NCBI GenBank assembly: GCA_024103425.1
Contig: JAGFIS010000045.1
Location: forward strand, 1 to 64,000
Length of the DNA stretch: 64,000 nucleotides
Direction of reading: 5' to 3'
From: Chitinophagaceae bacterium
GTDB taxonomy: Bacteria; Bacteroidota; Bacteroidia; Chitinophagales; Chitinophagaceae
Shown: piece by piece, positions 1 through 64,000 of the stretch
Position numbering within the stretch: position 1 is the first letter of the stretch
Layout of the letters: every line of letters begins with the position of its first letter
The notes under the pieces: model-generated
Databases searched by the model: none
Told to the model about the DNA's origin: nothing
What the model saw: only the letters and a program-made list of their open reading frames with translations
Made by a program: the position numbers and the translations under genes

Positions 1-2
1 TG

Positions 3-608
3 TCTCCTCTTATGATTACCCTGTTTGCAATGTGGATTTTGAAAGAGCGGCTGGGCTGGCTGAAGGGTGCGGGTCTTGCCATGGCACTCATCGGTGCAAT
101 TTTCTTACTCAAAGGCAAGGAGTCTTATGGGGGCGATAATATTTTACTGGGCGACTCGCTGATAATATTGAGTACCCTGGCTTATTCCGGTTATTTTATT
201 ATTGCCAAACCGTTGATGGAGAAATATTCGGCAATGATGGTGACACGGATGATTTTTACCTTCGGTACGATTATGATTCTGCCGGTATGTGTGAAAGAAA
301 TAGGAGAGTTTGCCCTCTTTTCTATGACGGGGAAAGAGTGGTTGCTTTTCTTCATCATCTGTGTACCGGGTACGTTTCTGGCCTATGTTTTTAATCTCTA
401 TGGTATAAAAGTTCTCAATGCTTCAATTGCAGGAGCATATATTTATACACAGCCTTTATTCACAGGTGTTATCGCTGTTTTGTATCTAAACGAGGTCTTG
501 ACACCCAATAAACTGATTGCTACGGCACTAATTTTTTCAGGATTGTATCTGGTGCAGAAAAAACGGGCAAAAAAAGTAGATAACCCTGACCGGAGTACTG
601 GTTTTTAA
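3..608 (+). CDS. EamA/DMT-family permease, 5' truncated by window edge
   Basis: This is the C-terminal part of a drug/metabolite-type (EamA) inner-membrane transporter. The frame is open to the left edge, so the real start lies outside the window. About 200 residues remain, with at least five hydrophobic helices and the second EamA repeat (helix pattern GDSLIILSTLAYSGYFIIAK through to the closing helix LIATALIFSGLYLVQ). A basic cytoplasmic tail (QKKRAKK) ends the protein. The family exports or imports small metabolites; the substrate cannot be read from the sequence. dnaN follows after 38 bp but has its own promoter-like element. Confidence 0.85.
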   Translation, partial: SPLMITLFAMWILKERLGWLKGAGLAMALIGAIFLLKGKESYGGDNILLGDSLIILSTLAYSGYFIIAKPLMEKYSAMMVTRMIFTFGTIMILPVCVKEIGEFALFSMTGKEWLLFFIICVPGTFLAYVFNLYGIKVLNASIAGAYIYTQPLFTGVIAVLYLNEVLTPNKLIATALIFSGLYLVQKKRAKKVDNPDRSTGF

Positions 609-622
609 TAATTACGAATCTT

Positions 623-630
623 TATCTTTG
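623..630 (+). promoter_or_regulatory. Bacteroidota -7 element (TATCTTTG) upstream of dnaN
   Basis: TATCTTTG matches the TAnnTTTG -7 consensus of Bacteroidota sigma-A promoters and lies 16 bp before the dnaN ATG. No clear -33 TTTG is seen at the usual spacing, so this is a motif match only. Confidence 0.4.
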
Positions 631-646
631 GCAATAAACATATAGT

Positions 647-1774
647 ATGAAGTTCATCGTTTCCTCTACACAACTGCTTAAAAATCTGCAACAAATCAGC
701 GGTGTTTTGAATACCAATACCGTGCTTCCTATATTACTCGATTTCTTATTCGAGATTCAGGGAAATGAACTGACTGTCAAAGGCACAGACCTCGAGACAA
801 CGGTAAAAGTGAAAATTGATATCGAAGCCCGCGAAGACGGCAGGGTGTGTATTCCCGCGAGGATATTGATGGATTCACTCAGAAACATTCCTGAGCAACC
901 GCTCACATTCACTATAGATAAATCTTATGCAGTTGAGATTACCAGTGATACCGGTAAGTATAAGATTATGGGAGAGAACCCGGAGAACTATCCCAAAGAT
1001 CCTGACACTGAGGAGTCTGTTTCATACAATATGCCAGCAACGGCAATGCACGCAGTCATCAACAAATGTCTTTTTGCTGCAGGAACAGACAGCCTACGCC
1101 CGGCCATGGCGGGTGTATTTTTTGAGTTATCGAAGAAGAGCCTGACTACTGTTGCTACCGATGCGCATCGCCTGGCAAAGCTTACAAGAACAGATATTCA
1201 CCATTCAGAAGATGCTTCATTCATCGTACCGAAGAAGCCTCTGTTGCTGATGAAGAACCTGTTGCCGGTATCAGATGAAGAACTGACTGTTTCTTACAAC
1301 TCTAAACACATGTTTGTAAGCCATGGTAACTCAGAGGTGATGTGCCGCCTGATAGATGCTCGTTATCCCGACTACAGGGTAGTAATACCTTCAAACAATC
1401 CATATAAGCTTATTGTTAATAAAAGTGACTTTGAGCTCGCCCTGCGCCGTGTAAGTGTGTTCAGTAATAAGAGTACATATTTAGTAGCCCTGACAATTGC
1501 CGGAAGCGAGTTAACACTTGAATCGCAGGATGTGGATTTGAGTTTTGAAGGTAACGAGCGTATGTCGTGCCAGTACGAGGGAGAAGATATGCAGATAGCC
1601 TTCAATGCAAAAACATTGATTGAGATGCTGGCTGCGGCTGATACAGACGAAGTAGTTATTGAGCTGACATCACCGACGAAGCCCGGCATCCTGAGGCCTT
1701 ATGGTAATGAAGACAAGAGAGATAAGAACGAAGACCTGTTGATGTTGCTGATGCCTTTGGTGATTACTGTATAA
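647..1774 (+). CDS. dnaN: DNA polymerase III beta subunit (sliding clamp)
   Basis: This is the ring-shaped clamp that tethers the replicative polymerase to DNA. The 375-residue length and three successive clamp domains fit the family. It begins MKFIVSSTQLLKNLQQISGV, as is usual in Bacteroidota, and ends with a variant of the conserved C-terminal motif (LLMLLMPLVITV, near the usual LMPM/LMLIMPV). The stretch just before the end (GILRPYGNEDKRDKNEDLL) carries an acidic/basic insert common in the phylum. No replication origin features such as DnaA boxes or dnaA were recognised beside it. The ATG at 647 is supported by the N-terminal match. Confidence 0.97.
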   Translation: MKFIVSSTQLLKNLQQISGVLNTNTVLPILLDFLFEIQGNELTVKGTDLETTVKVKIDIEAREDGRVCIPARILMDSLRNIPEQPLTFTIDKSYAVEITSDTGKYKIMGENPENYPKDPDTEESVSYNMPATAMHAVINKCLFAAGTDSLRPAMAGVFFELSKKSLTTVATDAHRLAKLTRTDIHHSEDASFIVPKKPLLLMKNLLPVSDEELTVSYNSKHMFVSHGNSEVMCRLIDARYPDYRVVIPSNNPYKLIVNKSDFELALRRVSVFSNKSTYLVALTIAGSELTLESQDVDLSFEGNERMSCQYEGEDMQIAFNAKTLIEMLAAADTDEVVIELTSPTKPGILRPYGNEDKRDKNEDLLMLLMPLVITV

Positions 1775-1868
1775 GGATTCCGTCCGGAAAAAATAATTCT
1801 CTTTAAAAGCTGTAGCCTTTTTTGATGCTGCAGTTTCCTTTAATTTTTGATTCATCCCACCAGAAACG

Positions 1869-2606
1869 ATGAAGTCTGTTGCTTTGATACCCGCCCGTTA
1901 TGCCTCCACCCGCTTCCCGGGTAAACTGATGCAGATGCTGGGCGATAAGACCATTATCAGACATACTTACGAGAATACAATTAGAACACATCTGTTTGAC
2001 GAGGTGATTGTAGTGACAGATGATGAACGGATTTTTGACGAGATTGTGCATTACGGTGGATATGCAATGATGAGCAGGGGAGACTTTGAATCCGGCAGCG
2101 ACAGAATTGCTTCTATTGCAGAAGGACTCGATACTGAAGTAATCATCAATGTGCAGGGAGACGAACCATTCGTAAACATTCCGGGGCTGAAAGCTTTGCT
2201 AAGTGCATTCAACGATGAGAAGGTAAGAGTTGCCTCGTTAATGACACCGATAAGCAAGGAAGAAGACATCCTCAACCCGAATTATGTGAAGGTAGTTACA
2301 GCCCAAAACGGAGATGCGTTATATTTTTCGAGAGCACCAATTCCCTATAAAAGAAATACAGGATCTGCGGTTCAGTATATGAAACACATTGGTATTTATG
2401 GTTACCGTAAAGAGGAGTTACTTAAGTTTCCTCATTTGGAGAAAACGCCATTGGAGTTAGCAGAAAAGTTAGAGCAATTGCGGTATCTGGAGAATGGTAT
2501 CCCCATTAGAATGATACTAACGGATGAAACACCTTTATCGATCGATACGCCGGAAGATCTTGAAAAGGCAAAAAGGTTTTATGAGAATTTGAACACCGGT
2601 GCTTAG
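1869..2606 (+). CDS. kdsB: 3-deoxy-manno-octulosonate cytidylyltransferase
   Basis: This enzyme activates KDO with CTP to CMP-KDO for lipopolysaccharide core synthesis in the cytoplasm. The 245-residue length is normal. The N-terminal nucleotide-binding signature is clear (ALIPARYASTRFPGK), followed by the GDEPF motif near residue 97 and a closing SIDTPEDLEKA motif near the end. It lies 94 bp after dnaN and 24 bp before corA, on the same strand. Its presence shows a Gram-negative outer membrane with KDO-containing lipid A core. Confidence 0.96.
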   Translation: MKSVALIPARYASTRFPGKLMQMLGDKTIIRHTYENTIRTHLFDEVIVVTDDERIFDEIVHYGGYAMMSRGDFESGSDRIASIAEGLDTEVIINVQGDEPFVNIPGLKALLSAFNDEKVRVASLMTPISKEEDILNPNYVKVVTAQNGDALYFSRAPIPYKRNTGSAVQYMKHIGIYGYRKEELLKFPHLEKTPLELAEKLEQLRYLENGIPIRMILTDETPLSIDTPEDLEKAKRFYENLNTGA

Positions 2607-2630
2607 CTTAACTTTAATCTATAAATTATC

Positions 2631-3716
2631 ATGCGCAGAGAAAAGAGAACAAGATTGGGCAATCCTTTTCCAAGACGGCATTCAAGAATATTGCATGTAA
2701 ACCCGACGGTACATCCGTCAAAGCCCGAACCCGTAAAATCGAATATTACAGCTTACGAGTACGACCCTCTGAATCTGAATATCCATAAGCCGGCTACGGT
2801 ACAAGATTGTGTTAAGCTGAAAGACAGTGTCAGTAATCTCTGGATAAATGTAGAAGGCATCCGCCAGGATGATATCAGCAAGTTGAGTGCAGCCTTTGGA
2901 ATCCATCCACTCCTGGCCGAAGATATCATGAGCCAGGGGCAGCGGTCGAAGATGGATGAAATGGATGATCTGCTTTATGTTTTAATGTACATGCTCTACT
3001 ATAATGCAGAGACGAAGATGCTCGAAGCAGAGCAGATCAGTATTGTGCTGGGAAAGAAGTTTGTAATAACTTTTCAGGAAGATTCAAGAAGAGATTTCCT
3101 TAAGGTGGTAGAAGAGAGGTTGAATAATCCCGGAGGAAAGATTCGTCAAAATGCACCCGATTATCTTTTTTATTCATTAGTCGATCTTGTTGTTGATAAT
3201 TATTTTGTTATCATGGAAAGGCTGGGAGAGAACATTGAAGATCTTGAAGAAGAAATCATCCAGAGGGCTAATACGGTTACCCTCGGAAGCATTAACTCGC
3301 TGAGGAAAGAAATGATTTTCCTGAAACGGAATATTACTCCGGTGCGCGAACTTGTTGGAAGTATCATGCGCAGTGATACAGATCTTATTGAGGTGAGAAC
3401 CGGGAAATACTTCAAAGATGTGTACGACCATATCGTGCAGGCCAGTGAGCTTTCTGAGAACTATCGCGATATGATGCTCAACTTACACGATCTGTATCTG
3501 AGTGAGCTGAATTTGAAAATGAATGAAGTGATGAAGGTTATGGCAATTGTTACCTGCCTGCTCGCTCCCGCAACCGTGATCGGTGGTATTTTTGGGATGA
3601 ACTTCAGTTCGATGCCCTGGTTGCACAATCATTTCGGCTTCTGGATGGCGGTTGGGGTGATGCTGCTCATCCCTGTCTGGATGATGTGGATATTCAAGAG
3701 AAGGGGCTGGTTTTAA
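2631..3716 (+). CDS. corA: CorA family magnesium/cobalt transporter
   Basis: This is an inner-membrane homopentameric Mg2+ channel. A long cytoplasmic alpha/beta and coiled-coil region (about residues 1-290) precedes two C-terminal membrane helices. The pore signature GMN is present at the end of the first helix (IGGIFGMNFSSMPW), and the protein ends with the basic cytoplasmic tail typical of CorA (FKRRGWF). Its 361 residues exceed E. coli CorA because of a basic N-terminal extension (MRREKRTRLG...). It lies 24 bp after kdsB and may be cotranscribed, although the functions are unrelated. Confidence 0.95.
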   Translation: MRREKRTRLGNPFPRRHSRILHVNPTVHPSKPEPVKSNITAYEYDPLNLNIHKPATVQDCVKLKDSVSNLWINVEGIRQDDISKLSAAFGIHPLLAEDIMSQGQRSKMDEMDDLLYVLMYMLYYNAETKMLEAEQISIVLGKKFVITFQEDSRRDFLKVVEERLNNPGGKIRQNAPDYLFYSLVDLVVDNYFVIMERLGENIEDLEEEIIQRANTVTLGSINSLRKEMIFLKRNITPVRELVGSIMRSDTDLIEVRTGKYFKDVYDHIVQASELSENYRDMMLNLHDLYLSELNLKMNEVMKVMAIVTCLLAPATVIGGIFGMNFSSMPWLHNHFGFWMAVGVMLLIPVWMMWIFKRRGWF

Positions 3717-3761
3717 GCAAAGACATTATTACTGCGCCCTCTTTTTTATCACAGTTTTCCT

Positions 3762-4745
3762 TCAGGTTGGCGAAGTTGTCCGTTTCTTCTTCACAATATC
3801 CTTTATAATCAGTTTAGCGTGTTCGCGGCAGTTTTCGATAAACCATTTATGTGTGTTCAATCCACCACAGATGACACCAGCCAGGTAGATTCCTTTAATG
3901 TTTGATTCGTGAGTTTTTTCATCATAAGATGGTCTCATCACTCCATCTTTTGAAAGATTCACTCCCATTTTTTTAATGAAGTCTAAATCAGGCCGGTAGC
4001 CGGTCATAGCAAGTACCCAGTCGTTAGGGACAGTTACTTTACCTTCCGGAGTAAGGATATCCACTTCTTTCTCCCGTATCTCTTTTATTGTTGAGTTGTA
4101 ATAAACTTTTATCGAACCTTCGTTAATGCGGTTCAGAATATCCGGACGTACCCAATACTTCACCCGCTCGCTTATTTTATCATCACGGATGACAAGGGTT
4201 ACCCGGGCTCCTTTTCTCCAGGTTTCCAGTGCAGCATCGATGGCTGAATTAGCTGCTCCGACAACAATCACATCCTGAAAAGCATAGAAATGCGGATCGT
4301 CGTAGTAGTGTTTAACCTTCTTGAGCTTTTCACCCTTTACGTTCATCATTACAGGAATACCGTAGAAACCTGTAGCAACAATAACGTTTGCAGCTCTGTA
4401 TGTGTTACGGGTGGTAGTGATTTTTTTAAATTTTCCCGAACGAGCAACTTCTTTTACTTCTTCAAAGAAGTGAATATTAAGAATGAACGTAGTTACAATT
4501 CGTCTGTAGTATTCCAAAGCCTCCCTTCTTACCGGCCGGCGATTGTTGCTCACGAATGGAACGCCGCCGATCTCCAGCCGCTCACTCGTGCTGAAGAAAG
4601 TCATATTTACAGGATAGTGATAAAGGGAGTTCACCAATGCAGCTTTCTCTATAATCAGGTATTCAAGTCCTGCTCTCTGTGCTGCGATACCACAAGCCAG
4701 TCCGATAGGGCCACCACCAATGATAATAACGTCATAGGTTTTCAT
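3762..4745 (-). CDS. ypdA: YpdA-like FAD/NAD(P)-dependent disulfide reductase
   Basis: This is a single-domain flavoprotein of the YpdA/thioredoxin-reductase-like family. In Firmicutes and some Bacteroidota its members reduce bacillithiol disulfide. A dinucleotide-binding motif is visible at the N-terminus (DVIIIGGGPIGLACG) and a second GxGxxx motif at the NADPH domain (VVGAANSAIDAALE). There is no CxxC pair in the thioredoxin-reductase position, as expected for YpdA. I chose the ATG at 4745 over an upstream TTG at 4754, because the -7 promoter element occupies 4752-4759 and overlaps that TTG. The product is 327 residues. It is convergent with corA. Confidence 0.85.
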   Translation of the reverse strand: MKTYDVIIIGGGPIGLACGIAAQRAGLEYLIIEKAALVNSLYHYPVNMTFFSTSERLEIGGVPFVSNNRRPVRREALEYYRRIVTTFILNIHFFEEVKEVARSGKFKKITTTRNTYRAANVIVATGFYGIPVMMNVKGEKLKKVKHYYDDPHFYAFQDVIVVGAANSAIDAALETWRKGARVTLVIRDDKISERVKYWVRPDILNRINEGSIKVYYNSTIKEIREKEVDILTPEGKVTVPNDWVLAMTGYRPDLDFIKKMGVNLSKDGVMRPSYDEKTHESNIKGIYLAGVICGGLNTHKWFIENCREHAKLIIKDIVKKKRTTSPT

Positions 4746-4751
4746 TGCCGG

Positions 4752-4759
4752 CAAAATTA
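4752..4759 (-). promoter_or_regulatory. Bacteroidota -7 element (TAATTTTG) directly before ypdA
   Basis: On the minus strand TAATTTTG ends 6 bp before the ATG at 4745. Transcription would then start at or within a few bases of the start codon, giving a leaderless or nearly leaderless mRNA. No clear -33 TTTG is visible. Confidence 0.45.
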
Positions 4760-4824
4760 GGAAGTGTCGGGCACTCCGGAAAGAATAGAGGATAGGCAGT
4801 TTTTATACCGTCGTTTAGTGGAAA

Positions 4825-4866
4825 GAAAAAAGGCCTTGAAATCTATTAAAATTTCAAAGCCTTTTA
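4825..4866 (-). terminator. Intrinsic terminator (bidirectional) after the porU-like gene
   Basis: A hairpin of AAAAGGC-C-TTGAAAT paired with ATTTCAA-A-GCCTTTT around an 8-base loop lies 31 bp downstream of the sortase stop codon. The A and T tracts on both sides make it usable in either direction, separating this operon from ypdA. Confidence 0.8.
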
Positions 4867-4896
4867 AGATTATATATAGTCTCGGGTTAGTTCGTT

Positions 4897-7800
4897 TTAT
4901 CTCATCAGGTACATCTTACCATATCCGTTCTTGAAGAACTTATCGGTATTATCATCCCTATCGATGAATTTATCCATCCTTCTGCCGTTGAGGTTGGTGA
5001 GGACTCTGTACAGATAAACACCGTTGGCCAGTTTCTGTCCGTACATATCTGTTCCGTCCCACTTGTATTCTGTAATGTTTCTACCAACGTGAATCGGGCC
5101 GAGTTCTTCTTTAGTGATTTCTTTGACTACTTTTCCTGTTACGGTCAGGATTTGTATCCGCAAGTTTTGAGGAACTTCAGAACCTGTTATTGTGAACACG
5201 AAAGCTGTTGATGTTGTAAACGGATTCGGATAGTTCAACAGGTTAGAGATCATTGGTTTACCTATAACCCTAAAGGTTACATGATATCCTGTCTTGCCCG
5301 CATCATTACCAACAGCGTCTTTTCCGGTTATCATCAGTTCGTATTCATCATCTTCTGCATCAAACGAAGGTGTAAATTCTATCGTTGCAGTGTTATCCGG
5401 ACCGGTAGCAGGGGTAAACCTGAGAGTATCGCTGTTGAAATAATAATTGTGCAGCGATCCGTCGGGGAACTTAACCTTCACTTTTATCAACGAGGTATCC
5501 TTTAGTTTCAAAAACTCACTCTCGTCCTGCAGTTTAATAAGGATGGTAGGTTTAGCCGATACAATGTCCCGGTTGAGTATTCGCACACCGTCGAATGTAA
5601 CATCCATAAGAGGATTGAAGTTATCGGGGATAACATAGAAGTTATGGTATGCAAAGTTGTTGAAGTGTGTCTGCTCCGGCTGATCATTGTCGGGGTTAAA
5701 GTCGACAAATAAAGTATTCATTCCGGGGAATTCTTTCGTATCGATGTTATAGACAAACCTGATGGTGTCGCCGCTGATCAGAGGTTTGGCTTTTGGAACG
5801 CTTAAAGTATGCGTTACATTCTTTTCATCCATAACTGTCATCGTGATCTTCATACTGTCGAACGCTGTGGTACTGATGTTTTTGAATGCAATGCCAAATT
5901 CGAGAATTTCTCCCTGACGCAAGGTGTCTTTTGCGTTTAGATAGATGGATGGAGCGAGCGCACCTTCGGGGGTTTCATCACCTGTAACCATCCATTTTCT
6001 GAGTTGATACGGTGTGAGGTGTACGGGATCTATATTTTCCATTTGCAACCGCAGATACGGATACTGGGTTGCATCAACTCCGGAAATATCTACATCCTTT
6101 TGTGTTTCATTCAAAGTCATCAGCTCAGTACTGTTACCGTTTCTGTCTACTCCGATCAGGGTGACACGGGCGGTGTCGCTATTGGGAGTATCAGACTGGG
6201 CACCCTGCCAGTGCAATGTTTTCCATGATGCGGAAGGGCCGAAAAGCGGAGAAGTTACATGTCCAATGGTATCTTCGAGCATAAACTCTCTTTTTAGAGA
6301 AATCTTATCATAGATGCCTTCACTGAATACGATTCCGGGTTCGAAGTCTTCAGAGTTTTTCTTGTATATGAAGATGAATGTTCTAGGTATGTTGAAGGAA
6401 TCTATTTTGTAGAATCCCTGTTCTTTAAGTTTGTGGTACATGCTGATTCCGCTACCGTAAATGGCAGTATCTGCTGCCCATTCATCGGCATAGACATATG
6501 GACCGGTATTGGTTCCATTCCATCGGGCAACAACATAATAATTGTCGGGAATGGAATCAAGAAAGTCCATCACAAGTTTTCTGCCTGCTACAGTGTTTAT
6601 GTTTTCAAACTCGAAGTTTCCAACAGCTGAACTCCTGCATACAGTCACACTTCCAAACCTTGATTCGCCTTGAGGGATTAACCATGGTTTAAGTGTAATC
6701 GGATCGATAACAGAAAAGATTATTGTATTAAACTTACAGAAATCTGAAGTAAATCTTACCCCGTTGACATTCACTTGTGTTTCTGAACCCAGCTTGGCAG
6801 CAGTTGGGTATATCCCCGTGTTGGCGAAAATGTAATTCTCTTTCTTTTCGAATTGCCAGGCTCGCAGTGTATCCAGGTAAAGGTCGGACATTTCAGAACT
6901 CAGGTGCTGGAAGAAGTGCCCTTGTCCGAAACCGGTCTCATTTGGAATATACTGGAATGACGAGGTAATCCAGCGATAATCTTCTTCTTGTCCGGATTCC
7001 GGCTTGATAGAGACCCTCCAATAATAAACCGTGCTATCCTGATAGGAAATTCCAGGATCAAATTCTAGAATTCCTCCCGGTGAATTAATGGTCTTGGAGA
7101 TTTTAGAAGGCGAGTTGAACAATTGCGTAGTATCCAGTTCAAATTGGTAGGTTTTTGTACGCGAAATCGGATTGGCTGTACTTGCGTAGAGCTTCTGGCT
7201 TTGGTTGCCTATAATTGTAAAGTCTGCCGGATAGAAGGGCCTGGCCTCGTCTTCGTAGATATAAAATTCTTTAGTGATCGTGTTATTAGACTCCGATAGT
7301 TCATCAACAAGATTGCCGTCATCGATTGTTACTATGATTTTGTTTAACCCCTTGTCTCTTGTGGGCATTATTGGAATAACCAGATTGACAGAGTCTGCAT
7401 ATTTGATACCCGGTATCTTCTTCCTGATTATGGTTTCCTGATCACCCGAAGGATACACTCGTTTTACTAAGAAGTAAATCGAATCTTTAATAGCCTTTCC
7501 GAGGTTGTATGCTTTAACATTAACGGTAAAGTTATTCTCTGAGATGGAAATAAAGCCCGGATCGATTTTTATTTGAGGCGCCTCAATAATATAGTCTGGT
7601 TTGGGCAAAGCATGAAACCTCAAAGCCGGATCTCCTTGTAGATTCATTTCCTCGAGGTCAGTCCGACTGAAAAAACCGAGCCCGGGGTCATCACCCCTCA
7701 AGTTTTTAATGGTCTGTTTCATTATATCTCCTACAGCCCCTCCGTAGTGTGTTGTAGAGAGAAGTTTATAAAATGTCTTGTTGTATTCGTTAAGGTAAGG

Positions 7801-9957
7801 ACCAATTCCGTAGTGCGTGCTGGCTAAAAAGGTTACACTGCCTCGGCTTGGACTCAGTACAAAGTTTTCAGATATAGTCTTACTGCCTGATATGAATCTT
7901 GTCGAGTCGAAAACAAAAGTATTACCTGCCGTACATCCGCTGACGATGAACATCGGGTATTTACCCTGATTATTATAAGCGGAAGGGTCGTCGAGATTAT
8001 ACTCCAGAGTAGTGGCAGAGGAGTGACCAAAGTAAGCCAGAATACCGATACCCTGTTCAAACAGTTCTTCAATTCGTTTACTTGCAATATTTTGAACAGC
8101 AGCATTAGAGGTCTTACTGAAGTGTTCTATGTTTGACCCGGTAAGGGTATCTCGCAAGATACTGGCATAAGTGGCCATATAGTCCCGGAACTCAAAGTTC
8201 TCATCACTAGTTTTTCCTCCAGAGATTTGAAGAACATTTTTCATCCACAACCGCTCCTCTGTATTGTACGTTTGAGACTGTTGAGCCTCTTCATACTGCT
8301 GAACCTTATCAAGATAATTTCCGACTTCATCGCCTTTAACCGCAGAGATTCTGCCTATTGGAACAGTTGGTGTAGTGATCCCATATGGGGAAGACAGTAA
8401 AATATCCGATCCCGGACTGCCAAATGTAGGAACCAGGTTTAGATTGTCTCTGTAATTACTTTTTTTAAGCCGTACGTAGTCGTCGTAGATAACACCCCTC
8501 CCTATTAAAAATACATATCTCGGGTTTATACTAAATTTTGCAGCCGCGAATTGTATAAAGTCTTTAATCGCGAGAGGATGTTTTAGAATTCCATAAGAAA
8601 ACTGGTCGGATAGTTCGTGGATATCCACAATAATGGGATGAAACCCGCCTCCTGCGGGAGATGCTCTGTATTCCTTATACTCTTCTACGTAGTTTTTACC
8701 CGAGGAAGAGGTATAAAGTACCGGATTGGTAATTATGATATAATCTCCCTGATTCGCTGCATCAAGATAATTAATAAACTCTCTTTTTTTTAGTGAAGAG
8801 ACTTCTTTAATAGCTGAAGGAGCCTGGGTAACCAGTCTGAGTTTCAGTTTTGTTGATGACGGCAGAATTGCAAACTTAATTTTTCCCGGTGTGCTGGTAA
8901 TATCACCAACATACCTTTTTAGGTTGGTATAGTCGTAGAGGACAGGAGCTACCGAACCGGTATTAAAATTAGTAATCTCAAGGTATTTTCCCACGTTAGA
9001 GGGTTCCAGTTCGAAATAGTATTCTGATCGATTCGCAAAATTGAAAGTACTGGGGTAAGTTAGCTCCCAGAAGAGGGGAGTATATCTGTCTGTTGCTACC
9101 GGAGACATATTGAAAAACCTTACCAGTGTACTCGTTGCAGGATTCGTGAAGGTAGAAAGAGGTATATTGTTAATAGTACGCTTGACAAAATTGAAGTACG
9201 GCATTGACACTTCGTCGATAGTAGTTGCATCAATATTGACCCTGATATTTCTCGCATTGAAAGCATTTCCCACAGCACCATATGTCAATGATGCAGCAGG
9301 ACCACCCGTGTAGAGGTTGAGATTAGTCATTGTGGAGTGTCTGGCAGCACCCGCACCCGGTGAAATGTAGATTGAAGCCCACCCTTCCCCTTGTTCATAA
9401 GATGAGGAGTAAATATATACGCCGCCGGCCGGCTGCGCGAAACCGGGACTCAAAAGGTCCTGAAAGTAAATTCCCCTGGTATTCATGAAATAGAGTTCAG
9501 GCGGCAGGGTATTTCCCGCCACGTTATTATCTTCTGTAGTAAGCCTGGGACTACCACCGGAAGGGTTTACTGTCAGAAAATAGCTGGCTGTGTCTGAGAT
9601 AATACTGTTGTGGTCTGTGAGCTGGTATTCGGGTCTCGTATAGAGCTTAGTATCCGGTTTCCCGTCGTTTTTACGGCCGAAGATTTCAATAAAGCCTCCC
9701 TCATTCAGTGTTCCTGTGTTCACGGTAGCGAAGAAAGGTTCAACAACTCCGTTTCTCCAGAGCTCTAACTGTTCAACCGGAACGTTGCCCAGTCCTGCTG
9801 CTTGTAATGTTGATTTTGGGATCCGGTAAACACCGTCCTCGACAACATTGAACTTATAGTAAGCCTTGTTGTAATCGATCCAACTATTGTTATATGTCTG
9901 ACTTATCCCTGTAAGAGATAAAAACAATAACGATATAAATAAGAATTGCTTCTTCAT
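4897..9957 (-). CDS. porU: PorU-like C25 peptidase, type IX secretion sortase (PorU2-like)
   Basis: A 1686-residue exported cysteine peptidase of the gingipain (C25) family. Type IX sortases of this kind remove the C-terminal secretion signal of cargo and attach cargo to lipid at the cell surface. A signal peptide ends near residue 19 (LFLSLTGISQ). The C25 domain spans about residues 400-770, with the catalytic pair visible as His645 (YFGHSS) and Cys675 (VSGCTAGN). Beta-sandwich repeats follow, and a FlgD-like Ig domain closes the protein from about 1575 (NYPNPFTTST...ANGVYLYRV). Classical PorU is about 1100-1300 residues, so this fits the longer PorU2 type better. It lies 9 bp behind the PorV-like gene, in one operon. 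Confidence 0.85.
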   Translation of the reverse strand: MKKQFLFISLLFLSLTGISQTYNNSWIDYNKAYYKFNVVEDGVYRIPKSTLQAAGLGNVPVEQLELWRNGVVEPFFATVNTGTLNEGGFIEIFGRKNDGKPDTKLYTRPEYQLTDHNSIISDTASYFLTVNPSGGSPRLTTEDNNVAGNTLPPELYFMNTRGIYFQDLLSPGFAQPAGGVYIYSSSYEQGEGWASIYISPGAGAARHSTMTNLNLYTGGPAASLTYGAVGNAFNARNIRVNIDATTIDEVSMPYFNFVKRTINNIPLSTFTNPATSTLVRFFNMSPVATDRYTPLFWELTYPSTFNFANRSEYYFELEPSNVGKYLEITNFNTGSVAPVLYDYTNLKRYVGDITSTPGKIKFAILPSSTKLKLRLVTQAPSAIKEVSSLKKREFINYLDAANQGDYIIITNPVLYTSSSGKNYVEEYKEYRASPAGGGFHPIIVDIHELSDQFSYGILKHPLAIKDFIQFAAAKFSINPRYVFLIGRGVIYDDYVRLKKSNYRDNLNLVPTFGSPGSDILLSSPYGITTPTVPIGRISAVKGDEVGNYLDKVQQYEEAQQSQTYNTEERLWMKNVLQISGGKTSDENFEFRDYMATYASILRDTLTGSNIEHFSKTSNAAVQNIASKRIEELFEQGIGILAYFGHSSATTLEYNLDDPSAYNNQGKYPMFIVSGCTAGNTFVFDSTRFISGSKTISENFVLSPSRGSVTFLASTHYGIGPYLNEYNKTFYKLLSTTHYGGAVGDIMKQTIKNLRGDDPGLGFFSRTDLEEMNLQGDPALRFHALPKPDYIIEAPQIKIDPGFISISENNFTVNVKAYNLGKAIKDSIYFLVKRVYPSGDQETIIRKKIPGIKYADSVNLVIPIMPTRDKGLNKIIVTIDDGNLVDELSESNNTITKEFYIYEDEARPFYPADFTIIGNQSQKLYASTANPISRTKTYQFELDTTQLFNSPSKISKTINSPGGILEFDPGISYQDSTVYYWRVSIKPESGQEEDYRWITSSFQYIPNETGFGQGHFFQHLSSEMSDLYLDTLRAWQFEKKENYIFANTGIYPTAAKLGSETQVNVNGVRFTSDFCKFNTIIFSVIDPITLKPWLIPQGESRFGSVTVCRSSAVGNFEFENINTVAGRKLVMDFLDSIPDNYYVVARWNGTNTGPYVYADEWAADTAIYGSGISMYHKLKEQGFYKIDSFNIPRTFIFIYKKNSEDFEPGIVFSEGIYDKISLKREFMLEDTIGHVTSPLFGPSASWKTLHWQGAQSDTPNSDTARVTLIGVDRNGNSTELMTLNETQKDVDISGVDATQYPYLRLQMENIDPVHLTPYQLRKWMVTGDETPEGALAPSIYLNAKDTLRQGEILEFGIAFKNISTTAFDSMKITMTVMDEKNVTHTLSVPKAKPLISGDTIRFVYNIDTKEFPGMNTLFVDFNPDNDQPEQTHFNNFAYHNFYVIPDNFNPLMDVTFDGVRILNRDIVSAKPTILIKLQDESEFLKLKDTSLIKVKVKFPDGSLHNYYFNSDTLRFTPATGPDNTATIEFTPSFDAEDDEYELMITGKDAVGNDAGKTGYHVTFRVIGKPMISNLLNYPNPFTTSTAFVFTITGSEVPQNLRIQILTVTGKVVKEITKEELGPIHVGRNITEYKWDGTDMYGQKLANGVYLYRVLTNLNGRRMDKFIDRDDNTDKFFKNGYGKMYLMR

Positions 9958-9966
9958 AAAATCTCT

Positions 9967-11079
9967 TTAATAATTCTCGCCCTTCGAACCGAATAATATC
10001 TTAAGTGAAAAAATATGTGTGTATAACGGGTTTGACTGATTTGCCAGATTAGAAAAGGCATAATCAATCGTCAGATTGGCAACCTTAAACCCTGCACCAA
10101 GGCTGGGCTGATAAATCCAAACTCTTTTTTGATTGGTTGTATCGCCGTCTTTCAAAGCTTTTTGAAAGTTGGTAATACCGGCCCTTACAAAAAAAGCATC
10201 TTTAATCTGTGCCTCGAGCCCTAAATGCGGATCTACGCTTGTCAGCTTGGAACTGATAAGAGTATTTCTCTTGCCATCAAAAGTGAAGTCTAAATCTCCT
10301 TCAGCCAGGAGTTTAAAATTGTCGCTGAAAGGGAAGAGATAAGAGGATGCCAGAGTTAATCTCGGAGCAGTGAGTTCACTTGATTTTACGGGTATGTCGT
10401 TCTTCGTCAGGTACAACACCTCTTTTTCTTTTTCTGTGAAATGAAATGACCAGGCATTGAATGTTGTGGTAACATCCTTGGCCACAACGGCTAAACCCCA
10501 GTTGCCGTTCTGCATTGAAAACCCTGCGTCCAGTCCAAATCCCCAGGCGTTCGCGAATTGGCCCACTTTCCGGTAAATCACTTTGGCATTCACGCCGAAA
10601 GAAGCTTTAAAGTCTTCCTGATCTTCGATCTTTTGGGCAAAAGACAAAAGGGCAGCCCAATCGGTAGATGAAAAACTTGAAATGTTGTTGTAATTAATAC
10701 TGCCATCGGGCTCTACCAGGAAAAGTGTATTCGGAATATCATCAACACCAAAACGCAACAGTGATACACCCAGTGTGCGCCTGTTGTCGCTTACCGGTAT
10801 GGCTACACCGGCATATTCGTAGTTGGCGATATTGCTGAAATAACTTGCGTGCATAAGGCTTAAAGATGGAAAGTCTTCCACGCGCGTAAGTGCTGCAGGA
10901 TTCCAGTATCCGGCAGTAGCATCATCAACAGATGCTGCTTGTGCAGAGCCCATCGCCAACCCTCTGGCTCCTGCACCGATATTCAGGAATTCGTTTGAAT
11001 ATTTCCTGAACTGGCCTTCAGAAAGCAAGGGAATGGCAAGCAAAAAAATCGCTATATAAGAGAAAATGGCAGATTTCAT
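9967..11079 (-). CDS. porV: PorV/PorQ-family outer-membrane barrel protein
   Basis: A 370-residue predicted outer-membrane beta-barrel of the PorV/PorQ (FadL-like) family. In type IX secretion PorV binds cargo and hands it to PorU. The signal peptide ends around residue 22 (LLSEGQ). The family N-terminal signature is clear: KYSNEFLNIGAGARGLAMGS, then ATAGYWNPAAL. Alternating beta strands fill the rest, ending in an aromatic-rich strand (HIFSLKILFGSKGENY). It is the first gene of a two-gene operon with the PorU-like sortase, which supports a PorV-like role. PorQ and generic PorV/PorQ paralogues cannot be excluded from sequence alone. Confidence 0.8.
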   Translation of the reverse strand: MKSAIFSYIAIFLLAIPLLSEGQFRKYSNEFLNIGAGARGLAMGSAQAASVDDATAGYWNPAALTRVEDFPSLSLMHASYFSNIANYEYAGVAIPVSDNRRTLGVSLLRFGVDDIPNTLFLVEPDGSINYNNISSFSSTDWAALLSFAQKIEDQEDFKASFGVNAKVIYRKVGQFANAWGFGLDAGFSMQNGNWGLAVVAKDVTTTFNAWSFHFTEKEKEVLYLTKNDIPVKSSELTAPRLTLASSYLFPFSDNFKLLAEGDLDFTFDGKRNTLISSKLTSVDPHLGLEAQIKDAFFVRAGITNFQKALKDGDTTNQKRVWIYQPSLGAGFKVANLTIDYAFSNLANQSNPLYTHIFSLKILFGSKGENY

Positions 11080-11264
11080 ATTCGCGGATAAGAATTATCT
11101 AATTCAGTTTACTGATAAAGTAGCCCGTAAAATAAAACGTGTAGAGGTTTCTTATATTGTCATTTTCTTCGTAGAGGGAGATAAAAATACATAAAAATAA
11201 CATCCCTGAGAGAAAAAGTGGCTTTCCCGGGCTTCCAAATGGCAAGTTTTATGCTTTTGAAGCG

Positions 11265-11272
11265 TAATTTTG
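11265..11272 (+). promoter_or_regulatory. Bacteroidota -7 element (TAATTTTG) directly before tyrS
   Basis: TAATTTTG ends 6 bp before the tyrS ATG at 11279, so the transcript should begin at or beside the start codon. The element overlaps an upstream in-frame TTG at 11270, which argues against that TTG as the start. Confidence 0.45.
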
Positions 11273-11278
11273 CACCCC

Positions 11279-12568
11279 ATGAAAAATGTAATAGAAGAAC
11301 TGAGATGGAGGGGAATGTTGCACGATATCATCCCCGGAACTGAAGAACAACTGACTAAAGAGTCCACCGCGGGATATGTGGGTTTCGACCCCACGGCAGA
11401 GAGCCTGCACATCGGAAGTTTGGTGCCCATTTTGGTGATGGTACACCTGCAGAGGTTCGGACACAGGCCGGTAGCGCTGGTAGGCGGTGCCACGGGGATG
11501 GTTGGAGACCCTACGGGAAAGAGCGAGGAGCGCAACCTGCTTGACAGGGAAACGCTCGACAGAAATATGGCCGGAATCCGCAAGCAACTGTCAAAGTTTA
11601 TTGATTTTGATTCCAATCAGCCGAATAGTGCCCTGATGGTGAATAACTACGATTGGTTCAAAGATATCTCTTTCCTGGATTTTATCCGTGATACCGGCAA
11701 GCATATTACTGTGAACTATATGTCGGCCAAAGACTCTGTGAAGAAGCGCTTGGAAAGCGAGAACGGTATGAGTTTCACCGAGTTCTGTTATCAGCTGATG
11801 CAGGGGTACGATTTTTTCCATCTGTATCATACGATGAATTGCAAAATGCAGTTTGGCGGCAGCGATCAGTGGGGGAATATTGTTACAGGAGTTGAGTTAA
11901 TCAGGAGAAAATCAGGTAAAGAAGCGTTTGCCTTTACCTGTCCGCTGATAAAGAAAGCCGACGGCAACAAGTTCGGAAAGAGCGAAAAGGGAAATGTATG
12001 GCTGGACCCTGAGAGAACATCACCGTATTCGTTTTATCAATTTTGGCTCAATACGGCAGATGAAGACGCAGAACGCTTTTTGAAAATCTTTACCTTCCTG
12101 CCTGAGGAGGAGATCGCAGCTCTGGCGGTTGAACATAAAGGAAATGAACACAAACGCATTCTCCAGAACAGACTGGCCGAAGAAGTAACCCGTTTTGTTC
12201 ATTCGCAGGAAGACCTCGATTTTGCAATCAGCGCTTCACAGATTTTGTTCGGTAACGATACAGAAAACGCACTTCGTTCCTTATCAGAAAAACAACTGCT
12301 TCAAGTTATGGAGGGAGTTCCGCAGTTTTCGGTCACTAGAGAACAACTGGCTGCGCAGGATATTACAACGCTTCTCGTTGAGGGAGAAGTATTCAAAAGT
12401 AAAGGTGAAGCCAGAAAGATGATTGCAGGTGGCGGAGTAGCACTGAATAAAGAAAAGATTAATGAAGAAACGTTTAAGGTGGACTCTTCTTCATTGCTGA
12501 ACGATAAATACTTATTGATTCAAAAGGGTAAGAAAAATTATTATCTACTAACCGTGAGAGATAATTAA
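11279..12568 (+). CDS. tyrS: Tyrosyl-tRNA synthetase
   Basis: This class I aminoacyl-tRNA synthetase charges tRNA-Tyr. The HIGH-type motif is at residues 44-46 (SLHIGSL) and the KMSKS-type loop at 231-235 (KFGKS), the TyrS-specific form. The tyrosine-binding region (SYQL-like [14 protein letters not shown] and GGSDQWGNI) is intact. An S4 RNA-binding domain closes the protein ([20 protein letters not shown]). An in-frame TTG at 11270 would add three residues. I chose the ATG at 11279 because the -7 promoter element overlaps the TTG, giving 429 residues, a normal family length. It is divergent from the porV-like gene across about 200 bp. Confidence 0.97.
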
Positions 12569-12671
12569 TCTAGAGCGTTCTCCCTTATTCGTGACTTTCA
12601 ATTGATTTTAGAGGAAAGAATGCAGCCTTAACTAAGGGTAATTCTGTAGCTTTATTGCCAAAACTACTCTT

Positions 12672-13625
12672 ATGTCTTTTCTGGCCCTCGATCTGGGTGG
12701 CACCAAACTCGCTTATGCCCTCGTTTCAGACAAAGGGGCTGTTTTTGACGGTCAGGCAATTCTTTTAGGCAACAGAAAGGGACCTGAAATTGCAGGTTTA
12801 ATCAAAACCGTTATCACCGACTTTTTGAAGAACCCGAAAAACAAAGTTGACGCCATCGGTATTTCGGTTCCGGGTATTTACAATGAAAAGACAGGAAGGG
12901 TATGGGCTCCGAATCTGACCGGATGGGATGACTTTCCGTTGCTAAAGGAGGTGGAGGCTGCTGCACGCCGAAGGCCGGTCGTAATTCAGAGTGACCGTGC
13001 CTGTTATATTAATGGAGAAGTTTGGAAAGGAGCTGCAAAAGGATGCAGGGATGCTGTTTTTATTGCAGTTGGAACAGGAATCGGTATGGGAATCCTATCC
13101 GGTGGGAAAGTGATAAATGGCTCATCGGGAGTTGCAGGGGCTGCGGGATGGATGGCCGTTGACAGACCTTATCAGCCGGTTTACAAAAAGTATGGCTGCC
13201 TGGAAAGCCGTGCGTCGGGTGATGGAATCGCACGACTGGCAAAACAGCTGATTAAGGCACAACCCGGTTATGCGGGTGTTTTAAGAAATAAAAAAAATTT
13301 CACCGCGGCTGGTGTATTTGACGCTTATCACAAAAAAGACGAGCTCGCGAAAGAAACGCTGCAAGAGTGTATAAAACTGTGGGGGATGATGGTGGCAAAT
13401 ATGGTAAGCCTTCTGAATCCTGAGAGAATTATTTTTGGCGGTGGTGTATTCGGGCCTGCAAAAGAGTTTATTCCTCAGATTATCAAAGAAGCTGCAAGGT
13501 GGGCTCAGCCGGTCAGCATGAAGCAGGTATCGGTAACCGCCTCTGAAATTGGGTCGCAGGCCGGATTACTCGGTGCCGCATTTTTTGCAAAAGAATTATT
13601 TGAAAAATCATCAGGCAAGCAATGA
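12672..13625 (+). CDS. ROK-family sugar kinase without the zinc motif
   Basis: A 317-residue cytoplasmic sugar kinase of the ROK family. The ATP phosphate-binding loop is clear (ALDLGGTKLAYAL), the catalytic Asp is kept (QSDRACYINGE), and the adenosine motif follows (VGTGIGMGI). Two family features are changed. The GEIGH motif, whose Glu and His normally bind sugar and zinc, reads AGAAGWM, and the CxCGxxGC zinc site keeps only its last part (YGCLES). The sugar specificity is therefore likely to differ from glucokinase or NagC-type ROK proteins. It overlaps the MFS permease by 4 bp (ATGA) and precedes a SIS isomerase, which suggests uptake, phosphorylation and isomerisation of one sugar. Confidence 0.88.
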   Translation: MSFLALDLGGTKLAYALVSDKGAVFDGQAILLGNRKGPEIAGLIKTVITDFLKNPKNKVDAIGISVPGIYNEKTGRVWAPNLTGWDDFPLLKEVEAAARRRPVVIQSDRACYINGEVWKGAAKGCRDAVFIAVGTGIGMGILSGGKVINGSSGVAGAAGWMAVDRPYQPVYKKYGCLESRASGDGIARLAKQLIKAQPGYAGVLRNKKNFTAAGVFDAYHKKDELAKETLQECIKLWGMMVANMVSLLNPERIIFGGGVFGPAKEFIPQIIKEAARWAQPVSMKQVSVTASEIGSQAGLLGAAFFAKELFEKSSGKQ

Positions 13626-14770
13626 AGAACCTGACTGCTTTTATCGCCGCATGTGCCGGGATGCTGCTTTTTGGCATTACGCTGATTACGCTGGGTTCTG
13701 TTGCAACTGATCTTCAGGAAAAATTTCAACTAACGGGTACTGATTCCGGAACGCTGTTTTCCATACTTCCGTTTGGCATTCTGGGCGGGTCGCTGGTCTT
13801 CGGGCCGATAATCGACCGCTATAGTTATAAATACTTGTTGATTTTTTCATGTGTGGCCATGTTTGCGGGCTTCGAAGGTCTGGCATACAGCACATCGCAT
13901 GGGATGCTCAAAGTATTTGTATTTCTGTTTGGATTAGGCGGTGGAATCATCAACGGGGCTACCAATGCTTTGGTCTCAGATATCAGTGAAACGCATAAAG
14001 GAGCTAATCTCAGTCTGCTCGGAGTCTTCTTCGGAATCGGTGCATTAGGAATGCCTTTGTTGTTGAGAGTCTTTTCAGAGACGATGTCAGCTTTCGATAT
14101 CATTGCATGGCTTGGCTGGCTGACCATTGCTGTTGCTGTTTTCTATTTGTTGGTACCCTTTCCCCCTGCTAAGCAGAAAACCGGAGGGGGAGCTATTCAG
14201 TGGAAAGGGCTGATGAGTCTGCTGCTTTTGCTGATTGCCTTCTTCCTGTTTTTCCAGAGCAGTTTTGAGGCGATCATCAATAACTGGACAACCACTTACC
14301 TTACTTCCGGTCGTGGTATAATGGACAGAAGCGATGCACTGCTCGGGTTGTCCTTGCATATTGTAGGAATGGTCGTAATGCGTTTACTCAGCGGTAGTGT
14401 TTTCAGAAAGGTATCAGAGATAAAGCTGCTGTGGGCTTGTTTGGTAATGCTTTTCATGGGTGTTGCACTCATGCAGGCAGGAACAACGCATTTGGTAATT
14501 TTCACAGGATTGATTTTATCGGGTGCCGGACTGGCAGAGGGATTTCCTTTGATGTTGGGTATTACCGGAAAGTATTTTGCACACCTTTCGGGTACAGCCT
14601 TCAGTTTTGTATTTGTAATAGCACTGACAGGGAATATGCTCATCAATTACCTGATGGGAATTATAGCCGATACATACGGTATCAATCATCTCACTACTGT
14701 GGCTTATATTGAGATTGTCTCTATGGCGCTGATCTTTTTCATAATAATAAAAACAATAAAAAACAGATAG
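13622..14770 (+). CDS. MFS sugar permease
   Basis: A 382-residue major facilitator with about twelve predicted membrane helices in two halves. The loop 2-3 signature is present in weak form (FGPIIDRYSYKYLL, compare GxLxDRxGRK). The size and the position between a ROK kinase and a SIS-domain protein point to a sugar or amino-sugar permease of the FucP/GluP group. The start codon overlaps the stop of the kinase (ATGA), a sign of translational coupling, and the isomerase gene begins 3 bp after its stop. Confidence 0.85.
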   Translation: MKNLTAFIAACAGMLLFGITLITLGSVATDLQEKFQLTGTDSGTLFSILPFGILGGSLVFGPIIDRYSYKYLLIFSCVAMFAGFEGLAYSTSHGMLKVFVFLFGLGGGIINGATNALVSDISETHKGANLSLLGVFFGIGALGMPLLLRVFSETMSAFDIIAWLGWLTIAVAVFYLLVPFPPAKQKTGGGAIQWKGLMSLLLLLIAFFLFFQSSFEAIINNWTTTYLTSGRGIMDRSDALLGLSLHIVGMVVMRLLSGSVFRKVSEIKLLWACLVMLFMGVALMQAGTTHLVIFTGLILSGAGLAEGFPLMLGITGKYFAHLSGTAFSFVFVIALTGNMLINYLMGIIADTYGINHLTTVAYIEIVSMALIFFIIIKTIKNR

Positions 14771-14773
14771 AAT

Positions 14774-15535
14774 ATGCTGGCAAAACAATGGCTTGAAAAT
14801 GCGAGAAATGTGATGTCTCACATTGAAGAAACACAATTAGATAACATCCGTAAGGCGGCTGAAGTAATGGCAGACAGCATCGGGGCAAAACGCTGGGTAC
14901 ACACTTTTGGTTGCGGGCATGCAACCATTCCGGTTGAGGAAATGTACCCGAGAATTGGAGGGTTTGTAGGGTTTCATCCGATGGTTGAATTACCTCTGAC
15001 GTTCTTTACTCACATTACCGGAGAAATGGGCGTGCATCAGTTCGTCTTCCTGGAAAGGGTAGAGGGCTACGGAGTAGAAATCATGAAAGGATACAATTTT
15101 GACCCGCGTGATACGATGTGGATTTTTTCTCACTCAGGCATTAATAATGTGAACATCGACGTGGCTCTTGAAGCCAAAAAGAAAGGTATGAAAGTAATTG
15201 CTTATGGATCAGCCGCTGCAGCAAAAGGTAAGCAGACAAGGCACTCGAGCGGAAAGACCATTTTTGATATTGCTGATATTGTTGTTGACTCCTGTGCGCC
15301 CATCGAAGATGCAAGTGTGCCGGTAAAAAATCATCAGGATAAAGTAGGTCCGATTTCAACAATGGCTTTTGTCACCCTGGTTTGGATGACAGTTACCACC
15401 GTGGCTGAAATCCTCGCAGACAGAGGCTTCCAAATGCACATCCACCCATCTCACAACGTGCCCGGAGATACTACGGCCAGAGAGCGCCTGGATGCAGCAT
15501 TAGCTACGTATAAAGAAAGAATCGCGGGAGTATAA
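14774..15535 (+). CDS. SIS-domain sugar isomerase-like protein (UPF0309-like)
   Basis: A 253-residue cytoplasmic protein with a sugar-isomerase (SIS) fold. The phospho-sugar binding loop is visible as WIFSHSGINNVNIDVAL (the usual S-x-S-G form) after a glycine-rich strand (HTFGCGHATIPVEEMYPR). Late residues GDTTARERLDAALA resemble the C-terminus of the UPF0309 group. It is the last gene of the kinase-permease-isomerase operon and starts 3 bp after the permease. A phosphosugar isomerase or amino-sugar-processing role fits. The exact substrate is not readable. Confidence 0.75.
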   Translation: MLAKQWLENARNVMSHIEETQLDNIRKAAEVMADSIGAKRWVHTFGCGHATIPVEEMYPRIGGFVGFHPMVELPLTFFTHITGEMGVHQFVFLERVEGYGVEIMKGYNFDPRDTMWIFSHSGINNVNIDVALEAKKKGMKVIAYGSAAAAKGKQTRHSSGKTIFDIADIVVDSCAPIEDASVPVKNHQDKVGPISTMAFVTLVWMTVTTVAEILADRGFQMHIHPSHNVPGDTTARERLDAALATYKERIAGV

Positions 15536-15555
15536 ATTTTGATGGTTGAAAAGGA

Positions 15556-15822
15556 TTAGCCTTTTTGTAACTCTTTAATCATTTTTCTAAGAGCATACAA
15601 TCTGTCTATCCAGTCTTCATCTTCGTTGTTATCAAAGTCACTCAGTAAGGCGTTGATTTTATCTGAAGTGCCGTCAGGGTTGTCCAGAGCCTCTGAGATG
15701 ATTTTCTTTACTTTGTCGAACAGCTCTGTGCGTTCATCGTCAGGCATTGAAATGATTTTGTAAACAGCCCAGGCAGATATGGCGCCGATAATTACTGCAG
15801 CTATCTTTTCATTTCTTGTCAT
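15556..15822 (-). CDS. Small single-pass membrane protein, unknown
   Basis: An 88-residue protein. A short charged start (MTRNEK) is followed by one hydrophobic segment (IAAVIIGAISAWAVYKII) and a long charged, probably helical cytoplasmic tail (ELFDKVKKIISEAL...IDRLYALRKMIKELQKG). This layout resembles YtxH-type small membrane-anchored proteins, but there is no firm family match. It is convergent with the SIS gene (20 bp apart) and divergent from the M23 peptidase gene (57 bp). Confidence 0.7.
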   Translation of the reverse strand: MTRNEKIAAVIIGAISAWAVYKIISMPDDERTELFDKVKKIISEALDNPDGTSDKINALLSDFDNNEDEDWIDRLYALRKMIKELQKG

Positions 15823-15879
15823 ATTGATAACCTTTTAAGTACTTAGTTTTGCAATCTAATACAAAAAATTCCTACCGGT

Positions 15880-17604
15880 TTGAAAACGTTATTTAGGCTA
15901 ACCCTGTCTTTTATTATTGGTCTTTTTTCATTTACATCCCTTCTGGCGCAATTTTTTCCTGAGCGCAATTATCCGCAGAAATACTTTATCTATCCGGTGA
16001 AGGATGTGCGTATCAGCCTCTCTGCCAACTTTGGTGAACTGCGGTCTAACCACTACCATATGGGCCTGGATTGCCGTACGGATCAGGCAGAAAATAAGAC
16101 TGTTGTAGCTGCTGCTGATGGGTTTGTCTCCAGGGTCAGCGTTGGTCCTTTTGGGTTTGGCCTGGCTATTTATATCGACCACCCGAACGGGTTCACAACT
16201 GTTTACGGTCATCTGAATAAGTTTTACCCGGCCCTGGATAAGTATGTGAAGCAGAAACAATACGAACAGGAATCGTGGCCGATAAACCTTACGTTTGAAC
16301 CCGATCAGTTTCCTGTCAAGAAAGGCCAGTTTATAGCGTTGAGCGGAAATACCGGCGGGAGTGCCGGACCCCACGTTCATTTTGAAATCAGAGATACCAA
16401 AACAGAAAAGGTTCTGAACCCGATGTTATTTGCGCTGCCGATTCCTGATAATGTTCCGCCTACTATCGTGAGCCTGTACATGTTTGACCGCTGCAAGAGC
16501 ACATACGACCAGACGCCCATGCACATCCCGATTAAGAAGGTGGGAAATAAGTATGTCTCGGTTCAAAATGTGATAACAGTAAATACAGATAAGGTAAGTT
16601 TCGGCATCACGGCTAATGATAAACAAAGCGGCAGTACCAATCCGAATGGTATCTATCAGGGTACTCTATACGTAGATAATGAACCTCAGTCGTCATTTCT
16701 GCTGGATAGTATTGATTACATAGAAACCCGTTATCTGAATGCACATATTGATTATAAGACAAGAGCAGGCGGCGGACCCTATATCCAGCACCTGAGCAGG
16801 CTCCCGGGATATCCTGAAGGAGTGTATAAAGACATTGCGAATGATGGTGTTTACGAATTAGAAGACACCAAAGTTCATCCTGTAAAGATTGAGGTAAAAG
16901 ACGCCAACGGAAATACTTCTATTATTGAATTGAATATTAAAAAGGGCCTGATTACCGAAACCGGAAAGCAACCAAAAGAAGCTGCGTCTAAAATGTTTTT
17001 TCCGGGCTTTGTGAATGTGTACGAGAGAGAGGATATTCAGGTCTACCTGCCGGCTGATGCCTTATATGATTCTGTATTGTTCAGGGTAACAGAGAAAGTC
17101 TCGGCAGATAAAGATGCGCTGTCGCGTACGTTTACAGTGGGTTCTCCCTTAGTGCCCATCCACTCCTATATGACCGTAAGGATAAAAGCAGATTCAACGG
17201 TCGCAGATGATAGTAAGGTGCTGATCAAAAGAAGTTGGAAAGGCAGTTCAGAGGTGGTACCTGCTACAAAAGAGGGCGACTGGTACACTGCCCGGTTCAG
17301 ATCATTTGGTGAGTTCAGTCTGATAGAAGACAATGAAGCCCCCGTTATTACCGGCGGATTTGCGAACGGAGCCAATCTCGCTGCGAGAACACTCATTTCT
17401 TTCACACCGAAGGACAACAATGGAGTAATTACGAACTTCCGTGCCGAGCTTGATGGCGAATGGCTGATGTTTACCAATGATAAAGGCAGAAACTTCATCT
17501 ACCGCTTTGATGAGAAATGCCCACGCGGTAAACACGAACTGAAGATTTATGTAGAAGATGCCGTGGGCAATGCTACAGAGAAGGTTTATAACTTTACACG
17601 ATAA
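15880..17604 (+). CDS. M23-family peptidase (LytM domain), exported
   Basis: A 574-residue exported zinc peptidase of the lysostaphin/LytM type, expected to cut peptide cross-links in peptidoglycan or to act as a cell-separation factor. The signal peptide is at residues 1-24 (ending SLLAQ). The LytM domain carries both metal motifs: His60...Asp64 (HMGLD) and His165/His167 (HVHFE). The remaining 400 residues are beta-sandwich-like domains. The start is TTG: no ATG or GTG lies between it and the catalytic domain, and the signal peptide begins exactly there. bcp follows 12 bp later. Confidence 0.9.
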   Translation: MKTLFRLTLSFIIGLFSFTSLLAQFFPERNYPQKYFIYPVKDVRISLSANFGELRSNHYHMGLDCRTDQAENKTVVAAADGFVSRVSVGPFGFGLAIYIDHPNGFTTVYGHLNKFYPALDKYVKQKQYEQESWPINLTFEPDQFPVKKGQFIALSGNTGGSAGPHVHFEIRDTKTEKVLNPMLFALPIPDNVPPTIVSLYMFDRCKSTYDQTPMHIPIKKVGNKYVSVQNVITVNTDKVSFGITANDKQSGSTNPNGIYQGTLYVDNEPQSSFLLDSIDYIETRYLNAHIDYKTRAGGGPYIQHLSRLPGYPEGVYKDIANDGVYELEDTKVHPVKIEVKDANGNTSIIELNIKKGLITETGKQPKEAASKMFFPGFVNVYEREDIQVYLPADALYDSVLFRVTEKVSADKDALSRTFTVGSPLVPIHSYMTVRIKADSTVADDSKVLIKRSWKGSSEVVPATKEGDWYTARFRSFGEFSLIEDNEAPVITGGFANGANLAARTLISFTPKDNNGVITNFRAELDGEWLMFTNDKGRNFIYRFDEKCPRGKHELKIYVEDAVGNATEKVYNFTR

Positions 17605-17616
17605 AATACTCTTGAA

Positions 17617-18078
17617 ATGGCTGAATTAACAGAAGGTAAGAAAGCGCCGGATTTCACAACTACCGACCAGGATGGAAAGAGATTCTCTTTGAAAGACTAC
17701 AGGGGTAAAAAAGTTGTTCTTTATTTCTACCCGAAGGATATGACGCCAACCTGTACCGTAGAGGCGTGCAACCTGAGAGATAATTTTTCTTCTCTGAAAA
17801 AAGCGGGATTTGAGGTGATTGGCGTTAGTCCTGACGATGAAGAGAGTCATAAGAAGTTTGAGGATAAGCACTCGCTCCCCTTCAGGCTGGCAGCTGACCC
17901 TGAAAAGAAGATTATTGAAAAATACGGTGTTTGGGGAGAGAAGAACATGTACGGAGTCAAGAAGATGGGACTGAAGCGTACGACCTTCCTGATAGATGAA
18001 GAAGGGGTTATCTTCAAGATTTTCAGAAGACCCAAATCAAATATGCATAGTGAAGAAATCCTCGCGGCACTCTCATAA
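17617..18078 (+). CDS. bcp: Thioredoxin-dependent thiol peroxidase (BCP-type peroxiredoxin)
   Basis: A 153-residue cytoplasmic peroxiredoxin reducing hydrogen peroxide and organic peroxides with electrons from thioredoxin. The peroxidatic Cys46 sits in TPTCT and the resolving Cys51 follows five residues later (CTVEAC), the atypical two-Cys arrangement of BCP. The nearby YFYPKDMTP motif is typical. It lies 12 bp after the M23 peptidase gene. Its last ~29 bp are probably shared with the next small gene in another frame. Confidence 0.95.
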   Translation: MAELTEGKKAPDFTTTDQDGKRFSLKDYRGKKVVLYFYPKDMTPTCTVEACNLRDNFSSLKKAGFEVIGVSPDDEESHKKFEDKHSLPFRLAADPEKKIIEKYGVWGEKNMYGVKKMGLKRTTFLIDEEGVIFKIFRRPKSNMHSEEILAALS

Positions 18079-18370
18079 CGGTCAGGAATTCATTTTACGG
18101 CAAAGTTCATTCGTTGCCCGTTTCGCAGCCTTTTGGCTGAATGCACCCAATATGGCGATTGTGTTCGGCAAGACAGTCCATTTGTGGAATGTTACTCCCG
18201 AGAGATTTTTAAAAAATGAACGATGGGTTAAACACGAGTTGTGTCACGTCAGACAATTTAAAGAACATGGCTTCTTTACTTTCATCTTTAAGTATCTCTT
18301 TGAAAGTATCCGCCACGGATATACTAAAAACAAGTATGAATTAGAAGCCCGGAAAGCAGAAACGGCCTGA
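18050..18370 (+). CDS. Small DUF4157-like metalloprotease-fold protein, start uncertain
   Basis: A small protein whose core reads WVKHELCHVRQFKEHG, a HExxH-like zinc motif variant (HELCH) as seen in short DUF4157-like proteins of Bacteroidota. The homologous region appears to begin at about SSFVARFAAFWLNA, before the first nearby ATG (18152), so that ATG is too late. In-frame options are ATG 17996, GTG 18050 and ATT 18092. I chose GTG 18050 (106 residues) because it includes the conserved N-terminus and overlaps bcp by only 29 bp. Function unknown; a peptidase role is only suggested by the motif. Confidence 0.6.
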   Translation: MKKSSRHSHNGQEFILRQSSFVARFAAFWLNAPNMAIVFGKTVHLWNVTPERFLKNERWVKHELCHVRQFKEHGFFTFIFKYLFESIRHGYTKNKYELEARKAETA

Positions 18371-18384
18371 TTAAAACCCCGCCT

Positions 18385-19578
18385 TTATTTGCTCAGATAG
18401 ATACTGCGCTCTTTGTACAGCTGCCTGAAGTAAGGGTCTCTCAGATCTTTTATAAAGCGGATAGCCTCGCCGGTGCTCTTCATTTCAGGTCCTAGACCCA
18501 TATTTACATTGGGAAACTTATGGAATGAGAATACCGGTTCTTTGATTGCATAACCGTCGATATGCTTCTCAAACGTATAATCCTTGAGTTTGGCTTCTCC
18601 CAGCATCACCTTGGTTGCAATGTTGAGGTATGGTATCTTATAAGCTTTTGCGATGAAAGGCGTAGTACGTGACGCACGCGGGTTGGCCTCGATCACATAT
18701 ACCGTGTTATCTTTTATTGCAAATTGAACGTTGATCAGTCCGCGGATGTTAAGCGCTTTTGCGATTTTCTCTCCGTACTCTTCCATGGTCTGAACAATCA
18801 ACGGACTTAAATTAAACTCAGGAAGTACTGCGTTGCTGTCACCGCTATGGATTCCGGCGGGCTCAATGTGCTCCATCACTCCCATCACATGGAAAGTTTC
18901 TCCGTCGTAGATAGCGTCAATCTCTGCTTCCTGGCAGCGATCGAGGAAATGGTCGATAAGAATCTTGTTTCCCGGCAGGTGTTTCAACAAGCTCAATACG
19001 CCACTCTCTAATTCCTCATCGTTAATTACGATCCTCATCCTTTGTCCACCGAGTACGTAGCTTGGGCGAACCAGTACAGGGTAACCCACCTGGTTAGCTA
19101 CCTCAATGGCTTCATCGGTAGTATAGGCTGTTCCGTATTTAGGATAAGGTATATCGAGCTCTTTCAAAAGATCGCTAAATCTTCCTCTGTCTTCGGCAAT
19201 ATCCATATCCTCGAAGGAGGTCCCGATGATTTTTATTCCTTTTTCGTGCAACCTTTTTGCAAGCTTCAATGCGGTTTGTCCTCCGAGCTGTACAATAACT
19301 CCGTCAGGTTTTTCCAGTTCGATGATGTCCCAGATATGCTCCCAGAAAACGGGCTCGAAATACAGCTTATCGGCGATGTCAAAATCAGTGGATACGGTCT
19401 CGGGGTTACAGTTAATCATGATTGCCTCCATTCCACATTCTTTAATAGCCATCAGGCCATGAACGCAGCAGTAATCAAACTCAATTCCCTGACCGATTCT
19501 GTTGGGCCCGCTTCCCAGTACGATTACTTTCTTGCGGTCTGATGAGTGTGATTCGTTGTGAAGGATATCTTTTTGCAT
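18385..19578 (-). CDS. carB: Carbamoyl-phosphate synthase large subunit, C-terminal half (separate gene)
   Basis: A 397-residue protein equal to the second synthetase half of CarB (carbamate kinase-like half), which uses the second ATP to make carbamoyl phosphate for arginine and pyrimidines. It starts MQKDILHNESHSSDRKK, then VIVLGSGPNRIGQGIEFDY, the normal opening of the second half. The ATP-grasp motifs (VRPSYVLGGQ, EANPRASRTTPFIAKA) are intact, and it ends at YLSK, as expected for Bacteroidota CarB without the allosteric domain. It begins 19 bp after the stop of the N-terminal-half gene, in a different frame, with in-frame stops between them. Confidence 0.93.
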   Translation of the reverse strand: MQKDILHNESHSSDRKKVIVLGSGPNRIGQGIEFDYCCVHGLMAIKECGMEAIMINCNPETVSTDFDIADKLYFEPVFWEHIWDIIELEKPDGVIVQLGGQTALKLAKRLHEKGIKIIGTSFEDMDIAEDRGRFSDLLKELDIPYPKYGTAYTTDEAIEVANQVGYPVLVRPSYVLGGQRMRIVINDEELESGVLSLLKHLPGNKILIDHFLDRCQEAEIDAIYDGETFHVMGVMEHIEPAGIHSGDSNAVLPEFNLSPLIVQTMEEYGEKIAKALNIRGLINVQFAIKDNTVYVIEANPRASRTTPFIAKAYKIPYLNIATKVMLGEAKLKDYTFEKHIDGYAIKEPVFSFHKFPNVNMGLGPEMKSTGEAIRFIKDLRDPYFRQLYKERSIYLSK

Positions 19579-19597
19579 GGGTTTATATGATTCTGAC

Positions 19598-21256
19598 TTA
19601 TTCTAAATTATCTGATTCGAAAGTGCTGTAGTAGTAAGGTGTCTCTGCAGGGAATTCCGCGCTGCATGTATCAACCATTTTATACACACGGTGAATGCCC
19701 ATCGATTTCCTCTTTTCATATATGTCCTCATCTGTGCTTCCGTCCCGTAGGATTCTCGCAATTTGTTCATCGCTGAACCCGAGCAGTTTGGCGCGCATCA
19801 TCAACTCCCTTGGGAAGTCTGCAAGTGTTACCTGTGCTATTTCTTTTTCGCAGTCGCAGATTTCGCGAATTTGATAAATGAACCAGCGATCTATACCTGT
19901 GTTTTCGCGGATTCTTTTAACACTCACTCCTGCCATCAGCGCATCTTTGATGCGGAAGATTCTGTCCCACTTTGGTGTCTTGATATATTCGGCCAGCGCT
20001 TCAGAGTGCATAACACTTTTGCCGTAGTAACCGAGTCCGACTGCTTCGTTTTCCAGACTTTGACAAGCCTTCTGAGTAGCCTCCGCAAAACTTCTCCCTA
20101 TCCCCATAACCTCACCTACGGATTTCATCTGCAAGCCGAGTGTGTCGTCTGCACCTTTGAACTTATCAAAATTCCATCTTGGGATTTTTACAATCACGTA
20201 ATCGAGAGCCGGTTCAAAATATGCTGAAGTAACTTTTGTGATCTGATTTTTCAGTTCGTCAAGCGTATATCCAATCGCCAGCTTCGTTGCAATTTTCGCT
20301 ATCGGGTAACCCGTAGCTTTACTGGCCAACGCAGAAGAACGGCTTACACGCGGGTTGATTTCAATTATGATAATCTCTTCATTTTCAGGATTGAGAGCAA
20401 ACTGGATGTTACATCCTCCTGCAAAATTGCCCAGATCGCGCATAACTTTGAACGACATGTTTCTCATTCTCTGGAAAGCGGTGTCGCTCAGCGTCATAGC
20501 CGGAGCAACAGTGATAGAATCTCCTGTGTGCACACCCATCGGATCCACGTTTTCTACCGTACAAATAATAATTACATTGTCGTCGTGGTCGCGAAGCAGT
20601 TCCAGCTCAAACTCTTTCCATCCCATCAAGGCCTTCTCAACCAGTACTTCGTGCATCGGCGATGCAGTCAGTCCGCGGTCAAGCGCATCCTCGAGTTCTT
20701 CTTTGGAGTAAACAAGTCCACCACCTGACCCGCCAAGAGTAAATGAAGGCCTGATTACAAGAGGGTATCCGATTTGCTGCGCTATATCCTTTCCTTCTAG
20801 AAGCGAGTTAGCCACCCTGGCAGGAGCAACAGGAACCCCGAGGTCTATCATCCACTCCCTGAACAGCTCCCTGTCTTCAGCCTTGTCTATAGCTTTGATA
20901 TCCACACCGATCAGACGGATATTATTTTTCTCCCAAATGCCCAACTCATCTACTTCCTTACAAAGGTTCAGAGCTGTCTGGCCACCCATTGTGCCCAAAA
21001 CGGCGTCAATTTCATTTTCCTCGATGATCTTTTCTATGCTTTCAACGGTGAGCGGCATCAGATAGATCTTGTCTGCCGTCATCGGATCAGTCATAATCGT
21101 CGCAGGATTGCTGTTAATAAGGATTACCTTAATTCCCTCTTCGCGAAGGCTTCTTGCAGCTTGTGTACCGGAGTAGTCAAACTCACAAGCCTGTCCAATA
21201 ACAATAGGTCCTGAACCGATGATCAGGACTGTTTTAATAGAATTGTCTTTAGGCAT
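19598..21256 (-). CDS. carB: Carbamoyl-phosphate synthase large subunit, N-terminal half (separate gene)
   Basis: A 552-residue protein matching the first synthetase half of CarB (carboxyphosphate half) plus the oligomerisation region. It opens with [21 protein letters not shown] and keeps the ATP-grasp motifs ([31 protein letters not shown]). The oligomerisation region is the part around RIREICD/QIARI. It ends in the linker motif [12 protein letters not shown], where fused CarB proteins continue directly into the second half. carA is not in this window. A -7 promoter element lies 28 bp upstream of the ATG. Confidence 0.95.
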
Positions 21257-21284
21257 TGAAAAATAGAAGAATGATACTGGCTGG

Positions 21285-21292
21285 CAAAAGTA
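21285..21292 (-). promoter_or_regulatory. Bacteroidota -7 element (TACTTTTG) upstream of split carB
   Basis: On the minus strand TACTTTTG fits TAnnTTTG and lies 28 bp before the ATG at 21256. A clear -33 element is not visible. Confidence 0.4.
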
Positions 21293-21397
21293 ACAGAAAT
21301 GCAGGATTATTTATCCGAAAAACATGAGTTGAATCTGTTAATACTTGGAAATTTTTTAGAGCCGGATTTTTCCGGTATGTAAGTCGCTGAATAAGGG

Positions 21398-22894
21398 TTA
21401 TTTGAGTGAAATTCCTTCCCTGAGGATATGGTTTTTGATAGCTTCGATCTTTGTATCTCTGCCGGTGAGCACATCCCGCCAGTCGGGGCCGATATACCAA
21501 TCCGGCTGTACACCCGAACCTTTTACCTTAGGATGGGCTGATTGTACCAACCTGAAAAATGGTAACCTTACCCTGAGTTTGGTGTTAGGCAGGACAGTAT
21601 TAGGTATAATGATTCCGGAGTTGCCGTACCATCCGCCGCCTGTCTCTTCGCCTGTGATGGTAACATGCTCTTCGCCTTTGACAATGCTGCAAAACATTGA
21701 TGCGGCAGAGAAAGTGAGCCCGTTAGTGAGCACATACACTTTTCCGTTAAAATGATTTTTGCGTTTAGGCTTAAAAAGATGCCGTTCCCAGTAGCCGAAA
21801 TGGTAATTCCCGTCAGCTTGTTTTTTCGAAAAGAAAATCAAGCCAAGGTTGTATAAGAAACTCTTTTGTATGTTTCTCGAAAGGGGATTAAAGTTCTTAC
21901 TGATGGAGTAGGCTGAGTCGGCGACCTTGAAGGGTTGTGTTTTTATGTATTTAGCCAGTGCTACCGATTTATTGATATTACCACCGCCATTGATACGCAG
22001 ATCTATTACGAGATTCTTTGTCCCGTTGTTTCTGAGTTCCCTGAAGCTCTTCCTGTAGAAGTTGTTCAATTGCCCTTTGGTAAAGGAATTGACAGTCATC
22101 AGTGCAAAACCGGAGTCGTACTCCAGGTTGCGGTACCATTCTTTCTTTTTAGGCTTAGGGCCTGTTCTTTTTCTTTTTATTTTCTTTTTTCTGATAGCAG
22201 ATTGAGTGGAGTCAGTTTTCGGGATGAACCAGTTGAGTTCTGCAGAGTGGTCGTTACCGCTGCTGTCAGTGAAATTGATGACATAGTTTTCTGATATTCC
22301 AAAGACATTTCTGAAGAAGTAAGGAAAGGAAGTACTCAGCCTCACGTAGTTCATGTTGTATGCGTATCCGTCTGCTGACATATATTGAAAGAGAGTATCG
22401 ATAATGTCATCTGCCATAAGACCATTGATAGACCGAATAAAAGAGCCTCTGGGAATTTCTCCCGAACTCATCCTCTGGTTTACCACCATCATGCTGTCAT
22501 TCCATATTTTCATCGACAACGGGAAGGTGGGAATGATTCTGTTCTTCATGAATTTTTGCCATCCTTTGCTCATGAGAAAACTGGTATGCCCGCAGTGAAT
22601 GGTGGAGAGTAACGGCGCTATGACCTTCCAGGCGAATTCGCGTTCGGTCATAGAATCTGTAATCTGTTTCTTGCCGTTATCGAAGTAATGATCCATGCTA
22701 TCTTTGGGTGTGTACCAATAGAGAGATGGATGCTTTGTTTCGAGCATTTTTCTCAAAAGGGAGTAATCTTCTGCAAGCTCTTCCCTGGAAAATTTTTGAT
22801 CAGGATTATAATTGCGTGTAACCGAACAGGATATAAATACGGTTGAAGTCAGTATACCTAGCCCAAGTAAAACGGTCTTTAATAACCTTTGCAT
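21398..22894 (-). CDS. S41-family (C-terminal processing type) peptidase, lipoprotein
   Basis: A 498-residue predicted lipoprotein: hydrophobic leader then a lipobox-like ISC followed by SVTRNYN. The middle holds a PDZ-like region (GEIPRGSFIRSINGL). The peptidase core includes the strand LVIDLRINGGGN and the catalytic region NGLTFSAAS, with Ser396 as probable nucleophile. Such proteins degrade or process periplasmic substrates in a tail-specific manner. The gene starts 3 bp after the thiL stop, so they are probably cotranscribed. A basic cluster (KKKIKRKRTGPKPKKKE) in the middle is unusual for an exported protease. Confidence 0.85.
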   Translation of the reverse strand: MQRLLKTVLLGLGILTSTVFISCSVTRNYNPDQKFSREELAEDYSLLRKMLETKHPSLYWYTPKDSMDHYFDNGKKQITDSMTEREFAWKVIAPLLSTIHCGHTSFLMSKGWQKFMKNRIIPTFPLSMKIWNDSMMVVNQRMSSGEIPRGSFIRSINGLMADDIIDTLFQYMSADGYAYNMNYVRLSTSFPYFFRNVFGISENYVINFTDSSGNDHSAELNWFIPKTDSTQSAIRKKKIKRKRTGPKPKKKEWYRNLEYDSGFALMTVNSFTKGQLNNFYRKSFRELRNNGTKNLVIDLRINGGGNINKSVALAKYIKTQPFKVADSAYSISKNFNPLSRNIQKSFLYNLGLIFFSKKQADGNYHFGYWERHLFKPKRKNHFNGKVYVLTNGLTFSAASMFCSIVKGEEHVTITGEETGGGWYGNSGIIIPNTVLPNTKLRVRLPFFRLVQSAHPKVKGSGVQPDWYIGPDWRDVLTGRDTKIEAIKNHILREGISLK

Positions 22895-22897
22895 GTG

Positions 22898-23941
22898 TCA
22901 GCCTTTCACGTTTATCGGATTCCACCCCTGTGCAACAAGATCGTGCTCGCTGCCGCCTCTTGTGATAATCTTTTTTCCTTTTTCGGGTTCGGTTATGTAA
23001 CCGATCACAGAGATGTCTTTATTCTTACTTACGGTATCATAATCTGCCTGGTCAACAGTAAACAAAAGCTCATAGTCTTCTCCGCCGCTTAAAGCACAAG
23101 CTGTCGGATCCAGTTCCAGCTTGTAGGCAAACTGACGGGCATCCTCGTTGAACGGAATTTTTTCTTCGTACAGGATGCATCCGCCGGTGCTTTGTTTACA
23201 GATATGGAGCAGGTCACTGCTCAGTCCGTCACTCACATCCAGCATTGCAGTGGGTTTGATGTTTTCCTCTGCAAAGAAGTTTACGATGTCCTTTCTTGCT
23301 TCAGGCTTCAGGATTCTTTGTACAATATATTTCTGCTCCTCAAAATCGGGTTGAGCGCCCTGAGTTTCTAACCATATTTTTTTCTCGCGTTCTAAAAGAG
23401 TGAGCCCAAGAAATGCACTTCCCAAATCTCCGCTCACACAAATCAGGTCTCCCTTTTTTGCGCCCGAACGTGTCACGAAATTTCCCGGAGCTACTTCTCC
23501 CAATGCCGTAACGCTGATAATCAATCCTCTTTGTGAGGAAGTGGTATCTCCCCCTACAAGATCAACATTATAATTCCCGCACGCAGCATAAACACCTTCG
23601 TACAGTTCTGATAGTGCTTCCACGCTGAAGCGGTTACTGAAGGCGATACTCATGGTAATTTGCTGAGGTATCGCGTTCATGGCATAAACATCACTGAGAT
23701 TAACCACGACACTTTTATACCCCAGATGTCTTAACGGTGTGTACATGAGGTCGAAGTGAATGCCTTCAATCAATAGATCTGTTGTAACGACCGTTTGCTT
23801 ACCGAAGTGGTCTATGACGGCGGCGTCGTCTCCTACACTAAGAACAGTGCTTGCATTGCGTGTCTCATTATTTTTTGTCAGATGGTCAATCAGTGCGAAT
23901 TCACCGAGAGAGCTGACTTCTGTTCTGGATTCTTCCTGCAT
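22898..23941 (-). CDS. thiL: Thiamine-monophosphate kinase
   Basis: A 347-residue enzyme phosphorylating thiamine monophosphate to thiamine pyrophosphate. Key motifs are all visible: the N-terminal GEFALIDHL, the metal site SVGDDAAV, TTDLLIEGIHF, LSDVYAMNA, GGDTTSS, and the late LDVSDGLSSDL and SGGEDYELLF. It forms a tight cluster with the S41 gene (3 bp) downstream and the inositol-monophosphatase-like gene (5 bp) on its other side. Several enzymes in this window need thiamine pyrophosphate, notably the 2-oxoacid oxidoreductase at 43 kb. Confidence 0.96.
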   Translation of the reverse strand: MQEESRTEVSSLGEFALIDHLTKNNETRNASTVLSVGDDAAVIDHFGKQTVVTTDLLIEGIHFDLMYTPLRHLGYKSVVVNLSDVYAMNAIPQQITMSIAFSNRFSVEALSELYEGVYAACGNYNVDLVGGDTTSSQRGLIISVTALGEVAPGNFVTRSGAKKGDLICVSGDLGSAFLGLTLLEREKKIWLETQGAQPDFEEQKYIVQRILKPEARKDIVNFFAEENIKPTAMLDVSDGLSSDLLHICKQSTGGCILYEEKIPFNEDARQFAYKLELDPTACALSGGEDYELLFTVDQADYDTVSKNKDISVIGYITEPEKGKKIITRGGSEHDLVAQGWNPINVKG

Positions 23942-23946
23942 ACATT

Positions 23947-24738
23947 TTATTTTTTTGCCGGCTCTGCGATAGTGCCGTTTACATATTGGAGCAGCTCATC
24001 GTGGATATGGCCGTTGGTAGCCACGATTCCGTATTCGTAGGGAGAGTATTTTTCTCCTTTCATATTAGTAACCTTTCCTCCGGCTTCTTCAACAATCAGA
24101 TATCCTGCTGCGCTGTCCCAGGCATGGAGCTGGTGTTCGTAGAATCCGTCGAATCTGCCGGCGGCCACCCAGCACAGATCAATAGCCGCACTGCCGAGTC
24201 TTCTTACGGGAATTCCACGAGTAATCAGTCTTTCAAAAACCTGCAGTGGTCCGTTGGGTTCACGAATATAAGTATAAGGAAATCCTGTTACAAGACAGCT
24301 GTGTATCACTTCTGTTTTTTGCGACACGTGAATCGGCTGATCGTTCAGAAAAGCTCCTTTCCCTTTTTCAGCGAAGAAAAGTTCTTTTATGAAAGGGTTA
24401 TAAACTAATCCCATTTCCATTGCTCCATCGTGTTCTAATCCGATGCTAACACAGCAAATGGGAATCCCGTTGGCAAAGTTGACAGTGCCGTCGATAGGGT
24501 CGATAATCCATTTGTAACCACTGTCGGTTTTTTCTTCCGGGCTTTCTTCGCTGACAATTCCATCGCCGGGAAATGCGGATTTAATGACTTCTAAAATTGC
24601 TTTTTCAGATGCAAAGTCGGCCTGCGTTACCAGGTTGTTAATTCCTTCTTTGTTGGAGATAGTGAACTGGCCGTTGAAGAATCGCTCCAGTTCTCTCGCG
24701 CCGGCTTGTGCAGCATCCATTAAAGTTTGTCTGTACAT
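23947..24738 (-). CDS. suhB: Inositol monophosphatase family protein
   Basis: A 263-residue Mg2+-dependent phosphatase of the IMPase family. The metal site is intact: VSEES, then IDPIDGTVNFANG, and the third ligand region HAWDSAAGYLIVEEAGG. In bacteria members act on inositol-1-phosphate or related sugar phosphates, or serve as SuhB. I used the ATG at 24738 (MYRQTLMDAAQ). A longer frame starts at TTG 24789, but its extra residues (WFIKIDNLCI) do not fit the family, and a TTTGCATTATG promoter-like sequence abuts the chosen start. The gene ends 5 bp before thiL begins. Confidence 0.9.
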   Translation of the reverse strand: MYRQTLMDAAQAGARELERFFNGQFTISNKEGINNLVTQADFASEKAILEVIKSAFPGDGIVSEESPEEKTDSGYKWIIDPIDGTVNFANGIPICCVSIGLEHDGAMEMGLVYNPFIKELFFAEKGKGAFLNDQPIHVSQKTEVIHSCLVTGFPYTYIREPNGPLQVFERLITRGIPVRRLGSAAIDLCWVAAGRFDGFYEHQLHAWDSAAGYLIVEEAGGKVTNMKGEKYSPYEYGIVATNGHIHDELLQYVNGTIAEPAKK

Positions 24739-24856
24739 AATGCAAAGATTGTCTATTTTTATGAACCACCCGAAGCACAATTGAAACAATAACGAATTTT
24801 ATAAAATTCAAACATAGCTTTGGTAGAATTGTATGATGATTTAATACTACCACGAC

Positions 24857-26413
24857 CTGCAACTCTCTATAATCATAGTCAATTACAACGTTAAGTACTT
24901 TCTGGAGCAATGTCTTGCTTCTGTTACCGCCGCTTTGGCGGGAATAGACGGGGAGGTAATAGTAGTTGATAACAACTCATCTGACGGTAGCCGGGAGTTT
25001 TTTGAGGGGAGATTCCCCGGGGTGAAATTCATTTTTAATGAAGAGAATACAGGGTTTGCCAAGGCGAATAATCAGGCGCTTGAGATAGCGAAAGGCAAGT
25101 ATATTTTGTTCCTGAATCCCGATACCCTTGTGCCTGAGGATTGTTTTAGTAAGTGCATCGGCTTTTTGGAGTCAAAAGATACTGCCGGGGCTCTGGGGGT
25201 GAAGATGTTAGACGGCAGTGGAAGGTTTTTGAAAGAAAGCAAGCGGTCTTTTCCCGATCCGAAGACATCATTGTACAAGCTGATGGGGTTGACGAAGTTA
25301 TTCCCTAAGTCAAAAGAATTTGCCCGTTATTATCTGGGGCATTTAAATGAAAACGAAACAAACGAAGTCGATGTGCTTGCCGGAGCGTTTATGATGATTC
25401 CCAAAAAAGTACTGGATATCACCGGCGGTTTTGATGAAGATTTTTTCATGTATGGCGAGGATATCGACTTAAGCTATCGCATTCAGAAGGCCGGATTTAA
25501 GAATTATTATTTCCCTGAGACGACCATCATTCATTTTAAAGGAGAGAGTACGCAGAAAGGGAGCCTCGATTATGTGAAGATGTTTTACAAGGCGATGAGC
25601 ATTTTTGCCAATAAACATTATGGGGGCTCGCGGTCGGGAGTGTTCAATTTTTTCATCCAGACGGGGATTTTCCTTCGGGGTATCCTGTCAGGGTTTAAAC
25701 GGTTGCTGCGACCGATCATAGGTCAGGTGTTTCTGGATATCGTTCTGATTTTTTTAAGTTTCGTTTTGGTGAGATTTGCTGTTCCTGAACGCATAAGTGA
25801 ACTAAGTCCGGCACTGAAAGAACCTTACTGGTATTTCTTTGGAATTTTTCTTTTCAGCTATTTTCTCTGCGGTTTTTTGTGGGATATATATATAGAAGGA
25901 TATACACAAAGAAAAATGAACAGATCGATAGGCCAGGCAGGCGTCCTGGTTTGGACAGCCTTTATAATCCTTCCCGATAAATTCAGTGAATTGGTACTGA
26001 GCGTTTTACTATCGATGTTTATATCCTATGTCTTGATTTCGTTTTCCAGAATGTTACTGATCTCTGTCGGAGTTATAGAGAAAGGGAGAGTTTTCTCAGA
26101 GACGGTAAATGTAGCGGGAGATCAAAGTGATGTTGATAGGATAAAGGAGATATCTGATCCGGAAATAGAATACCAAATAGTACCGTTAGACGGAGTACTA
26201 AAAACTACATCATATGGAAAAAGGAGACTTTTCTCCCGGCGAGAAACAAAAAGAGTCGTTTTCTGCTGTGGAACCTATCCTCTGAAAGACGTCATTGAAG
26301 AGTTGTCCGCTTTTAAGACGACACTCGTAGTTACAGGATTTTTCACCAAGGGCTGCCATTCTGTGCTTTCAGGGGGAAATACGGAACAGGATTTTTCTGA
26401 AACCGGCGATTGA
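24857..26413 (+). CDS. Family 2 glycosyltransferase fused to membrane and Rossmann-like region; CTG start
   Basis: An inverting GT2 glycosyltransferase domain (about residues 1-250) with DNNSSDGS, NTGFAKANNQAL, FLNPDT and the ED motif YGEDIDLSYRI. It resembles rhamnosyl-type transferases. Then come about four membrane helices and a C-terminal region (VFSETVNVAGDQSDVDRIKEI...RVVFCCGTYPLKDVIEEL) that looks like the nucleotide-binding half of polyprenyl-phosphate sugar transferases without their catalytic domain. The usual family N-terminus (M-x-LSIIIVNYNVKYFLEQCL) is encoded from position 24857, but the first codon is CTG. An in-frame TAA lies at 24842 and no ATG, GTG or TTG exists before 24935. 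Starting at the TTG there would remove the first strand of the GT fold. Confidence 0.8.
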   Translation: MQLSIIIVNYNVKYFLEQCLASVTAALAGIDGEVIVVDNNSSDGSREFFEGRFPGVKFIFNEENTGFAKANNQALEIAKGKYILFLNPDTLVPEDCFSKCIGFLESKDTAGALGVKMLDGSGRFLKESKRSFPDPKTSLYKLMGLTKLFPKSKEFARYYLGHLNENETNEVDVLAGAFMMIPKKVLDITGGFDEDFFMYGEDIDLSYRIQKAGFKNYYFPETTIIHFKGESTQKGSLDYVKMFYKAMSIFANKHYGGSRSGVFNFFIQTGIFLRGILSGFKRLLRPIIGQVFLDIVLIFLSFVLVRFAVPERISELSPALKEPYWYFFGIFLFSYFLCGFLWDIYIEGYTQRKMNRSIGQAGVLVWTAFIILPDKFSELVLSVLLSMFISYVLISFSRMLLISVGVIEKGRVFSETVNVAGDQSDVDRIKEISDPEIEYQIVPLDGVLKTTSYGKRRLFSRRETKRVVFCCGTYPLKDVIEELSAFKTTLVVTGFFTKGCHSVLSGGNTEQDFSETGD

Positions 26414-26505
26414 AAGCACGTTTAACAGATTTCTTGGCAAATTAAGCCCGCGGGCACACGGTATTCTTTTTTTATTTGCGAAATTGCGGCCTAAATAATT
26501 TCCGG

Positions 26506-27129
26506 ATGACCTATAACAATTACAGGCCTTCACAAACTCCGATACCTGCGGTAATCAATCTGATCATTATCAACTTTCTGGTTTTTCTGTGTCAGTATCT
26601 ATTCGATGGGCGACTTTTTATAACCCAAAGGTTTGCGCTATACGGACTTGCGGATTCTCATTTTAAGCCTTATCAGTTAATCACCCACATGTTTATGCAT
26701 GGCGGGTGGGCACACCTTCTTTTTAATATGTATGCACTCTGGCTCTTTGGTTCAATGCTCGAACGCAACTGGGGGTCGAAACGGTTTATTATTTTTTACC
26801 TGCTGAGTGGTCTGGGCGCTGCTTTCGCTCAGATTCTACTGATGCCTGATAGTGTAGCAGTAGGTGCTTCGGGGGCAATTATGGGGCTACTCGCAGCTTT
26901 TGCCTATACCTATCCGAATGTTCAGTTTTTCATTATACCATTCCCTTTTGCTATAAAAGCAAAATGGATTGTTGTGGTCTATGTATTGATAGACCTGTTT
27001 GGGGGTGTTTCGACGATAAGGAGTGCCACCGGTGGAGACGGAATAGCCCACTTTGCACATCTTGGAGGACTCGTAACAGGGTTCTTGTTGATGATTTTCT
27101 GGATATCTAAGCTGAATAAGCGGTATTAA
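26506..27129 (+). CDS. Rhomboid-family intramembrane serine protease (active site intact)
   Basis: A 207-residue inner-membrane protease with about six helices. The catalytic dyad is visible: Ser122 in GASGAIMG, and His185 in HFAHLGG. The oxyanion-side motif HGGWAHLLFNMYAL is also present. Rhomboids cut membrane proteins within or next to their helices. I chose the ATG at 26506 (MTYNNYRPSQ). A TTG ten codons earlier lies in sequence with no family resemblance. It is the first of two rhomboid genes in tandem, 66 bp before the next. Confidence 0.93.
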   Translation: MTYNNYRPSQTPIPAVINLIIINFLVFLCQYLFDGRLFITQRFALYGLADSHFKPYQLITHMFMHGGWAHLLFNMYALWLFGSMLERNWGSKRFIIFYLLSGLGAAFAQILLMPDSVAVGASGAIMGLLAAFAYTYPNVQFFIIPFPFAIKAKWIVVVYVLIDLFGGVSTIRSATGGDGIAHFAHLGGLVTGFLLMIFWISKLNKRY

Positions 27130-27194
27130 TGTTGAATTACGATTTTTTTTGTCAATCAATTAGGTAACTTTACTGAGATAAACAGTTTTAAAGG

Positions 27195-28124
27195 ATGGGC
27201 GAGTCAGAAAGGTATATCAGCAAAAGGCCAAGAGGCATCACACTGGGTGATGACAATAATGCATTGATAGCACTGGTTGGTATTAACGCATTGATGTTTA
27301 TATGTTTTGGAATCATCAAGGGCATCTATCTTCTGACCGGCTCAAACGAGATGGTTTTCCAGTATGAGATTCTGCGTTGGGCCATCCTGCCGGCAAAACT
27401 GGATTATTTGTCAGTGAAGCCATGGACGGTGGTGAGTTATATGTTCATTCACACCGGGCTGATAACGGCCTTAGTCAATCTGCTTTGGCTTTGGGCTTTT
27501 GGAAGGATACTGCAGTTGATGGCGGGGAATAAAATTATCATTCCTCTCTACCTCTACGGTGGGCTGGCCGGTGCGATATTCTTTGTAGGAGCCTCCTACC
27601 TGTTTCCGGTACTCAGAAATCAGATAGAATATGCTACACTGATGGGTGCGAATGCGGCGATTATTGCAATTGCAATTGCCGTAACTTTTATCGTACCAAA
27701 ATTCAAGTTGTTCCCGATGATTAACGGCGGAATTCCGCTTTGGGTGTTAACGGCCATTTTCCTCGTAATTACTTTTGTTTCTTCCTCTTCCAATTTAGCT
27801 AATGTATTTGCCTATACCGGAGGTGCATTGATTGGCTACATCTTCATGTACTTTTACCAGCGCGGAAGAAATATGGGTTTGTGGATGATAGAACTCTATG
27901 AATGGTTTACTCAATTATTTGAACCTGGAAAAAAAAAGAATAAAGAAGCTGCCCGCAAGGCTGTCTTTTACAAAACAGGCGGAAGGAAACCCTATGTAAA
28001 ACAACCTGTTGTGACCCAGGAAAAGATAGATGGTATCTTAGATAAAATCAATCAGTTAGGTTACCACAACCTTACAGAGGAGGAAAAGTCCATCCTGAGA
28101 AAAGCCTCGGAAGAGGAGTTTTAG
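27195..28124 (+). CDS. Catalytically dead rhomboid-like protein with DUF6576-like tail
   Basis: A 309-residue membrane protein with the rhomboid fold, but both catalytic residues are missing. The GASG serine motif reads MGANAAI (Asn153) and the HxAHxGG motif reads NVFAYTGG (Tyr207). Related Bacteroidota proteins usually keep GASAA. The C-terminal tail (QEKIDGILDKINQLG, then LTEEEKSILRKAS) matches the DUF6576-like motif seen in this subfamily. Tandem placement after an active rhomboid suggests an iRhom-like regulatory or chaperone role, but this is inference. The EEP gene follows after 31 bp. Confidence 0.85.
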   Translation: MGESERYISKRPRGITLGDDNNALIALVGINALMFICFGIIKGIYLLTGSNEMVFQYEILRWAILPAKLDYLSVKPWTVVSYMFIHTGLITALVNLLWLWAFGRILQLMAGNKIIIPLYLYGGLAGAIFFVGASYLFPVLRNQIEYATLMGANAAIIAIAIAVTFIVPKFKLFPMINGGIPLWVLTAIFLVITFVSSSSNLANVFAYTGGALIGYIFMYFYQRGRNMGLWMIELYEWFTQLFEPGKKKNKEAARKAVFYKTGGRKPYVKQPVVTQEKIDGILDKINQLGYHNLTEEEKSILRKASEEEF

Positions 28125-28155
28125 TTGTTTTGCTGTCTATTAAAAACTTCTGCAG

Positions 28156-29280
28156 ATGCGATTTCGTTTGCTCAGGTGGTTTACCAAAACAGTTATTATA
28201 TCGATTAACACAGTTGTCGGTCTGCTGTTTCTCGGAGGAGCTTATGTGAGCATATTCAAGCCTGAAAGATTTTGGCCGCTGAGTATTGTTACGCTTGTTC
28301 TTCCCGTTTTGATTTTATTGCTGATTTGTTTTCTGGTTTTCTGGTTGCTGGTGCGCCCCAGGTGGAGTTTACTGTCGATTGTTTTTCTGGCGTTAGGATG
28401 GAATGCGGTATCCAACATTCTGCCAATGCGCCTGCCGAAGAAGTTTAAGATGGAAAAGGAGGAAGGTGTGGTAAGAGTAATGAGCTGGAATGTAGAGCTG
28501 TTTGGTATTCAGAAACGAAAAAAATACCCCGACCGCAAACAAGAAATTCTGGATTTAATCAACAAGTATGATCCTGATATTGCGTGCCTGCAGGAAGTTG
28601 TAGCCGGCGATGATCCTGAGAGTATCAATTACCTGAAGGAGATTAATGAGCAACTTAAATTCAGAGATTTTTTCTATGCGTATCAACTGTCAAATAACTT
28701 CGACAAGCACCATCATTTCGGAACAATGATTTACTCTAAGTACCCGATTATCAAAAAGCAATTTGTGGTGAACAGTCCCGATAATTACAATTCTACTTTT
28801 CAGTATGCAGATATTGTAGTTGGCAATGACACTGTCCGCGTCTTTAACGCACACTTGCAGTCACTGAAATTTTCGCAGGACAACAGAAACTATCTGAATA
28901 CGGGCAAAACCCGTACAACGGCAGTCAGAGAGTCGGGGAGAATCATACGGAGAATCAGGAGGGGCGTATTAAGAAGGGCCGTACAAGCCAGAGAGATAAA
29001 AGATGTAATGAATCATACGCCTTACCCGGTAATTATGTGCGGCGATTTTAATGATGTTCCCGCTTCTTATGCTTATGAGGTTATTGGAAAGGATATGCAG
29101 AACGCCTTCGTTGAAAAAGGCTACGGGTTGTCGCGGACGTTCAGTGAAATATCTCCCACCCTAAGGATTGATAATATTTTTGCAGATAACAATTTCCGTA
29201 TAACCCAGTACGTAAGGATAAAGAAACTGTTAAGCGATCATTACCCTATTATTGCCGATATAAAGAATAAGCAGCCGTAA
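28156..29280 (+). CDS. Membrane-anchored endonuclease/exonuclease/phosphatase family protein
   Basis: A 374-residue protein: about three N-terminal membrane helices (residues 10-95) and then an EEP domain. The domain motifs are all present: MSWNVEL, CLQEV (catalytic Glu), NAHLQSL, CGDFNDVP (Asp and Asn) and the terminal SDHYPI with the catalytic His. Family members are DNases, sphingomyelinases or phosphoinositide phosphatases, and the domain alone does not decide which. The topology would place the catalytic domain outside the cytoplasm if the third helix exits. It is followed immediately by menC, with no gap. Confidence 0.85.
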   Translation: MRFRLLRWFTKTVIISINTVVGLLFLGGAYVSIFKPERFWPLSIVTLVLPVLILLLICFLVFWLLVRPRWSLLSIVFLALGWNAVSNILPMRLPKKFKMEKEEGVVRVMSWNVELFGIQKRKKYPDRKQEILDLINKYDPDIACLQEVVAGDDPESINYLKEINEQLKFRDFFYAYQLSNNFDKHHHFGTMIYSKYPIIKKQFVVNSPDNYNSTFQYADIVVGNDTVRVFNAHLQSLKFSQDNRNYLNTGKTRTTAVRESGRIIRRIRRGVLRRAVQAREIKDVMNHTPYPVIMCGDFNDVPASYAYEVIGKDMQNAFVEKGYGLSRTFSEISPTLRIDNIFADNNFRITQYVRIKKLLSDHYPIIADIKNKQP

Positions 29281-30321
29281 ATGAAGTGTCGCTATCAGAA
29301 ATACATTCTTCATTTTAAAGAACCCGGGACGACATCGCGTGGAACCTTTCGCGATAAAGAGACATACATCATAACCATAGAGGATGAGGGTGAAAGAGCA
29401 TACGGAGAGTGTAATTTGTTTCGCGGACTTTCGTATGACGACAGCCCGCAGTATGAAGAAAAGCTGGATGAAATTTGTAAGAAGCTGCCATCAGAGCCGG
29501 AAACAATATTAGATGATCTTGAAGAGTGGCCTTCTATCAGATTTGGCGTTCAAACAGTATTAAAGGATTGGCAGAACGGATCGCGACAAATTATTTTTGA
29601 AAATGCCTTTGTAAACAGGGGGTTCTCAATTCCGGCGAACGGACTTATCTGGATGGGAAGTAAAGAAGAGATGCAATCGAGAATTTTAGAAAAAATGTCC
29701 GGCGGTTTTTCAAACATTAAGCTGAAGATTGGTGCGATAGATTTCGAAAAAGAACTCGAACTGTTGAGGCTCATTCGCGAAAATGACCTAGGGGGGAATA
29801 TAACAATCCGTCTGGATGCCAATGGTGCTTTTACTCCGCGGTCAGCACTTGAAAAGCTAAAGCGTCTTGCAGAATTTAATATTGAATATTTAGAACAACC
29901 GATCCGACAGGGCCAATGGCAGGAGATGGCGAGAATTATTGAGGACAGTCCTGTGCCGATAGCATTGGATGAAGAATTGATTGGAATCAATACTTTGAGT
30001 GAAAAGAAACGATTGATGGATACACTTCATCCGCAATTGCTCATCCTGAAGCCGGCACTGGCCGGTGGTTTCACCTCCTGCGATGAATGGCGACAATTGA
30101 CGGCAGATCAATCCGGAGAGTGTGTAGTGACCTCTGCATTAGAGAGTAATATCGGACTGAATGCCATCGCTCAATATACAGCCACTCTGAGTCCGAAGCG
30201 TTCGCAAGGCTTAGGTACAGGCCGGTTGTTTACTAATAATTTTCCTTCGCCATACCGGATTGATGAAAAAGGCCTGCATTTTGATGCTGCTCAAAAATGG
30301 GATTTCAGTCTTTTACAATGA
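29281..30321 (+). CDS. menC: o-Succinylbenzoate synthase
   Basis: A 346-residue enolase-superfamily enzyme dehydrating SHCHC to o-succinylbenzoate in menaquinone synthesis. The catalytic Lys motif IKLKIG, the metal ligands LDANGAF, YLEQPI and ALDEEL, and the second Lys motif ILKPALAGG are all present. A dipeptide epimerase would share this fold, but the menE-like gene that overlaps its end supports MenC. It starts on the base after the EEP stop codon. Confidence 0.93.
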   Translation: MKCRYQKYILHFKEPGTTSRGTFRDKETYIITIEDEGERAYGECNLFRGLSYDDSPQYEEKLDEICKKLPSEPETILDDLEEWPSIRFGVQTVLKDWQNGSRQIIFENAFVNRGFSIPANGLIWMGSKEEMQSRILEKMSGGFSNIKLKIGAIDFEKELELLRLIRENDLGGNITIRLDANGAFTPRSALEKLKRLAEFNIEYLEQPIRQGQWQEMARIIEDSPVPIALDEELIGINTLSEKKRLMDTLHPQLLILKPALAGGFTSCDEWRQLTADQSGECVVTSALESNIGLNAIAQYTATLSPKRSQGLGTGRLFTNNFPSPYRIDEKGLHFDAAQKWDFSLLQ

Positions 30322-31388
30322 ACTTTCGCGACTACCATACGATTGTCATTAACGGAACCCGGCTGGAGGGAGAAGGAATTATTCGATACTGTGAATCATC
30401 GGCGCAGGATTATTTACAACAGGTAGGAGCATTCGTAAGAGAATGGTTAAGTATATCCCCCGGAATGGAAATGAGAACCAGCGGCTCTACAGGCAGCCCT
30501 AAATTGTTTTGGATAGAAAAAAATAAAATGTTGCAGAGCGCCGCGATGACAGCCCGATTTTTCAGGTTTGAGGAGGGACAGACGGCTCTACTGGCTTTGC
30601 CCGTGAGTTATATTGCCGGGAAGATGATGGTAGTGAGAGCATTTTTGTCGGGACTGAATCTGATTTGTGTGCCACCATCCGGTAATCCGCTGAAAGATAT
30701 TCCACAGAATGTACAAATAGACTTTGCTCCACTGCTTCCAATGCAGTTGACAGCAGTTGACGATTGCCCCCAGATAAAAAAGATCCTGTTAGGAGGTGCT
30801 CCCGTTGAGGCTGTATTAGAGCAGAAGCTACAACACTTCACTCCCGAAATTTATCATGGATATGGGATGACAGAAACGCTCAGTCATGTCGCTATTAGAA
30901 ATATCAATGGTCCCAACAGCTCGTTGACTTATCGTGCTTTGGAAGGAATCACTTTTGATACGGATGAGCATGATTGTCTGATTATTAACGCACCATTTCT
31001 CGATGACGAGGTATTTACAAATGATGTTGTCGAGTTATTGTCTGACACTTCATTCATATGGAAGGGCAGGGCAGACTTTGTGATTAACAGTGGCGGACTG
31101 AAGATCTTTCCGGAGGAATTAGAACGCGCCCTGTCGTTTCTTACCAGAAGGTTTTTCTTCGCCGGTATGCCCGATGAACGGTTTGGAGAAAGAGTTTGTC
31201 TTTTTATAGAAGGTGAACCATACAACCCGGAACGCATGATTGTGCTGTCGGATCAATTAGAAAGGTCTCTGGATAAATACTCCAGGCCCCGTGATATTTA
31301 TTTCATCCCTTCTTTTATTCAAACCGCTTCAGGCAAAGTTAACAGAAGGGCAACAGTAGAGTTGGCGCGCTATAACAACACGATCTGA
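30318..31388 (+). CDS. menE: o-Succinylbenzoate-CoA ligase (short MenE-type AMP-binding enzyme)
   Basis: A 356-residue adenylate-forming enzyme activating o-succinylbenzoate with CoA. The AMP-binding motif RTSGSTGSPK, the YGMTET signature, the strand FIWKGRADFVINSGGLKI and the C-terminal ASGKVNRR lysine are all visible. It is much shorter than E. coli MenE (about 450), the compact form common in Bacteroidota. The ATG at 30318 overlaps the menC stop (ATGA) and is preferred over an ATG seven codons earlier. It converges on lplA. Confidence 0.9.
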   Translation: MNFRDYHTIVINGTRLEGEGIIRYCESSAQDYLQQVGAFVREWLSISPGMEMRTSGSTGSPKLFWIEKNKMLQSAAMTARFFRFEEGQTALLALPVSYIAGKMMVVRAFLSGLNLICVPPSGNPLKDIPQNVQIDFAPLLPMQLTAVDDCPQIKKILLGGAPVEAVLEQKLQHFTPEIYHGYGMTETLSHVAIRNINGPNSSLTYRALEGITFDTDEHDCLIINAPFLDDEVFTNDVVELLSDTSFIWKGRADFVINSGGLKIFPEELERALSFLTRRFFFAGMPDERFGERVCLFIEGEPYNPERMIVLSDQLERSLDKYSRPRDIYFIPSFIQTASGKVNRRATVELARYNNTI

Positions 31389-31406
31389 AATTTGTGATTT
31401 TACTTT

Positions 31407-32387
31407 TTAGAACATAGCCTCTATCAGATCATTGGCAGTGATGTTGGCGAAGAAATCTGCAAGATTGTATTGAGACAGTTTCTCGCGTATAGCTTCTTCA
31501 CTGTGAGGAGTACCCTCGAGCGCTCTTTCAATTTCTTCAATGTCATGAACATGGAAGAAGTCGCCAAAGATTTTCACTTTCTTGATCACTCCGTTTTCGG
31601 CATCCATATTCATCTCGATAATACCCCCCGGAGTTTTAATTGCCTTTTGGAAGTTGTATTTTGGCGAGTAGCCGTAGTTCCACTCATAAGTGGAGTATTT
31701 TTTGTCACGCAGTTCACCGATTTTCTTCAGATCTTCCTCCGTGAACTCATACATTTTGCAATCGTCAAATGTATTCACCACATAGTCCATTATCTTATGC
31801 GTGAACTCTTCAATTGTGAGTGGTTCAGGCAGATATTCGGAAATGTTGGTTACACGCTTCGGGACAGACTTAACTGCTTTGTCCTGGAATTTCAGCGGAT
31901 TTACCTTCAATGCTTCGCTGACGTTTTTCATTTCAGAAGAGAAGAGCAGTGTGCCGTGGTGCAATACCTTGTCTTTGAAGATATGTTCTGCGTTTCCTGA
32001 AATCTTTTTTCCGTCGATGGTGATATCGTTTCTCCCTTCGAATTTTGCAGGTACGCCTAAGCTCTGCAGCACTTCAACAATCGGGCGGGTAAATTTTTCA
32101 AAATCGATCAGCTTACCATCACCTACGGTCTTTGTGAACGAAAAGTTCAGGTTACCCATATCGTGGTAAACCGCGCCACCGCCGGAAAGTCTGCGCACAA
32201 CGTGAATACCGTTGGCTTTTACGTATTCATAATTGATTTCTGATAGGGTGTTTTGATGTTTTCCGACAATAATAGCGTTGTCATTCTGCCAGAGCATGAA
32301 ACAGTCTTCATCGATATTCTTGAAGATGTATTCGTCGGTAGCAATGTTGAAATAAGGGTCTGTCGATTTATGAAAAATGCAAAGCAT
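31407..32387 (-). CDS. lplA: Lipoate-protein ligase A
   Basis: A 326-residue enzyme that adenylates free lipoate (or octanoate) and transfers it to lipoyl domains of 2-oxoacid dehydrogenases and the glycine cleavage H protein. The motif VRRLSGGGAVYHDMGNLNFS and the Lys region DGKKISGNAEHIFKDKVLHHGTLL are intact. A C-terminal accessory domain (about residues 250-326) is present. A -7 promoter-like element lies 18 bp before the ATG. It converges on menE with an 18-bp gap. Confidence 0.95.
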   Translation of the reverse strand: MLCIFHKSTDPYFNIATDEYIFKNIDEDCFMLWQNDNAIIVGKHQNTLSEINYEYVKANGIHVVRRLSGGGAVYHDMGNLNFSFTKTVGDGKLIDFEKFTRPIVEVLQSLGVPAKFEGRNDITIDGKKISGNAEHIFKDKVLHHGTLLFSSEMKNVSEALKVNPLKFQDKAVKSVPKRVTNISEYLPEPLTIEEFTHKIMDYVVNTFDDCKMYEFTEEDLKKIGELRDKKYSTYEWNYGYSPKYNFQKAIKTPGGIIEMNMDAENGVIKKVKIFGDFFHVHDIEEIERALEGTPHSEEAIREKLSQYNLADFFANITANDLIEAMF

Positions 32388-32405
32388 GGTTTATAATTTT
32401 GTACG

Positions 32406-32413
32406 CAAATTTA
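32406..32413 (-). promoter_or_regulatory. Bacteroidota -7 element (TAAATTTG) upstream of lplA
   Basis: TAAATTTG on the minus strand fits TAnnTTTG and lies 18 bp before the lplA ATG at 32387. The -33 element is unclear. Confidence 0.35.
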
Positions 32414-32472
32414 CTCAAACGTCTAACAGAAGGTATTTTCATACTTCTGCGTAGACCGGAGCCGGAAGTTTA

Positions 32473-33822
32473 CTAATCTTTCTTATCTGTCAGAAAAAGC
32501 TGATTTTTCGGAACAACATTCACTTTGTCGCCATCCTGCAGGCTCTTTGAAATCACATCATAAGGGTCAGAAACGACTTTATCTCCCTGATTGATCCCTG
32601 ATACAATTTCAATGTAGTTGATATCCTGAATTCCGGTCTTCACAAGCTTCTTGCTGACAGTACCTTTTGCGGAGTCAACCACGAACACTACAACATCCAG
32701 GTCACTGTCGTCAAAACTTCCGGAGCTTTTCAGTGAGTCGGGTTTTTCTCTGGTTGTCACGGCATTAATCGGAACGCTAACCACGTTGGTACGGGTTTGT
32801 GTCTGGATATCAGCACTTGCATTCATTCCGGGCCTGAAAGGAAATCTTCTTTTGTGTTCCGGATCTATAAGGTCGCTGTATGATGCGGGGTCCAGACGGA
32901 TATACACTTTATAGTTTGCTACATCGCTTGAAGTGTTGGCATTGGCAGAACCGATTCCGGCCGCTGCAGCGCCGTTGTTACTGCTTGCTATCTGTGTAAC
33001 GACACCTTTGAATTTCCTGTCGTTGTAAGCATCGATTTCGATAAGTGCAGTATCGCCCAAATGTACCTTTGGAATATCATTTTCGCCAACATCAACACGC
33101 ACTTCAATTTTACTCATATCGGCAATACGCATCATTTCCGTACCAGCCATCATTGAGCTCCCAACCACGCGTTCACCCTCTTTTACGTTAAGCAATGAAA
33201 CGATACCACTCATCGGGGCCGTAAGCGTGGCACGACCGATGTCTTTATTGGCTTTTTCAAGTCCGGCTTTTGCGCTGGCCACTCCCGCAATAGAACTCGA
33301 AACACTTTGTTGGGCTGCTTTATAATTTGCTTGTGCTGTTTGGTACGCAGCTAAGGCGTTATTAAATTCGTTTAGCGAGATAACTTTATCGTCGAAGAGT
33401 TGTTTTTGCATTTTATAGGTTTTCTCTGCCTGCTCCATTTGCGCTTGTGCTGCAAGTAGGTTTGCCTTTGCATTGGCCACCATAGCTTCCTGCTGATTTA
33501 CGATGGCAGAAGCCTGATCTCTTTGAGTTGCATAAATATCGCCATAGATCTGGGCTAATACTTGCCCTTTTACGACACTGTCTCCTTCCTCTACATTGAG
33601 CATTACAATCTCTCCTGAGATATCAGGAGCCAGAGTGATTTCTACTTCGGGATACACCTTCCCGCTGGCATTCACTGTTTCTGTGATATTGCGGATTTCA
33701 GCCTTTTCGGCAGCTACACGTGTCCCCTCTTCCTTACCGATTACCCCGGCCTTGCTCAGGCCGATAAGAACGGCGATAACTGCTACCAGCCCGATGATTA
33801 CCCATTTTAATGTCTTGTTCAT
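32473..33822 (-). CDS. Efflux periplasmic adaptor subunit (HlyD/MacA type)
   Basis: A 449-residue membrane-fusion protein with one N-terminal membrane anchor. Its biotinyl-lipoyl-like half-motifs (VSASGKVYPEVEI-type opening and LNVKEGERV) flank a long coiled-coil hairpin (about residues 95-200, rich in Ala/Gln). The beta-barrel region follows (IEVRVDVGENDIPKV). It bridges an inner-membrane pump to a TolC-type channel. The TolC-family gene ends 21 bp upstream in the same operon, but no ABC (MacB) or RND pump gene follows: the next gene is lplA. It presumably partners with a pump encoded elsewhere. Confidence 0.92.
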   Translation of the reverse strand: MNKTLKWVIIGLVAVIAVLIGLSKAGVIGKEEGTRVAAEKAEIRNITETVNASGKVYPEVEITLAPDISGEIVMLNVEEGDSVVKGQVLAQIYGDIYATQRDQASAIVNQQEAMVANAKANLLAAQAQMEQAEKTYKMQKQLFDDKVISLNEFNNALAAYQTAQANYKAAQQSVSSSIAGVASAKAGLEKANKDIGRATLTAPMSGIVSLLNVKEGERVVGSSMMAGTEMMRIADMSKIEVRVDVGENDIPKVHLGDTALIEIDAYNDRKFKGVVTQIASSNNGAAAAGIGSANANTSSDVANYKVYIRLDPASYSDLIDPEHKRRFPFRPGMNASADIQTQTRTNVVSVPINAVTTREKPDSLKSSGSFDDSDLDVVVFVVDSAKGTVSKKLVKTGIQDINYIEIVSGINQGDKVVSDPYDVISKSLQDGDKVNVVPKNQLFLTDKKD

Positions 33823-33843
33823 ATTATTATCCTTGAGTGGTTG

Positions 33844-35286
33844 TTATAATTTAAGTCCCTGCCCTTTGTAAAACTCCAGTGTTTTCATTTTGAACACATA
33901 GTCGTATCTGTTAAGCACCTGCTGGAGTTTTGCTCTGAACAAGTTGTTCTGGTTAGTGATTTGCTCTAAAGTGGTGAGCATTCCCACATTAAATCTCTTC
34001 GTGCTGAATTCGTAGCTCTTTTCTGCAGCCTCCACAGCCTTTTGGGCTGAAGTGAACTTTTCCAGTGCGATCATTGCGAGATTATATGCACGATAGATGT
34101 CCTGTTTCAAATTAGCATTGGCTTGTTCTGCTTCATACTCTGCATTTCTAACGGCCATGAGAGAACGCTGGTAGTTAGAGCGGGCCTGTCCTGCATTGAA
34201 GATGGGAATGTTGATAGAAATACCGATCTGTTGTCCGAAGTTGTTGCTGAATTGTGAGCCTAGTGGGTCAGAGGTTACATACCCGGTTTTTCCACCAACG
34301 GTATAGAGCGGGCGCAATACATCGATAAATCCGCCTGTGTTGTTCGGTACCACAAAACCACTGGGCGCATAACCGGTGAAATTCTGGCTGTAAACCGGGG
34401 TTCTGAAGTAACCATAGTTAGTGCTTAAGGCACCATATCCGGAAATAGAAGGATACATAGATCCCCTTGCTGCTTTAGCCCTGCTTTTAGCTGCGAGTAT
34501 GGAGAACTCATTTATTTTTTGCTGTGGCAGATTTTGCAGAGCCAGTTCGTAAACGCGATCGGGCTGCAATTCTCCGATAGGTTCAATCGGTATTAAATCA
34601 ATAGCCGGTGTTTCCACATCAAAAGGGAGGCCGACGTCGAGATTCATATAACCCATGAGCGCGTACTTTGCATCCGATATATTACCTCTTGCCGAAACGA
34701 GATTTGCACTGTCGTTAGCCAGTTGAGCTTCAATCTCAATGGCGTTGAGCTCAGGCAATGCGCCCGCATTAACCTGCTTTCTTACGATATCGAGCTGAGT
34801 CATGCTTTGTTTCAGTTGTACCTCAGCGATATCGGCCTGCTCTTTGGCGAGTAGCACTTGTAAATATGCATTGGTAACCGTCAGGGCAATATCATTTTTT
34901 AATTTATCTACCTGTGCAGATGCACCGAGTTTGGCCCATTCCTGAGCTTTAATATTATTCTGCTTAGAAAAGAAATTGAAGATGTCTATACTGCTTTGAA
35001 ATCCGAGAGAGACGGAGAGATAATTTTGATTTTCGAGAATACCCGTAGATGGGTTGCCACTCTTCCCGAACCTCAATCCGTCGTTATTGCTGACATTGGC
35101 TGTCGGCAATGTGGTGAGTTTAGTCTGCTTGTAGTCGATGTCTGCAATCTTTGCCTGGATTTCAGTTTGCTTGATGCTGATATTGTTGGCGATTGCATAT
35201 TCAACACACTCCTGTAGCGACCATTTCTTCTGGGCGGATAAAGAAAGGCTGAACAGTAAACAAAAAATCAATAATAGAGATTTCAT
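33844..35286 (-). CDS. TolC-family outer-membrane efflux protein
   Basis: A 480-residue outer-membrane channel protein. The signal peptide ends at about residue 19 (LFSLSLSAQ). The two TolC repeats are recognisable from long Ala/Gln/Glu-rich helices (residues 25-230 and 330-475) around beta strands, with the typical opening SLQECVEYAIANNISIKQ. It forms the outer part of a tripartite efflux or export system with the adaptor encoded directly downstream. Confidence 0.93.
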   Translation of the reverse strand: MKSLLLIFCLLFSLSLSAQKKWSLQECVEYAIANNISIKQTEIQAKIADIDYKQTKLTTLPTANVSNNDGLRFGKSGNPSTGILENQNYLSVSLGFQSSIDIFNFFSKQNNIKAQEWAKLGASAQVDKLKNDIALTVTNAYLQVLLAKEQADIAEVQLKQSMTQLDIVRKQVNAGALPELNAIEIEAQLANDSANLVSARGNISDAKYALMGYMNLDVGLPFDVETPAIDLIPIEPIGELQPDRVYELALQNLPQQKINEFSILAAKSRAKAARGSMYPSISGYGALSTNYGYFRTPVYSQNFTGYAPSGFVVPNNTGGFIDVLRPLYTVGGKTGYVTSDPLGSQFSNNFGQQIGISINIPIFNAGQARSNYQRSLMAVRNAEYEAEQANANLKQDIYRAYNLAMIALEKFTSAQKAVEAAEKSYEFSTKRFNVGMLTTLEQITNQNNLFRAKLQQVLNRYDYVFKMKTLEFYKGQGLKL

Positions 35287-35368
35287 ATACAGGTAAAATT
35301 ATGGAAACCTGCATCCATTGCAGGAGTTATTACAGAAGTGGTAAATATATTTAACAACTCGCTAATTT

Positions 35369-36883
35369 TTAATGACGAAAGTGCCTCATACTTGTTATTA
35401 CCATTGCCAACCCGCGCTTTTTACAATAATCTATAGAATCCTGATCTCTTATAGAACCACCCGGTTGTATAAAGGCTGTGACGCCCACTTCATCTCCCAG
35501 CTTCACGCAATCATCAAACGGGAAGAAAGCGTCACTGGCGATTACAGAGCCCTTAGTATCCAGATTAAATTGTTTTGCCTTTTGAATGGCGTGGCGCAGG
35601 GCGTCGACGCGAGATGTCTGCCCTGCCCCCTTACCGATTAATTGCAGGTCTTTTACAATTGCTATGGCGTTGCTCTTCAGGTGCTTGCAGATAATGTTAG
35701 CAAATACCAGGTCTTGCCTTTGCTTTTCGTTTGTCTCAACTCCACCAACCTCTTTCCATTCAGTATAATTTCCCGCATCGGCATCCTGAACCAGCAAACC
35801 ATTCAGCAGGCTCTTTGAAATTGTTTTCGTGGCCGGATATTTTTCTAAACGCAACAAAATGCGGTTCTTTTTGGCCTTCAATAATTCCAAAGCCGCTTTC
35901 TCATATTCAGGAGCAATCATAACCTCGAAGAACATTCCCTTCACTGCTTCAGCCGTGGCTGAATCCACCTTGCTGTTAGTGATGAGAATACCGCCGAACG
36001 CACTTTCAGGATCGCCCGCTAACGCAGCATTAAACGCTTCTGAGACGGTATTCCGCCTTGCTACGCCGCAGACATTCGTGTGCTTGATAATAGCAAACGT
36101 CACTCCGTCGGCAGGATCAAATTCAGACATCAGTTGTATCGCTGCTTCGACATCAACCAGGTTGTTGTAAGAGAGCTCTTTACCGTTCAGTTGGGTGAAC
36201 AGTTCTGAAAGATCACCGGTGAACGATGCTGACTGATGCGGATTTTCTCCATAGCGAAGTATCCTTTTGTTGTCCGAGAAAGGATTGGGGAAAGACGTTC
36301 CGTTGAAGTAGTTAGAAATTGCAATGTCGTAACGGCTGCAAACATTAAAGGCTTTTGCTGCAAAAGATTTCCTTTCTTCTTCGGAGGTTGTACCGTTGTC
36401 TCTCTGCAGTATTTCGGTCAATGCTCCATAATCATTTCTATCTGCCACTACAAGAAGGTCTTTGAAGTTTTTCGCAGCAGCACGGATCATTGACGGTCCT
36501 CCAATGTCGATTTTTTCGATAATGGCACTCTCTTCTGATGTGGAAGCTACTGTCTTTTCGAACGGATAGAGATCAACGATTACAAGGTCTATTTCAGGAA
36601 TGTTGTATTCCTTCATCTCTGCGAGGTCGGTCTTGTTAGATCTACGTCCGAGAATACCACCGAAAATAACGGGGTGCAATGTTTTTACTCTTCCTCCGAG
36701 GATGGATGGGTATCCCGTCAGAGATTCCACAGCTGTGCACTCATAACCGTTTTCCTCAATGAACTTCTGCGTTCCTCCTGTGCTGTAAATTTTAATTTTT
36801 AAGTCTGAAAGTGTTTTGAGTACCGGCTCAAGACCTGTTTTATCAAAAACGGATATGAGCGCTGACTGAATTTTCTTTTGCAT
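35369..36883 (-). CDS. purH: Bifunctional AICAR transformylase / IMP cyclohydrolase
   Basis: This enzyme performs the last two steps of de novo purine synthesis: formylation of AICAR and ring closure to IMP. The N-terminal IMP cyclohydrolase (MGS-like) domain opens with SALISVFDKTGLEPVL and holds STGGT and GGRVKTLHP. The transformylase domain carries the Lys-His pair (IIKHTNVCG) and ends with FIQPGGSIRDQD and MVITSMRHFRH. I placed the start at ATG 36883 (MQKKIQS, 504 residues). A longer frame from 36934 adds 17 unrelated residues. Confidence 0.97.
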   Translation of the reverse strand: MQKKIQSALISVFDKTGLEPVLKTLSDLKIKIYSTGGTQKFIEENGYECTAVESLTGYPSILGGRVKTLHPVIFGGILGRRSNKTDLAEMKEYNIPEIDLVIVDLYPFEKTVASTSEESAIIEKIDIGGPSMIRAAAKNFKDLLVVADRNDYGALTEILQRDNGTTSEEERKSFAAKAFNVCSRYDIAISNYFNGTSFPNPFSDNKRILRYGENPHQSASFTGDLSELFTQLNGKELSYNNLVDVEAAIQLMSEFDPADGVTFAIIKHTNVCGVARRNTVSEAFNAALAGDPESAFGGILITNSKVDSATAEAVKGMFFEVMIAPEYEKAALELLKAKKNRILLRLEKYPATKTISKSLLNGLLVQDADAGNYTEWKEVGGVETNEKQRQDLVFANIICKHLKSNAIAIVKDLQLIGKGAGQTSRVDALRHAIQKAKQFNLDTKGSVIASDAFFPFDDCVKLGDEVGVTAFIQPGGSIRDQDSIDYCKKRGLAMVITSMRHFRH

Positions 36884-36951
36884 TTCTGTAGAGAAGTGTT
36901 GATTTAGGTTTTTCCGGGCAGTGCATAAGGCCACACCCGTTTTATGGGGTG

Positions 36952-36959
36952 CAAAGGTA
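36952..36959 (-). promoter_or_regulatory. Bacteroidota -7 element (TACCTTTG) upstream of purH
   Basis: TACCTTTG on the minus strand is a perfect TAnnTTTG match, 68 bp before the purH ATG. The element is followed by CACCCC, as at tyrS. Confidence 0.5.
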
Positions 36960-37009
36960 ATCTATCAGAGGTTTTTATCCGATTTCTTTTGCAGCTGAAT
37001 TGCCGGTTC

Positions 37010-38620
37010 TCAGAGAAAAAGTCTTACAGAAAAGAAAACAGCAGTACAGAAAAGCGCAGCTTTTAAAGCAAAGACACTTTTTCTCATCAGCCAGATAAGG
37101 ACGAAGAGGAGGATAGCTCCGAACAAATAACTTTCCAGCAGGGTAAAACTGATATTGCCTAACACTGTGAAGGTGAATGAGTTGATATATAGAATGAATG
37201 CGTTGAGTGATTTGAAGATGAACGTCACTGTTGTTCCCAATAGCTTAGGAATAAAAGGCAACCATCCCGTGAGTATCAGAATTACTCCTGCCCATAGTCC
37301 GACAGAAGCGACCGGTATTGCGATCAGGTTAGTGATCAGGAAGAGCACCGGGAACTGGTGGAAATAATAGATACAAAAAGGGAGCGTAAATAACTGGGCC
37401 GCAATGGAGACCGACATCAACTGCCAGGCATAGTCGACTATTTTGTTGTCAAAGCTAATCCAGTGATAGATTGGTTTTTGAACAATCAGAATACCGAGAA
37501 CCGCCATATAACTCAGCTGAAAACCGACATTCCATAATAGCAGAGGATTGAATACAAGCAATAACAATGCAGATGCAGACCAATAATTATAGGTAGGTAC
37601 ACGACTGTTTAACAGCTGCCCTATATGAAGACAACTGAACATAACAGCAGACCGGAGAACGGAGGGCGACCCTCCGGTCATAACAGCAAAGAACCAGATT
37701 CCTCCGATGATGAAGCCTGCTTTTGCATATTTGTTTCTGAAAATAAGTGGGGTGATTTTTGCAATCTTCAGCAGAAGAATATAGATAAGTCCCAAATGTA
37801 GTCCCGATATCGCCATGATGTGTACCACGCCGGCATTGCTGTATGCTTGCACCAAATCTCTGTCTAGTTCAGTGCGGTTACCTGTCATCAGCGCTTTGGC
37901 AAGAGCGATTACCTGGCCACCTTTCAGATAGGTTTCAAAAACCCGGTTGATGTAATTCAGAGATCTTTCAACGAGCATATCAAATGCCGAAAGCCGGTTC
38001 TCTCCCGTTGGCAACCACTCTTTTGAGGTTAGGTATGCCTGATGATATATCTGTTGATTGGCCAGGTAGTTCTTATAATCAAATCCATCAGAAAATCCGG
38101 CGTTTTCCGGTTCTTGTAGTTTGTTTTTAATCAGAAGCAGGTCTCCGCGTCTGATGCCTGCAGCATTGCTGTCTTTTGCAAGATAGAGGATGGCTTGGCC
38201 GGTTACTTCCTTTTGTTCAACCCCATTAAATCCGAAGATTAATTCTACATCTACCCTGTAGCTTTTGGGTTTTTCCTGCAGAGTGGTTTGAGCTTTTACT
38301 GTCCACACGGTGGTGTTATTCAAAGAGTGGCCATACCATTTACGCTGCCTCTTAACATCGTGTAATTGAAAAAGAACAATTCCTGAGATGCAAAGCAACA
38401 TAGTAATTGCGATGCCCGGGATAAATGAATATGAGAACCTGGTCGCAGCTTTTTGAGAAGAAAAATAAAACAGTATAATAACAGCTGCTACCGCACCCAG
38501 AGCGAGATTCGAGGCAGAAATAGAGATATATTTAGCCAAAATGATACCTGCCACAACAGGGATGAGCAGCCTGATGAAAGGCACTTTCTTCCAAAGCGGT
38601 ATCTGCCTGTAATAAGACAT
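37010..38620 (-). CDS. comEC: ComEC/Rec2-family DNA-uptake channel protein
   Basis: A 536-residue polytopic membrane protein, the inner-membrane channel for single-stranded DNA in natural transformation. An N-terminal DUF4131-type region with two or three helices and a soluble OB-like part comes first. The Competence domain follows, with the conserved VVHIMAISGLHLGLIYILL and GGSPSVLRSAVMF motifs. The C-terminal metallo-beta-lactamase domain of Firmicute ComEC is absent, which is usual in Bacteroidota. I used the ATG at 38620 (MSYYRQIPLWKKVPF). The longer frame from 38758 would run through a terminator and a tRNA gene. Confidence 0.92.
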   Translation of the reverse strand: MSYYRQIPLWKKVPFIRLLIPVVAGIILAKYISISASNLALGAVAAVIILFYFSSQKAATRFSYSFIPGIAITMLLCISGIVLFQLHDVKRQRKWYGHSLNNTTVWTVKAQTTLQEKPKSYRVDVELIFGFNGVEQKEVTGQAILYLAKDSNAAGIRRGDLLLIKNKLQEPENAGFSDGFDYKNYLANQQIYHQAYLTSKEWLPTGENRLSAFDMLVERSLNYINRVFETYLKGGQVIALAKALMTGNRTELDRDLVQAYSNAGVVHIMAISGLHLGLIYILLLKIAKITPLIFRNKYAKAGFIIGGIWFFAVMTGGSPSVLRSAVMFSCLHIGQLLNSRVPTYNYWSASALLLLVFNPLLLWNVGFQLSYMAVLGILIVQKPIYHWISFDNKIVDYAWQLMSVSIAAQLFTLPFCIYYFHQFPVLFLITNLIAIPVASVGLWAGVILILTGWLPFIPKLLGTTVTFIFKSLNAFILYINSFTFTVLGNISFTLLESYLFGAILLFVLIWLMRKSVFALKAALFCTAVFFSVRLFL

Positions 38621-38693
38621 GTTATGAAAATAGTTGATTTTTTGGAATAAGGCCTTCCGGAATGGACACTTTGAAGATTCAGGTGGATATAAA

Positions 38694-38729
38694 TAAAAAA
38701 AGCCCCTGTGGGGTAAGGGGCTTTTTTTG
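38694..38729 (-). terminator. Intrinsic terminator after tRNA-Gln(CTG)
   Basis: A GC-rich hairpin (AGCCCC / GGGGCT around a GGGGTAA-type loop) is flanked by A7 on one side and T7 on the other. It lies immediately after the 3' end of the first tRNA-Gln on the minus strand and upstream of comEC. The tract symmetry makes it functional in both directions. Confidence 0.85.
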
Positions 38730-38800
38730 TTGTCCCACGAGGATTCGAACCTCGACAAACAGAGTCAGAGTCTGTCGTACTACCGTTATACTATGGGACA
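38730..38800 (-). tRNA. tRNA-Gln (anticodon CTG)
   Basis: A 71-base cloverleaf on the minus strand: acceptor stem TGTCCCA/TGGGACA, anticodon stem ACAGA/TCTGT with loop CTCTGAC (anticodon CTG, reads CAG), and T arm CGAGG-TTCGAAT-CCTCG. CCA is not encoded. A second glutamine tRNA of nearly identical sequence lies 95 bp upstream. It has its own -7 element and an intrinsic terminator. Confidence 0.95.
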
Positions 38801-38808
38801 GTAAAGTG

Positions 38809-38816
38809 CAAAGTTA
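38809..38816 (-). promoter_or_regulatory. -7 element (TAACTTTG) of tRNA-Gln(CTG)
   Basis: TAACTTTG on the minus strand lies 8 bp upstream of the mature tRNA 5' end. It suggests the gene is transcribed separately from the second tRNA. Confidence 0.5.
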
Positions 38817-38862
38817 GCCAAATGGTATAAAATCCTTCTGTTTGAATTCTATAGAACTCAAA

Positions 38863-38886
38863 GGGTGCACCCGGAAAGATGCACCC
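38863..38886 (-). terminator. Possible weak terminator between the two tRNA-Gln genes
   Basis: A 7-bp perfect stem (GGGTGCA/TGCACCC) with a 10-base loop follows the second tRNA by 9 bp on the minus strand. Only a short T run (TTT) follows, so termination may be weak. Confidence 0.45.
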
Positions 38887-38895
38887 TGTTTACCG

Positions 38896-38966
38896 TTGTC
38901 CCACGAGGACTCGAACCTCGACAAACAGAATCAAAATCTGTCGTACTGCCATTATACTATGGGACA
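38896..38966 (-). tRNA. tRNA-Gln (anticodon TTG)
   Basis: A 71-base cloverleaf on the minus strand with the same acceptor, anticodon and T stems as its neighbour. The anticodon loop is TTTTGAT (anticodon TTG, reads CAA and probably CAG). Only a handful of positions differ from the CTG copy (D loop, anticodon loop, T loop), so the pair looks like a tandem duplication followed by anticodon change. CCA is not encoded. Confidence 0.95.
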
Positions 38967-38974
38967 AGGGACGG

Positions 38975-39006
38975 CAAAGGTAAGTTTTGCTGCAAAATTT
39001 TCAAAA
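38975..39006 (-). promoter_or_regulatory. Promoter of tRNA-Gln(TTG): -33 TTTTG and -7 TACCTTTG
   Basis: On the minus strand TTTTG (39006-39002) is followed after 19 bp by TACCTTTG (38982-38975), matching both boxes of the Bacteroidota consensus. It lies 8 bp upstream of the tRNA. This is the best-formed promoter I found in the window. Confidence 0.65.
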
Positions 39007-39118
39007 ATTTGAGCAGGGTTTTATTGTAAATGTTTTTTGAAGGGCATGTAGCTTTATAAGTGCTTTTGTCCGAAAAAACTGACCATTAACAGAGATTTGA
39101 ACTCTACAAGTGCTCCCC

Positions 39119-39280
39119 TCATCCCGGCAACACCCTTTCCGGAATCTCGCCATCCGTTAAAACGGCAGGCTGGTTTATAATAACATAGGGTAGGAAGAAC
39201 AGCAATAGTATTCCTAGCCACGTGAACTTGACTATCAAAAGGGTAGGATTGCGCGCAAATGTAGTTTTTAGGTGCGCCAT
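39119..39280 (-). CDS. Possible small single-pass membrane protein (53 residues)
   Basis: A clean short ORF: ATG at 39280, a basic start (MAHLKTTFARNPT), one strong hydrophobic segment (LGILLLFFLPYVII), and a short polar tail ending GEIPERVLPG before a TGA. It fills part of the 470-bp gap between the tRNA genes and the 2-oxoacid oxidoreductase operon. The N-in, single-helix layout is that of genuine small membrane proteins, but there is no family match, and chance cannot be excluded at this length. The rest of the gap is AT-rich and shows nothing else I can name. Confidence 0.45.
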   Translation of the reverse strand: MAHLKTTFARNPTLLIVKFTWLGILLLFFLPYVIINQPAVLTDGEIPERVLPG

Positions 39281-39438
39281 TCTATTCTTCTCGCAAATTC
39301 CTTTATGCTCTGCCTGTTAATGAAGAATATAAATAAATATGATTCCGATCAGTTTTTTGATTATAAATTTTTTATTTTTAGAAAGGGTTTGATTATTTAG
39401 TTTTTTTCTCTTTTTACTAACTAAAAAACAATGATAAA

Positions 39439-41274
39439 TTGAAACCAACCAACATTAAAAATCCGGAGTATTTTCACAAAGTAGTGGACTGCCAGTGGGC
39501 CTGTCCGTCCCATACTCCGGTTCCTGAATATATCCGTCTGATAGCGGCAGGCCGGTACACGGATGCCTATATGGTCAATTGGGACTCCAATGTTTTTCCG
39601 GGAATATTAGGACGCACATGCGACAGGCCGTGTGAACCTGCATGCAGAAGAGGTAGAGTAGAAAAAGAGCCGGTAGCAATTTGTCGATTGAAACGCGTGG
39701 CGGCCGACCATAAAGAAGATGTCAGAAAATATATTCCACAAGGGCCTTTCCCTTCTAACGGGAAAAAGATCGCCTTAATTGGTGGTGGCCCTGCTTCTCT
39801 TACTGTTGCACGCGACCTGGCCCCTATTGGTTATGAAATCGATTTGTATGATGAACAAAAAGGAGGCGGAGGTTTCATGCGCAGCCAGATTCCATCATTC
39901 CGTCTGCCGGAAGAGGTCCTGGAAGAAGAAGTCGGATACATTCTGGATATGGGGATTCATGCCCGGTTCAATACCTATGTCTCTTCTATGAGAGAACTTC
40001 TGGAAAAGGATTACGATGCCATTTTTGTCGGATCGGGAGCACCGCGTGGACGAGACCTTCCTGATTTGCCGGGGCGAAAAGAAGGCGCAGCCAATATTCA
40101 TATTGGTATCAACTGGCTGGCCGGCGTTGCCTTCGAGCATATTCACACTATTGGAAAAAAAGTATTGGTTTTAGGCGGAGGTAATACTGCAATGGATTGT
40201 TGCCGCACAGCAAGAAGGTTGGGTGGAACAGAGGTTAAAGTTTTGGTGCGTAGCCCTTTTGCTGAAATGAAAGCTTCTCCATGGGAAAAAGAAGATGCCC
40301 TGCATGAGGATATCCCCATTATCGACAACCATGTCCCCAAATCATTTGTGATTAAGGAAGGCAAACTCGCAGGAATGATGTTCGAAAAGGTAAATGCAGT
40401 ATATGAAAATGGCAAACGTAAATTAGTCCCTACCGGAGAACCGGAAGTTTTTTATGAGGCAGATGATGTGTTGATAGCTATCGGGCAGGAAAACAGTTTT
40501 CCCTGGATTGAAAGAGATTTGGGAATTGAATTTGACAAATGGGGAATGCCAGTCCTGGACAAAGAGACATTTGCATCTACAAATCCGAGAGTGTTCTTTG
40601 GTGGTGATGCGGCATTCGGTCCCAAAAATATTATCACTGCTGTAGCGCAGGGCCATCAGGCGGCTATATCCATTCATCTGGCTTGTGAAAAATTAGATCT
40701 CCATGACAGGCCGGCTCCTTTCGTGAATTTACACCATATGAAAATGGGGATTCATGAATGGGCTTACGACAGCCATGTAGTGCCCGACCTGAGATTCAAA
40801 GTGCCACAGGAAGATAAAGCAATTACTTTACAGGACAGGAAAATAGAAGTAGAATTAGGGTATGATGAGCTGGAAGCATTTAAGGAAGCACAGCGTTGTC
40901 TCAACTGTGATGTACAAACAGTATTTTCTTTTGATAAATGTATTGAGTGTGATGCCTGCGTTGATGTATGCCCGGTTTCATGTATAACCTTTACAACGAA
41001 TGAAGATGATGAAGCAGACCTGCGGGCTAAATTAAAAATGCCGGCACTAAATACAGAACAGGCACTTTATGTGTCAGAAGAATTGCCAACAAAACGTATC
41101 ATGGTCAAAGATGAAAATGTATGCCTGCATTGTGGTTTGTGTGCCGAAAGATGCCCTACTGCAGCATGGGATATGAAGCAGTTCTTTTATAACGTGACCA
41201 AGCCTTATCAGATGAAAGATCCGCTGGTCAACAACACATTTTATAATTCCCCGAATGAACTTAAAGAGAAATAA
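39439..41274 (+). CDS. GltD-like FAD/NAD(P)-binding iron-sulfur oxidoreductase with C-terminal 2[4Fe-4S] domain
   Basis: A 611-residue flavoprotein related to the glutamate synthase small subunit. An N-terminal Fe-S domain (Cys18/Cys22 in CQWAC; then TCDRPCEPAC) is followed by an FAD motif near residue 115 (GGGPASLT) and an NAD(P) motif near 245 (GGGNTAMD). A C-terminal ferredoxin domain carries two clusters (CIECDACVDVCP and CLHCGLCAERCP). Directly followed by the two subunits of a 2-oxoacid:ferredoxin oxidoreductase, it probably passes their electrons to NAD(P)+ or takes them in reverse. The start is TTG at 39439: the frame has a TAA 21 bp upstream and no ATG between. Confidence 0.88.
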   Translation: MKPTNIKNPEYFHKVVDCQWACPSHTPVPEYIRLIAAGRYTDAYMVNWDSNVFPGILGRTCDRPCEPACRRGRVEKEPVAICRLKRVAADHKEDVRKYIPQGPFPSNGKKIALIGGGPASLTVARDLAPIGYEIDLYDEQKGGGGFMRSQIPSFRLPEEVLEEEVGYILDMGIHARFNTYVSSMRELLEKDYDAIFVGSGAPRGRDLPDLPGRKEGAANIHIGINWLAGVAFEHIHTIGKKVLVLGGGNTAMDCCRTARRLGGTEVKVLVRSPFAEMKASPWEKEDALHEDIPIIDNHVPKSFVIKEGKLAGMMFEKVNAVYENGKRKLVPTGEPEVFYEADDVLIAIGQENSFPWIERDLGIEFDKWGMPVLDKETFASTNPRVFFGGDAAFGPKNIITAVAQGHQAAISIHLACEKLDLHDRPAPFVNLHHMKMGIHEWAYDSHVVPDLRFKVPQEDKAITLQDRKIEVELGYDELEAFKEAQRCLNCDVQTVFSFDKCIECDACVDVCPVSCITFTTNEDDEADLRAKLKMPALNTEQALYVSEELPTKRIMVKDENVCLHCGLCAERCPTAAWDMKQFFYNVTKPYQMKDPLVNNTFYNSPNELKEK

Positions 41275-43098
41275 ATGATAAATGATTTTGTCATCAGGTT
41301 TGCTAACGTAAATGGAACAGGGTCCGCCAGCGCTAATTTTCTTTTTACCAAGTCGATTTTCCGCATGGGTATCCCCGTTACACCCAAAAATATTTTTCCA
41401 TCCAACATTCAGGGATTACCTACCTGGTACGAGGTGCGTGTCAATGAAAACGGATGGCTTGGCCGCAGGGAAGGGATAGATTTTATGGTGTGCGTCAACC
41501 CGCAGAGCATGGCTAAGGATGTGGCAAGTGTGAAAAGTGGCGGCTATTTTTTATATGACAGCACAAAAAAATTATATGACGAGTTCATCCGTCCCGATCT
41601 GACCTATTTTGGAATCCCGCTTATGGAATTGTGCAATACGGCTTATACGGATGCGCGCCAGCGGCAGTTATTTAAAAATGTAGTCTATGTCGGGGCACTG
41701 TCTGCATTACTGGATATTGAATTTGATGTGTTGACAGATTTACTCCATGAAGAGTTCAAGGGAAAAGAAAAACTGATAGCTCCCAATATCAAAGCGCTTC
41801 AGATGGGAATTGACTATGTTCATAAACATTTCCAATATCCGCTGGAGGATATCCGGGTGGAAAGACGCGATCTGGTGAAAGATTCCATCATGATTGACGG
41901 TAATACCGCCTGTGGTATCGGTGCTGTTTACGGAGGTGCTACAGTTTGTGCCTGGTATCCCATTACCCCTTCAACTTCCATTGCCGACACATTCAATAAA
42001 TACGCAACAAAATACCGTACAGACCCCGAAACAGGAAAGAAAAATTTTGCATTTGTTCAGACAGAGGACGAACTGGCCGCACTGGGTATGGTAATCGGGG
42101 CAGGATGGAATGGTGCAAGAGCCTTTACTGCAACAAGCGGTCCGGGGGTATCACTGATGACAGAATTTTTAGGCTTGTCTTATTTTGCTGAAATACCCGC
42201 TGTACTTATTGACGTGCAACGTACAGGGCCATCTACGGGTATGCCTACACGGACTCAGCAAAGTGATATCCTGTCAACTGCCTTAGCCTCTCACGGCGAT
42301 ACAAAACATGTGATTCTCATTCCTTCTACTCCTAAAGAGTGTTTTGAAATGACAGCACAGGCCTTCGATCTGGCTGATCAATTACAGACAACCATTATTG
42401 TACTCACAGACCTTGATTTGGGTATGAACGACCATATTTCCTCACCGTTAGAATGGGATGATAATCGCAAATATGAAAGGGGAAAAGTCCTCACCGCGGA
42501 AGATCTGGAAAAAGTGGAAAAATTCGGCCGGTATCTGGATGTCGATGGTGATGGCATTCCTTACCGCACCTATCCGGGCACACACCCGACAAAAGGCTCT
42601 TATTTCACCAGAGGAACATCCAGAGACGAATACGCAGTTTATACTGAAGATGGTGCTGCCTATAAACGAAATATGGACAGGCTTTTGAAAAAATGGGATA
42701 CCGCTAAAAAAATGATTCCCGCACCGGAAATAAATTCACACGAAAATACTTGTGAAGACGGAATCTTGTTTTTTGGAACCTCAAAGTATGCAGCCGAAGA
42801 AGCTATTCATTTGCTTGAACAGGAAAATATTCATCTTGATGCAATCAGAATTAAAGCTTTCCCTTTCCACCGGGATGTTGCTGATTTTATCGAAAGTCAT
42901 AAAAGAATATTTGTAGTTGAGCAAAACAGGGATGCACAGATGCGAAGCTTGATGATAATTGAATTAGACGTTGATCCGAAAAAACTCATTTCTGTTTTAA
43001 ATTATGATGGAATGCCAATCACTGCAGATAATATAGCAGGGCAGATCAGGTCTTCAATTTTTAAACAACATTCAGAACCTAAAAATATTTTATCGTGA
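41275..43098 (+). CDS. korA: 2-Oxoacid:ferredoxin oxidoreductase, fused gamma-alpha subunit
   Basis: A 607-residue subunit. Residues 1-190 form the gamma (CoA-related) domain, and about 200-600 the alpha pyrimidine-binding and transketolase C-like domains (IDGNTACGIGAVYGGATVCAWYPITPSTS, TSGPGVSLMTEFLGLS, RTGPSTGMPTRTQQSD). The gamma-alpha fusion is the KorA form of 2-oxoglutarate oxidoreductases, although pyruvate or branched-chain 2-oxoacids are possible. It starts immediately after the flavoprotein stop codon and overlaps korB by 4 bp. The whole unit is thus one tightly coupled operon. Confidence 0.9.
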   Translation: MINDFVIRFANVNGTGSASANFLFTKSIFRMGIPVTPKNIFPSNIQGLPTWYEVRVNENGWLGRREGIDFMVCVNPQSMAKDVASVKSGGYFLYDSTKKLYDEFIRPDLTYFGIPLMELCNTAYTDARQRQLFKNVVYVGALSALLDIEFDVLTDLLHEEFKGKEKLIAPNIKALQMGIDYVHKHFQYPLEDIRVERRDLVKDSIMIDGNTACGIGAVYGGATVCAWYPITPSTSIADTFNKYATKYRTDPETGKKNFAFVQTEDELAALGMVIGAGWNGARAFTATSGPGVSLMTEFLGLSYFAEIPAVLIDVQRTGPSTGMPTRTQQSDILSTALASHGDTKHVILIPSTPKECFEMTAQAFDLADQLQTTIIVLTDLDLGMNDHISSPLEWDDNRKYERGKVLTAEDLEKVEKFGRYLDVDGDGIPYRTYPGTHPTKGSYFTRGTSRDEYAVYTEDGAAYKRNMDRLLKKWDTAKKMIPAPEINSHENTCEDGILFFGTSKYAAEEAIHLLEQENIHLDAIRIKAFPFHRDVADFIESHKRIFVVEQNRDAQMRSLMIIELDVDPKKLISVLNYDGMPITADNIAGQIRSSIFKQHSEPKNILS

Positions 43099-44147
43099 CA
43101 TATATCCGACCAACATTTCGGCATCCCGAATTAAAGCAAAATAAATTAGGTTTTACCCTAAGGCAATATGAGGGAGCTCTATCTACTTTGTGCGCCGGTT
43201 GCGGACACGACTCCATCAGTGCCGCTATTGTAGAGGCTTGTTATGACCTGAATATTGAACCTCACAAAGTAGCCAAGCTTTCGGGGATCGGATGCTCTTC
43301 CAAGACGCCTACTTATTTTCTGAGCAATTCGCACGGATTCAATTCAGTTCACGGGCGTATGCCTTCTATTGCTACAGGGGCTAATCTTGCCAACAAGGAT
43401 TTAATTTATATTGGAGTATCCGGCGATGGCGACAGCGCGTCAATTGGTTTAGGTCAGTTTGTTCACGTCATGCGGCGCAATGTAAATATGATTTATATCG
43501 TCATGAACAACGGTGTTTACGGCCTCACCAAGGGACAGGATTCTGCTACCGCAGATGTAGGTTCTGTCAGCAAGGCCGGAAGTGTAAATCAATTGCCACC
43601 GATCGATCTCGCCTCTCTGGCCATTGAATTGGGAGCTTCTTTTGTAGCGCAAAGTTTTTCAGGAGATAAAGAACAGCTCATTCCGCTTATCAAAGCGGCC
43701 ATAGTTCATGCGGGTTTTGCACTGATCAATGTTGTTTCACCTTGTGTAACTTTCAATAATAATCCGGGTTCTACCAAATCTTATCAGTATGTAAGAGAAC
43801 ATGCCGCTACAGTGGGCAGAATGGATTATGTTCCCGAAATGGAGACTATTACAACTCAATATCGCGAAGGCGAAGTAAAGGATATTATTATTCATGACGG
43901 TACGGCATTGCGTCTGCATAAAATAAATAAAACCTGGAATCCGGAAGACCGGCTTTCGGCAATTTCGGCATTAAAAAAAGCTGAAGAAAAAAATGAAGTT
44001 TTAACCGGCCTGCTTTATATCGACCGCCATCCAAAGGAATTGCATCAGATATTGAATACGGTTGACCAACCTTTGAATCAGTTGAGTGAAGAAACCTTGT
44101 GCCCCGGAAATGAACGGTTACAACAAATCAATGCAGCTTTCAGGTAA
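43095..44147 (+). CDS. korB: 2-Oxoacid:ferredoxin oxidoreductase beta subunit (TPP-binding)
   Basis: A 350-residue thiamine-pyrophosphate subunit. The GDG...N motif is clear (GVSGDGDSASIGLGQFVHVMRRN, then NNGVYGLTKGQ). Cluster-ligand cysteines are present (LCAGCGHD, SGIGCSSKTP, VVSPCVTFN). It catalyses decarboxylation of the 2-oxoacid and passes electrons through its [4Fe-4S] cluster. Its start is GTG at 43095, overlapping the korA stop (GTGA). The final 80 residues extend beyond the minimal PFOR beta unit, as in KorB proteins. Confidence 0.9.
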   Translation: MTYIRPTFRHPELKQNKLGFTLRQYEGALSTLCAGCGHDSISAAIVEACYDLNIEPHKVAKLSGIGCSSKTPTYFLSNSHGFNSVHGRMPSIATGANLANKDLIYIGVSGDGDSASIGLGQFVHVMRRNVNMIYIVMNNGVYGLTKGQDSATADVGSVSKAGSVNQLPPIDLASLAIELGASFVAQSFSGDKEQLIPLIKAAIVHAGFALINVVSPCVTFNNNPGSTKSYQYVREHAATVGRMDYVPEMETITTQYREGEVKDIIIHDGTALRLHKINKTWNPEDRLSAISALKKAEEKNEVLTGLLYIDRHPKELHQILNTVDQPLNQLSEETLCPGNERLQQINAAFR

Positions 44148-44227
44148 GTCAAAACCTCTGTAATGGATTGCAACTCTGATAGTATTTACAGAGATTAGTA
44201 TGGCCCTTTCCTTAAACAGAAACTCCG

Positions 44228-45256
44228 TTATAAATTGCTGAGTGCAGGAATAACTTCAGGCGGAATATTGCCATTTATCACTTTGCGCGGTACATTGGCT
44301 TTCATATGTTTTAAACCATAGAAAAGCAGGTAGGCTATGAAGGCCAGTCTTAATAATAAAAGAAACCCTCCGCCAATAAGAGGAAAAAATAAAAGCGAGC
44401 CCAGCAACAACAGGATCGCTGCTCCAATTATAATCCAGTTAACTATATATTTTCCGGTAGTATTCCCGGCAATTATTTCTGCAGCAGGATTTTTCCGGCT
44501 GAGTGTTTTAACAAGTGTGGTTACAAAAGGGGTGTACATTATCCGGTTATCGGCAAAATTGCCCACACCTTTGAACGTCACGGAGTAGAAAGAATCGGTG
44601 CCGTTATTGTGAACTATTTTACAGGCGTAGTTATTTGTTTTATATCTGTTGGGAAAATAGAACAACTGCAACTGACGGATATGCTTATACGGAATACAAA
44701 TTTCTGTAGTGTCTTCTCCCGAAAAGCAAAGTGCATCATCCTTTAAAACCCAGGTAGTCATTTTTTCAAACAGGCTTTTCCGGTAGACATAGCTATAAAC
44801 GCCGTTTTCGTTTTGAATGACAGGAGCATGATTTTCGGGATTTTCATCCGGCAGGTTTGCGGACGCCGGTTCAGACGGAACGGGCGTTTTCTCCTGTTTA
44901 GGGTTACCGGCTTCGTGATTCACTTTCAGTTGATTCATGTAGCGCTTGTCAATACGCCAAAATACTATTCCGTAGATGATGGTGATAACCGGCCACAACA
45001 TTACGAGCGTCGTCTGAGCATTGTACCAGGCATCTTTCTGTGCCTCATTGCCTGTTCCTCCTGATTTATTATACCAGAAACTTACCAACAGGGTTACAAG
45101 GATAATAGTAAACGGAACGATCAAACTCCCAATAATTACCGGCATGGAAAATCTGATTGACAGATGTTTTTTACGATAAGATTTTACCCAATGCAGATGC
45201 CTGTTAACCAGGTAAATTGATAAAAGCAAAGGAAAAAGCCATATAAAAATTTTCAT
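44228..45256 (-). CDS. Multipass membrane protein with central soluble domain, unknown
   Basis: A 342-residue protein with no firm family match. About three N-terminal helices (residues 3-20, 38-62 and 85-105) are followed by a Pro/Glu/Asn-rich linker (EKTPVPSEPASANLPDENPENH). A beta-rich domain comes next (WVLKDDALCFSGEDTTEICIPYKHIRQL), which resembles bacterial PH-like membrane domains, and then two closing helices. The ATG at 45256 is preferred to a TTG one codon earlier. It is the last gene of the minus-strand WG/Sel1 block, separated by 96 bp from the WG gene. It could be an inner-membrane partner of those exported proteins, by position only. Confidence 0.7.
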   Translation of the reverse strand: MKIFIWLFPLLLSIYLVNRHLHWVKSYRKKHLSIRFSMPVIIGSLIVPFTIILVTLLVSFWYNKSGGTGNEAQKDAWYNAQTTLVMLWPVITIIYGIVFWRIDKRYMNQLKVNHEAGNPKQEKTPVPSEPASANLPDENPENHAPVIQNENGVYSYVYRKSLFEKMTTWVLKDDALCFSGEDTTEICIPYKHIRQLQLFYFPNRYKTNNYACKIVHNNGTDSFYSVTFKGVGNFADNRIMYTPFVTTLVKTLSRKNPAAEIIAGNTTGKYIVNWIIIGAAILLLLGSLLFFPLIGGGFLLLLRLAFIAYLLFYGLKHMKANVPRKVINGNIPPEVIPALSNL

Positions 45257-45351
45257 CAAGATATTCAGTTTGTGTTGGGTTTGTTCATTTTCCGGTTACT
45301 AATAATTACCTGAAGAGATTCATTACTGGCCCCCTGCAGGTTTTAGTTGGA

Positions 45352-46791
45352 TCATATTTCGGATTGATTTGCTTTTAAATCTTTTGCTACCCTTTCTCTT
45401 TTCTGATTGATATAAAATTCGTTTTCACCATCACCTTTTACTCTGAAAACTCCGGGATCATCCGTGGTGTACAAGGAACGGTATTTGACGGGTACCACTT
45501 CTTTTCCTTTCAGGTTGATGGCTCCGTAGCGTTCAGCGTCTCCATGACCGATGGTAACCACCAAATAACCATTATCCGGATCCTGAATAAACGAATATTT
45601 AAACGGCGTAAGTTCTTTACCTGTTTTATCCACCAACGCCCAAAATCTCTCATCGCCCTTATAGAGAAGTACCTGAGCTACTCCGTTTTTAAAATCCATG
45701 GCGCCATCGTACTTGAAAGGGATGATGGTTTTACCTGAGGCATCAATATAGCCGAATTTTTCTCCTTTTTTGACCGCGCAAAGCCCATCGTGAAACTGCG
45801 TTAATTCACCGGGATTGAAATCATATTCGTTCAGGTAAATGAAATCATATTCCAGGGGAATAACCATCTCACCTTTGTGATTGATGAATCCATATTTTTC
45901 ACCAGATTTCACGGCTATCAAATCTTCCTCTTCCGGCATATGCATACCGTTGTATTTTAGCGGAATAACTTCTTTTCCTTTCTTATTGATTACACCGTAT
46001 TGATCGTTTTTCACTGCAACAGACAGTCCACTCTTTGTATAACCGACAATCCGGTCATAGCGTTTGGAGGTTAAAGCTTTTCCACTCACATCAATCGGGA
46101 AAAAGCCTTCTTCATCGGCAACGATGGCAACGCCTTTATCAAACATACCGGCTTCCCGGAATTGGGCAGGAATTTTTTCCGCGCCGGTTTTGTCGAGATA
46201 GCCCAGCTTGCCGTTTTTGTTAAATAAGGCCAGGCCCTCATAAAAATAAACCGGACGGTTGACGGCTGCTTCTTCCTGGTCGAAAACAATTCCGTCATAC
46301 GCCAGGGGTACGACTACTTCACCTTTCTTATTGATAAATCCCCACAATTCGGCTTCAGGTGTCAGTTTGCTAACCAGAGCCAGTCCATTTTCATCAAAGC
46401 CAAAAGCGTCATCAAATTGAAAAGGAATGACGGTTTCTCCTTTCCTGTTGATAAAACCGGACTTATAACTTTTTAAATCACGGACAGCCGCCAATCCTTG
46501 CTGAAAGTAGTTGATATCGGCATACTGAGCGGGAATGACTTCCTTTCCCGATTCATCAATGTATCCCCATTTTAGCGGCGTTTCCTCAGTGGCGGGAGCC
46601 ACTCCGGCCAGACCGTCTCTGAAGGGTGTGGCATACATATACTTAGCCGGGATTACAATTTCACCGGTGTTTTTGTTTTTGAATCCGTACAACTCTTTTT
46701 CTCCCTGAAAAGGAATCAGGTTTTGAGCCTTCAGATAGAAAGGATTGTTTAGAACTAAAAAGAGGACGAATCCAATGAATATCTTTTTCAT
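45352..46791 (-). CDS. Exported WG-repeat protein (479 residues)
   Basis: The signal peptide is MMKKIFIGFVLFLVLNNPF, ending about LKAQ at residue 24. The rest is almost entirely WG repeats of about 40 residues, each containing a core like WGYIDESGKEVIPAQYADI followed by a FxxGLAxV strand. About ten copies are visible. Such repeats fold as small beta units and are thought to bind ligands or surfaces, and no enzyme domain is present. A TTG codon precedes the ATG and was not used. It lies 63 bp after the Sel1 giant gene on the same strand. Confidence 0.88.
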   Translation of the reverse strand: MKKIFIGFVLFLVLNNPFYLKAQNLIPFQGEKELYGFKNKNTGEIVIPAKYMYATPFRDGLAGVAPATEETPLKWGYIDESGKEVIPAQYADINYFQQGLAAVRDLKSYKSGFINRKGETVIPFQFDDAFGFDENGLALVSKLTPEAELWGFINKKGEVVVPLAYDGIVFDQEEAAVNRPVYFYEGLALFNKNGKLGYLDKTGAEKIPAQFREAGMFDKGVAIVADEEGFFPIDVSGKALTSKRYDRIVGYTKSGLSVAVKNDQYGVINKKGKEVIPLKYNGMHMPEEEDLIAVKSGEKYGFINHKGEMVIPLEYDFIYLNEYDFNPGELTQFHDGLCAVKKGEKFGYIDASGKTIIPFKYDGAMDFKNGVAQVLLYKGDERFWALVDKTGKELTPFKYSFIQDPDNGYLVVTIGHGDAERYGAINLKGKEVVPVKYRSLYTTDDPGVFRVKGDGENEFYINQKRERVAKDLKANQSEI

Positions 46792-46854
46792 CAATAATTT
46801 TTTTGGAGAATCAGTTATTTATATTGTATCATTTTGTCTTAAAATCCCTTATCC

Positions 46855-49800
46855 TTATTTAAAGAAGATCTTTTCAACGGGTTCTTCTTTTATTCGATTC
46901 AGCATCAAAAAAGAAGCTTCATAGGCTAAATCATCCATCTTACTTTGCTCCAACATTTGATTTACATACTCAGGGAGAGCAAAATTTGGTTTGTAATCCG
47001 GAGATAAAATATTTTGAATTTCCTCTTTTATCTCATCGTATTCGTCACTATTCAATCCCAATCTTTGCAGCGCATTGGGCTGAAGCCAGGTCTTTAACTG
47101 TTGAATTGCTTTTGGATTCCCTAATTTGGCACCTGAATAGTAATTTTCATATGCAGTTTTAACATCTTTATTCACCCCCAAGCCGTTTTCATACATATAT
47201 CCCAATAAATAAAACGCATCAGAATTAGGCAGTTTGGTCAATTTCTCCAGCAAGTTAACAGCCGTTTTGTAGTCTTTTTGATTCACAGCTTGTTGGGCTC
47301 TGCCGTAATATTCTCCACCGAGGTAAATTCCTTCTTTCCGGATGAGCTCAAATATATCCGAATAAGCATAGATACCATCTAAAAGGACTACTTTCAAATA
47401 GAGCCTTAATGCTTCCCTGACATCTTTTTTTACGCCTTTTCCTTCTGCATATAAAGAAGCTAATTGAGAGAGTGCAGCTCTATGTCCTTTATTTGCAGCA
47501 AGGGTCAGCCATTTCACTTCCTCATTAAGGTCTTTATTTGTTCCCAATCCGTTTCCGTATAACATACCCAACCAATGCATGGCTCCCATATGCCCCATTT
47601 CAGCAGATTTTTTTAAAAGTGGAAAAGCAGAACTGTATTCTTTCTTTTCAATAAAAGCATAGGCATCTTTCATAATAGAAACAGCCTGTTCAATTTGCCG
47701 GGAAGACTCTGATATCCTTACTGCACCATCATAAAGATCTTTTGCTCCGGCCACGTTTAAACCCATTGCTTTTTTGAGATATTCAAGGGCTAATTCTCTG
47801 TTTTTCATAGAGGGTAAGAGATAGATACCTCCCAACTCTTTCCAGGCAGTTGCTTCCCCGTTTTCCCCCGCTTTTTTATACCATGCAACAGCTTTTTCGT
47901 ATTCTCTTTGACCTTCTAAAACCTTTCCCAATTCAAACATCCCTTCGGGAAGTCCTTTATTTGCCGCCTTTTCGAACCAAATCTCCGCTTCTTTAGGATT
48001 TTTAATGGCCTCATTGTATCGATATCCTATTCCGATATGTAAATCTATTCTCCCCGAAGGATCCAGAGGGCTCAGCTTTTTATACCAATACATACTTTTA
48101 GCTATGTCTTTAGCTCCGAAAGTCTCCGATTCATAACCTCGAGCCAACCAGCTGATAGCCGTTGAATCTCCTTTTTCTCCGGCCATCGTCAGCCATTTTA
48201 GTGCTTCCCTTTCATTTTTGGCTACGCCCTCTCCTTTGTTATACATAAAATATATAGAGAACATAGCTCTCACGTCTCCCTTTTCAGCCGATTGTTTATA
48301 TAAATTGAGCGCTTCAGAGGGATTCGTTTCCTCTATCTCAAAAGCCTTATGATACTCTGCCTCGCCGTTTGTCTTTGCTAAGGCTTGGTTTTGTGCTTGT
48401 TCTTTTTCCAAAACCGCTAGTTCTTTAGCGGACTTCAGAGAAGATAGCAGGAAATCTACATCCAGACCTTCGTTTTTGGCCCGGTTAAAATAATACTCAG
48501 CCTTATCAAGGTCTCTGAAACCTTTATCTCCATTAAGATACAATTTCCCGATTTGAATTAATTTGTCCGTTTCTCCATTTTCGTAGGCTTTTTGATACCA
48601 ATACACGGCTTTTCCAAGATTTCTTATTCTTTCATCTTCATAGGCATATCTGTATCCCATTGTTGAAAAATCATAATGATTTCCGTGGTTTTGGTAATAT
48701 TCCTCTAAGAGTTTCATACCTTCTGCAGGCTTGTTCAGCTCTTTATAGTAAAGATTGCCCAACAGATAAGCTGCAAAATCATATCCGTTTTGATGCGCTT
48801 TCAGATACCACTTTTCGGCTTGTTGCAGATTCTTGGGCACTCCTTTTCCATCTCTATATAAATCCCCCAATTGGGTCATAGCCATAGTATTTCCCAAATC
48901 TGAAGCTTTTTGATACCAGGTTACAGCCGATGAATAGTCTTTTTTCACTTCAGAATCCATACCCTTGTTCTTTTCATACACTCCGTCTGTGTTGGGTTTT
49001 AGGCCGGATGAAGAGGAAGAAGCCAACCCTTTTTCATAATCCTGAATTGCTTTCGCAATCTGCCGGTATTGACTGGCAGCTAAAGTATCGCCTCTGTCAG
49101 CCAATGACTTATACCATTTGGCCGCCTCAACATAATTATCATAGGTATTGTCAGCCGTATATAGTTTAATTAAATCCCAGGTACTTAAACTGTCTCCTAA
49201 TTCGGCAGCCTTTTGGTACCAGTAGATTGTGCTATCTTTATTTTGGAGTTTCGGATCGTAATTGAACTGAATGCCGAGATAGCGCATCGATGAAACATCA
49301 CCATTTTGAGCTGCCATCCGATACCATTTTATAGCTTTTTCTTTATCTTCCCGCAATCCATTCATGCCCAGATCATAAAGAGACCCTAATTCCACCATGC
49401 TCTCTACATATCCTTTGGCAGCAGAAGATTCAAACAGCTCTATGGCTTTTTGGGTTTTATTTTCTTCCAAGAACTTTAAGCCTTCAAAGTATTGTTGTTC
49501 ACCTGAAATTTCATCCGCTATGGGTTGCTGTGTCACTGCAACATTTTGATTCGGTTTTTTCAATTCTTTTGCGAGCCGGGCATACGCATCCTCTCCTTTT
49601 GCAGAACCATTATCGGCAGCTTCCTTGTACAGTTCAAGCGCCTTGTCGATATCTTTGGCTTTGCCCATTCCGTTTTCGTACATGTATCCCAGCGCAAAGA
49701 AGGCGTCAGGCTCACCTTTTTCTTCGGATTTTTCCAGCCAATAGGTTGCCTTACTGAAATCCTGTTTTATCTCTTTTCCTTCCAGGTATAGTGCACCCAG

Positions 49801-50409
49801 TATAAAAGAAGACCTGGAATCACCGCCGTTAAAACCTTTTTCGTAATACTCAATGGCTCTATTGATATCTTTTTCGGTGCCATTTCCTCTCAGGTAGTTC
49901 TCTGCCGTTATGCGGGCAGCTTCACCATGACCGGCATCAGCGGCTTTCTTATACCAGACGAAAGCATCTTTTTCGTATTTAAGAAAATCCCTTTCATTGG
50001 CATAGATTCCGGCAATTCTGAACATCGCCCCGGGATTGCCCGCTTCCGCCGCTTTTTTGTACCAGTAAAAAGCCTCCGTTTGCACAGTAACGTTAGGTGT
50101 GTTATGGTTGTAAATCTGAGCCAGTTGATAGAAAGCACCGGGCTGATTTTTTTCAGCAGCTTTTTTATACCATTTGATAGCTTCTTCTTCGCTGGCCGGC
50201 ACACCCTGTCCTTCTTCGTACATATATCCCAGCATGGCCATGGCGTCTGCTGAGCCCCGGTTAGCTGCTTCGGAATACCATTTAAAAGCTTCGGTAAAGT
50301 TTTGCTTGCCATAGGCATCCTGGCCTTTTTGGAAGGCCTCTGTCTGGGCCAACAGGGTAGTGGCAGAGAAAAAAAGAAATCCGAGTATGATGATTATTTT
50401 GTGTTTCAT
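46855..50409 (-). CDS. Giant exported Sel1-repeat (TPR-like) protein, 1184 residues
   Basis: The signal peptide is MKHKIIIILGFLFFSATTLLAQ, followed by more than twenty Sel1-like repeats of about 36 residues with the pattern A-x-x-WYxKAAExG-x-x-xAMxxLGxxYxxGxGVxKD. Sel1 repeats form a curved helical solenoid for protein-protein contacts. No catalytic domain was found. The middle carries a Ser/Gln-rich linker (GLASSSSSGLKPNT) and an Ala/Gln-rich hinge (LEKEQAQNQALAKTN), dividing it into three solenoid blocks. The length is unusual for the family. It lies in the minus-strand WG/Sel1 block. Confidence 0.92.
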   Translation of the reverse strand: MKHKIIIILGFLFFSATTLLAQTEAFQKGQDAYGKQNFTEAFKWYSEAANRGSADAMAMLGYMYEEGQGVPASEEEAIKWYKKAAEKNQPGAFYQLAQIYNHNTPNVTVQTEAFYWYKKAAEAGNPGAMFRIAGIYANERDFLKYEKDAFVWYKKAADAGHGEAARITAENYLRGNGTEKDINRAIEYYEKGFNGGDSRSSFILGALYLEGKEIKQDFSKATYWLEKSEEKGEPDAFFALGYMYENGMGKAKDIDKALELYKEAADNGSAKGEDAYARLAKELKKPNQNVAVTQQPIADEISGEQQYFEGLKFLEENKTQKAIELFESSAAKGYVESMVELGSLYDLGMNGLREDKEKAIKWYRMAAQNGDVSSMRYLGIQFNYDPKLQNKDSTIYWYQKAAELGDSLSTWDLIKLYTADNTYDNYVEAAKWYKSLADRGDTLAASQYRQIAKAIQDYEKGLASSSSSGLKPNTDGVYEKNKGMDSEVKKDYSSAVTWYQKASDLGNTMAMTQLGDLYRDGKGVPKNLQQAEKWYLKAHQNGYDFAAYLLGNLYYKELNKPAEGMKLLEEYYQNHGNHYDFSTMGYRYAYEDERIRNLGKAVYWYQKAYENGETDKLIQIGKLYLNGDKGFRDLDKAEYYFNRAKNEGLDVDFLLSSLKSAKELAVLEKEQAQNQALAKTNGEAEYHKAFEIEETNPSEALNLYKQSAEKGDVRAMFSIYFMYNKGEGVAKNEREALKWLTMAGEKGDSTAISWLARGYESETFGAKDIAKSMYWYKKLSPLDPSGRIDLHIGIGYRYNEAIKNPKEAEIWFEKAANKGLPEGMFELGKVLEGQREYEKAVAWYKKAGENGEATAWKELGGIYLLPSMKNRELALEYLKKAMGLNVAGAKDLYDGAVRISESSRQIEQAVSIMKDAYAFIEKKEYSSAFPLLKKSAEMGHMGAMHWLGMLYGNGLGTNKDLNEEVKWLTLAANKGHRAALSQLASLYAEGKGVKKDVREALRLYLKVVLLDGIYAYSDIFELIRKEGIYLGGEYYGRAQQAVNQKDYKTAVNLLEKLTKLPNSDAFYLLGYMYENGLGVNKDVKTAYENYYSGAKLGNPKAIQQLKTWLQPNALQRLGLNSDEYDEIKEEIQNILSPDYKPNFALPEYVNQMLEQSKMDDLAYEASFLMLNRIKEEPVEKIFFK

Positions 50410-50517
50410 TTTTTTGTTCGTTTTTCTACAACTTCGCCATTATCGTATCATGTTTCCATATTTACGGCATATTCAGGATTGTCTTTGTTTGTTAATTCAC
50501 TATTCGTTAATCACTAC

Positions 50518-53229
50518 TCAGTACCCATAATATTCAAGAGCTTCCTTTGCATATTCATCGCCCAGATCTGCTGCTTTTTTAAACCATTTAATAGCTTCCA
50601 TTATGTTTGGAGTCACACCAAATCCGGATTCATACATTTCCGCTATACGAATCATAGCCTCAGTATTACCTTTTTCAGCCGCTTTTTTGTACCAATTAAG
50701 CGCTTCAGTATGGCTTTGAGGAACACCCAGTCCGACTGCATATATTTTTGCTATATCAAGCATGATTTCAGTATTACCTTTCTCTGCTGCTTTTTTGTAC
50801 CATTCAAGTCCTTTGGTGTAGTTTTTAACCACGCCTTTCCCATCGATATATTTGCTTCCCAAATTAATCATTGCCAAAGTAAATCCTTTTTCAGCCGCCT
50901 TTTTGTGCCAGTTGATAGCTTCGGTATAGTTTTGAGTCACGCCTTGTCCTTTGTCATACATTATTCCCAGGTTAAACATGGCTTCGGGGATTCCTTTATC
51001 TGCGAGATTTTTAAATAAGGTGAATGCTTGCTTATAGTCACCTTTACTATATATTGCCATTGCTCGGTCAAATTCCGCCTTTATGCCTTGTGACTGATTA
51101 TTATTTTGCGTATTATCTTCTTTTTTAAGGTCGAAACTGTTTTTTGCCAGAAAATCTTTTGCCTGCGACATGCCTGCATCGGCAGCTTTCTGCAGCCATT
51201 TTTGGGCTTCTGTAAGGTTCTTCTCTACTCCGTTACCGATATAGTATTTTAATCCAAGATTATTCATAGCCACAGGTTCTCCGTTTTCAGCGGCACGCTT
51301 TGTTAATTCAAATGATTTTTTTGGATCTTTTTGAACGCCCCAGCCATTGCTATAAAGGACTGCCAGATTTGCCATAGCCTTGTACGAACCTTTATCTGCA
51401 GCCTGCTGATACCATTTTAATGCTGTCTGATAATTTTGGGACACTTTTATCCCGTTTTGATAAATATAACCCAAATTATTCATTGCGTCCGGCAACCCCT
51501 TTTCAGCTGCTTTTTCGTACCATTGGATGGCTCTGGGAATATCCTGTGGCACACCGTTACCATAATGGAAAATGATGCCGAGATTATACATGGCTTTTTC
51601 TTCTCCTTTTTCTGCAGCCTTTTCAAATAATGAAAGAGCTGTCTTTAAATCTCCTTTCTCATAAGCTGCGATAGCCTGGTTGTATAATTCTATCCCATCC
51701 TGTATGGAATTATTATTTCCAATTTCTGACCAGGGCTTTCCGGGAGCCGGTGCCGATGTAGGATAGCCGGTCTTTTTCATTTGATAGTCGGCCAGATCTT
51801 TAATTGCCTTTTGCTGTTCGGAGTTGAACATGGCTTTTAACTCCCCCACCGAAATGTTATGAACTTCAATTATCCCCAGAAATGCGCCATAAAAATCAAT
51901 ATCTGCCATTTGCAGTAATTTCTCTTTAACCTTTTGGACTATCACGGGTTTTGCAACTCCGTTTATTGCTAAATCTTCAGCATATGAACCCAATGCTTTC
52001 CCACGAAATTCAGACGGGTTCGGTTTCTGGTCTGCCTGTGCTATTTTTTTTGCATATTCCTCCTCAGCCGAAGGCTTTGGTGTCGCAGCAGTATTTTTTT
52101 GTTTCAATCCATCACCACCGCTATCATTAGCATAAGAATTATTGGCTTTATTCGGATCTTTGGTTACTACCAAATCCGGCTTTTTGTTTACCCTTTCACT
52201 GCCATCTGCGATATTGATTTCAGTCCATTCGTTGTTGATTTTCACTTTTGCATATCCATTGGGTAGCGTATTGATGGCATCGTACTTTATCGGAATGAGT
52301 TCTTTGCCCGTTTTGTCAATAATTCCCTTTTTTTTATCCAGCTGAACGGTAGCAACTCCATCAGAAAAATCATAAACCTGATCATATTTTACAGGAATCA
52401 CCTCTTTGCCTGTTTTGTCCACAAATCCCCATTTCCCATTTGACTGTACACGGGCCAATCCTTCAGCAAAACCCCAGACTCTTTCATATTTTACCGGGAT
52501 AACTTCTTTTCCCGTCTTGTCTATAAAACCCCATTTACCACCGGTGGGGACATACTTTCCTGTAGCGCCTTTGTTAACGGCGGCCATGCCTTCTTTGAAA
52601 CTTTGGACGTCGTCGTATTTTAAAGGGATGACGATCTTTCCCGTTTTATCCATAAAGCCCCATTTACTGCCTTCTTCCTGGACGGTAGCGAGCCCGTTGG
52701 AAAACCTTCTTACATCCGGATATTTTACGGGGATCACCTCTTTACCGGTTTTATCGATAAATCCAAATTTGTTATTCAGCCCCACCACAGCCAATCCTTC
52801 TGAAAAATCTGCTGCATATTCATACTTAAAGGGTACAATTTCTTTACCCGACTTATCGATAAAACCCCATTTGCCGTTGGATTGAACTGCTGCCAGCCCT
52901 TCAGTAAACTTGCTGACATCTTCAAATTGAAAGGGTATAACTACTTTTCCTGTTTCATCGGCAAAACCCCATTGTCCGCCTCTTTTAAGGCCATTTTTAA
53001 CAACAGCTCCTTTATTTACGCCGGCTAATCCTTCAGAAAAATCCTGGGCATCGTCAAATTCTTCACCGACAATAACTTTTCCGTTTTTGTCATTGATTCC
53101 GAATTTCCCGCTGGAGTACTTTATGGTTTTTTGACCAAAAGCGGTCATCGTTCCTGCGAGAAATAATAGCGTTGTAATTACAAATGCGTTCATTTTTGCC
53201 ATAAAAGGAAATAACAGTCTTGTTTTCAT
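50518..53229 (-). CDS. Exported WG-repeat / Sel1-repeat fusion protein, 903 residues
   Basis: The signal peptide is residues 1-33, ending TMTAFGQ. Residues about 35-345 are WG repeats (for example GKWGFVDKTGKEVIPVKYDQV), about eight copies and very regular. A linker follows, with a DUF2059-like helical stretch near 420-490 (YAEDLAINGVAKPVIVQKVKEKL). Residues about 515-903 are two blocks of roughly five Sel1 repeats each, separated at the QNNNQSQG linker. The two repeat types, found singly in neighbouring genes, are thus joined in one polypeptide, which argues for a common complex. It ends 108 bp before the Sel1 giant. Confidence 0.92.
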   Translation of the reverse strand: MKTRLLFPFMAKMNAFVITTLLFLAGTMTAFGQKTIKYSSGKFGINDKNGKVIVGEEFDDAQDFSEGLAGVNKGAVVKNGLKRGGQWGFADETGKVVIPFQFEDVSKFTEGLAAVQSNGKWGFIDKSGKEIVPFKYEYAADFSEGLAVVGLNNKFGFIDKTGKEVIPVKYPDVRRFSNGLATVQEEGSKWGFMDKTGKIVIPLKYDDVQSFKEGMAAVNKGATGKYVPTGGKWGFIDKTGKEVIPVKYERVWGFAEGLARVQSNGKWGFVDKTGKEVIPVKYDQVYDFSDGVATVQLDKKKGIIDKTGKELIPIKYDAINTLPNGYAKVKINNEWTEINIADGSERVNKKPDLVVTKDPNKANNSYANDSGGDGLKQKNTAATPKPSAEEEYAKKIAQADQKPNPSEFRGKALGSYAEDLAINGVAKPVIVQKVKEKLLQMADIDFYGAFLGIIEVHNISVGELKAMFNSEQQKAIKDLADYQMKKTGYPTSAPAPGKPWSEIGNNNSIQDGIELYNQAIAAYEKGDLKTALSLFEKAAEKGEEKAMYNLGIIFHYGNGVPQDIPRAIQWYEKAAEKGLPDAMNNLGYIYQNGIKVSQNYQTALKWYQQAADKGSYKAMANLAVLYSNGWGVQKDPKKSFELTKRAAENGEPVAMNNLGLKYYIGNGVEKNLTEAQKWLQKAADAGMSQAKDFLAKNSFDLKKEDNTQNNNQSQGIKAEFDRAMAIYSKGDYKQAFTLFKNLADKGIPEAMFNLGIMYDKGQGVTQNYTEAINWHKKAAEKGFTLAMINLGSKYIDGKGVVKNYTKGLEWYKKAAEKGNTEIMLDIAKIYAVGLGVPQSHTEALNWYKKAAEKGNTEAMIRIAEMYESGFGVTPNIMEAIKWFKKAADLGDEYAKEALEYYGY

Positions 53230-53291
53230 AATTAAACAGCATTTAAAACATTCAAAATATTTTCCGGTTTCAGGGATTAAGTTCTATCAAA

Positions 53292-54476
53292 CTATTCCAC
53301 CTTGTTTCCGTTGCGGTCTATATCAATAAACTTTCCATCTTTCTTTACACGGGCGATGGCTTTCTTATTTTTATTGGAAGTGTCGTACATAATTTCAAAT
53401 TGCGGTTCCAACAGGATATTGCCTTTATAATCCATTAAACCCCATTTCCCGTTCTTTTCCACTCCTAAAATATTCAGGTCATTACTAAGAATTTTAATTC
53501 CATCGTATTTAATGGGTAAAAGCACTTTGTTGTTCATGTCAATAACCCCCCAGACGTTACCCTTTTTGACCAACACTCGCCCCTCATAATACGAATAGGT
53601 GGTTAAAGTTTCATAATTAAATGGAATCACTGTTTTTCCCTGCTCATCAATCAGACCCCATTTACCCTCCAGCTGTGCTGTTCGGTACCGGTCATTAACA
53701 GGATAATCATCCAGGCTGCTGTAAATAACGCGTATCACCTCCTTACCACTTAAATCCAGAAAGCCTTTCTTTTGATTAGCTCCCCTGCCGATAGTTGCTC
53801 TTGCCGGGCCGTCTTTAAAATCACCAATAAAGGCATATTTCATTTCCGTAAGCAGATTGCCCTTTGCATCGGCCAAAGCATAGAGATAATCATACTCATC
53901 TCCATTCGGGTCCTCATTCCCCAGACTGAAACGGTCATTAGAAAGATAATCTGCAGATTGGTATTTAAACGGGAAAAGCAACTTTCCCTCTTTATTGACA
54001 AAGGATCGCAGCTCTTTATCATTTTCAACTTTGCCATAGCCGTTTTCAAAAGGGTCGGCAAAGGAATACTGAGCCGGAACCACAGCTTCTCCTTTGGTAT
54101 TCAGATAACCGTATTTGTAATTCCCGTCTTTTCCTTTATTGGCAAAGACCCCCATTCCATCGGAAAAGGTTTCGGTATAATCATATTTTAAGGGAATTAC
54201 CTCCACTCCTTTTTCGTTGATGTAGCCCCATTTTCCGCCTACCGGTGTAGGCGCATTCGGATCATCGGGCCATTCGGCGCCAATATTGACCACCGCCAAA
54301 CCGTCAGAGAAGTCATCATAAAAATCATATTTGGGAGCGACCACCACTTTGCCGGTGGCAGCGTCTTTAAATCCGGTTTTTTCGTTATCACCCTCAAAGG
54401 CTATTAATTTCTGAGCGCTGGAAATCGTAAACGTTCCCAAAACCAATACAATTAAGGCAAACAGTTTATTCTTCAT
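53292..54476 (-). CDS. Exported WG-repeat protein (394 residues)
   Basis: The signal peptide ends at about residue 21 (FTISSAQ). The mature part is about eight WG repeats, for example GKWGYINEKGVEVIPLKYDY and GKWGLIDEQGKTVIPFNYET. The first mature residues (KLIAFEGDNEKTGFKDAATGKVVVAPKYDF) closely parallel those of the 45.4-kb WG protein (NLIPFQGEKELYGFKNKNTGEIVIPAKYMY), so the two are paralogues. It lies 62 bp before the WG-Sel1 fusion gene on the same strand. Function unknown. Confidence 0.88.
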   Translation of the reverse strand: MKNKLFALIVLVLGTFTISSAQKLIAFEGDNEKTGFKDAATGKVVVAPKYDFYDDFSDGLAVVNIGAEWPDDPNAPTPVGGKWGYINEKGVEVIPLKYDYTETFSDGMGVFANKGKDGNYKYGYLNTKGEAVVPAQYSFADPFENGYGKVENDKELRSFVNKEGKLLFPFKYQSADYLSNDRFSLGNEDPNGDEYDYLYALADAKGNLLTEMKYAFIGDFKDGPARATIGRGANQKKGFLDLSGKEVIRVIYSSLDDYPVNDRYRTAQLEGKWGLIDEQGKTVIPFNYETLTTYSYYEGRVLVKKGNVWGVIDMNNKVLLPIKYDGIKILSNDLNILGVEKNGKWGLMDYKGNILLEPQFEIMYDTSNKNKKAIARVKKDGKFIDIDRNGNKVE

Positions 54477-54579
54477 GATTTCTTGTTTTAAATTTAATTA
54501 TTAAGAGACGAGTAATTTTTTTGTTGTCTGTTGTTTTTTTATGCTATTCTCTACTTGTACTTTAACTGCACACAGTTCT

Positions 54580-55473
54580 TTAATATTTTATTTCCCTTTC
54601 CCATATCCTCACTGTATTTTCATTTCGGTTAATGGATGTCTTTTTTATCCAATTGCTTTTATCGTCATATACATACTCAAAATCTTTTACAGATGCTGAT
54701 CCGTCTTCTCCGGAAATTTCTTTTTCCTGACTAACATTTCCTTTATCATCGTATTTATACTCTTTTGTTGTGTGCAATTTTTCGTCTGCGTCAAATTCTT
54801 TTTCTTCAACTAATTTTCCGTTTTCATATTTATATTCATACCGGGTTTCCAATTTGCCGTCGGGATCCAACGCCTGCTTACCCGTATTGTTTCCTTCCTT
54901 ATCATACTGATAGGTATAAGAGTAATAAACCTCTTTGTCTTTTGAATGGTGAACTTCTTTTATTTTGTTTCCCATTTCATCATATTCATAGTTCACCGAC
55001 TCGAAGAAATCCTTCTTATTATAAGGAGTGGTTTTTACAGATTTTAATAATCCTTTGTCGTCGTATTCATAAACATACTCCATCGTTGCGTTTGTGTTCC
55101 AATAATCCAGCTCTCTTTTGATTTTTGATTTATTGGAACTTAAATAAGAAATTTCTCTTGTGGTCCGGGTTGCTCCATCCTGTATGTCTCTTTGGGTTAT
55201 ATATCCGTACAGATTGTATTTTTCTGAAGAAGTCTTTTCTTTTTCATCTTTTACAACTTCATCATCTTTTAAAATACCCTTGTATTCCACTGTTGTTGTT
55301 TCCCTCACTTCTCCGTGCAAGTTATTTTTCACCCAATCACTATTGGCTGTTACTTCTTCAGCTTCCGCTTTTAAAACTTCATCTACTTTATCTTTTTCCA
55401 GGATACCGACCAGCACTACTAGAAAAATAAATGCGAAAGCTGCATAAAGTAAGATCTTCAAGATTTTTTTCAT
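54580..55473 (-). CDS. Membrane-anchored YD/RHS-like repeat protein
   Basis: A 297-residue protein. One N-terminal helix (ILKILLYAAFAFIFLVVLVGIL) anchors it, followed by a charged stalk (residues 27-80). Five or six imperfect repeats of about 26 residues follow, with the pattern YxYDDKGN-x-x-x-x and then a short strand, like YD repeats of RHS proteins but without an RHS core or toxin domain. It lies upstream of the WG genes on the same strand (103 bp gap). By architecture it is another beta-repeat surface or periplasmic protein. No family name is certain. Confidence 0.75.
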   Translation of the reverse strand: MKKILKILLYAAFAFIFLVVLVGILEKDKVDEVLKAEAEEVTANSDWVKNNLHGEVRETTTVEYKGILKDDEVVKDEKEKTSSEKYNLYGYITQRDIQDGATRTTREISYLSSNKSKIKRELDYWNTNATMEYVYEYDDKGLLKSVKTTPYNKKDFFESVNYEYDEMGNKIKEVHHSKDKEVYYSYTYQYDKEGNNTGKQALDPDGKLETRYEYKYENGKLVEEKEFDADEKLHTTKEYKYDDKGNVSQEKEISGEDGSASVKDFEYVYDDKSNWIKKTSINRNENTVRIWEREIKY

Positions 55474-55647
55474 TGGCCTTTCATTTAAAGTTCTACATGG
55501 ATTTATTTAAAAACCTGATAATTTTTCTGAATCATTACCGGCTTGTTTATGTTTATTTAAAACAGCCATAATCAACTAATCTGTTCCTTTACTTTTATTT
55601 CTTCTTTAATGAGCCATTGTGATTCTACAGCATATATTTTTATCATT

Positions 55648-56685
55648 TTACTTTCTCTTTAAGTTTTTAAGATACCGCACGATGAAAAAGATAATAATCA
55701 GAACAATTATTACCGGTAAAGCAATAACCAGAAGTGTCAGCAATATGGGTATGAAACTTCCGATAGAGCCGTCAACATCGTAAGGGTCGTTTAACGGGAC
55801 TTCTTCGTACGTCAGCGCGTCTAATGATGATGCACTGAACTCATCCATCTTCGAAAACAGATTTTCAGCATCCGGAATGATCGCTTCAAAAGAGAATGAG
55901 TTTTTAATGTCGGGCAATGTTATGACCAGGTTGTCGTGCGGCTTAGGTGAGAAGTTGATTTTTTCGCCTGCAAACACCAGCCGGTCTTTGTTGAACCGGA
56001 ATCCGAATCCGCCGGATATGCCTTTCACGTCTTTCAGCTTCAGGCCATCGTTGAGTTGTACATAGAAGTTTCCTTTTTCAATCGGCTGAAACCACACACT
56101 CCCGCTTTCTAACAGATAAATAAAAGCACTGCGCGATTCCACATTATAGCCTCGGTGGACACTGCTGTTGTTGGTGCTTACGAGAAAATAAACAGTAACC
56201 GTTTTACTTTCATTGGGCAGGAAGTCCATTTGCCAGACCTTCCAGTTGTCACCTGAGGGGTAAAGGATTTCGTCCTCGTAATTGTTGATCTCTTCGTCGA
56301 GAACGGGCATCCATTCATCATTAGATTTGATCTTGAACCTGCTGAGCGAGTCGATTCTCACTTCATTCAATAGGCCTGCGCCACCTGCATAAATTCCGTT
56401 TACCGGATAGCCCATTTTGAAGCTGAGATGCTCGCCGGTTGTGTTGCGAAACAGATATACCCCTTTCACTACGGCGTATCCTTTGTAAAGTTGTATGTAC
56501 ACCTGCTCGCGCTGCATCTGCACCTTGTTGAAAGCAGCCGAGTCTTCAGGATAGAGCATGGTGAAGACGGTACCGCCTGCATTCCAGATACCGGGCTGTG
56601 CAGCGTTGGCAAATGTTTTATGAACTGCGGAGAGTGAAAACAAAATAAAACATAAGGCAAAAGCTACGGAGGCTGTTTTTTTCAT
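55648..56685 (-). CDS. Exported protein with C-terminal membrane helix, DUF4424-like
   Basis: A 345-residue protein with a signal peptide (ending TFANA), a long beta-rich extracytoplasmic part, one C-terminal helix (FIPILLTLLVIALPVIIVLIIIFFIVRYL) and a short basic tail (KNLKRK). The beta part contains motifs such as VKGVYLFRNTTGEHLSFKMGYPV, similar in style to DUF4424-type proteins that present a surface domain on a C-terminal anchor. It is the first gene of the minus-strand repeat-protein block. I cannot assign a function. Confidence 0.7.
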   Translation of the reverse strand: MKKTASVAFALCFILFSLSAVHKTFANAAQPGIWNAGGTVFTMLYPEDSAAFNKVQMQREQVYIQLYKGYAVVKGVYLFRNTTGEHLSFKMGYPVNGIYAGGAGLLNEVRIDSLSRFKIKSNDEWMPVLDEEINNYEDEILYPSGDNWKVWQMDFLPNESKTVTVYFLVSTNNSSVHRGYNVESRSAFIYLLESGSVWFQPIEKGNFYVQLNDGLKLKDVKGISGGFGFRFNKDRLVFAGEKINFSPKPHDNLVITLPDIKNSFSFEAIIPDAENLFSKMDEFSASSLDALTYEEVPLNDPYDVDGSIGSFIPILLTLLVIALPVIIVLIIIFFIVRYLKNLKRK

Positions 56686-57322
56686 GGGGTAGTACTTTAT
56701 GGCTTAACGTTTTTAACTTATAAGTTGTAGTGTTTTTAAATAATTCATTTTTGTTCCTGCAGTAAGGAACAATGCTTCACTTTCTGTCACGCGATTCCGC
56801 TTTTTGGCAAAAAGCAAACACACTGCCGACCGGTGCCCGAGGCAACAGTCGCAGTTCGATTTTTAAAAAATAATAGATGGCGGTAGGGGTATAACGGAAA
56901 AAGACTTCCTGATATTTTGTAAATTTAGGGATAATCTTTGATAATGAGCGTGTTTATGCCCATTGAGCGGATATTATGGCGCGACAGTATGAGGTGGTTT
57001 TTTATGTTGTTGAAAGGTGTTGACGATTTTTATTTGTCAGTGCCGCGGCTGGCAGGATGTAGCAGAATTACTCCAGCGAAGATGGATTGGGTTTCTACGG
57101 TTTGGCAGCTTGGCGTTTGTGGTGGAATTTTATCGATAAACTTCGAGCGAAGAATGAATTTTCAACTTATCGGAAATGTTCAATTGTAAATACTCTCTCC
57201 GGATTATAATATGTTTTTTAGTTCAAACATCTGCTAATTTACATACCTATGGTCTTTTTTCTGCTTATCCGAAATAGACATTGCCTGATATTTTATTATC
57301 AATAAAAACTACATGTGACAAT
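56686..57322. other. 637-bp gap with three short inverted repeats, no convincing gene
   Basis: Three perfect inverted repeats lie within 100 bp: AACTTATAAGTT (56715-56726), TTGTTCCT/AGGAACAA with a 6-base loop (56751-56772), and GCTTTTTG/CAAAAAGC with a 1-base loop (56799-56815). They lie upstream of the gene at 56685 and could be operators or RNA hairpins. A possible 83-codon ORF at 56938-57189 (+) has no signal, fold or family resemblance and was not accepted. Confidence 0.4.
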
Positions 57323-58723
57323 TTAGTTGTCCACAACCTTCCAGTCGCCCATGAAAAAACCCGTGGCATTTTTATTTATATTTCTTCTCTTGTTGCCTCC
57401 TTCATTTCTGCCTGACATCTGATTCGTATAAACTCCTTCAGTCTTTGAATAGACAATAGTCTGATTCGCACCGATCAGTTTTATTTCTGAAGCATTTTCT
57501 TCTGCCCTGAAGCCATCTTTTACAACATTAAATACTTTAAGAAATTCATTGTATGCAGGCTTGGGGTTTCCGTTTTCATCAAAGAAACCCAATGCCCCTT
57601 CTTTATTGGCTACATCAATGAGTTTGAAGAGATAAATTTTATTGATATTATTTTTATAGGCGAAGTCAAGCATTTGTATAAGCAGGGAACCAAATAACGG
57701 CGAATTGGCAATATCAAGCTTGTCTGAACCTTTTTTCAAGTTTGCATAAAAATTAAACTCAGTGATGATGGAATTTTTCAAACCGGGTAAATCTGTATGC
57801 TGAATTTCAAATTTATTGTTTTGGTAAAAGTGGAAAGATGAGTTTATTTTCTTCCTGAAATCAGAATCCTGAATCAGGTCAAGATATTCATGCCGTTGCG
57901 CTGCTCCTCCGTTGGAAAATTCTGCAGTAAAGCCACAACAGTAAACGGGCCTCTGATAGTTTTCAAGAGCTGCTGCAGTTGATTTTGCAATTTTGATAAA
58001 ATCATCAGGAGAACCCCAGAAAAATCTTTTGGAATCAGGCTCATTTCCGATTTCAAAACTTACATTTTGCAACACATTCTTTTTCTGAAGCGAGTCTATA
58101 AAGTTGGTCAGGTAATTCTGATAGTCATCTAAGTTTACAGGAGGATATCTGTTGGTAAGATTTTGTTTTTCATCTGAGTTCTTGAAATCAGGTCTGTCAG
58201 TCGTTTTATATTGAATAGACGGAATGTTTGGGAAATTGGATAAACAAAGCAATACATTGAATCGGTTATTGTGAACAAGGTGTTCTACAAGCCGTTCAGC
58301 AGTTCCGGGCTGTTGTGTAATACCATTGGTAAACAGCTCATAAACCCGCAGGTCATGAATGCCGTCACTCTGAATTCTATTGAGTGCATTTTCATACATC
58401 TGTTGATTTGCCCGGTAGTCTTGTAAAAAGCCGATGTTGAAACCAAACTCTACTTTATGAAAGCCGGATTGGATTGTTTTATTATTTTGAATAATTGTCC
58501 TGGCAGGTGTGCTGTTTGCCTTTTTAACCTTTGGCACATTAATGTTACTGATTGCATTTCCTGCTTTACCATCCAAGGTTGATGAAGTCCGATAATCTTA
58601 AAAAAAAGAATCTGCATTGTTCTTTTCATTGTGAAAGCCCGAAAACCCGTAAGTAATAAACGCAATCAATAAAGAAGTCAAAAAAATAGGTAAAGCACCA
58701 GACCTGTTTTTTTCATCATGCAT
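57323..58723 (-). pseudogene. Clan GH-A-like glycosidase, 5' end disrupted at T7 and T8 tracts
   Basis: The intact body (57323-58576, 417 codons from a TTG) is a TIM-barrel glycosidase with an acid/base motif GNEPDS (Glu179 counted from 58576) and a nucleophile motif ITEFNF (Glu273), as in clan GH-A families such as GH39 or GH5. It lacks a signal peptide, but the missing N-terminus is visible upstream. MMKKTGLVLYLFF begins at 58719 and stops after a T7 tract. Its continuation LTSLLIAFITYGFSGF is in the body frame (open from 58723) and runs into a TAA right after a T8 tract, at 58598-58600. One frameshift and one in-frame stop therefore separate the signal peptide from the enzyme. Sequencing error, decay or slippage are all possible. 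Confidence 0.7.
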
Positions 58724-58853
58724 CTTTTAAAATTACGTTTCTGACTTGCAGGAGAAACTTTAAGTTTAACGGAAGAAAAATCTTTATTACAACATATTAA
58801 ACCTATTTATAAAGATGCCATCAAATACCTAAAATCTCCCTTAAGTACTGAAT

Positions 58854-59990
58854 ATGCGATTTATCTATCCCATTTTCTGCTTTTTCGCCCTTTTCCTATT
58901 AACGTCATGCAAAAAGGATAAAGTAAATGAAACAGGGTCCCAAAATGAATTAAAACCACAGGCGGCAGGTCTTACCAACAGAAATTACAGCAATCTTTTT
59001 TTAACTCCCCCGGCTTCGCCTGATGTAATGAAAATAGCAAACTGCGTGGTGGTAAGAGTGACATGGCGGGACCTGCAACCCAATGCTAACGGCGATATTG
59101 TAAGACCCAATCTGATAGATGACGCGATTAATTATGCACAACAACAAAACAATGCCAATCCGGGACTGAATATGAATATCAAAATCCGGGTGATGTGCGG
59201 CGTGGCTTCTCCTGATTGGGTAAAAACACAAAGCGGAAGTTTTATACTGCTTACCGATCTGGCAGCCGTTGCTACCAGCCCTTCCGATTCTTTGATGCCA
59301 AGATTCTGGCAACCCGAGTTTTTAAATGCGTATGCCTCTTTTCAGGCAAAGCTTGCCGCTCTTTATGACAATGTTCCCGAGGTGAGAGAGATTGTAAACG
59401 GAGGCACCGGAGCCTTATATGGTGAGGCATTCATCAGGTATGCAGGGAATGGCGGGCCAACAGGAACCAATTCCACCAGTTATATTAATGCAGGATGGGC
59501 GGCAGAGAAAGACCTTGCAGCAATACGAAGTACCATTGATGCGATGAAAGTGTGGAAGAAGACAAGAATCAGTATGGCATTTAATGAGTTTATTAATATA
59601 GCAATGCCACCCGGTGTAACCAGAGATGCGGCTCCAACTAAATCTGTGATTGATTATATGGTGGCCACTTTAGGCAAGCACGCAGTATTAGGAAATAACT
59701 CACTGCGTGATGATAATGCACAGGGCGCTGATAACTGGTTGCCGGGTGGTTTGATGTACGAGATAAGCGGATACATGAAAACTGTCCACAATACACAAGG
59801 GGTACCCATTTACTATCAGACAGCGACTATTGATAAATTGTCCGATTTGAGAAGTACTATAGAAAAAGGAATTTCATTGGGAGCAGGCGCTATCGAAACA
59901 CCCGTTCCGCCCAATCAATTGACTAACTATATTTCCCTGAGTGAGCTACAGTCGTATGACAGCAGGCTTGAAGCACAGGCTGGCAAGTAG
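58854..59990 (+). CDS. Lipoprotein with TIM-barrel glycosidase-like fold
   Basis: A 378-residue lipoprotein: leader MRFIYPIFCFFALFLLTSCKK with the lipobox cysteine at about residue 19, followed by KK. The mature part resembles a clan GH-A barrel (ANCVVVRVTWRDLQPN near the first strands; MNIKIRVMCGVASPDWVK; GALYGEAF and ISMAFNEFIN as possible acidic motifs), but I cannot assign catalytic residues with certainty. It lies 28 bp before a second GH-A-like lipoprotein gene on the same strand. Exported enzyme acting on a glycan is the best guess. Confidence 0.7.
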   Translation: MRFIYPIFCFFALFLLTSCKKDKVNETGSQNELKPQAAGLTNRNYSNLFLTPPASPDVMKIANCVVVRVTWRDLQPNANGDIVRPNLIDDAINYAQQQNNANPGLNMNIKIRVMCGVASPDWVKTQSGSFILLTDLAAVATSPSDSLMPRFWQPEFLNAYASFQAKLAALYDNVPEVREIVNGGTGALYGEAFIRYAGNGGPTGTNSTSYINAGWAAEKDLAAIRSTIDAMKVWKKTRISMAFNEFINIAMPPGVTRDAAPTKSVIDYMVATLGKHAVLGNNSLRDDNAQGADNWLPGGLMYEISGYMKTVHNTQGVPIYYQTATIDKLSDLRSTIEKGISLGAGAIETPVPPNQLTNYISLSELQSYDSRLEAQAGK

Positions 59991-60018
59991 AAATCATTAC
60001 TTTTAATTCCACCATTTT

Positions 60019-61071
60019 ATGAGTAAGGTCAAAATAAATTTTATCATAGTTAGCTTTAGTATTCTTTTAATCATTTCATGTAAAAAGAATTCGCCAATTA
60101 ATCCATCCGGTAAAACCACCTTTTCCAATCCTTTCGGAGTATTGGTAAATGACACGACTCCCGGCACCAACAATACAACTTTTAAACTTGCAGTGGCAGA
60201 TCAATATGGCGTACCTTATTTACGCTATGCTATTTTATTGTCCACCTGGAATGGAGCAAACGATGCAGGCTACGATGCACGAATAGCGAAAGGTTATAAA
60301 ATAATTTTAAATGTGAATAATGATCGGGCTGTAGCCGGAAACCCAGCGCCGTTTCCAACAGATATTGCAGCTTATAAGGCAAAGTTGTCCGGTCTTCTCT
60401 CTGTTTATCGTCCTGAATTGATAGCAGTAGAAAATGAAGAAAACACCTATCAGTATCACACCGGACCTTTGAGTGATTATATTTCTGAGTTACAGGCTGC
60501 AATTGATGTAGCACACCAGCAGGGGATAAAGGTCACCAATGGCGGAATTACATCTGAGATCGTCTTTCTGGTCTGGAAAGATTATATGGCGAGGGGATTG
60601 ACAGACTCTGCAGCAAATTTTGCATCGCGGACTATGTCGCCGTCTGTTATTGCAGATCTGCCGGCATTAGCCAACCATCCATATCTGGCCGGAAAAGTGA
60701 GCAATGCGGAATATCTGATTTCGCAGTATAGGATGTTGAACCTGGATTTTGTGAATCTGCACTGGTATGAACCCATCGCGGACAATTTTTCTTCCACCGC
60801 TTCATTTTTGAATATGGATGCCTTTAAAGAAACCGTGGATTATCTGAGGCGGGCAACCGGGAAAAATGTAATTACCAATGAATACGGGCAGGACAATATG
60901 GATCCGGCGATAACTTCGGCTATGATGCAGGCCATATTGGACATAAAAATGGCTTATGCTATCTGGTATGACGGCGACGGCACTTCAGCAAGGGGACTGC
61001 ACGAAACGGGCACTACAACATTACGGAGCACAGGAATAGCATTTAAGAATTTTATTGCGGAACATTTTTGA
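60019..61071 (+). CDS. Lipoprotein glycosidase of clan GH-A type
   Basis: A 350-residue lipoprotein: leader ending ISCKK (Cys at about residue 21). The barrel carries the expected carboxylate pair, Glu140 in AVENEEN (acid/base) and Glu288 in VITNEYGQ (nucleophile). FVNLHWYEP also fits a substrate-binding strand. The substrate is unknown, since GH-A covers many families. It probably forms an operon with the lipoprotein at 58.9 kb. No SusC/SusD pair is in the window, so the glycan importer must be elsewhere or absent. Confidence 0.78.
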   Translation: MSKVKINFIIVSFSILLIISCKKNSPINPSGKTTFSNPFGVLVNDTTPGTNNTTFKLAVADQYGVPYLRYAILLSTWNGANDAGYDARIAKGYKIILNVNNDRAVAGNPAPFPTDIAAYKAKLSGLLSVYRPELIAVENEENTYQYHTGPLSDYISELQAAIDVAHQQGIKVTNGGITSEIVFLVWKDYMARGLTDSAANFASRTMSPSVIADLPALANHPYLAGKVSNAEYLISQYRMLNLDFVNLHWYEPIADNFSSTASFLNMDAFKETVDYLRRATGKNVITNEYGQDNMDPAITSAMMQAILDIKMAYAIWYDGDGTSARGLHETGTTTLRSTGIAFKNFIAEHF

Positions 61072-61191
61072 AACAGAATCTTACCGGGCTATTTTTCTTG
61101 TCTATATCCGGGCAGGCCAGAATGATAAACAGTGCAAAATGATTCGGAGGATGCCAATTCCTGATTGGGTTTATAATGTCACATGTCAGTT

Positions 61192-61771
61192 TTATTTGAT
61201 CCCCCCCGGCGTCATAACCTGATGGTAAACGATAATAGCCGAAATGCCGACTCCATCTTTCGTTTTGCCTTTTATTGTCACAGTTTTGGTATTGCCAGAT
61301 TCAGTCAGAGTTGCTTTGCCACTGCCACCTGGTTTGAAGCCTGAATTATTATCAAGTGTGCTGATGTTGTATGTTTTCCCGCTGATTAATTTTCCAAACC
61401 CAATTGATATAGAAAATTTATCCATTCCTTTTTTAGCGGCCTCCTTATCATCAATGATTAATTGCACACTGGATAATTCATTATCGGCTTTTCCTTTTAC
61501 TGAATATTGATTGCCGAAAGAATTGTCGCCGGTTAATCCTTCGCTGCAGGTAGTTTCATTACTTGTAACATGATAAGTGCCTGCATTGGCGCCACCGGTG
61601 AGTGTTATGGAAATATCAGAACCAACCGAACCACTATTCGTCGTTTCCCTTGGGCTCGAGGTTGCAGGAGTAGTTGAGTTTTCACTGCCGGAAGTTTTAG
61701 TTGTATTATTTCCGGAGTTGTTACAACTAAATATTAAAATAGTTGCTGCGAGTGTGATGATTTTTTTTCAT
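61192..61771 (-). pseudogene. Small lipoprotein gene with frameshift in an A8 tract after the start codon
   Basis: On the minus strand ATG at 61771 is followed by A8. Read as A7 it gives a good lipoprotein leader (MKKIITLAATILIFSCNNSG) continuing through a Thr/Ser-rich linker (TTKTSGSENSTTPATSSPR) and a beta-rich domain to the stop at 61192. Read as written (A8) the frame stops after 14 codons, and the long frame has no ordinary start before a GTG at 61467. So an insertion of one A, real or a base-calling error, disrupts the signal. The domain is of unknown function. It follows a signal-bearing protein and the OmpA gene on the same strand. Confidence 0.7.
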
Positions 61772-61817
61772 ATCTTATTTTTTTAAAAACAATTTTTCAG
61801 AATTGTCAATTTATCAT

Positions 61818-62564
61818 TCAAAGTGTCAATCCCTGATTTATTTTATTCCAATCTATTTTTTTAATCATTGCTTTTATCCGTTCAATATTGCCTTTTAAAA
61901 TGATGACGATATTTTCGATATAAGGGCTGCCATTGGGATGTGTAAAAGAAAATTCATAAAAAGGAGTACCGCTATAATCCTTTTCCTTAAATGTTTTCCA
62001 ATTGCCAAATGCCAGTACATATTCATTGGTTAGATCTTCGTTGGTACCCGGGTCTTTAGTGGGCTTATAGGAAAAATAACAACCGGGTATTTTTAAATCT
62101 TCTTTACTTCCCTTAATGGGTTTTACGCCTAAGTTTTTTTCGTTTACATGTATCTGTATAATTACTTCCGATTTGGCTTCTATTTCATCCGATAATTTAT
62201 CGTAAGCAGCACTCTCAGCATCATTGTGTGGCGTATTTGCAGGGTCTGTAAGTCTATCCATAAGTGGTTTCACTTCTTTAATCCACAGTGGCGATTCCTG
62301 CTTAAGGGTATAGGTCATATCAGAAAAAGGAGCCGCACCCATGACTACATCCGGTTTTATTTGCACCGAATAATCTTCAGGATTATCAGCCCCACCATCC
62401 ATTAGTATCCAATCCTCATCTGCAAAAGGTTGCAGTACCGGCATAACAGCATTGACCACTTTATTTAGAGCTGCTTTCTCGGCGGAGGTTGGGTCTCGTA
62501 GTGTTTGTGCAAAAACGGAAATTGATAATAACAATAAGTACAGTGTGAGGATGGATGTTTTCAT
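61818..62564 (-). CDS. Exported protein of unknown function (248 residues)
   Basis: The signal peptide is at residues 1-19 (LLLLSISVFAQ), followed by a soluble alpha/beta region. I see no recognised motif beyond a strand pattern such as YVLAFGNWKTFKEKDYSG and FYEFSFTHPNGSPYIENIVIILKG. It lies 46 bp upstream of the frameshifted lipoprotein gene and 139 bp downstream of the OmpA gene, all on the minus strand. A common role at the cell envelope is likely but unproven. Confidence 0.75.
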   Translation of the reverse strand: MKTSILTLYLLLLSISVFAQTLRDPTSAEKAALNKVVNAVMPVLQPFADEDWILMDGGADNPEDYSVQIKPDVVMGAAPFSDMTYTLKQESPLWIKEVKPLMDRLTDPANTPHNDAESAAYDKLSDEIEAKSEVIIQIHVNEKNLGVKPIKGSKEDLKIPGCYFSYKPTKDPGTNEDLTNEYVLAFGNWKTFKEKDYSGTPFYEFSFTHPNGSPYIENIVIILKGNIERIKAMIKKIDWNKINQGLTL

Positions 62565-62585
62565 TGTTTATATTTCGTTTGAATA

Positions 62586-62621
62586 AAAACCTACAAGGTT
62601 TTGAAAACCTTATGGGTTTTT
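62586..62621. repeat. Short palindromic repeat (AAAACC...AAGGTTTT type)
   Basis: AAAACCTACAAGGTTTT, one G, then AAAACCTTATGGGTTTT: a 17-base near-perfect inverted repeat with one unpaired base. The outer T run makes it a hairpin that could also terminate. It lies between the OmpA gene and the downstream exported-protein gene. The sequence is of the kind repeated between genes in several Bacteroidota genomes, but I see only one copy here. Confidence 0.5.
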
Positions 62622-62703
62622 TAAGCTTCTTAATCTTACACAAATTAGCTTCGCAGATCCCGACTTTATTTGGCTGTGTTCAATTTAAGTGATGTAACAC
62701 ATA

Positions 62704-63945
62704 TCACATTTTTACAAACTCCACCCTCCTGTTATTTGCCCTGCCATCCCGCGTACTGTTATCAGCGATAGGTTTGGTATCTCCAAATCCTTTGGTGGTA
62801 AGCCTTGAGGCATCGATACCCATCTTCACTAATTGCACTTTTACTGCATCTGCACGTTGCTGTGATAAAGTCATGTTGTGTGCAGCATCTCCTGTGTTGT
62901 CGGTATGACCATCTATTTCAAACTTTAATCCCGGATTACTTTTTAATACACCTGCAATCATATTCAGCGTACCCATACTTTGTGGTTTGATGTCAGATTT
63001 ATCAATATCAAAGGTGATACCGTGCGTTACAATTTTTGAAGCCGTAAATTTTTTACCAATCATATTCATCGCACCACCTTTTGCAGCACGCACATTGGTA
63101 ATAATGATTGGGTTGGTAGCATCACCTATTCCTGCAAATCCGAACGCTGTGGGAACTGCACTGAAGCTGGGGATTACTAAAACCCGGTATTGATCAATGT
63201 AACATTTTACCTGCCCGTTTTTATAAATGAGTGCGGCATGGTGCCATTTGTTGCGGTAAGTATCATCGTCTTCATTCGGGTAAGTGGCGCTAAACTCTGC
63301 AGGTAGTTCAAATGTAGATACCTCGCCACTTGTGCTAAACTGCACATATCCCTCGGTGGCGTTGCCATCCTCATCTGTAAACTCAAATGCCACACCGGGT
63401 CCATAGCCTGCATTGGCATAATAATCAAATTCAATAGTGAATGGATCGGTTAAATATGAAGTTGTTTTCATACGTGGATACACCTGGCAATAATTTCCAT
63501 CTGTCAGGAGAAAGGCAGGTTTACCATTTACTTTATTCACTACGGCCTGACCTTTTGTAAGTGTCCAGTGTGAAGGAAATTCTCCGTCCTGGTCTTCTGT
63601 AAAATCATCGGCAAAGAGTACCGTGTCACCGGGGACAAAATCGTAGTTCTGGTAAGCCTGAAAATTTACCGGTGCATTTGTATCACCGGAGGTTCTGGCA
63701 GTTTCTCCTGAGGTCGAGGAAGAATTATTTTTTGAGGCAGATTGATTATTCTTAGAATGTTTACCTCCTTTAGCTCTATTTTCTATTTTATCCATCACCT
63801 TGTCTGTCCCTTCACCCGTGCGCTCTTCAGCTCTGTTTTCTACATGTTCCTGAACTGTCTTTTTCAGACGTTTAAATATCTGTGCATGTACGCTGATAGC
63901 CGGTACGGCGGTGCAGATAAATAACAGAACAAATACCTTTTTCAT
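62704..63945 (-). CDS. OmpA-family outer-membrane protein with lectin-like middle domain
   Basis: A 413-residue exported protein with a signal peptide (ending ISVHAQ, about residue 22). A charged coiled region (KRLKKTVQEHVENRAEERTG) and a Ser/Asn-rich linker follow. The middle domain, about residues 110-290, has a laminin/concanavalin-like beta-sandwich pattern (DFTEDQDGEFPSHWTLTKG, WHHAALIYKNGQVKCYIDQ). A C-terminal OmpA domain binds peptidoglycan (FDIDKSDIKPQS, IDGHTDNTGDAAHN, LSQQRADAVK, and GFGDTKP...RANNRRVEF). It anchors an extracellular or periplasmic domain to the cell wall. Confidence 0.9.
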   Translation of the reverse strand: MKKVFVLLFICTAVPAISVHAQIFKRLKKTVQEHVENRAEERTGEGTDKVMDKIENRAKGGKHSKNNQSASKNNSSSTSGETARTSGDTNAPVNFQAYQNYDFVPGDTVLFADDFTEDQDGEFPSHWTLTKGQAVVNKVNGKPAFLLTDGNYCQVYPRMKTTSYLTDPFTIEFDYYANAGYGPGVAFEFTDEDGNATEGYVQFSTSGEVSTFELPAEFSATYPNEDDDTYRNKWHHAALIYKNGQVKCYIDQYRVLVIPSFSAVPTAFGFAGIGDATNPIIITNVRAAKGGAMNMIGKKFTASKIVTHGITFDIDKSDIKPQSMGTLNMIAGVLKSNPGLKFEIDGHTDNTGDAAHNMTLSQQRADAVKVQLVKMGIDASRLTTKGFGDTKPIADNSTRDGRANNRRVEFVKM

Positions 63946-64000
63946 GATTTTAATTTTTGTCCAAGGTATATCGATGTCTGTTTAAAGTCAATCGTATAAA

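Follow-up and report, generated by a model that had tools for sequence, protein, structure and literature searches.

Between positions 44228 and 56685 of the window (the whole 64,000-nucleotide stretch of DNA that was analysed), an uncultured Chitinophagaceae bacterium carries seven open reading frames, all on the minus strand, whose products are exported or membrane proteins made up of repeats. A preliminary description of this DNA had set out the same seven genes, and all of these reading frames are present. They are given here in 5′ to 3′ order and are referred to below by their first coordinate.

55648 to 56685, minus strand: 345 residues, exported, with a C-terminal membrane anchor; the first (5′) gene, of doubtful membership in the system
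54580 to 55473, minus strand: 297 residues, N-terminal anchor, RHS/YD-type repeats
53292 to 54476, minus strand: 394 residues, exported WG-repeat protein with about 9 repeats
50518 to 53229, minus strand: 903 residues, exported WG-Sel1 fusion
46855 to 50409, minus strand: 1184 residues, exported Sel1 solenoid
45352 to 46794, minus strand: 480 residues, exported WG-repeat protein with 10 repeats
44228 to 45259, minus strand: 343-residue membrane protein with 3 helices, a predicted PH-like domain (residues ~155-255) and 2 further helices; the 3′-most gene

By hydropathy, the first six proteins each have an N-terminal hydrophobic segment that could be an export signal or an anchor, which bears out the proposal that all but the last begin with a signal peptide or membrane anchor. 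Searches of Pfam and NCBIfam returned no catalytic family over cutoff for any protein of the block, again as proposed.

The repeat proteins of the block

The WG repeat (PF14903) is recognized in 45352, in 53292 and in the N-terminal part of 50518, with scores that are, in no assigned order, 285, 316 and 200 bits against a gathering score of 25.6, and Pfam places 6-10 WG-repeat stretches in each of these three proteins. In 45352 and 53292, WG is the sole Pfam family. The Sel1 repeat (PF08238) passes its gathering score of 30.7 bits with 366 bits in 46855 and 295 bits in the C-terminal part of 50518, and the content of 46855 amounts to 13 stretches by Pfam or about 26 units by a local profile. 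The WG proteins, the WG-Sel1 fusion and the 1184-residue Sel1 solenoid named in the preliminary description thus all stand on profiles over cutoff. The middle segment of 50518 (RGKALG...) is weakly shared with a protein of a second array in the same genome, the C20 array described below.

The structure predicted for the 394-residue WG protein 53292 is a beta-meander (pLDDT 87.7, pTM 0.76). Compared with beta-propellers using Foldseek, this model shows local similarity (E 4e-9) and a global TM of up to 0.36, which suggests that WG repeats may form beta-meanders that resemble propeller blades but are arranged differently, perhaps as an open structure. The number of WG repeats per protein ranges from about 4 to 26, and this variation argues against a closed propeller. 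A sequence search found no solved WG relative.

The two 5′-most genes are less readily assigned to families. The YD-like repeats earlier ascribed to the anchored protein 54580 hold narrowly, as it passes RHS_repeat (PF05593) with 25.9 against 22 bits, no single stretch passing alone at 0.01, and a full-length search gave weak RHS-type matches only. Identification of 54580 as an RHS polymorphic toxin was rejected: the protein is 297 residues long, and Pfam and NCBIfam show no toxin or other domain. For 55648, the label DUF4424 (PF14415) was dropped, since the match reaches 12.3 bits against a cutoff of 27 (E=0.096); neither 55648 nor 44228 has a Pfam family over cutoff. Hydropathy gives 55648 a second, C-terminal anchor, and no relative beyond itself was found among 101 genomes. 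It also gave no real alignment with a protein of genome G062 whose membrane end resembles 44228. This gene may be a bystander.

A membrane protein with a predicted PH-like domain

The last gene, 44228, had been described as encoding a five-helix membrane protein. An AlphaFold2 model built on seven homologs (mean pLDDT 70, with the PH-like part at ~60-90 by ten-residue block) retains the five helices, at residues 2-28, 37-64, 71-116, 267-290 and 297-320, but reveals a domain that the description had overlooked. Between helices 3 and 4 lie seven strands (155-224) and a C-terminal helix (234-255), a predicted arrangement that fits the PH fold. When the model was compared with the PDB by Foldseek, the top matches were PH domains, including the bacterial 3dcx and 3hsa, at E about 0.01, with probability mostly 0.9-1.0 and a whole-chain TM of about 0.2. 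In Pfam, no known bPH sequence profile was found for the window protein, the best match being bPH_11 at E=0.17 for the homolog in G017. The positive-inside rule would place the PH-like domain on the cytoplasmic face.

It is the PH-like part of 44228 that is the conserved partner of WG arrays. The three N-terminal helices (window 44927-45256) resemble the C-terminal membrane part of the exported G062 protein, with E about 1e-6, and a weaker likeness of the same helices (44927-45256) is seen in G020, the G062/G020 comparison loci being L051 8721-9809 and L052 9420-10523. From this likeness, 44228 seems to have gained extra helices. A tree of the PH-like domain leaves the window copy unplaced, on a long branch.

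Recurrence of the WG and PH-like pairing

Two PH-like paralogs lie in the same genome (C20:84004 and C45:2222), and homologs were found in G017 (same genus), G248 and G190, as well as in G420 and G454, which belong to another family. A scan of genome contigs added three further genomes, two of Chitinophagales and one of Pedobacter. The domain is rare, occurring in 5/296 family genomes, one of these weakly; a wider search of class and order sets gave no further loci, and none was found in plasmids or viral contigs. The search for conserved co-occurrence that the preliminary description had called for gave a positive result across several genera. A WG gene adjoins the PH-like gene at 5 of the 11 loci (the window, C20, G017, G248 and G190), and in the window the two are 44228 and the exported WG gene 45352, adjacent on the same strand. 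Against a WG-neighbour background assumed to be 0.75%, adjacency at 5/11 has P about 1e-8, and 4/9 loci at 2% gives 2e-5, where the whole 0.75-2% range is an assumption and some of the loci are not independent of one another. The PH-like gene lacks a WG neighbour at C45, Pedobacter sp. BS3, G420 and G454. At the level of genomes, WG genes are present in all 8 of the other examined genomes that hold a PH-like gene, compared with 28/61 in the family (Fisher p=0.003).

The canonical form of the system is the C20 locus of the same genome (G000:C20:84004-97782; L045/L046), where twelve genes form the locus: first the PH-like gene, then ten genes for exported WG or MORN proteins, and last a membrane gene. 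In G017, whose array apparently extends across two contigs, three WG/MORN-type genes follow the PH-like gene, and G248 and G190 each have a single long WG gene in that position. The closing membrane gene matches DUF6498, as tested on the G248 copy, and a gene of this type ends the array in C20, G248 and G017. In G635, a contig starts with a WG gene and, after it, a DUF6498-type gene, and the PH-like gene is at the end of another contig; at L068 the gene next to the PH-like gene encodes, by eye, an exported protein with a domain also seen in WG arrays. The G017 and G190 loci share a further membrane protein (L144 15287-15901 and L064 5839-6339), encoded within the WG array or behind it, whose copies in the two genera are 70% identical; it has no Pfam family and looks PH-like by eye.

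Other pairings of the window recur as well. Within the G017 WG array, an exported protein passes RHS_repeat with 24.7 bits (cutoff 22) and is a counterpart in kind of 54580, their direct similarity being weak. Other WG-Sel1 fusions are found in the bacterium's own genome, on C13, as well as in G026 and G049, and in G190 a WG gene and a Sel1 gene are separated by 26 bp. Apart from 55648, the genes of the block, six of the seven, are thus of kinds that recur together. The genome has 13 WG genes, three in the window block and eight in the one C20 array, so that their clustering is far from random, with tandem duplication explaining part of it. It holds 88 WG repeats, the next highest count among 61 sampled family genomes being 22; G017 has 52.

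In the family, the majority of WG genes are solitary and lack a PH-like gene. Two-component genes occur within 4 kb of WG genes at 4/35 loci. In two other genera (L118 7837-13632, L121 7008-12615), WG genes lie by eye among lookalikes of FHA proteins, PP2C phosphatases and Ser/Thr kinases. At L123 8268-10651 and L131 6148-8882, in two genera, WG proteins without a signal peptide are, again by eye, encoded beside a PLD-like gene, apparently a different, cytoplasmic context.

Arrangement of the block and its interpretation

The idea of the block as a system fares differently in its parts. The core association of WG proteins with the membrane protein, and of RHS and Sel1 repeats with WG, recurs, but the seven-gene unit does not: its order is conserved intact in no relative examined, and the PH-like gene, 3′-most in the window block, is 5′-most elsewhere. 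Nor do any of the seven window proteins match DUF6498. The intergenic gaps of 60, 62, 92, 103, 108 and 174 bp, all between genes of the same strand, had been called short, which is generous: elsewhere in the window, genes that run together on one strand are mostly -4 to 31 bp apart, and those of the paralogous C20 array mostly 0-50 bp. Gaps of 60-174 bp are no proof of one transcript. Scans for sigma-70-type promoters and terminators gave counts equal to the shuffled expectation, and a Bacteroidota-type promoter pattern was also at chance level, so that promoters speak convincingly neither for nor against a single unit. The GC content of the block, 0.37-0.41, is below that of the left flank.

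Directly upstream, 57183-61215 is 91-94% identical in DNA to a segment in another genus (G190:C21; L151 8379-2528), and the region has therefore been exposed to transfer; the identity would be a sign of recent transfer beside WG genes in both genomes. This segment of ~4 kb holds a GH39-like gene and two lipoprotein-type genes, and in G190 its edge is 14 bp from a WG gene. In G190, the counterparts of 58854 and 60019 are separated by an additional gene for a 582-residue protein (window 59982-60007 compared with L151 3736-5484). The alignments on either side overlap by 26 bp in the window, which suggests that the extra gene may have been gained or lost between short repeats.

The variable order, the lack of relatives for 55648 among the 101 genomes, gaps wider than those of other operons in the window, the lower GC and the abutting segment near-identical to that of a different genus all fit a passive origin, in which tandem duplication and recombination in a variable region gathered unrelated exported proteins with no shared function. 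We regard this as rather unlikely, given that in other genera the PH-like gene again adjoins WG genes, which there encode different WG proteins, and that the WG-Sel1 and WG-RHS pairings recur too. The block is not a random heap, as its core is seen again across genera and WG genes are repeatedly accompanied by RHS-repeat and Sel1 proteins. Taken with these recurrences, the PH-like/WG/DUF6498 arrays make the block a diverged relative, with its gene order changed, of a locus type that is conserved but undescribed. The core itself, WG proteins beside a rare PH-like membrane protein in several genera, probably marks an unstudied cell-envelope locus. That the block in particular belongs, as a diverged and rearranged form, to a modular Chitinophagaceae envelope locus, made of a PH-like membrane protein and an exported repeat set, is the reading toward which we lean by a little. 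Against it stand an intact order found nowhere, a PH-like gene in last place, a missing DUF6498 gene and a first gene, 55648, that is possibly a bystander.

The gene content, recurring adjacency, predicted PH-like fold and hydrophobic export or anchor segments are the observations on which a working model can be drawn. Here, a PH-like protein of the cytoplasmic membrane would be encoded together with exported repeat proteins in changing combinations around a WG core, with MORN, TPR/Sel1 and RHS-type repeats varying among loci and the canonical form adding the DUF6498 membrane protein. The exported proteins may make up an elongated scaffold for binding, located in the periplasm or at the surface, and the PH-like protein, its PH domain in the cytoplasm, could anchor this assembly or report on it. 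The WG, MORN, Sel1 and RHS modules would expand and swap, as expected for binding specificity under diversifying pressure. Because exported repeat arrays encoded with an inner-membrane PH-like protein suggest a membrane link, the most likely role would be in the envelope, as a scaffold or sensor attached to the inner membrane. The wider proposal of an undescribed, rapidly diversifying Bacteroidota envelope system, in which an exported array of interchangeable WG, MORN, Sel1/TPR and RHS proteins is coupled, for surface sensing or binding, to the PH-like protein (joined by DUF6498 in the canonical form), is more tentative and falls short of an even chance. In the literature searched, no tested function for WG repeats was found, though they occur in many bacteria; the recurring partner, PH-like plus DUF6498, gives a concrete handle and helps to pin down where WG proteins of this kind act.

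Sel1-type proteins can act as immunity proteins, and the exported WG, Sel1 and RHS-type proteins could accordingly be a diversified array of periplasmic immunity proteins or decoys against toxins or phage. The pieces of the tandem C20 array diverge, with 62-81% DNA identity, as this would have it; a study of a P. aeruginosa Tle1 toxin and its immunity protein came up for Sel1-like repeats (PMC13133936), and a WG lipoprotein is listed in a study of T6SS regulation (PMC8855297). The neighbours of the block that were read include no toxin, recombinase or T6SS gene, and PADLOC reports no defence family in the block beyond Sel1/TPR-type cross-hits, which makes this reading improbable. Similarly low is the probability that the Sel1 and WG proteins act on a cell-wall hydrolase or an exopolysaccharide machine whose genes lie elsewhere, regulating it in the way that the Sel1-like PA3978 (IltA) binds and inhibits the lytic transglycosylase MltF (PMC10746161), since the block has no hydrolase or polysaccharide synthase and its weak NCBIfam similarity to ExoR and AlgK, far under cutoffs, is generic to Sel1.

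Several known systems share single features with the block. RHS/YD polymorphic toxins have RHS-type repeats in common with 54580, where these score just over cutoff, but the window protein is short and no toxin domain was found in it. The periplasmic Sel1 regulators IltA/PA3978, ExoR and AlgK are envelope Sel1 solenoids like the window proteins, though the block lacks partner enzymes. DdE and DdF of enterocin DD14 are PH-type proteins needed in an export-linked gene cluster (PMC8657885); that cluster is an Enterococcus bacteriocin cluster with an ABC transporter and without WG proteins. Both this export role and the regulation of an enzyme by a Sel1 protein are parallels for block function by analogy only. 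Bacterial PH-like domains (PHb; PF08000 and related, PMC2817789) resemble 44228 in its predicted fold of seven strands and a helix, but the window protein passes no Pfam PH family and its domain is fused to membrane helices. The WG-repeat proteins (PF14903) share their repeat with three window proteins, which match this family far above cutoff.
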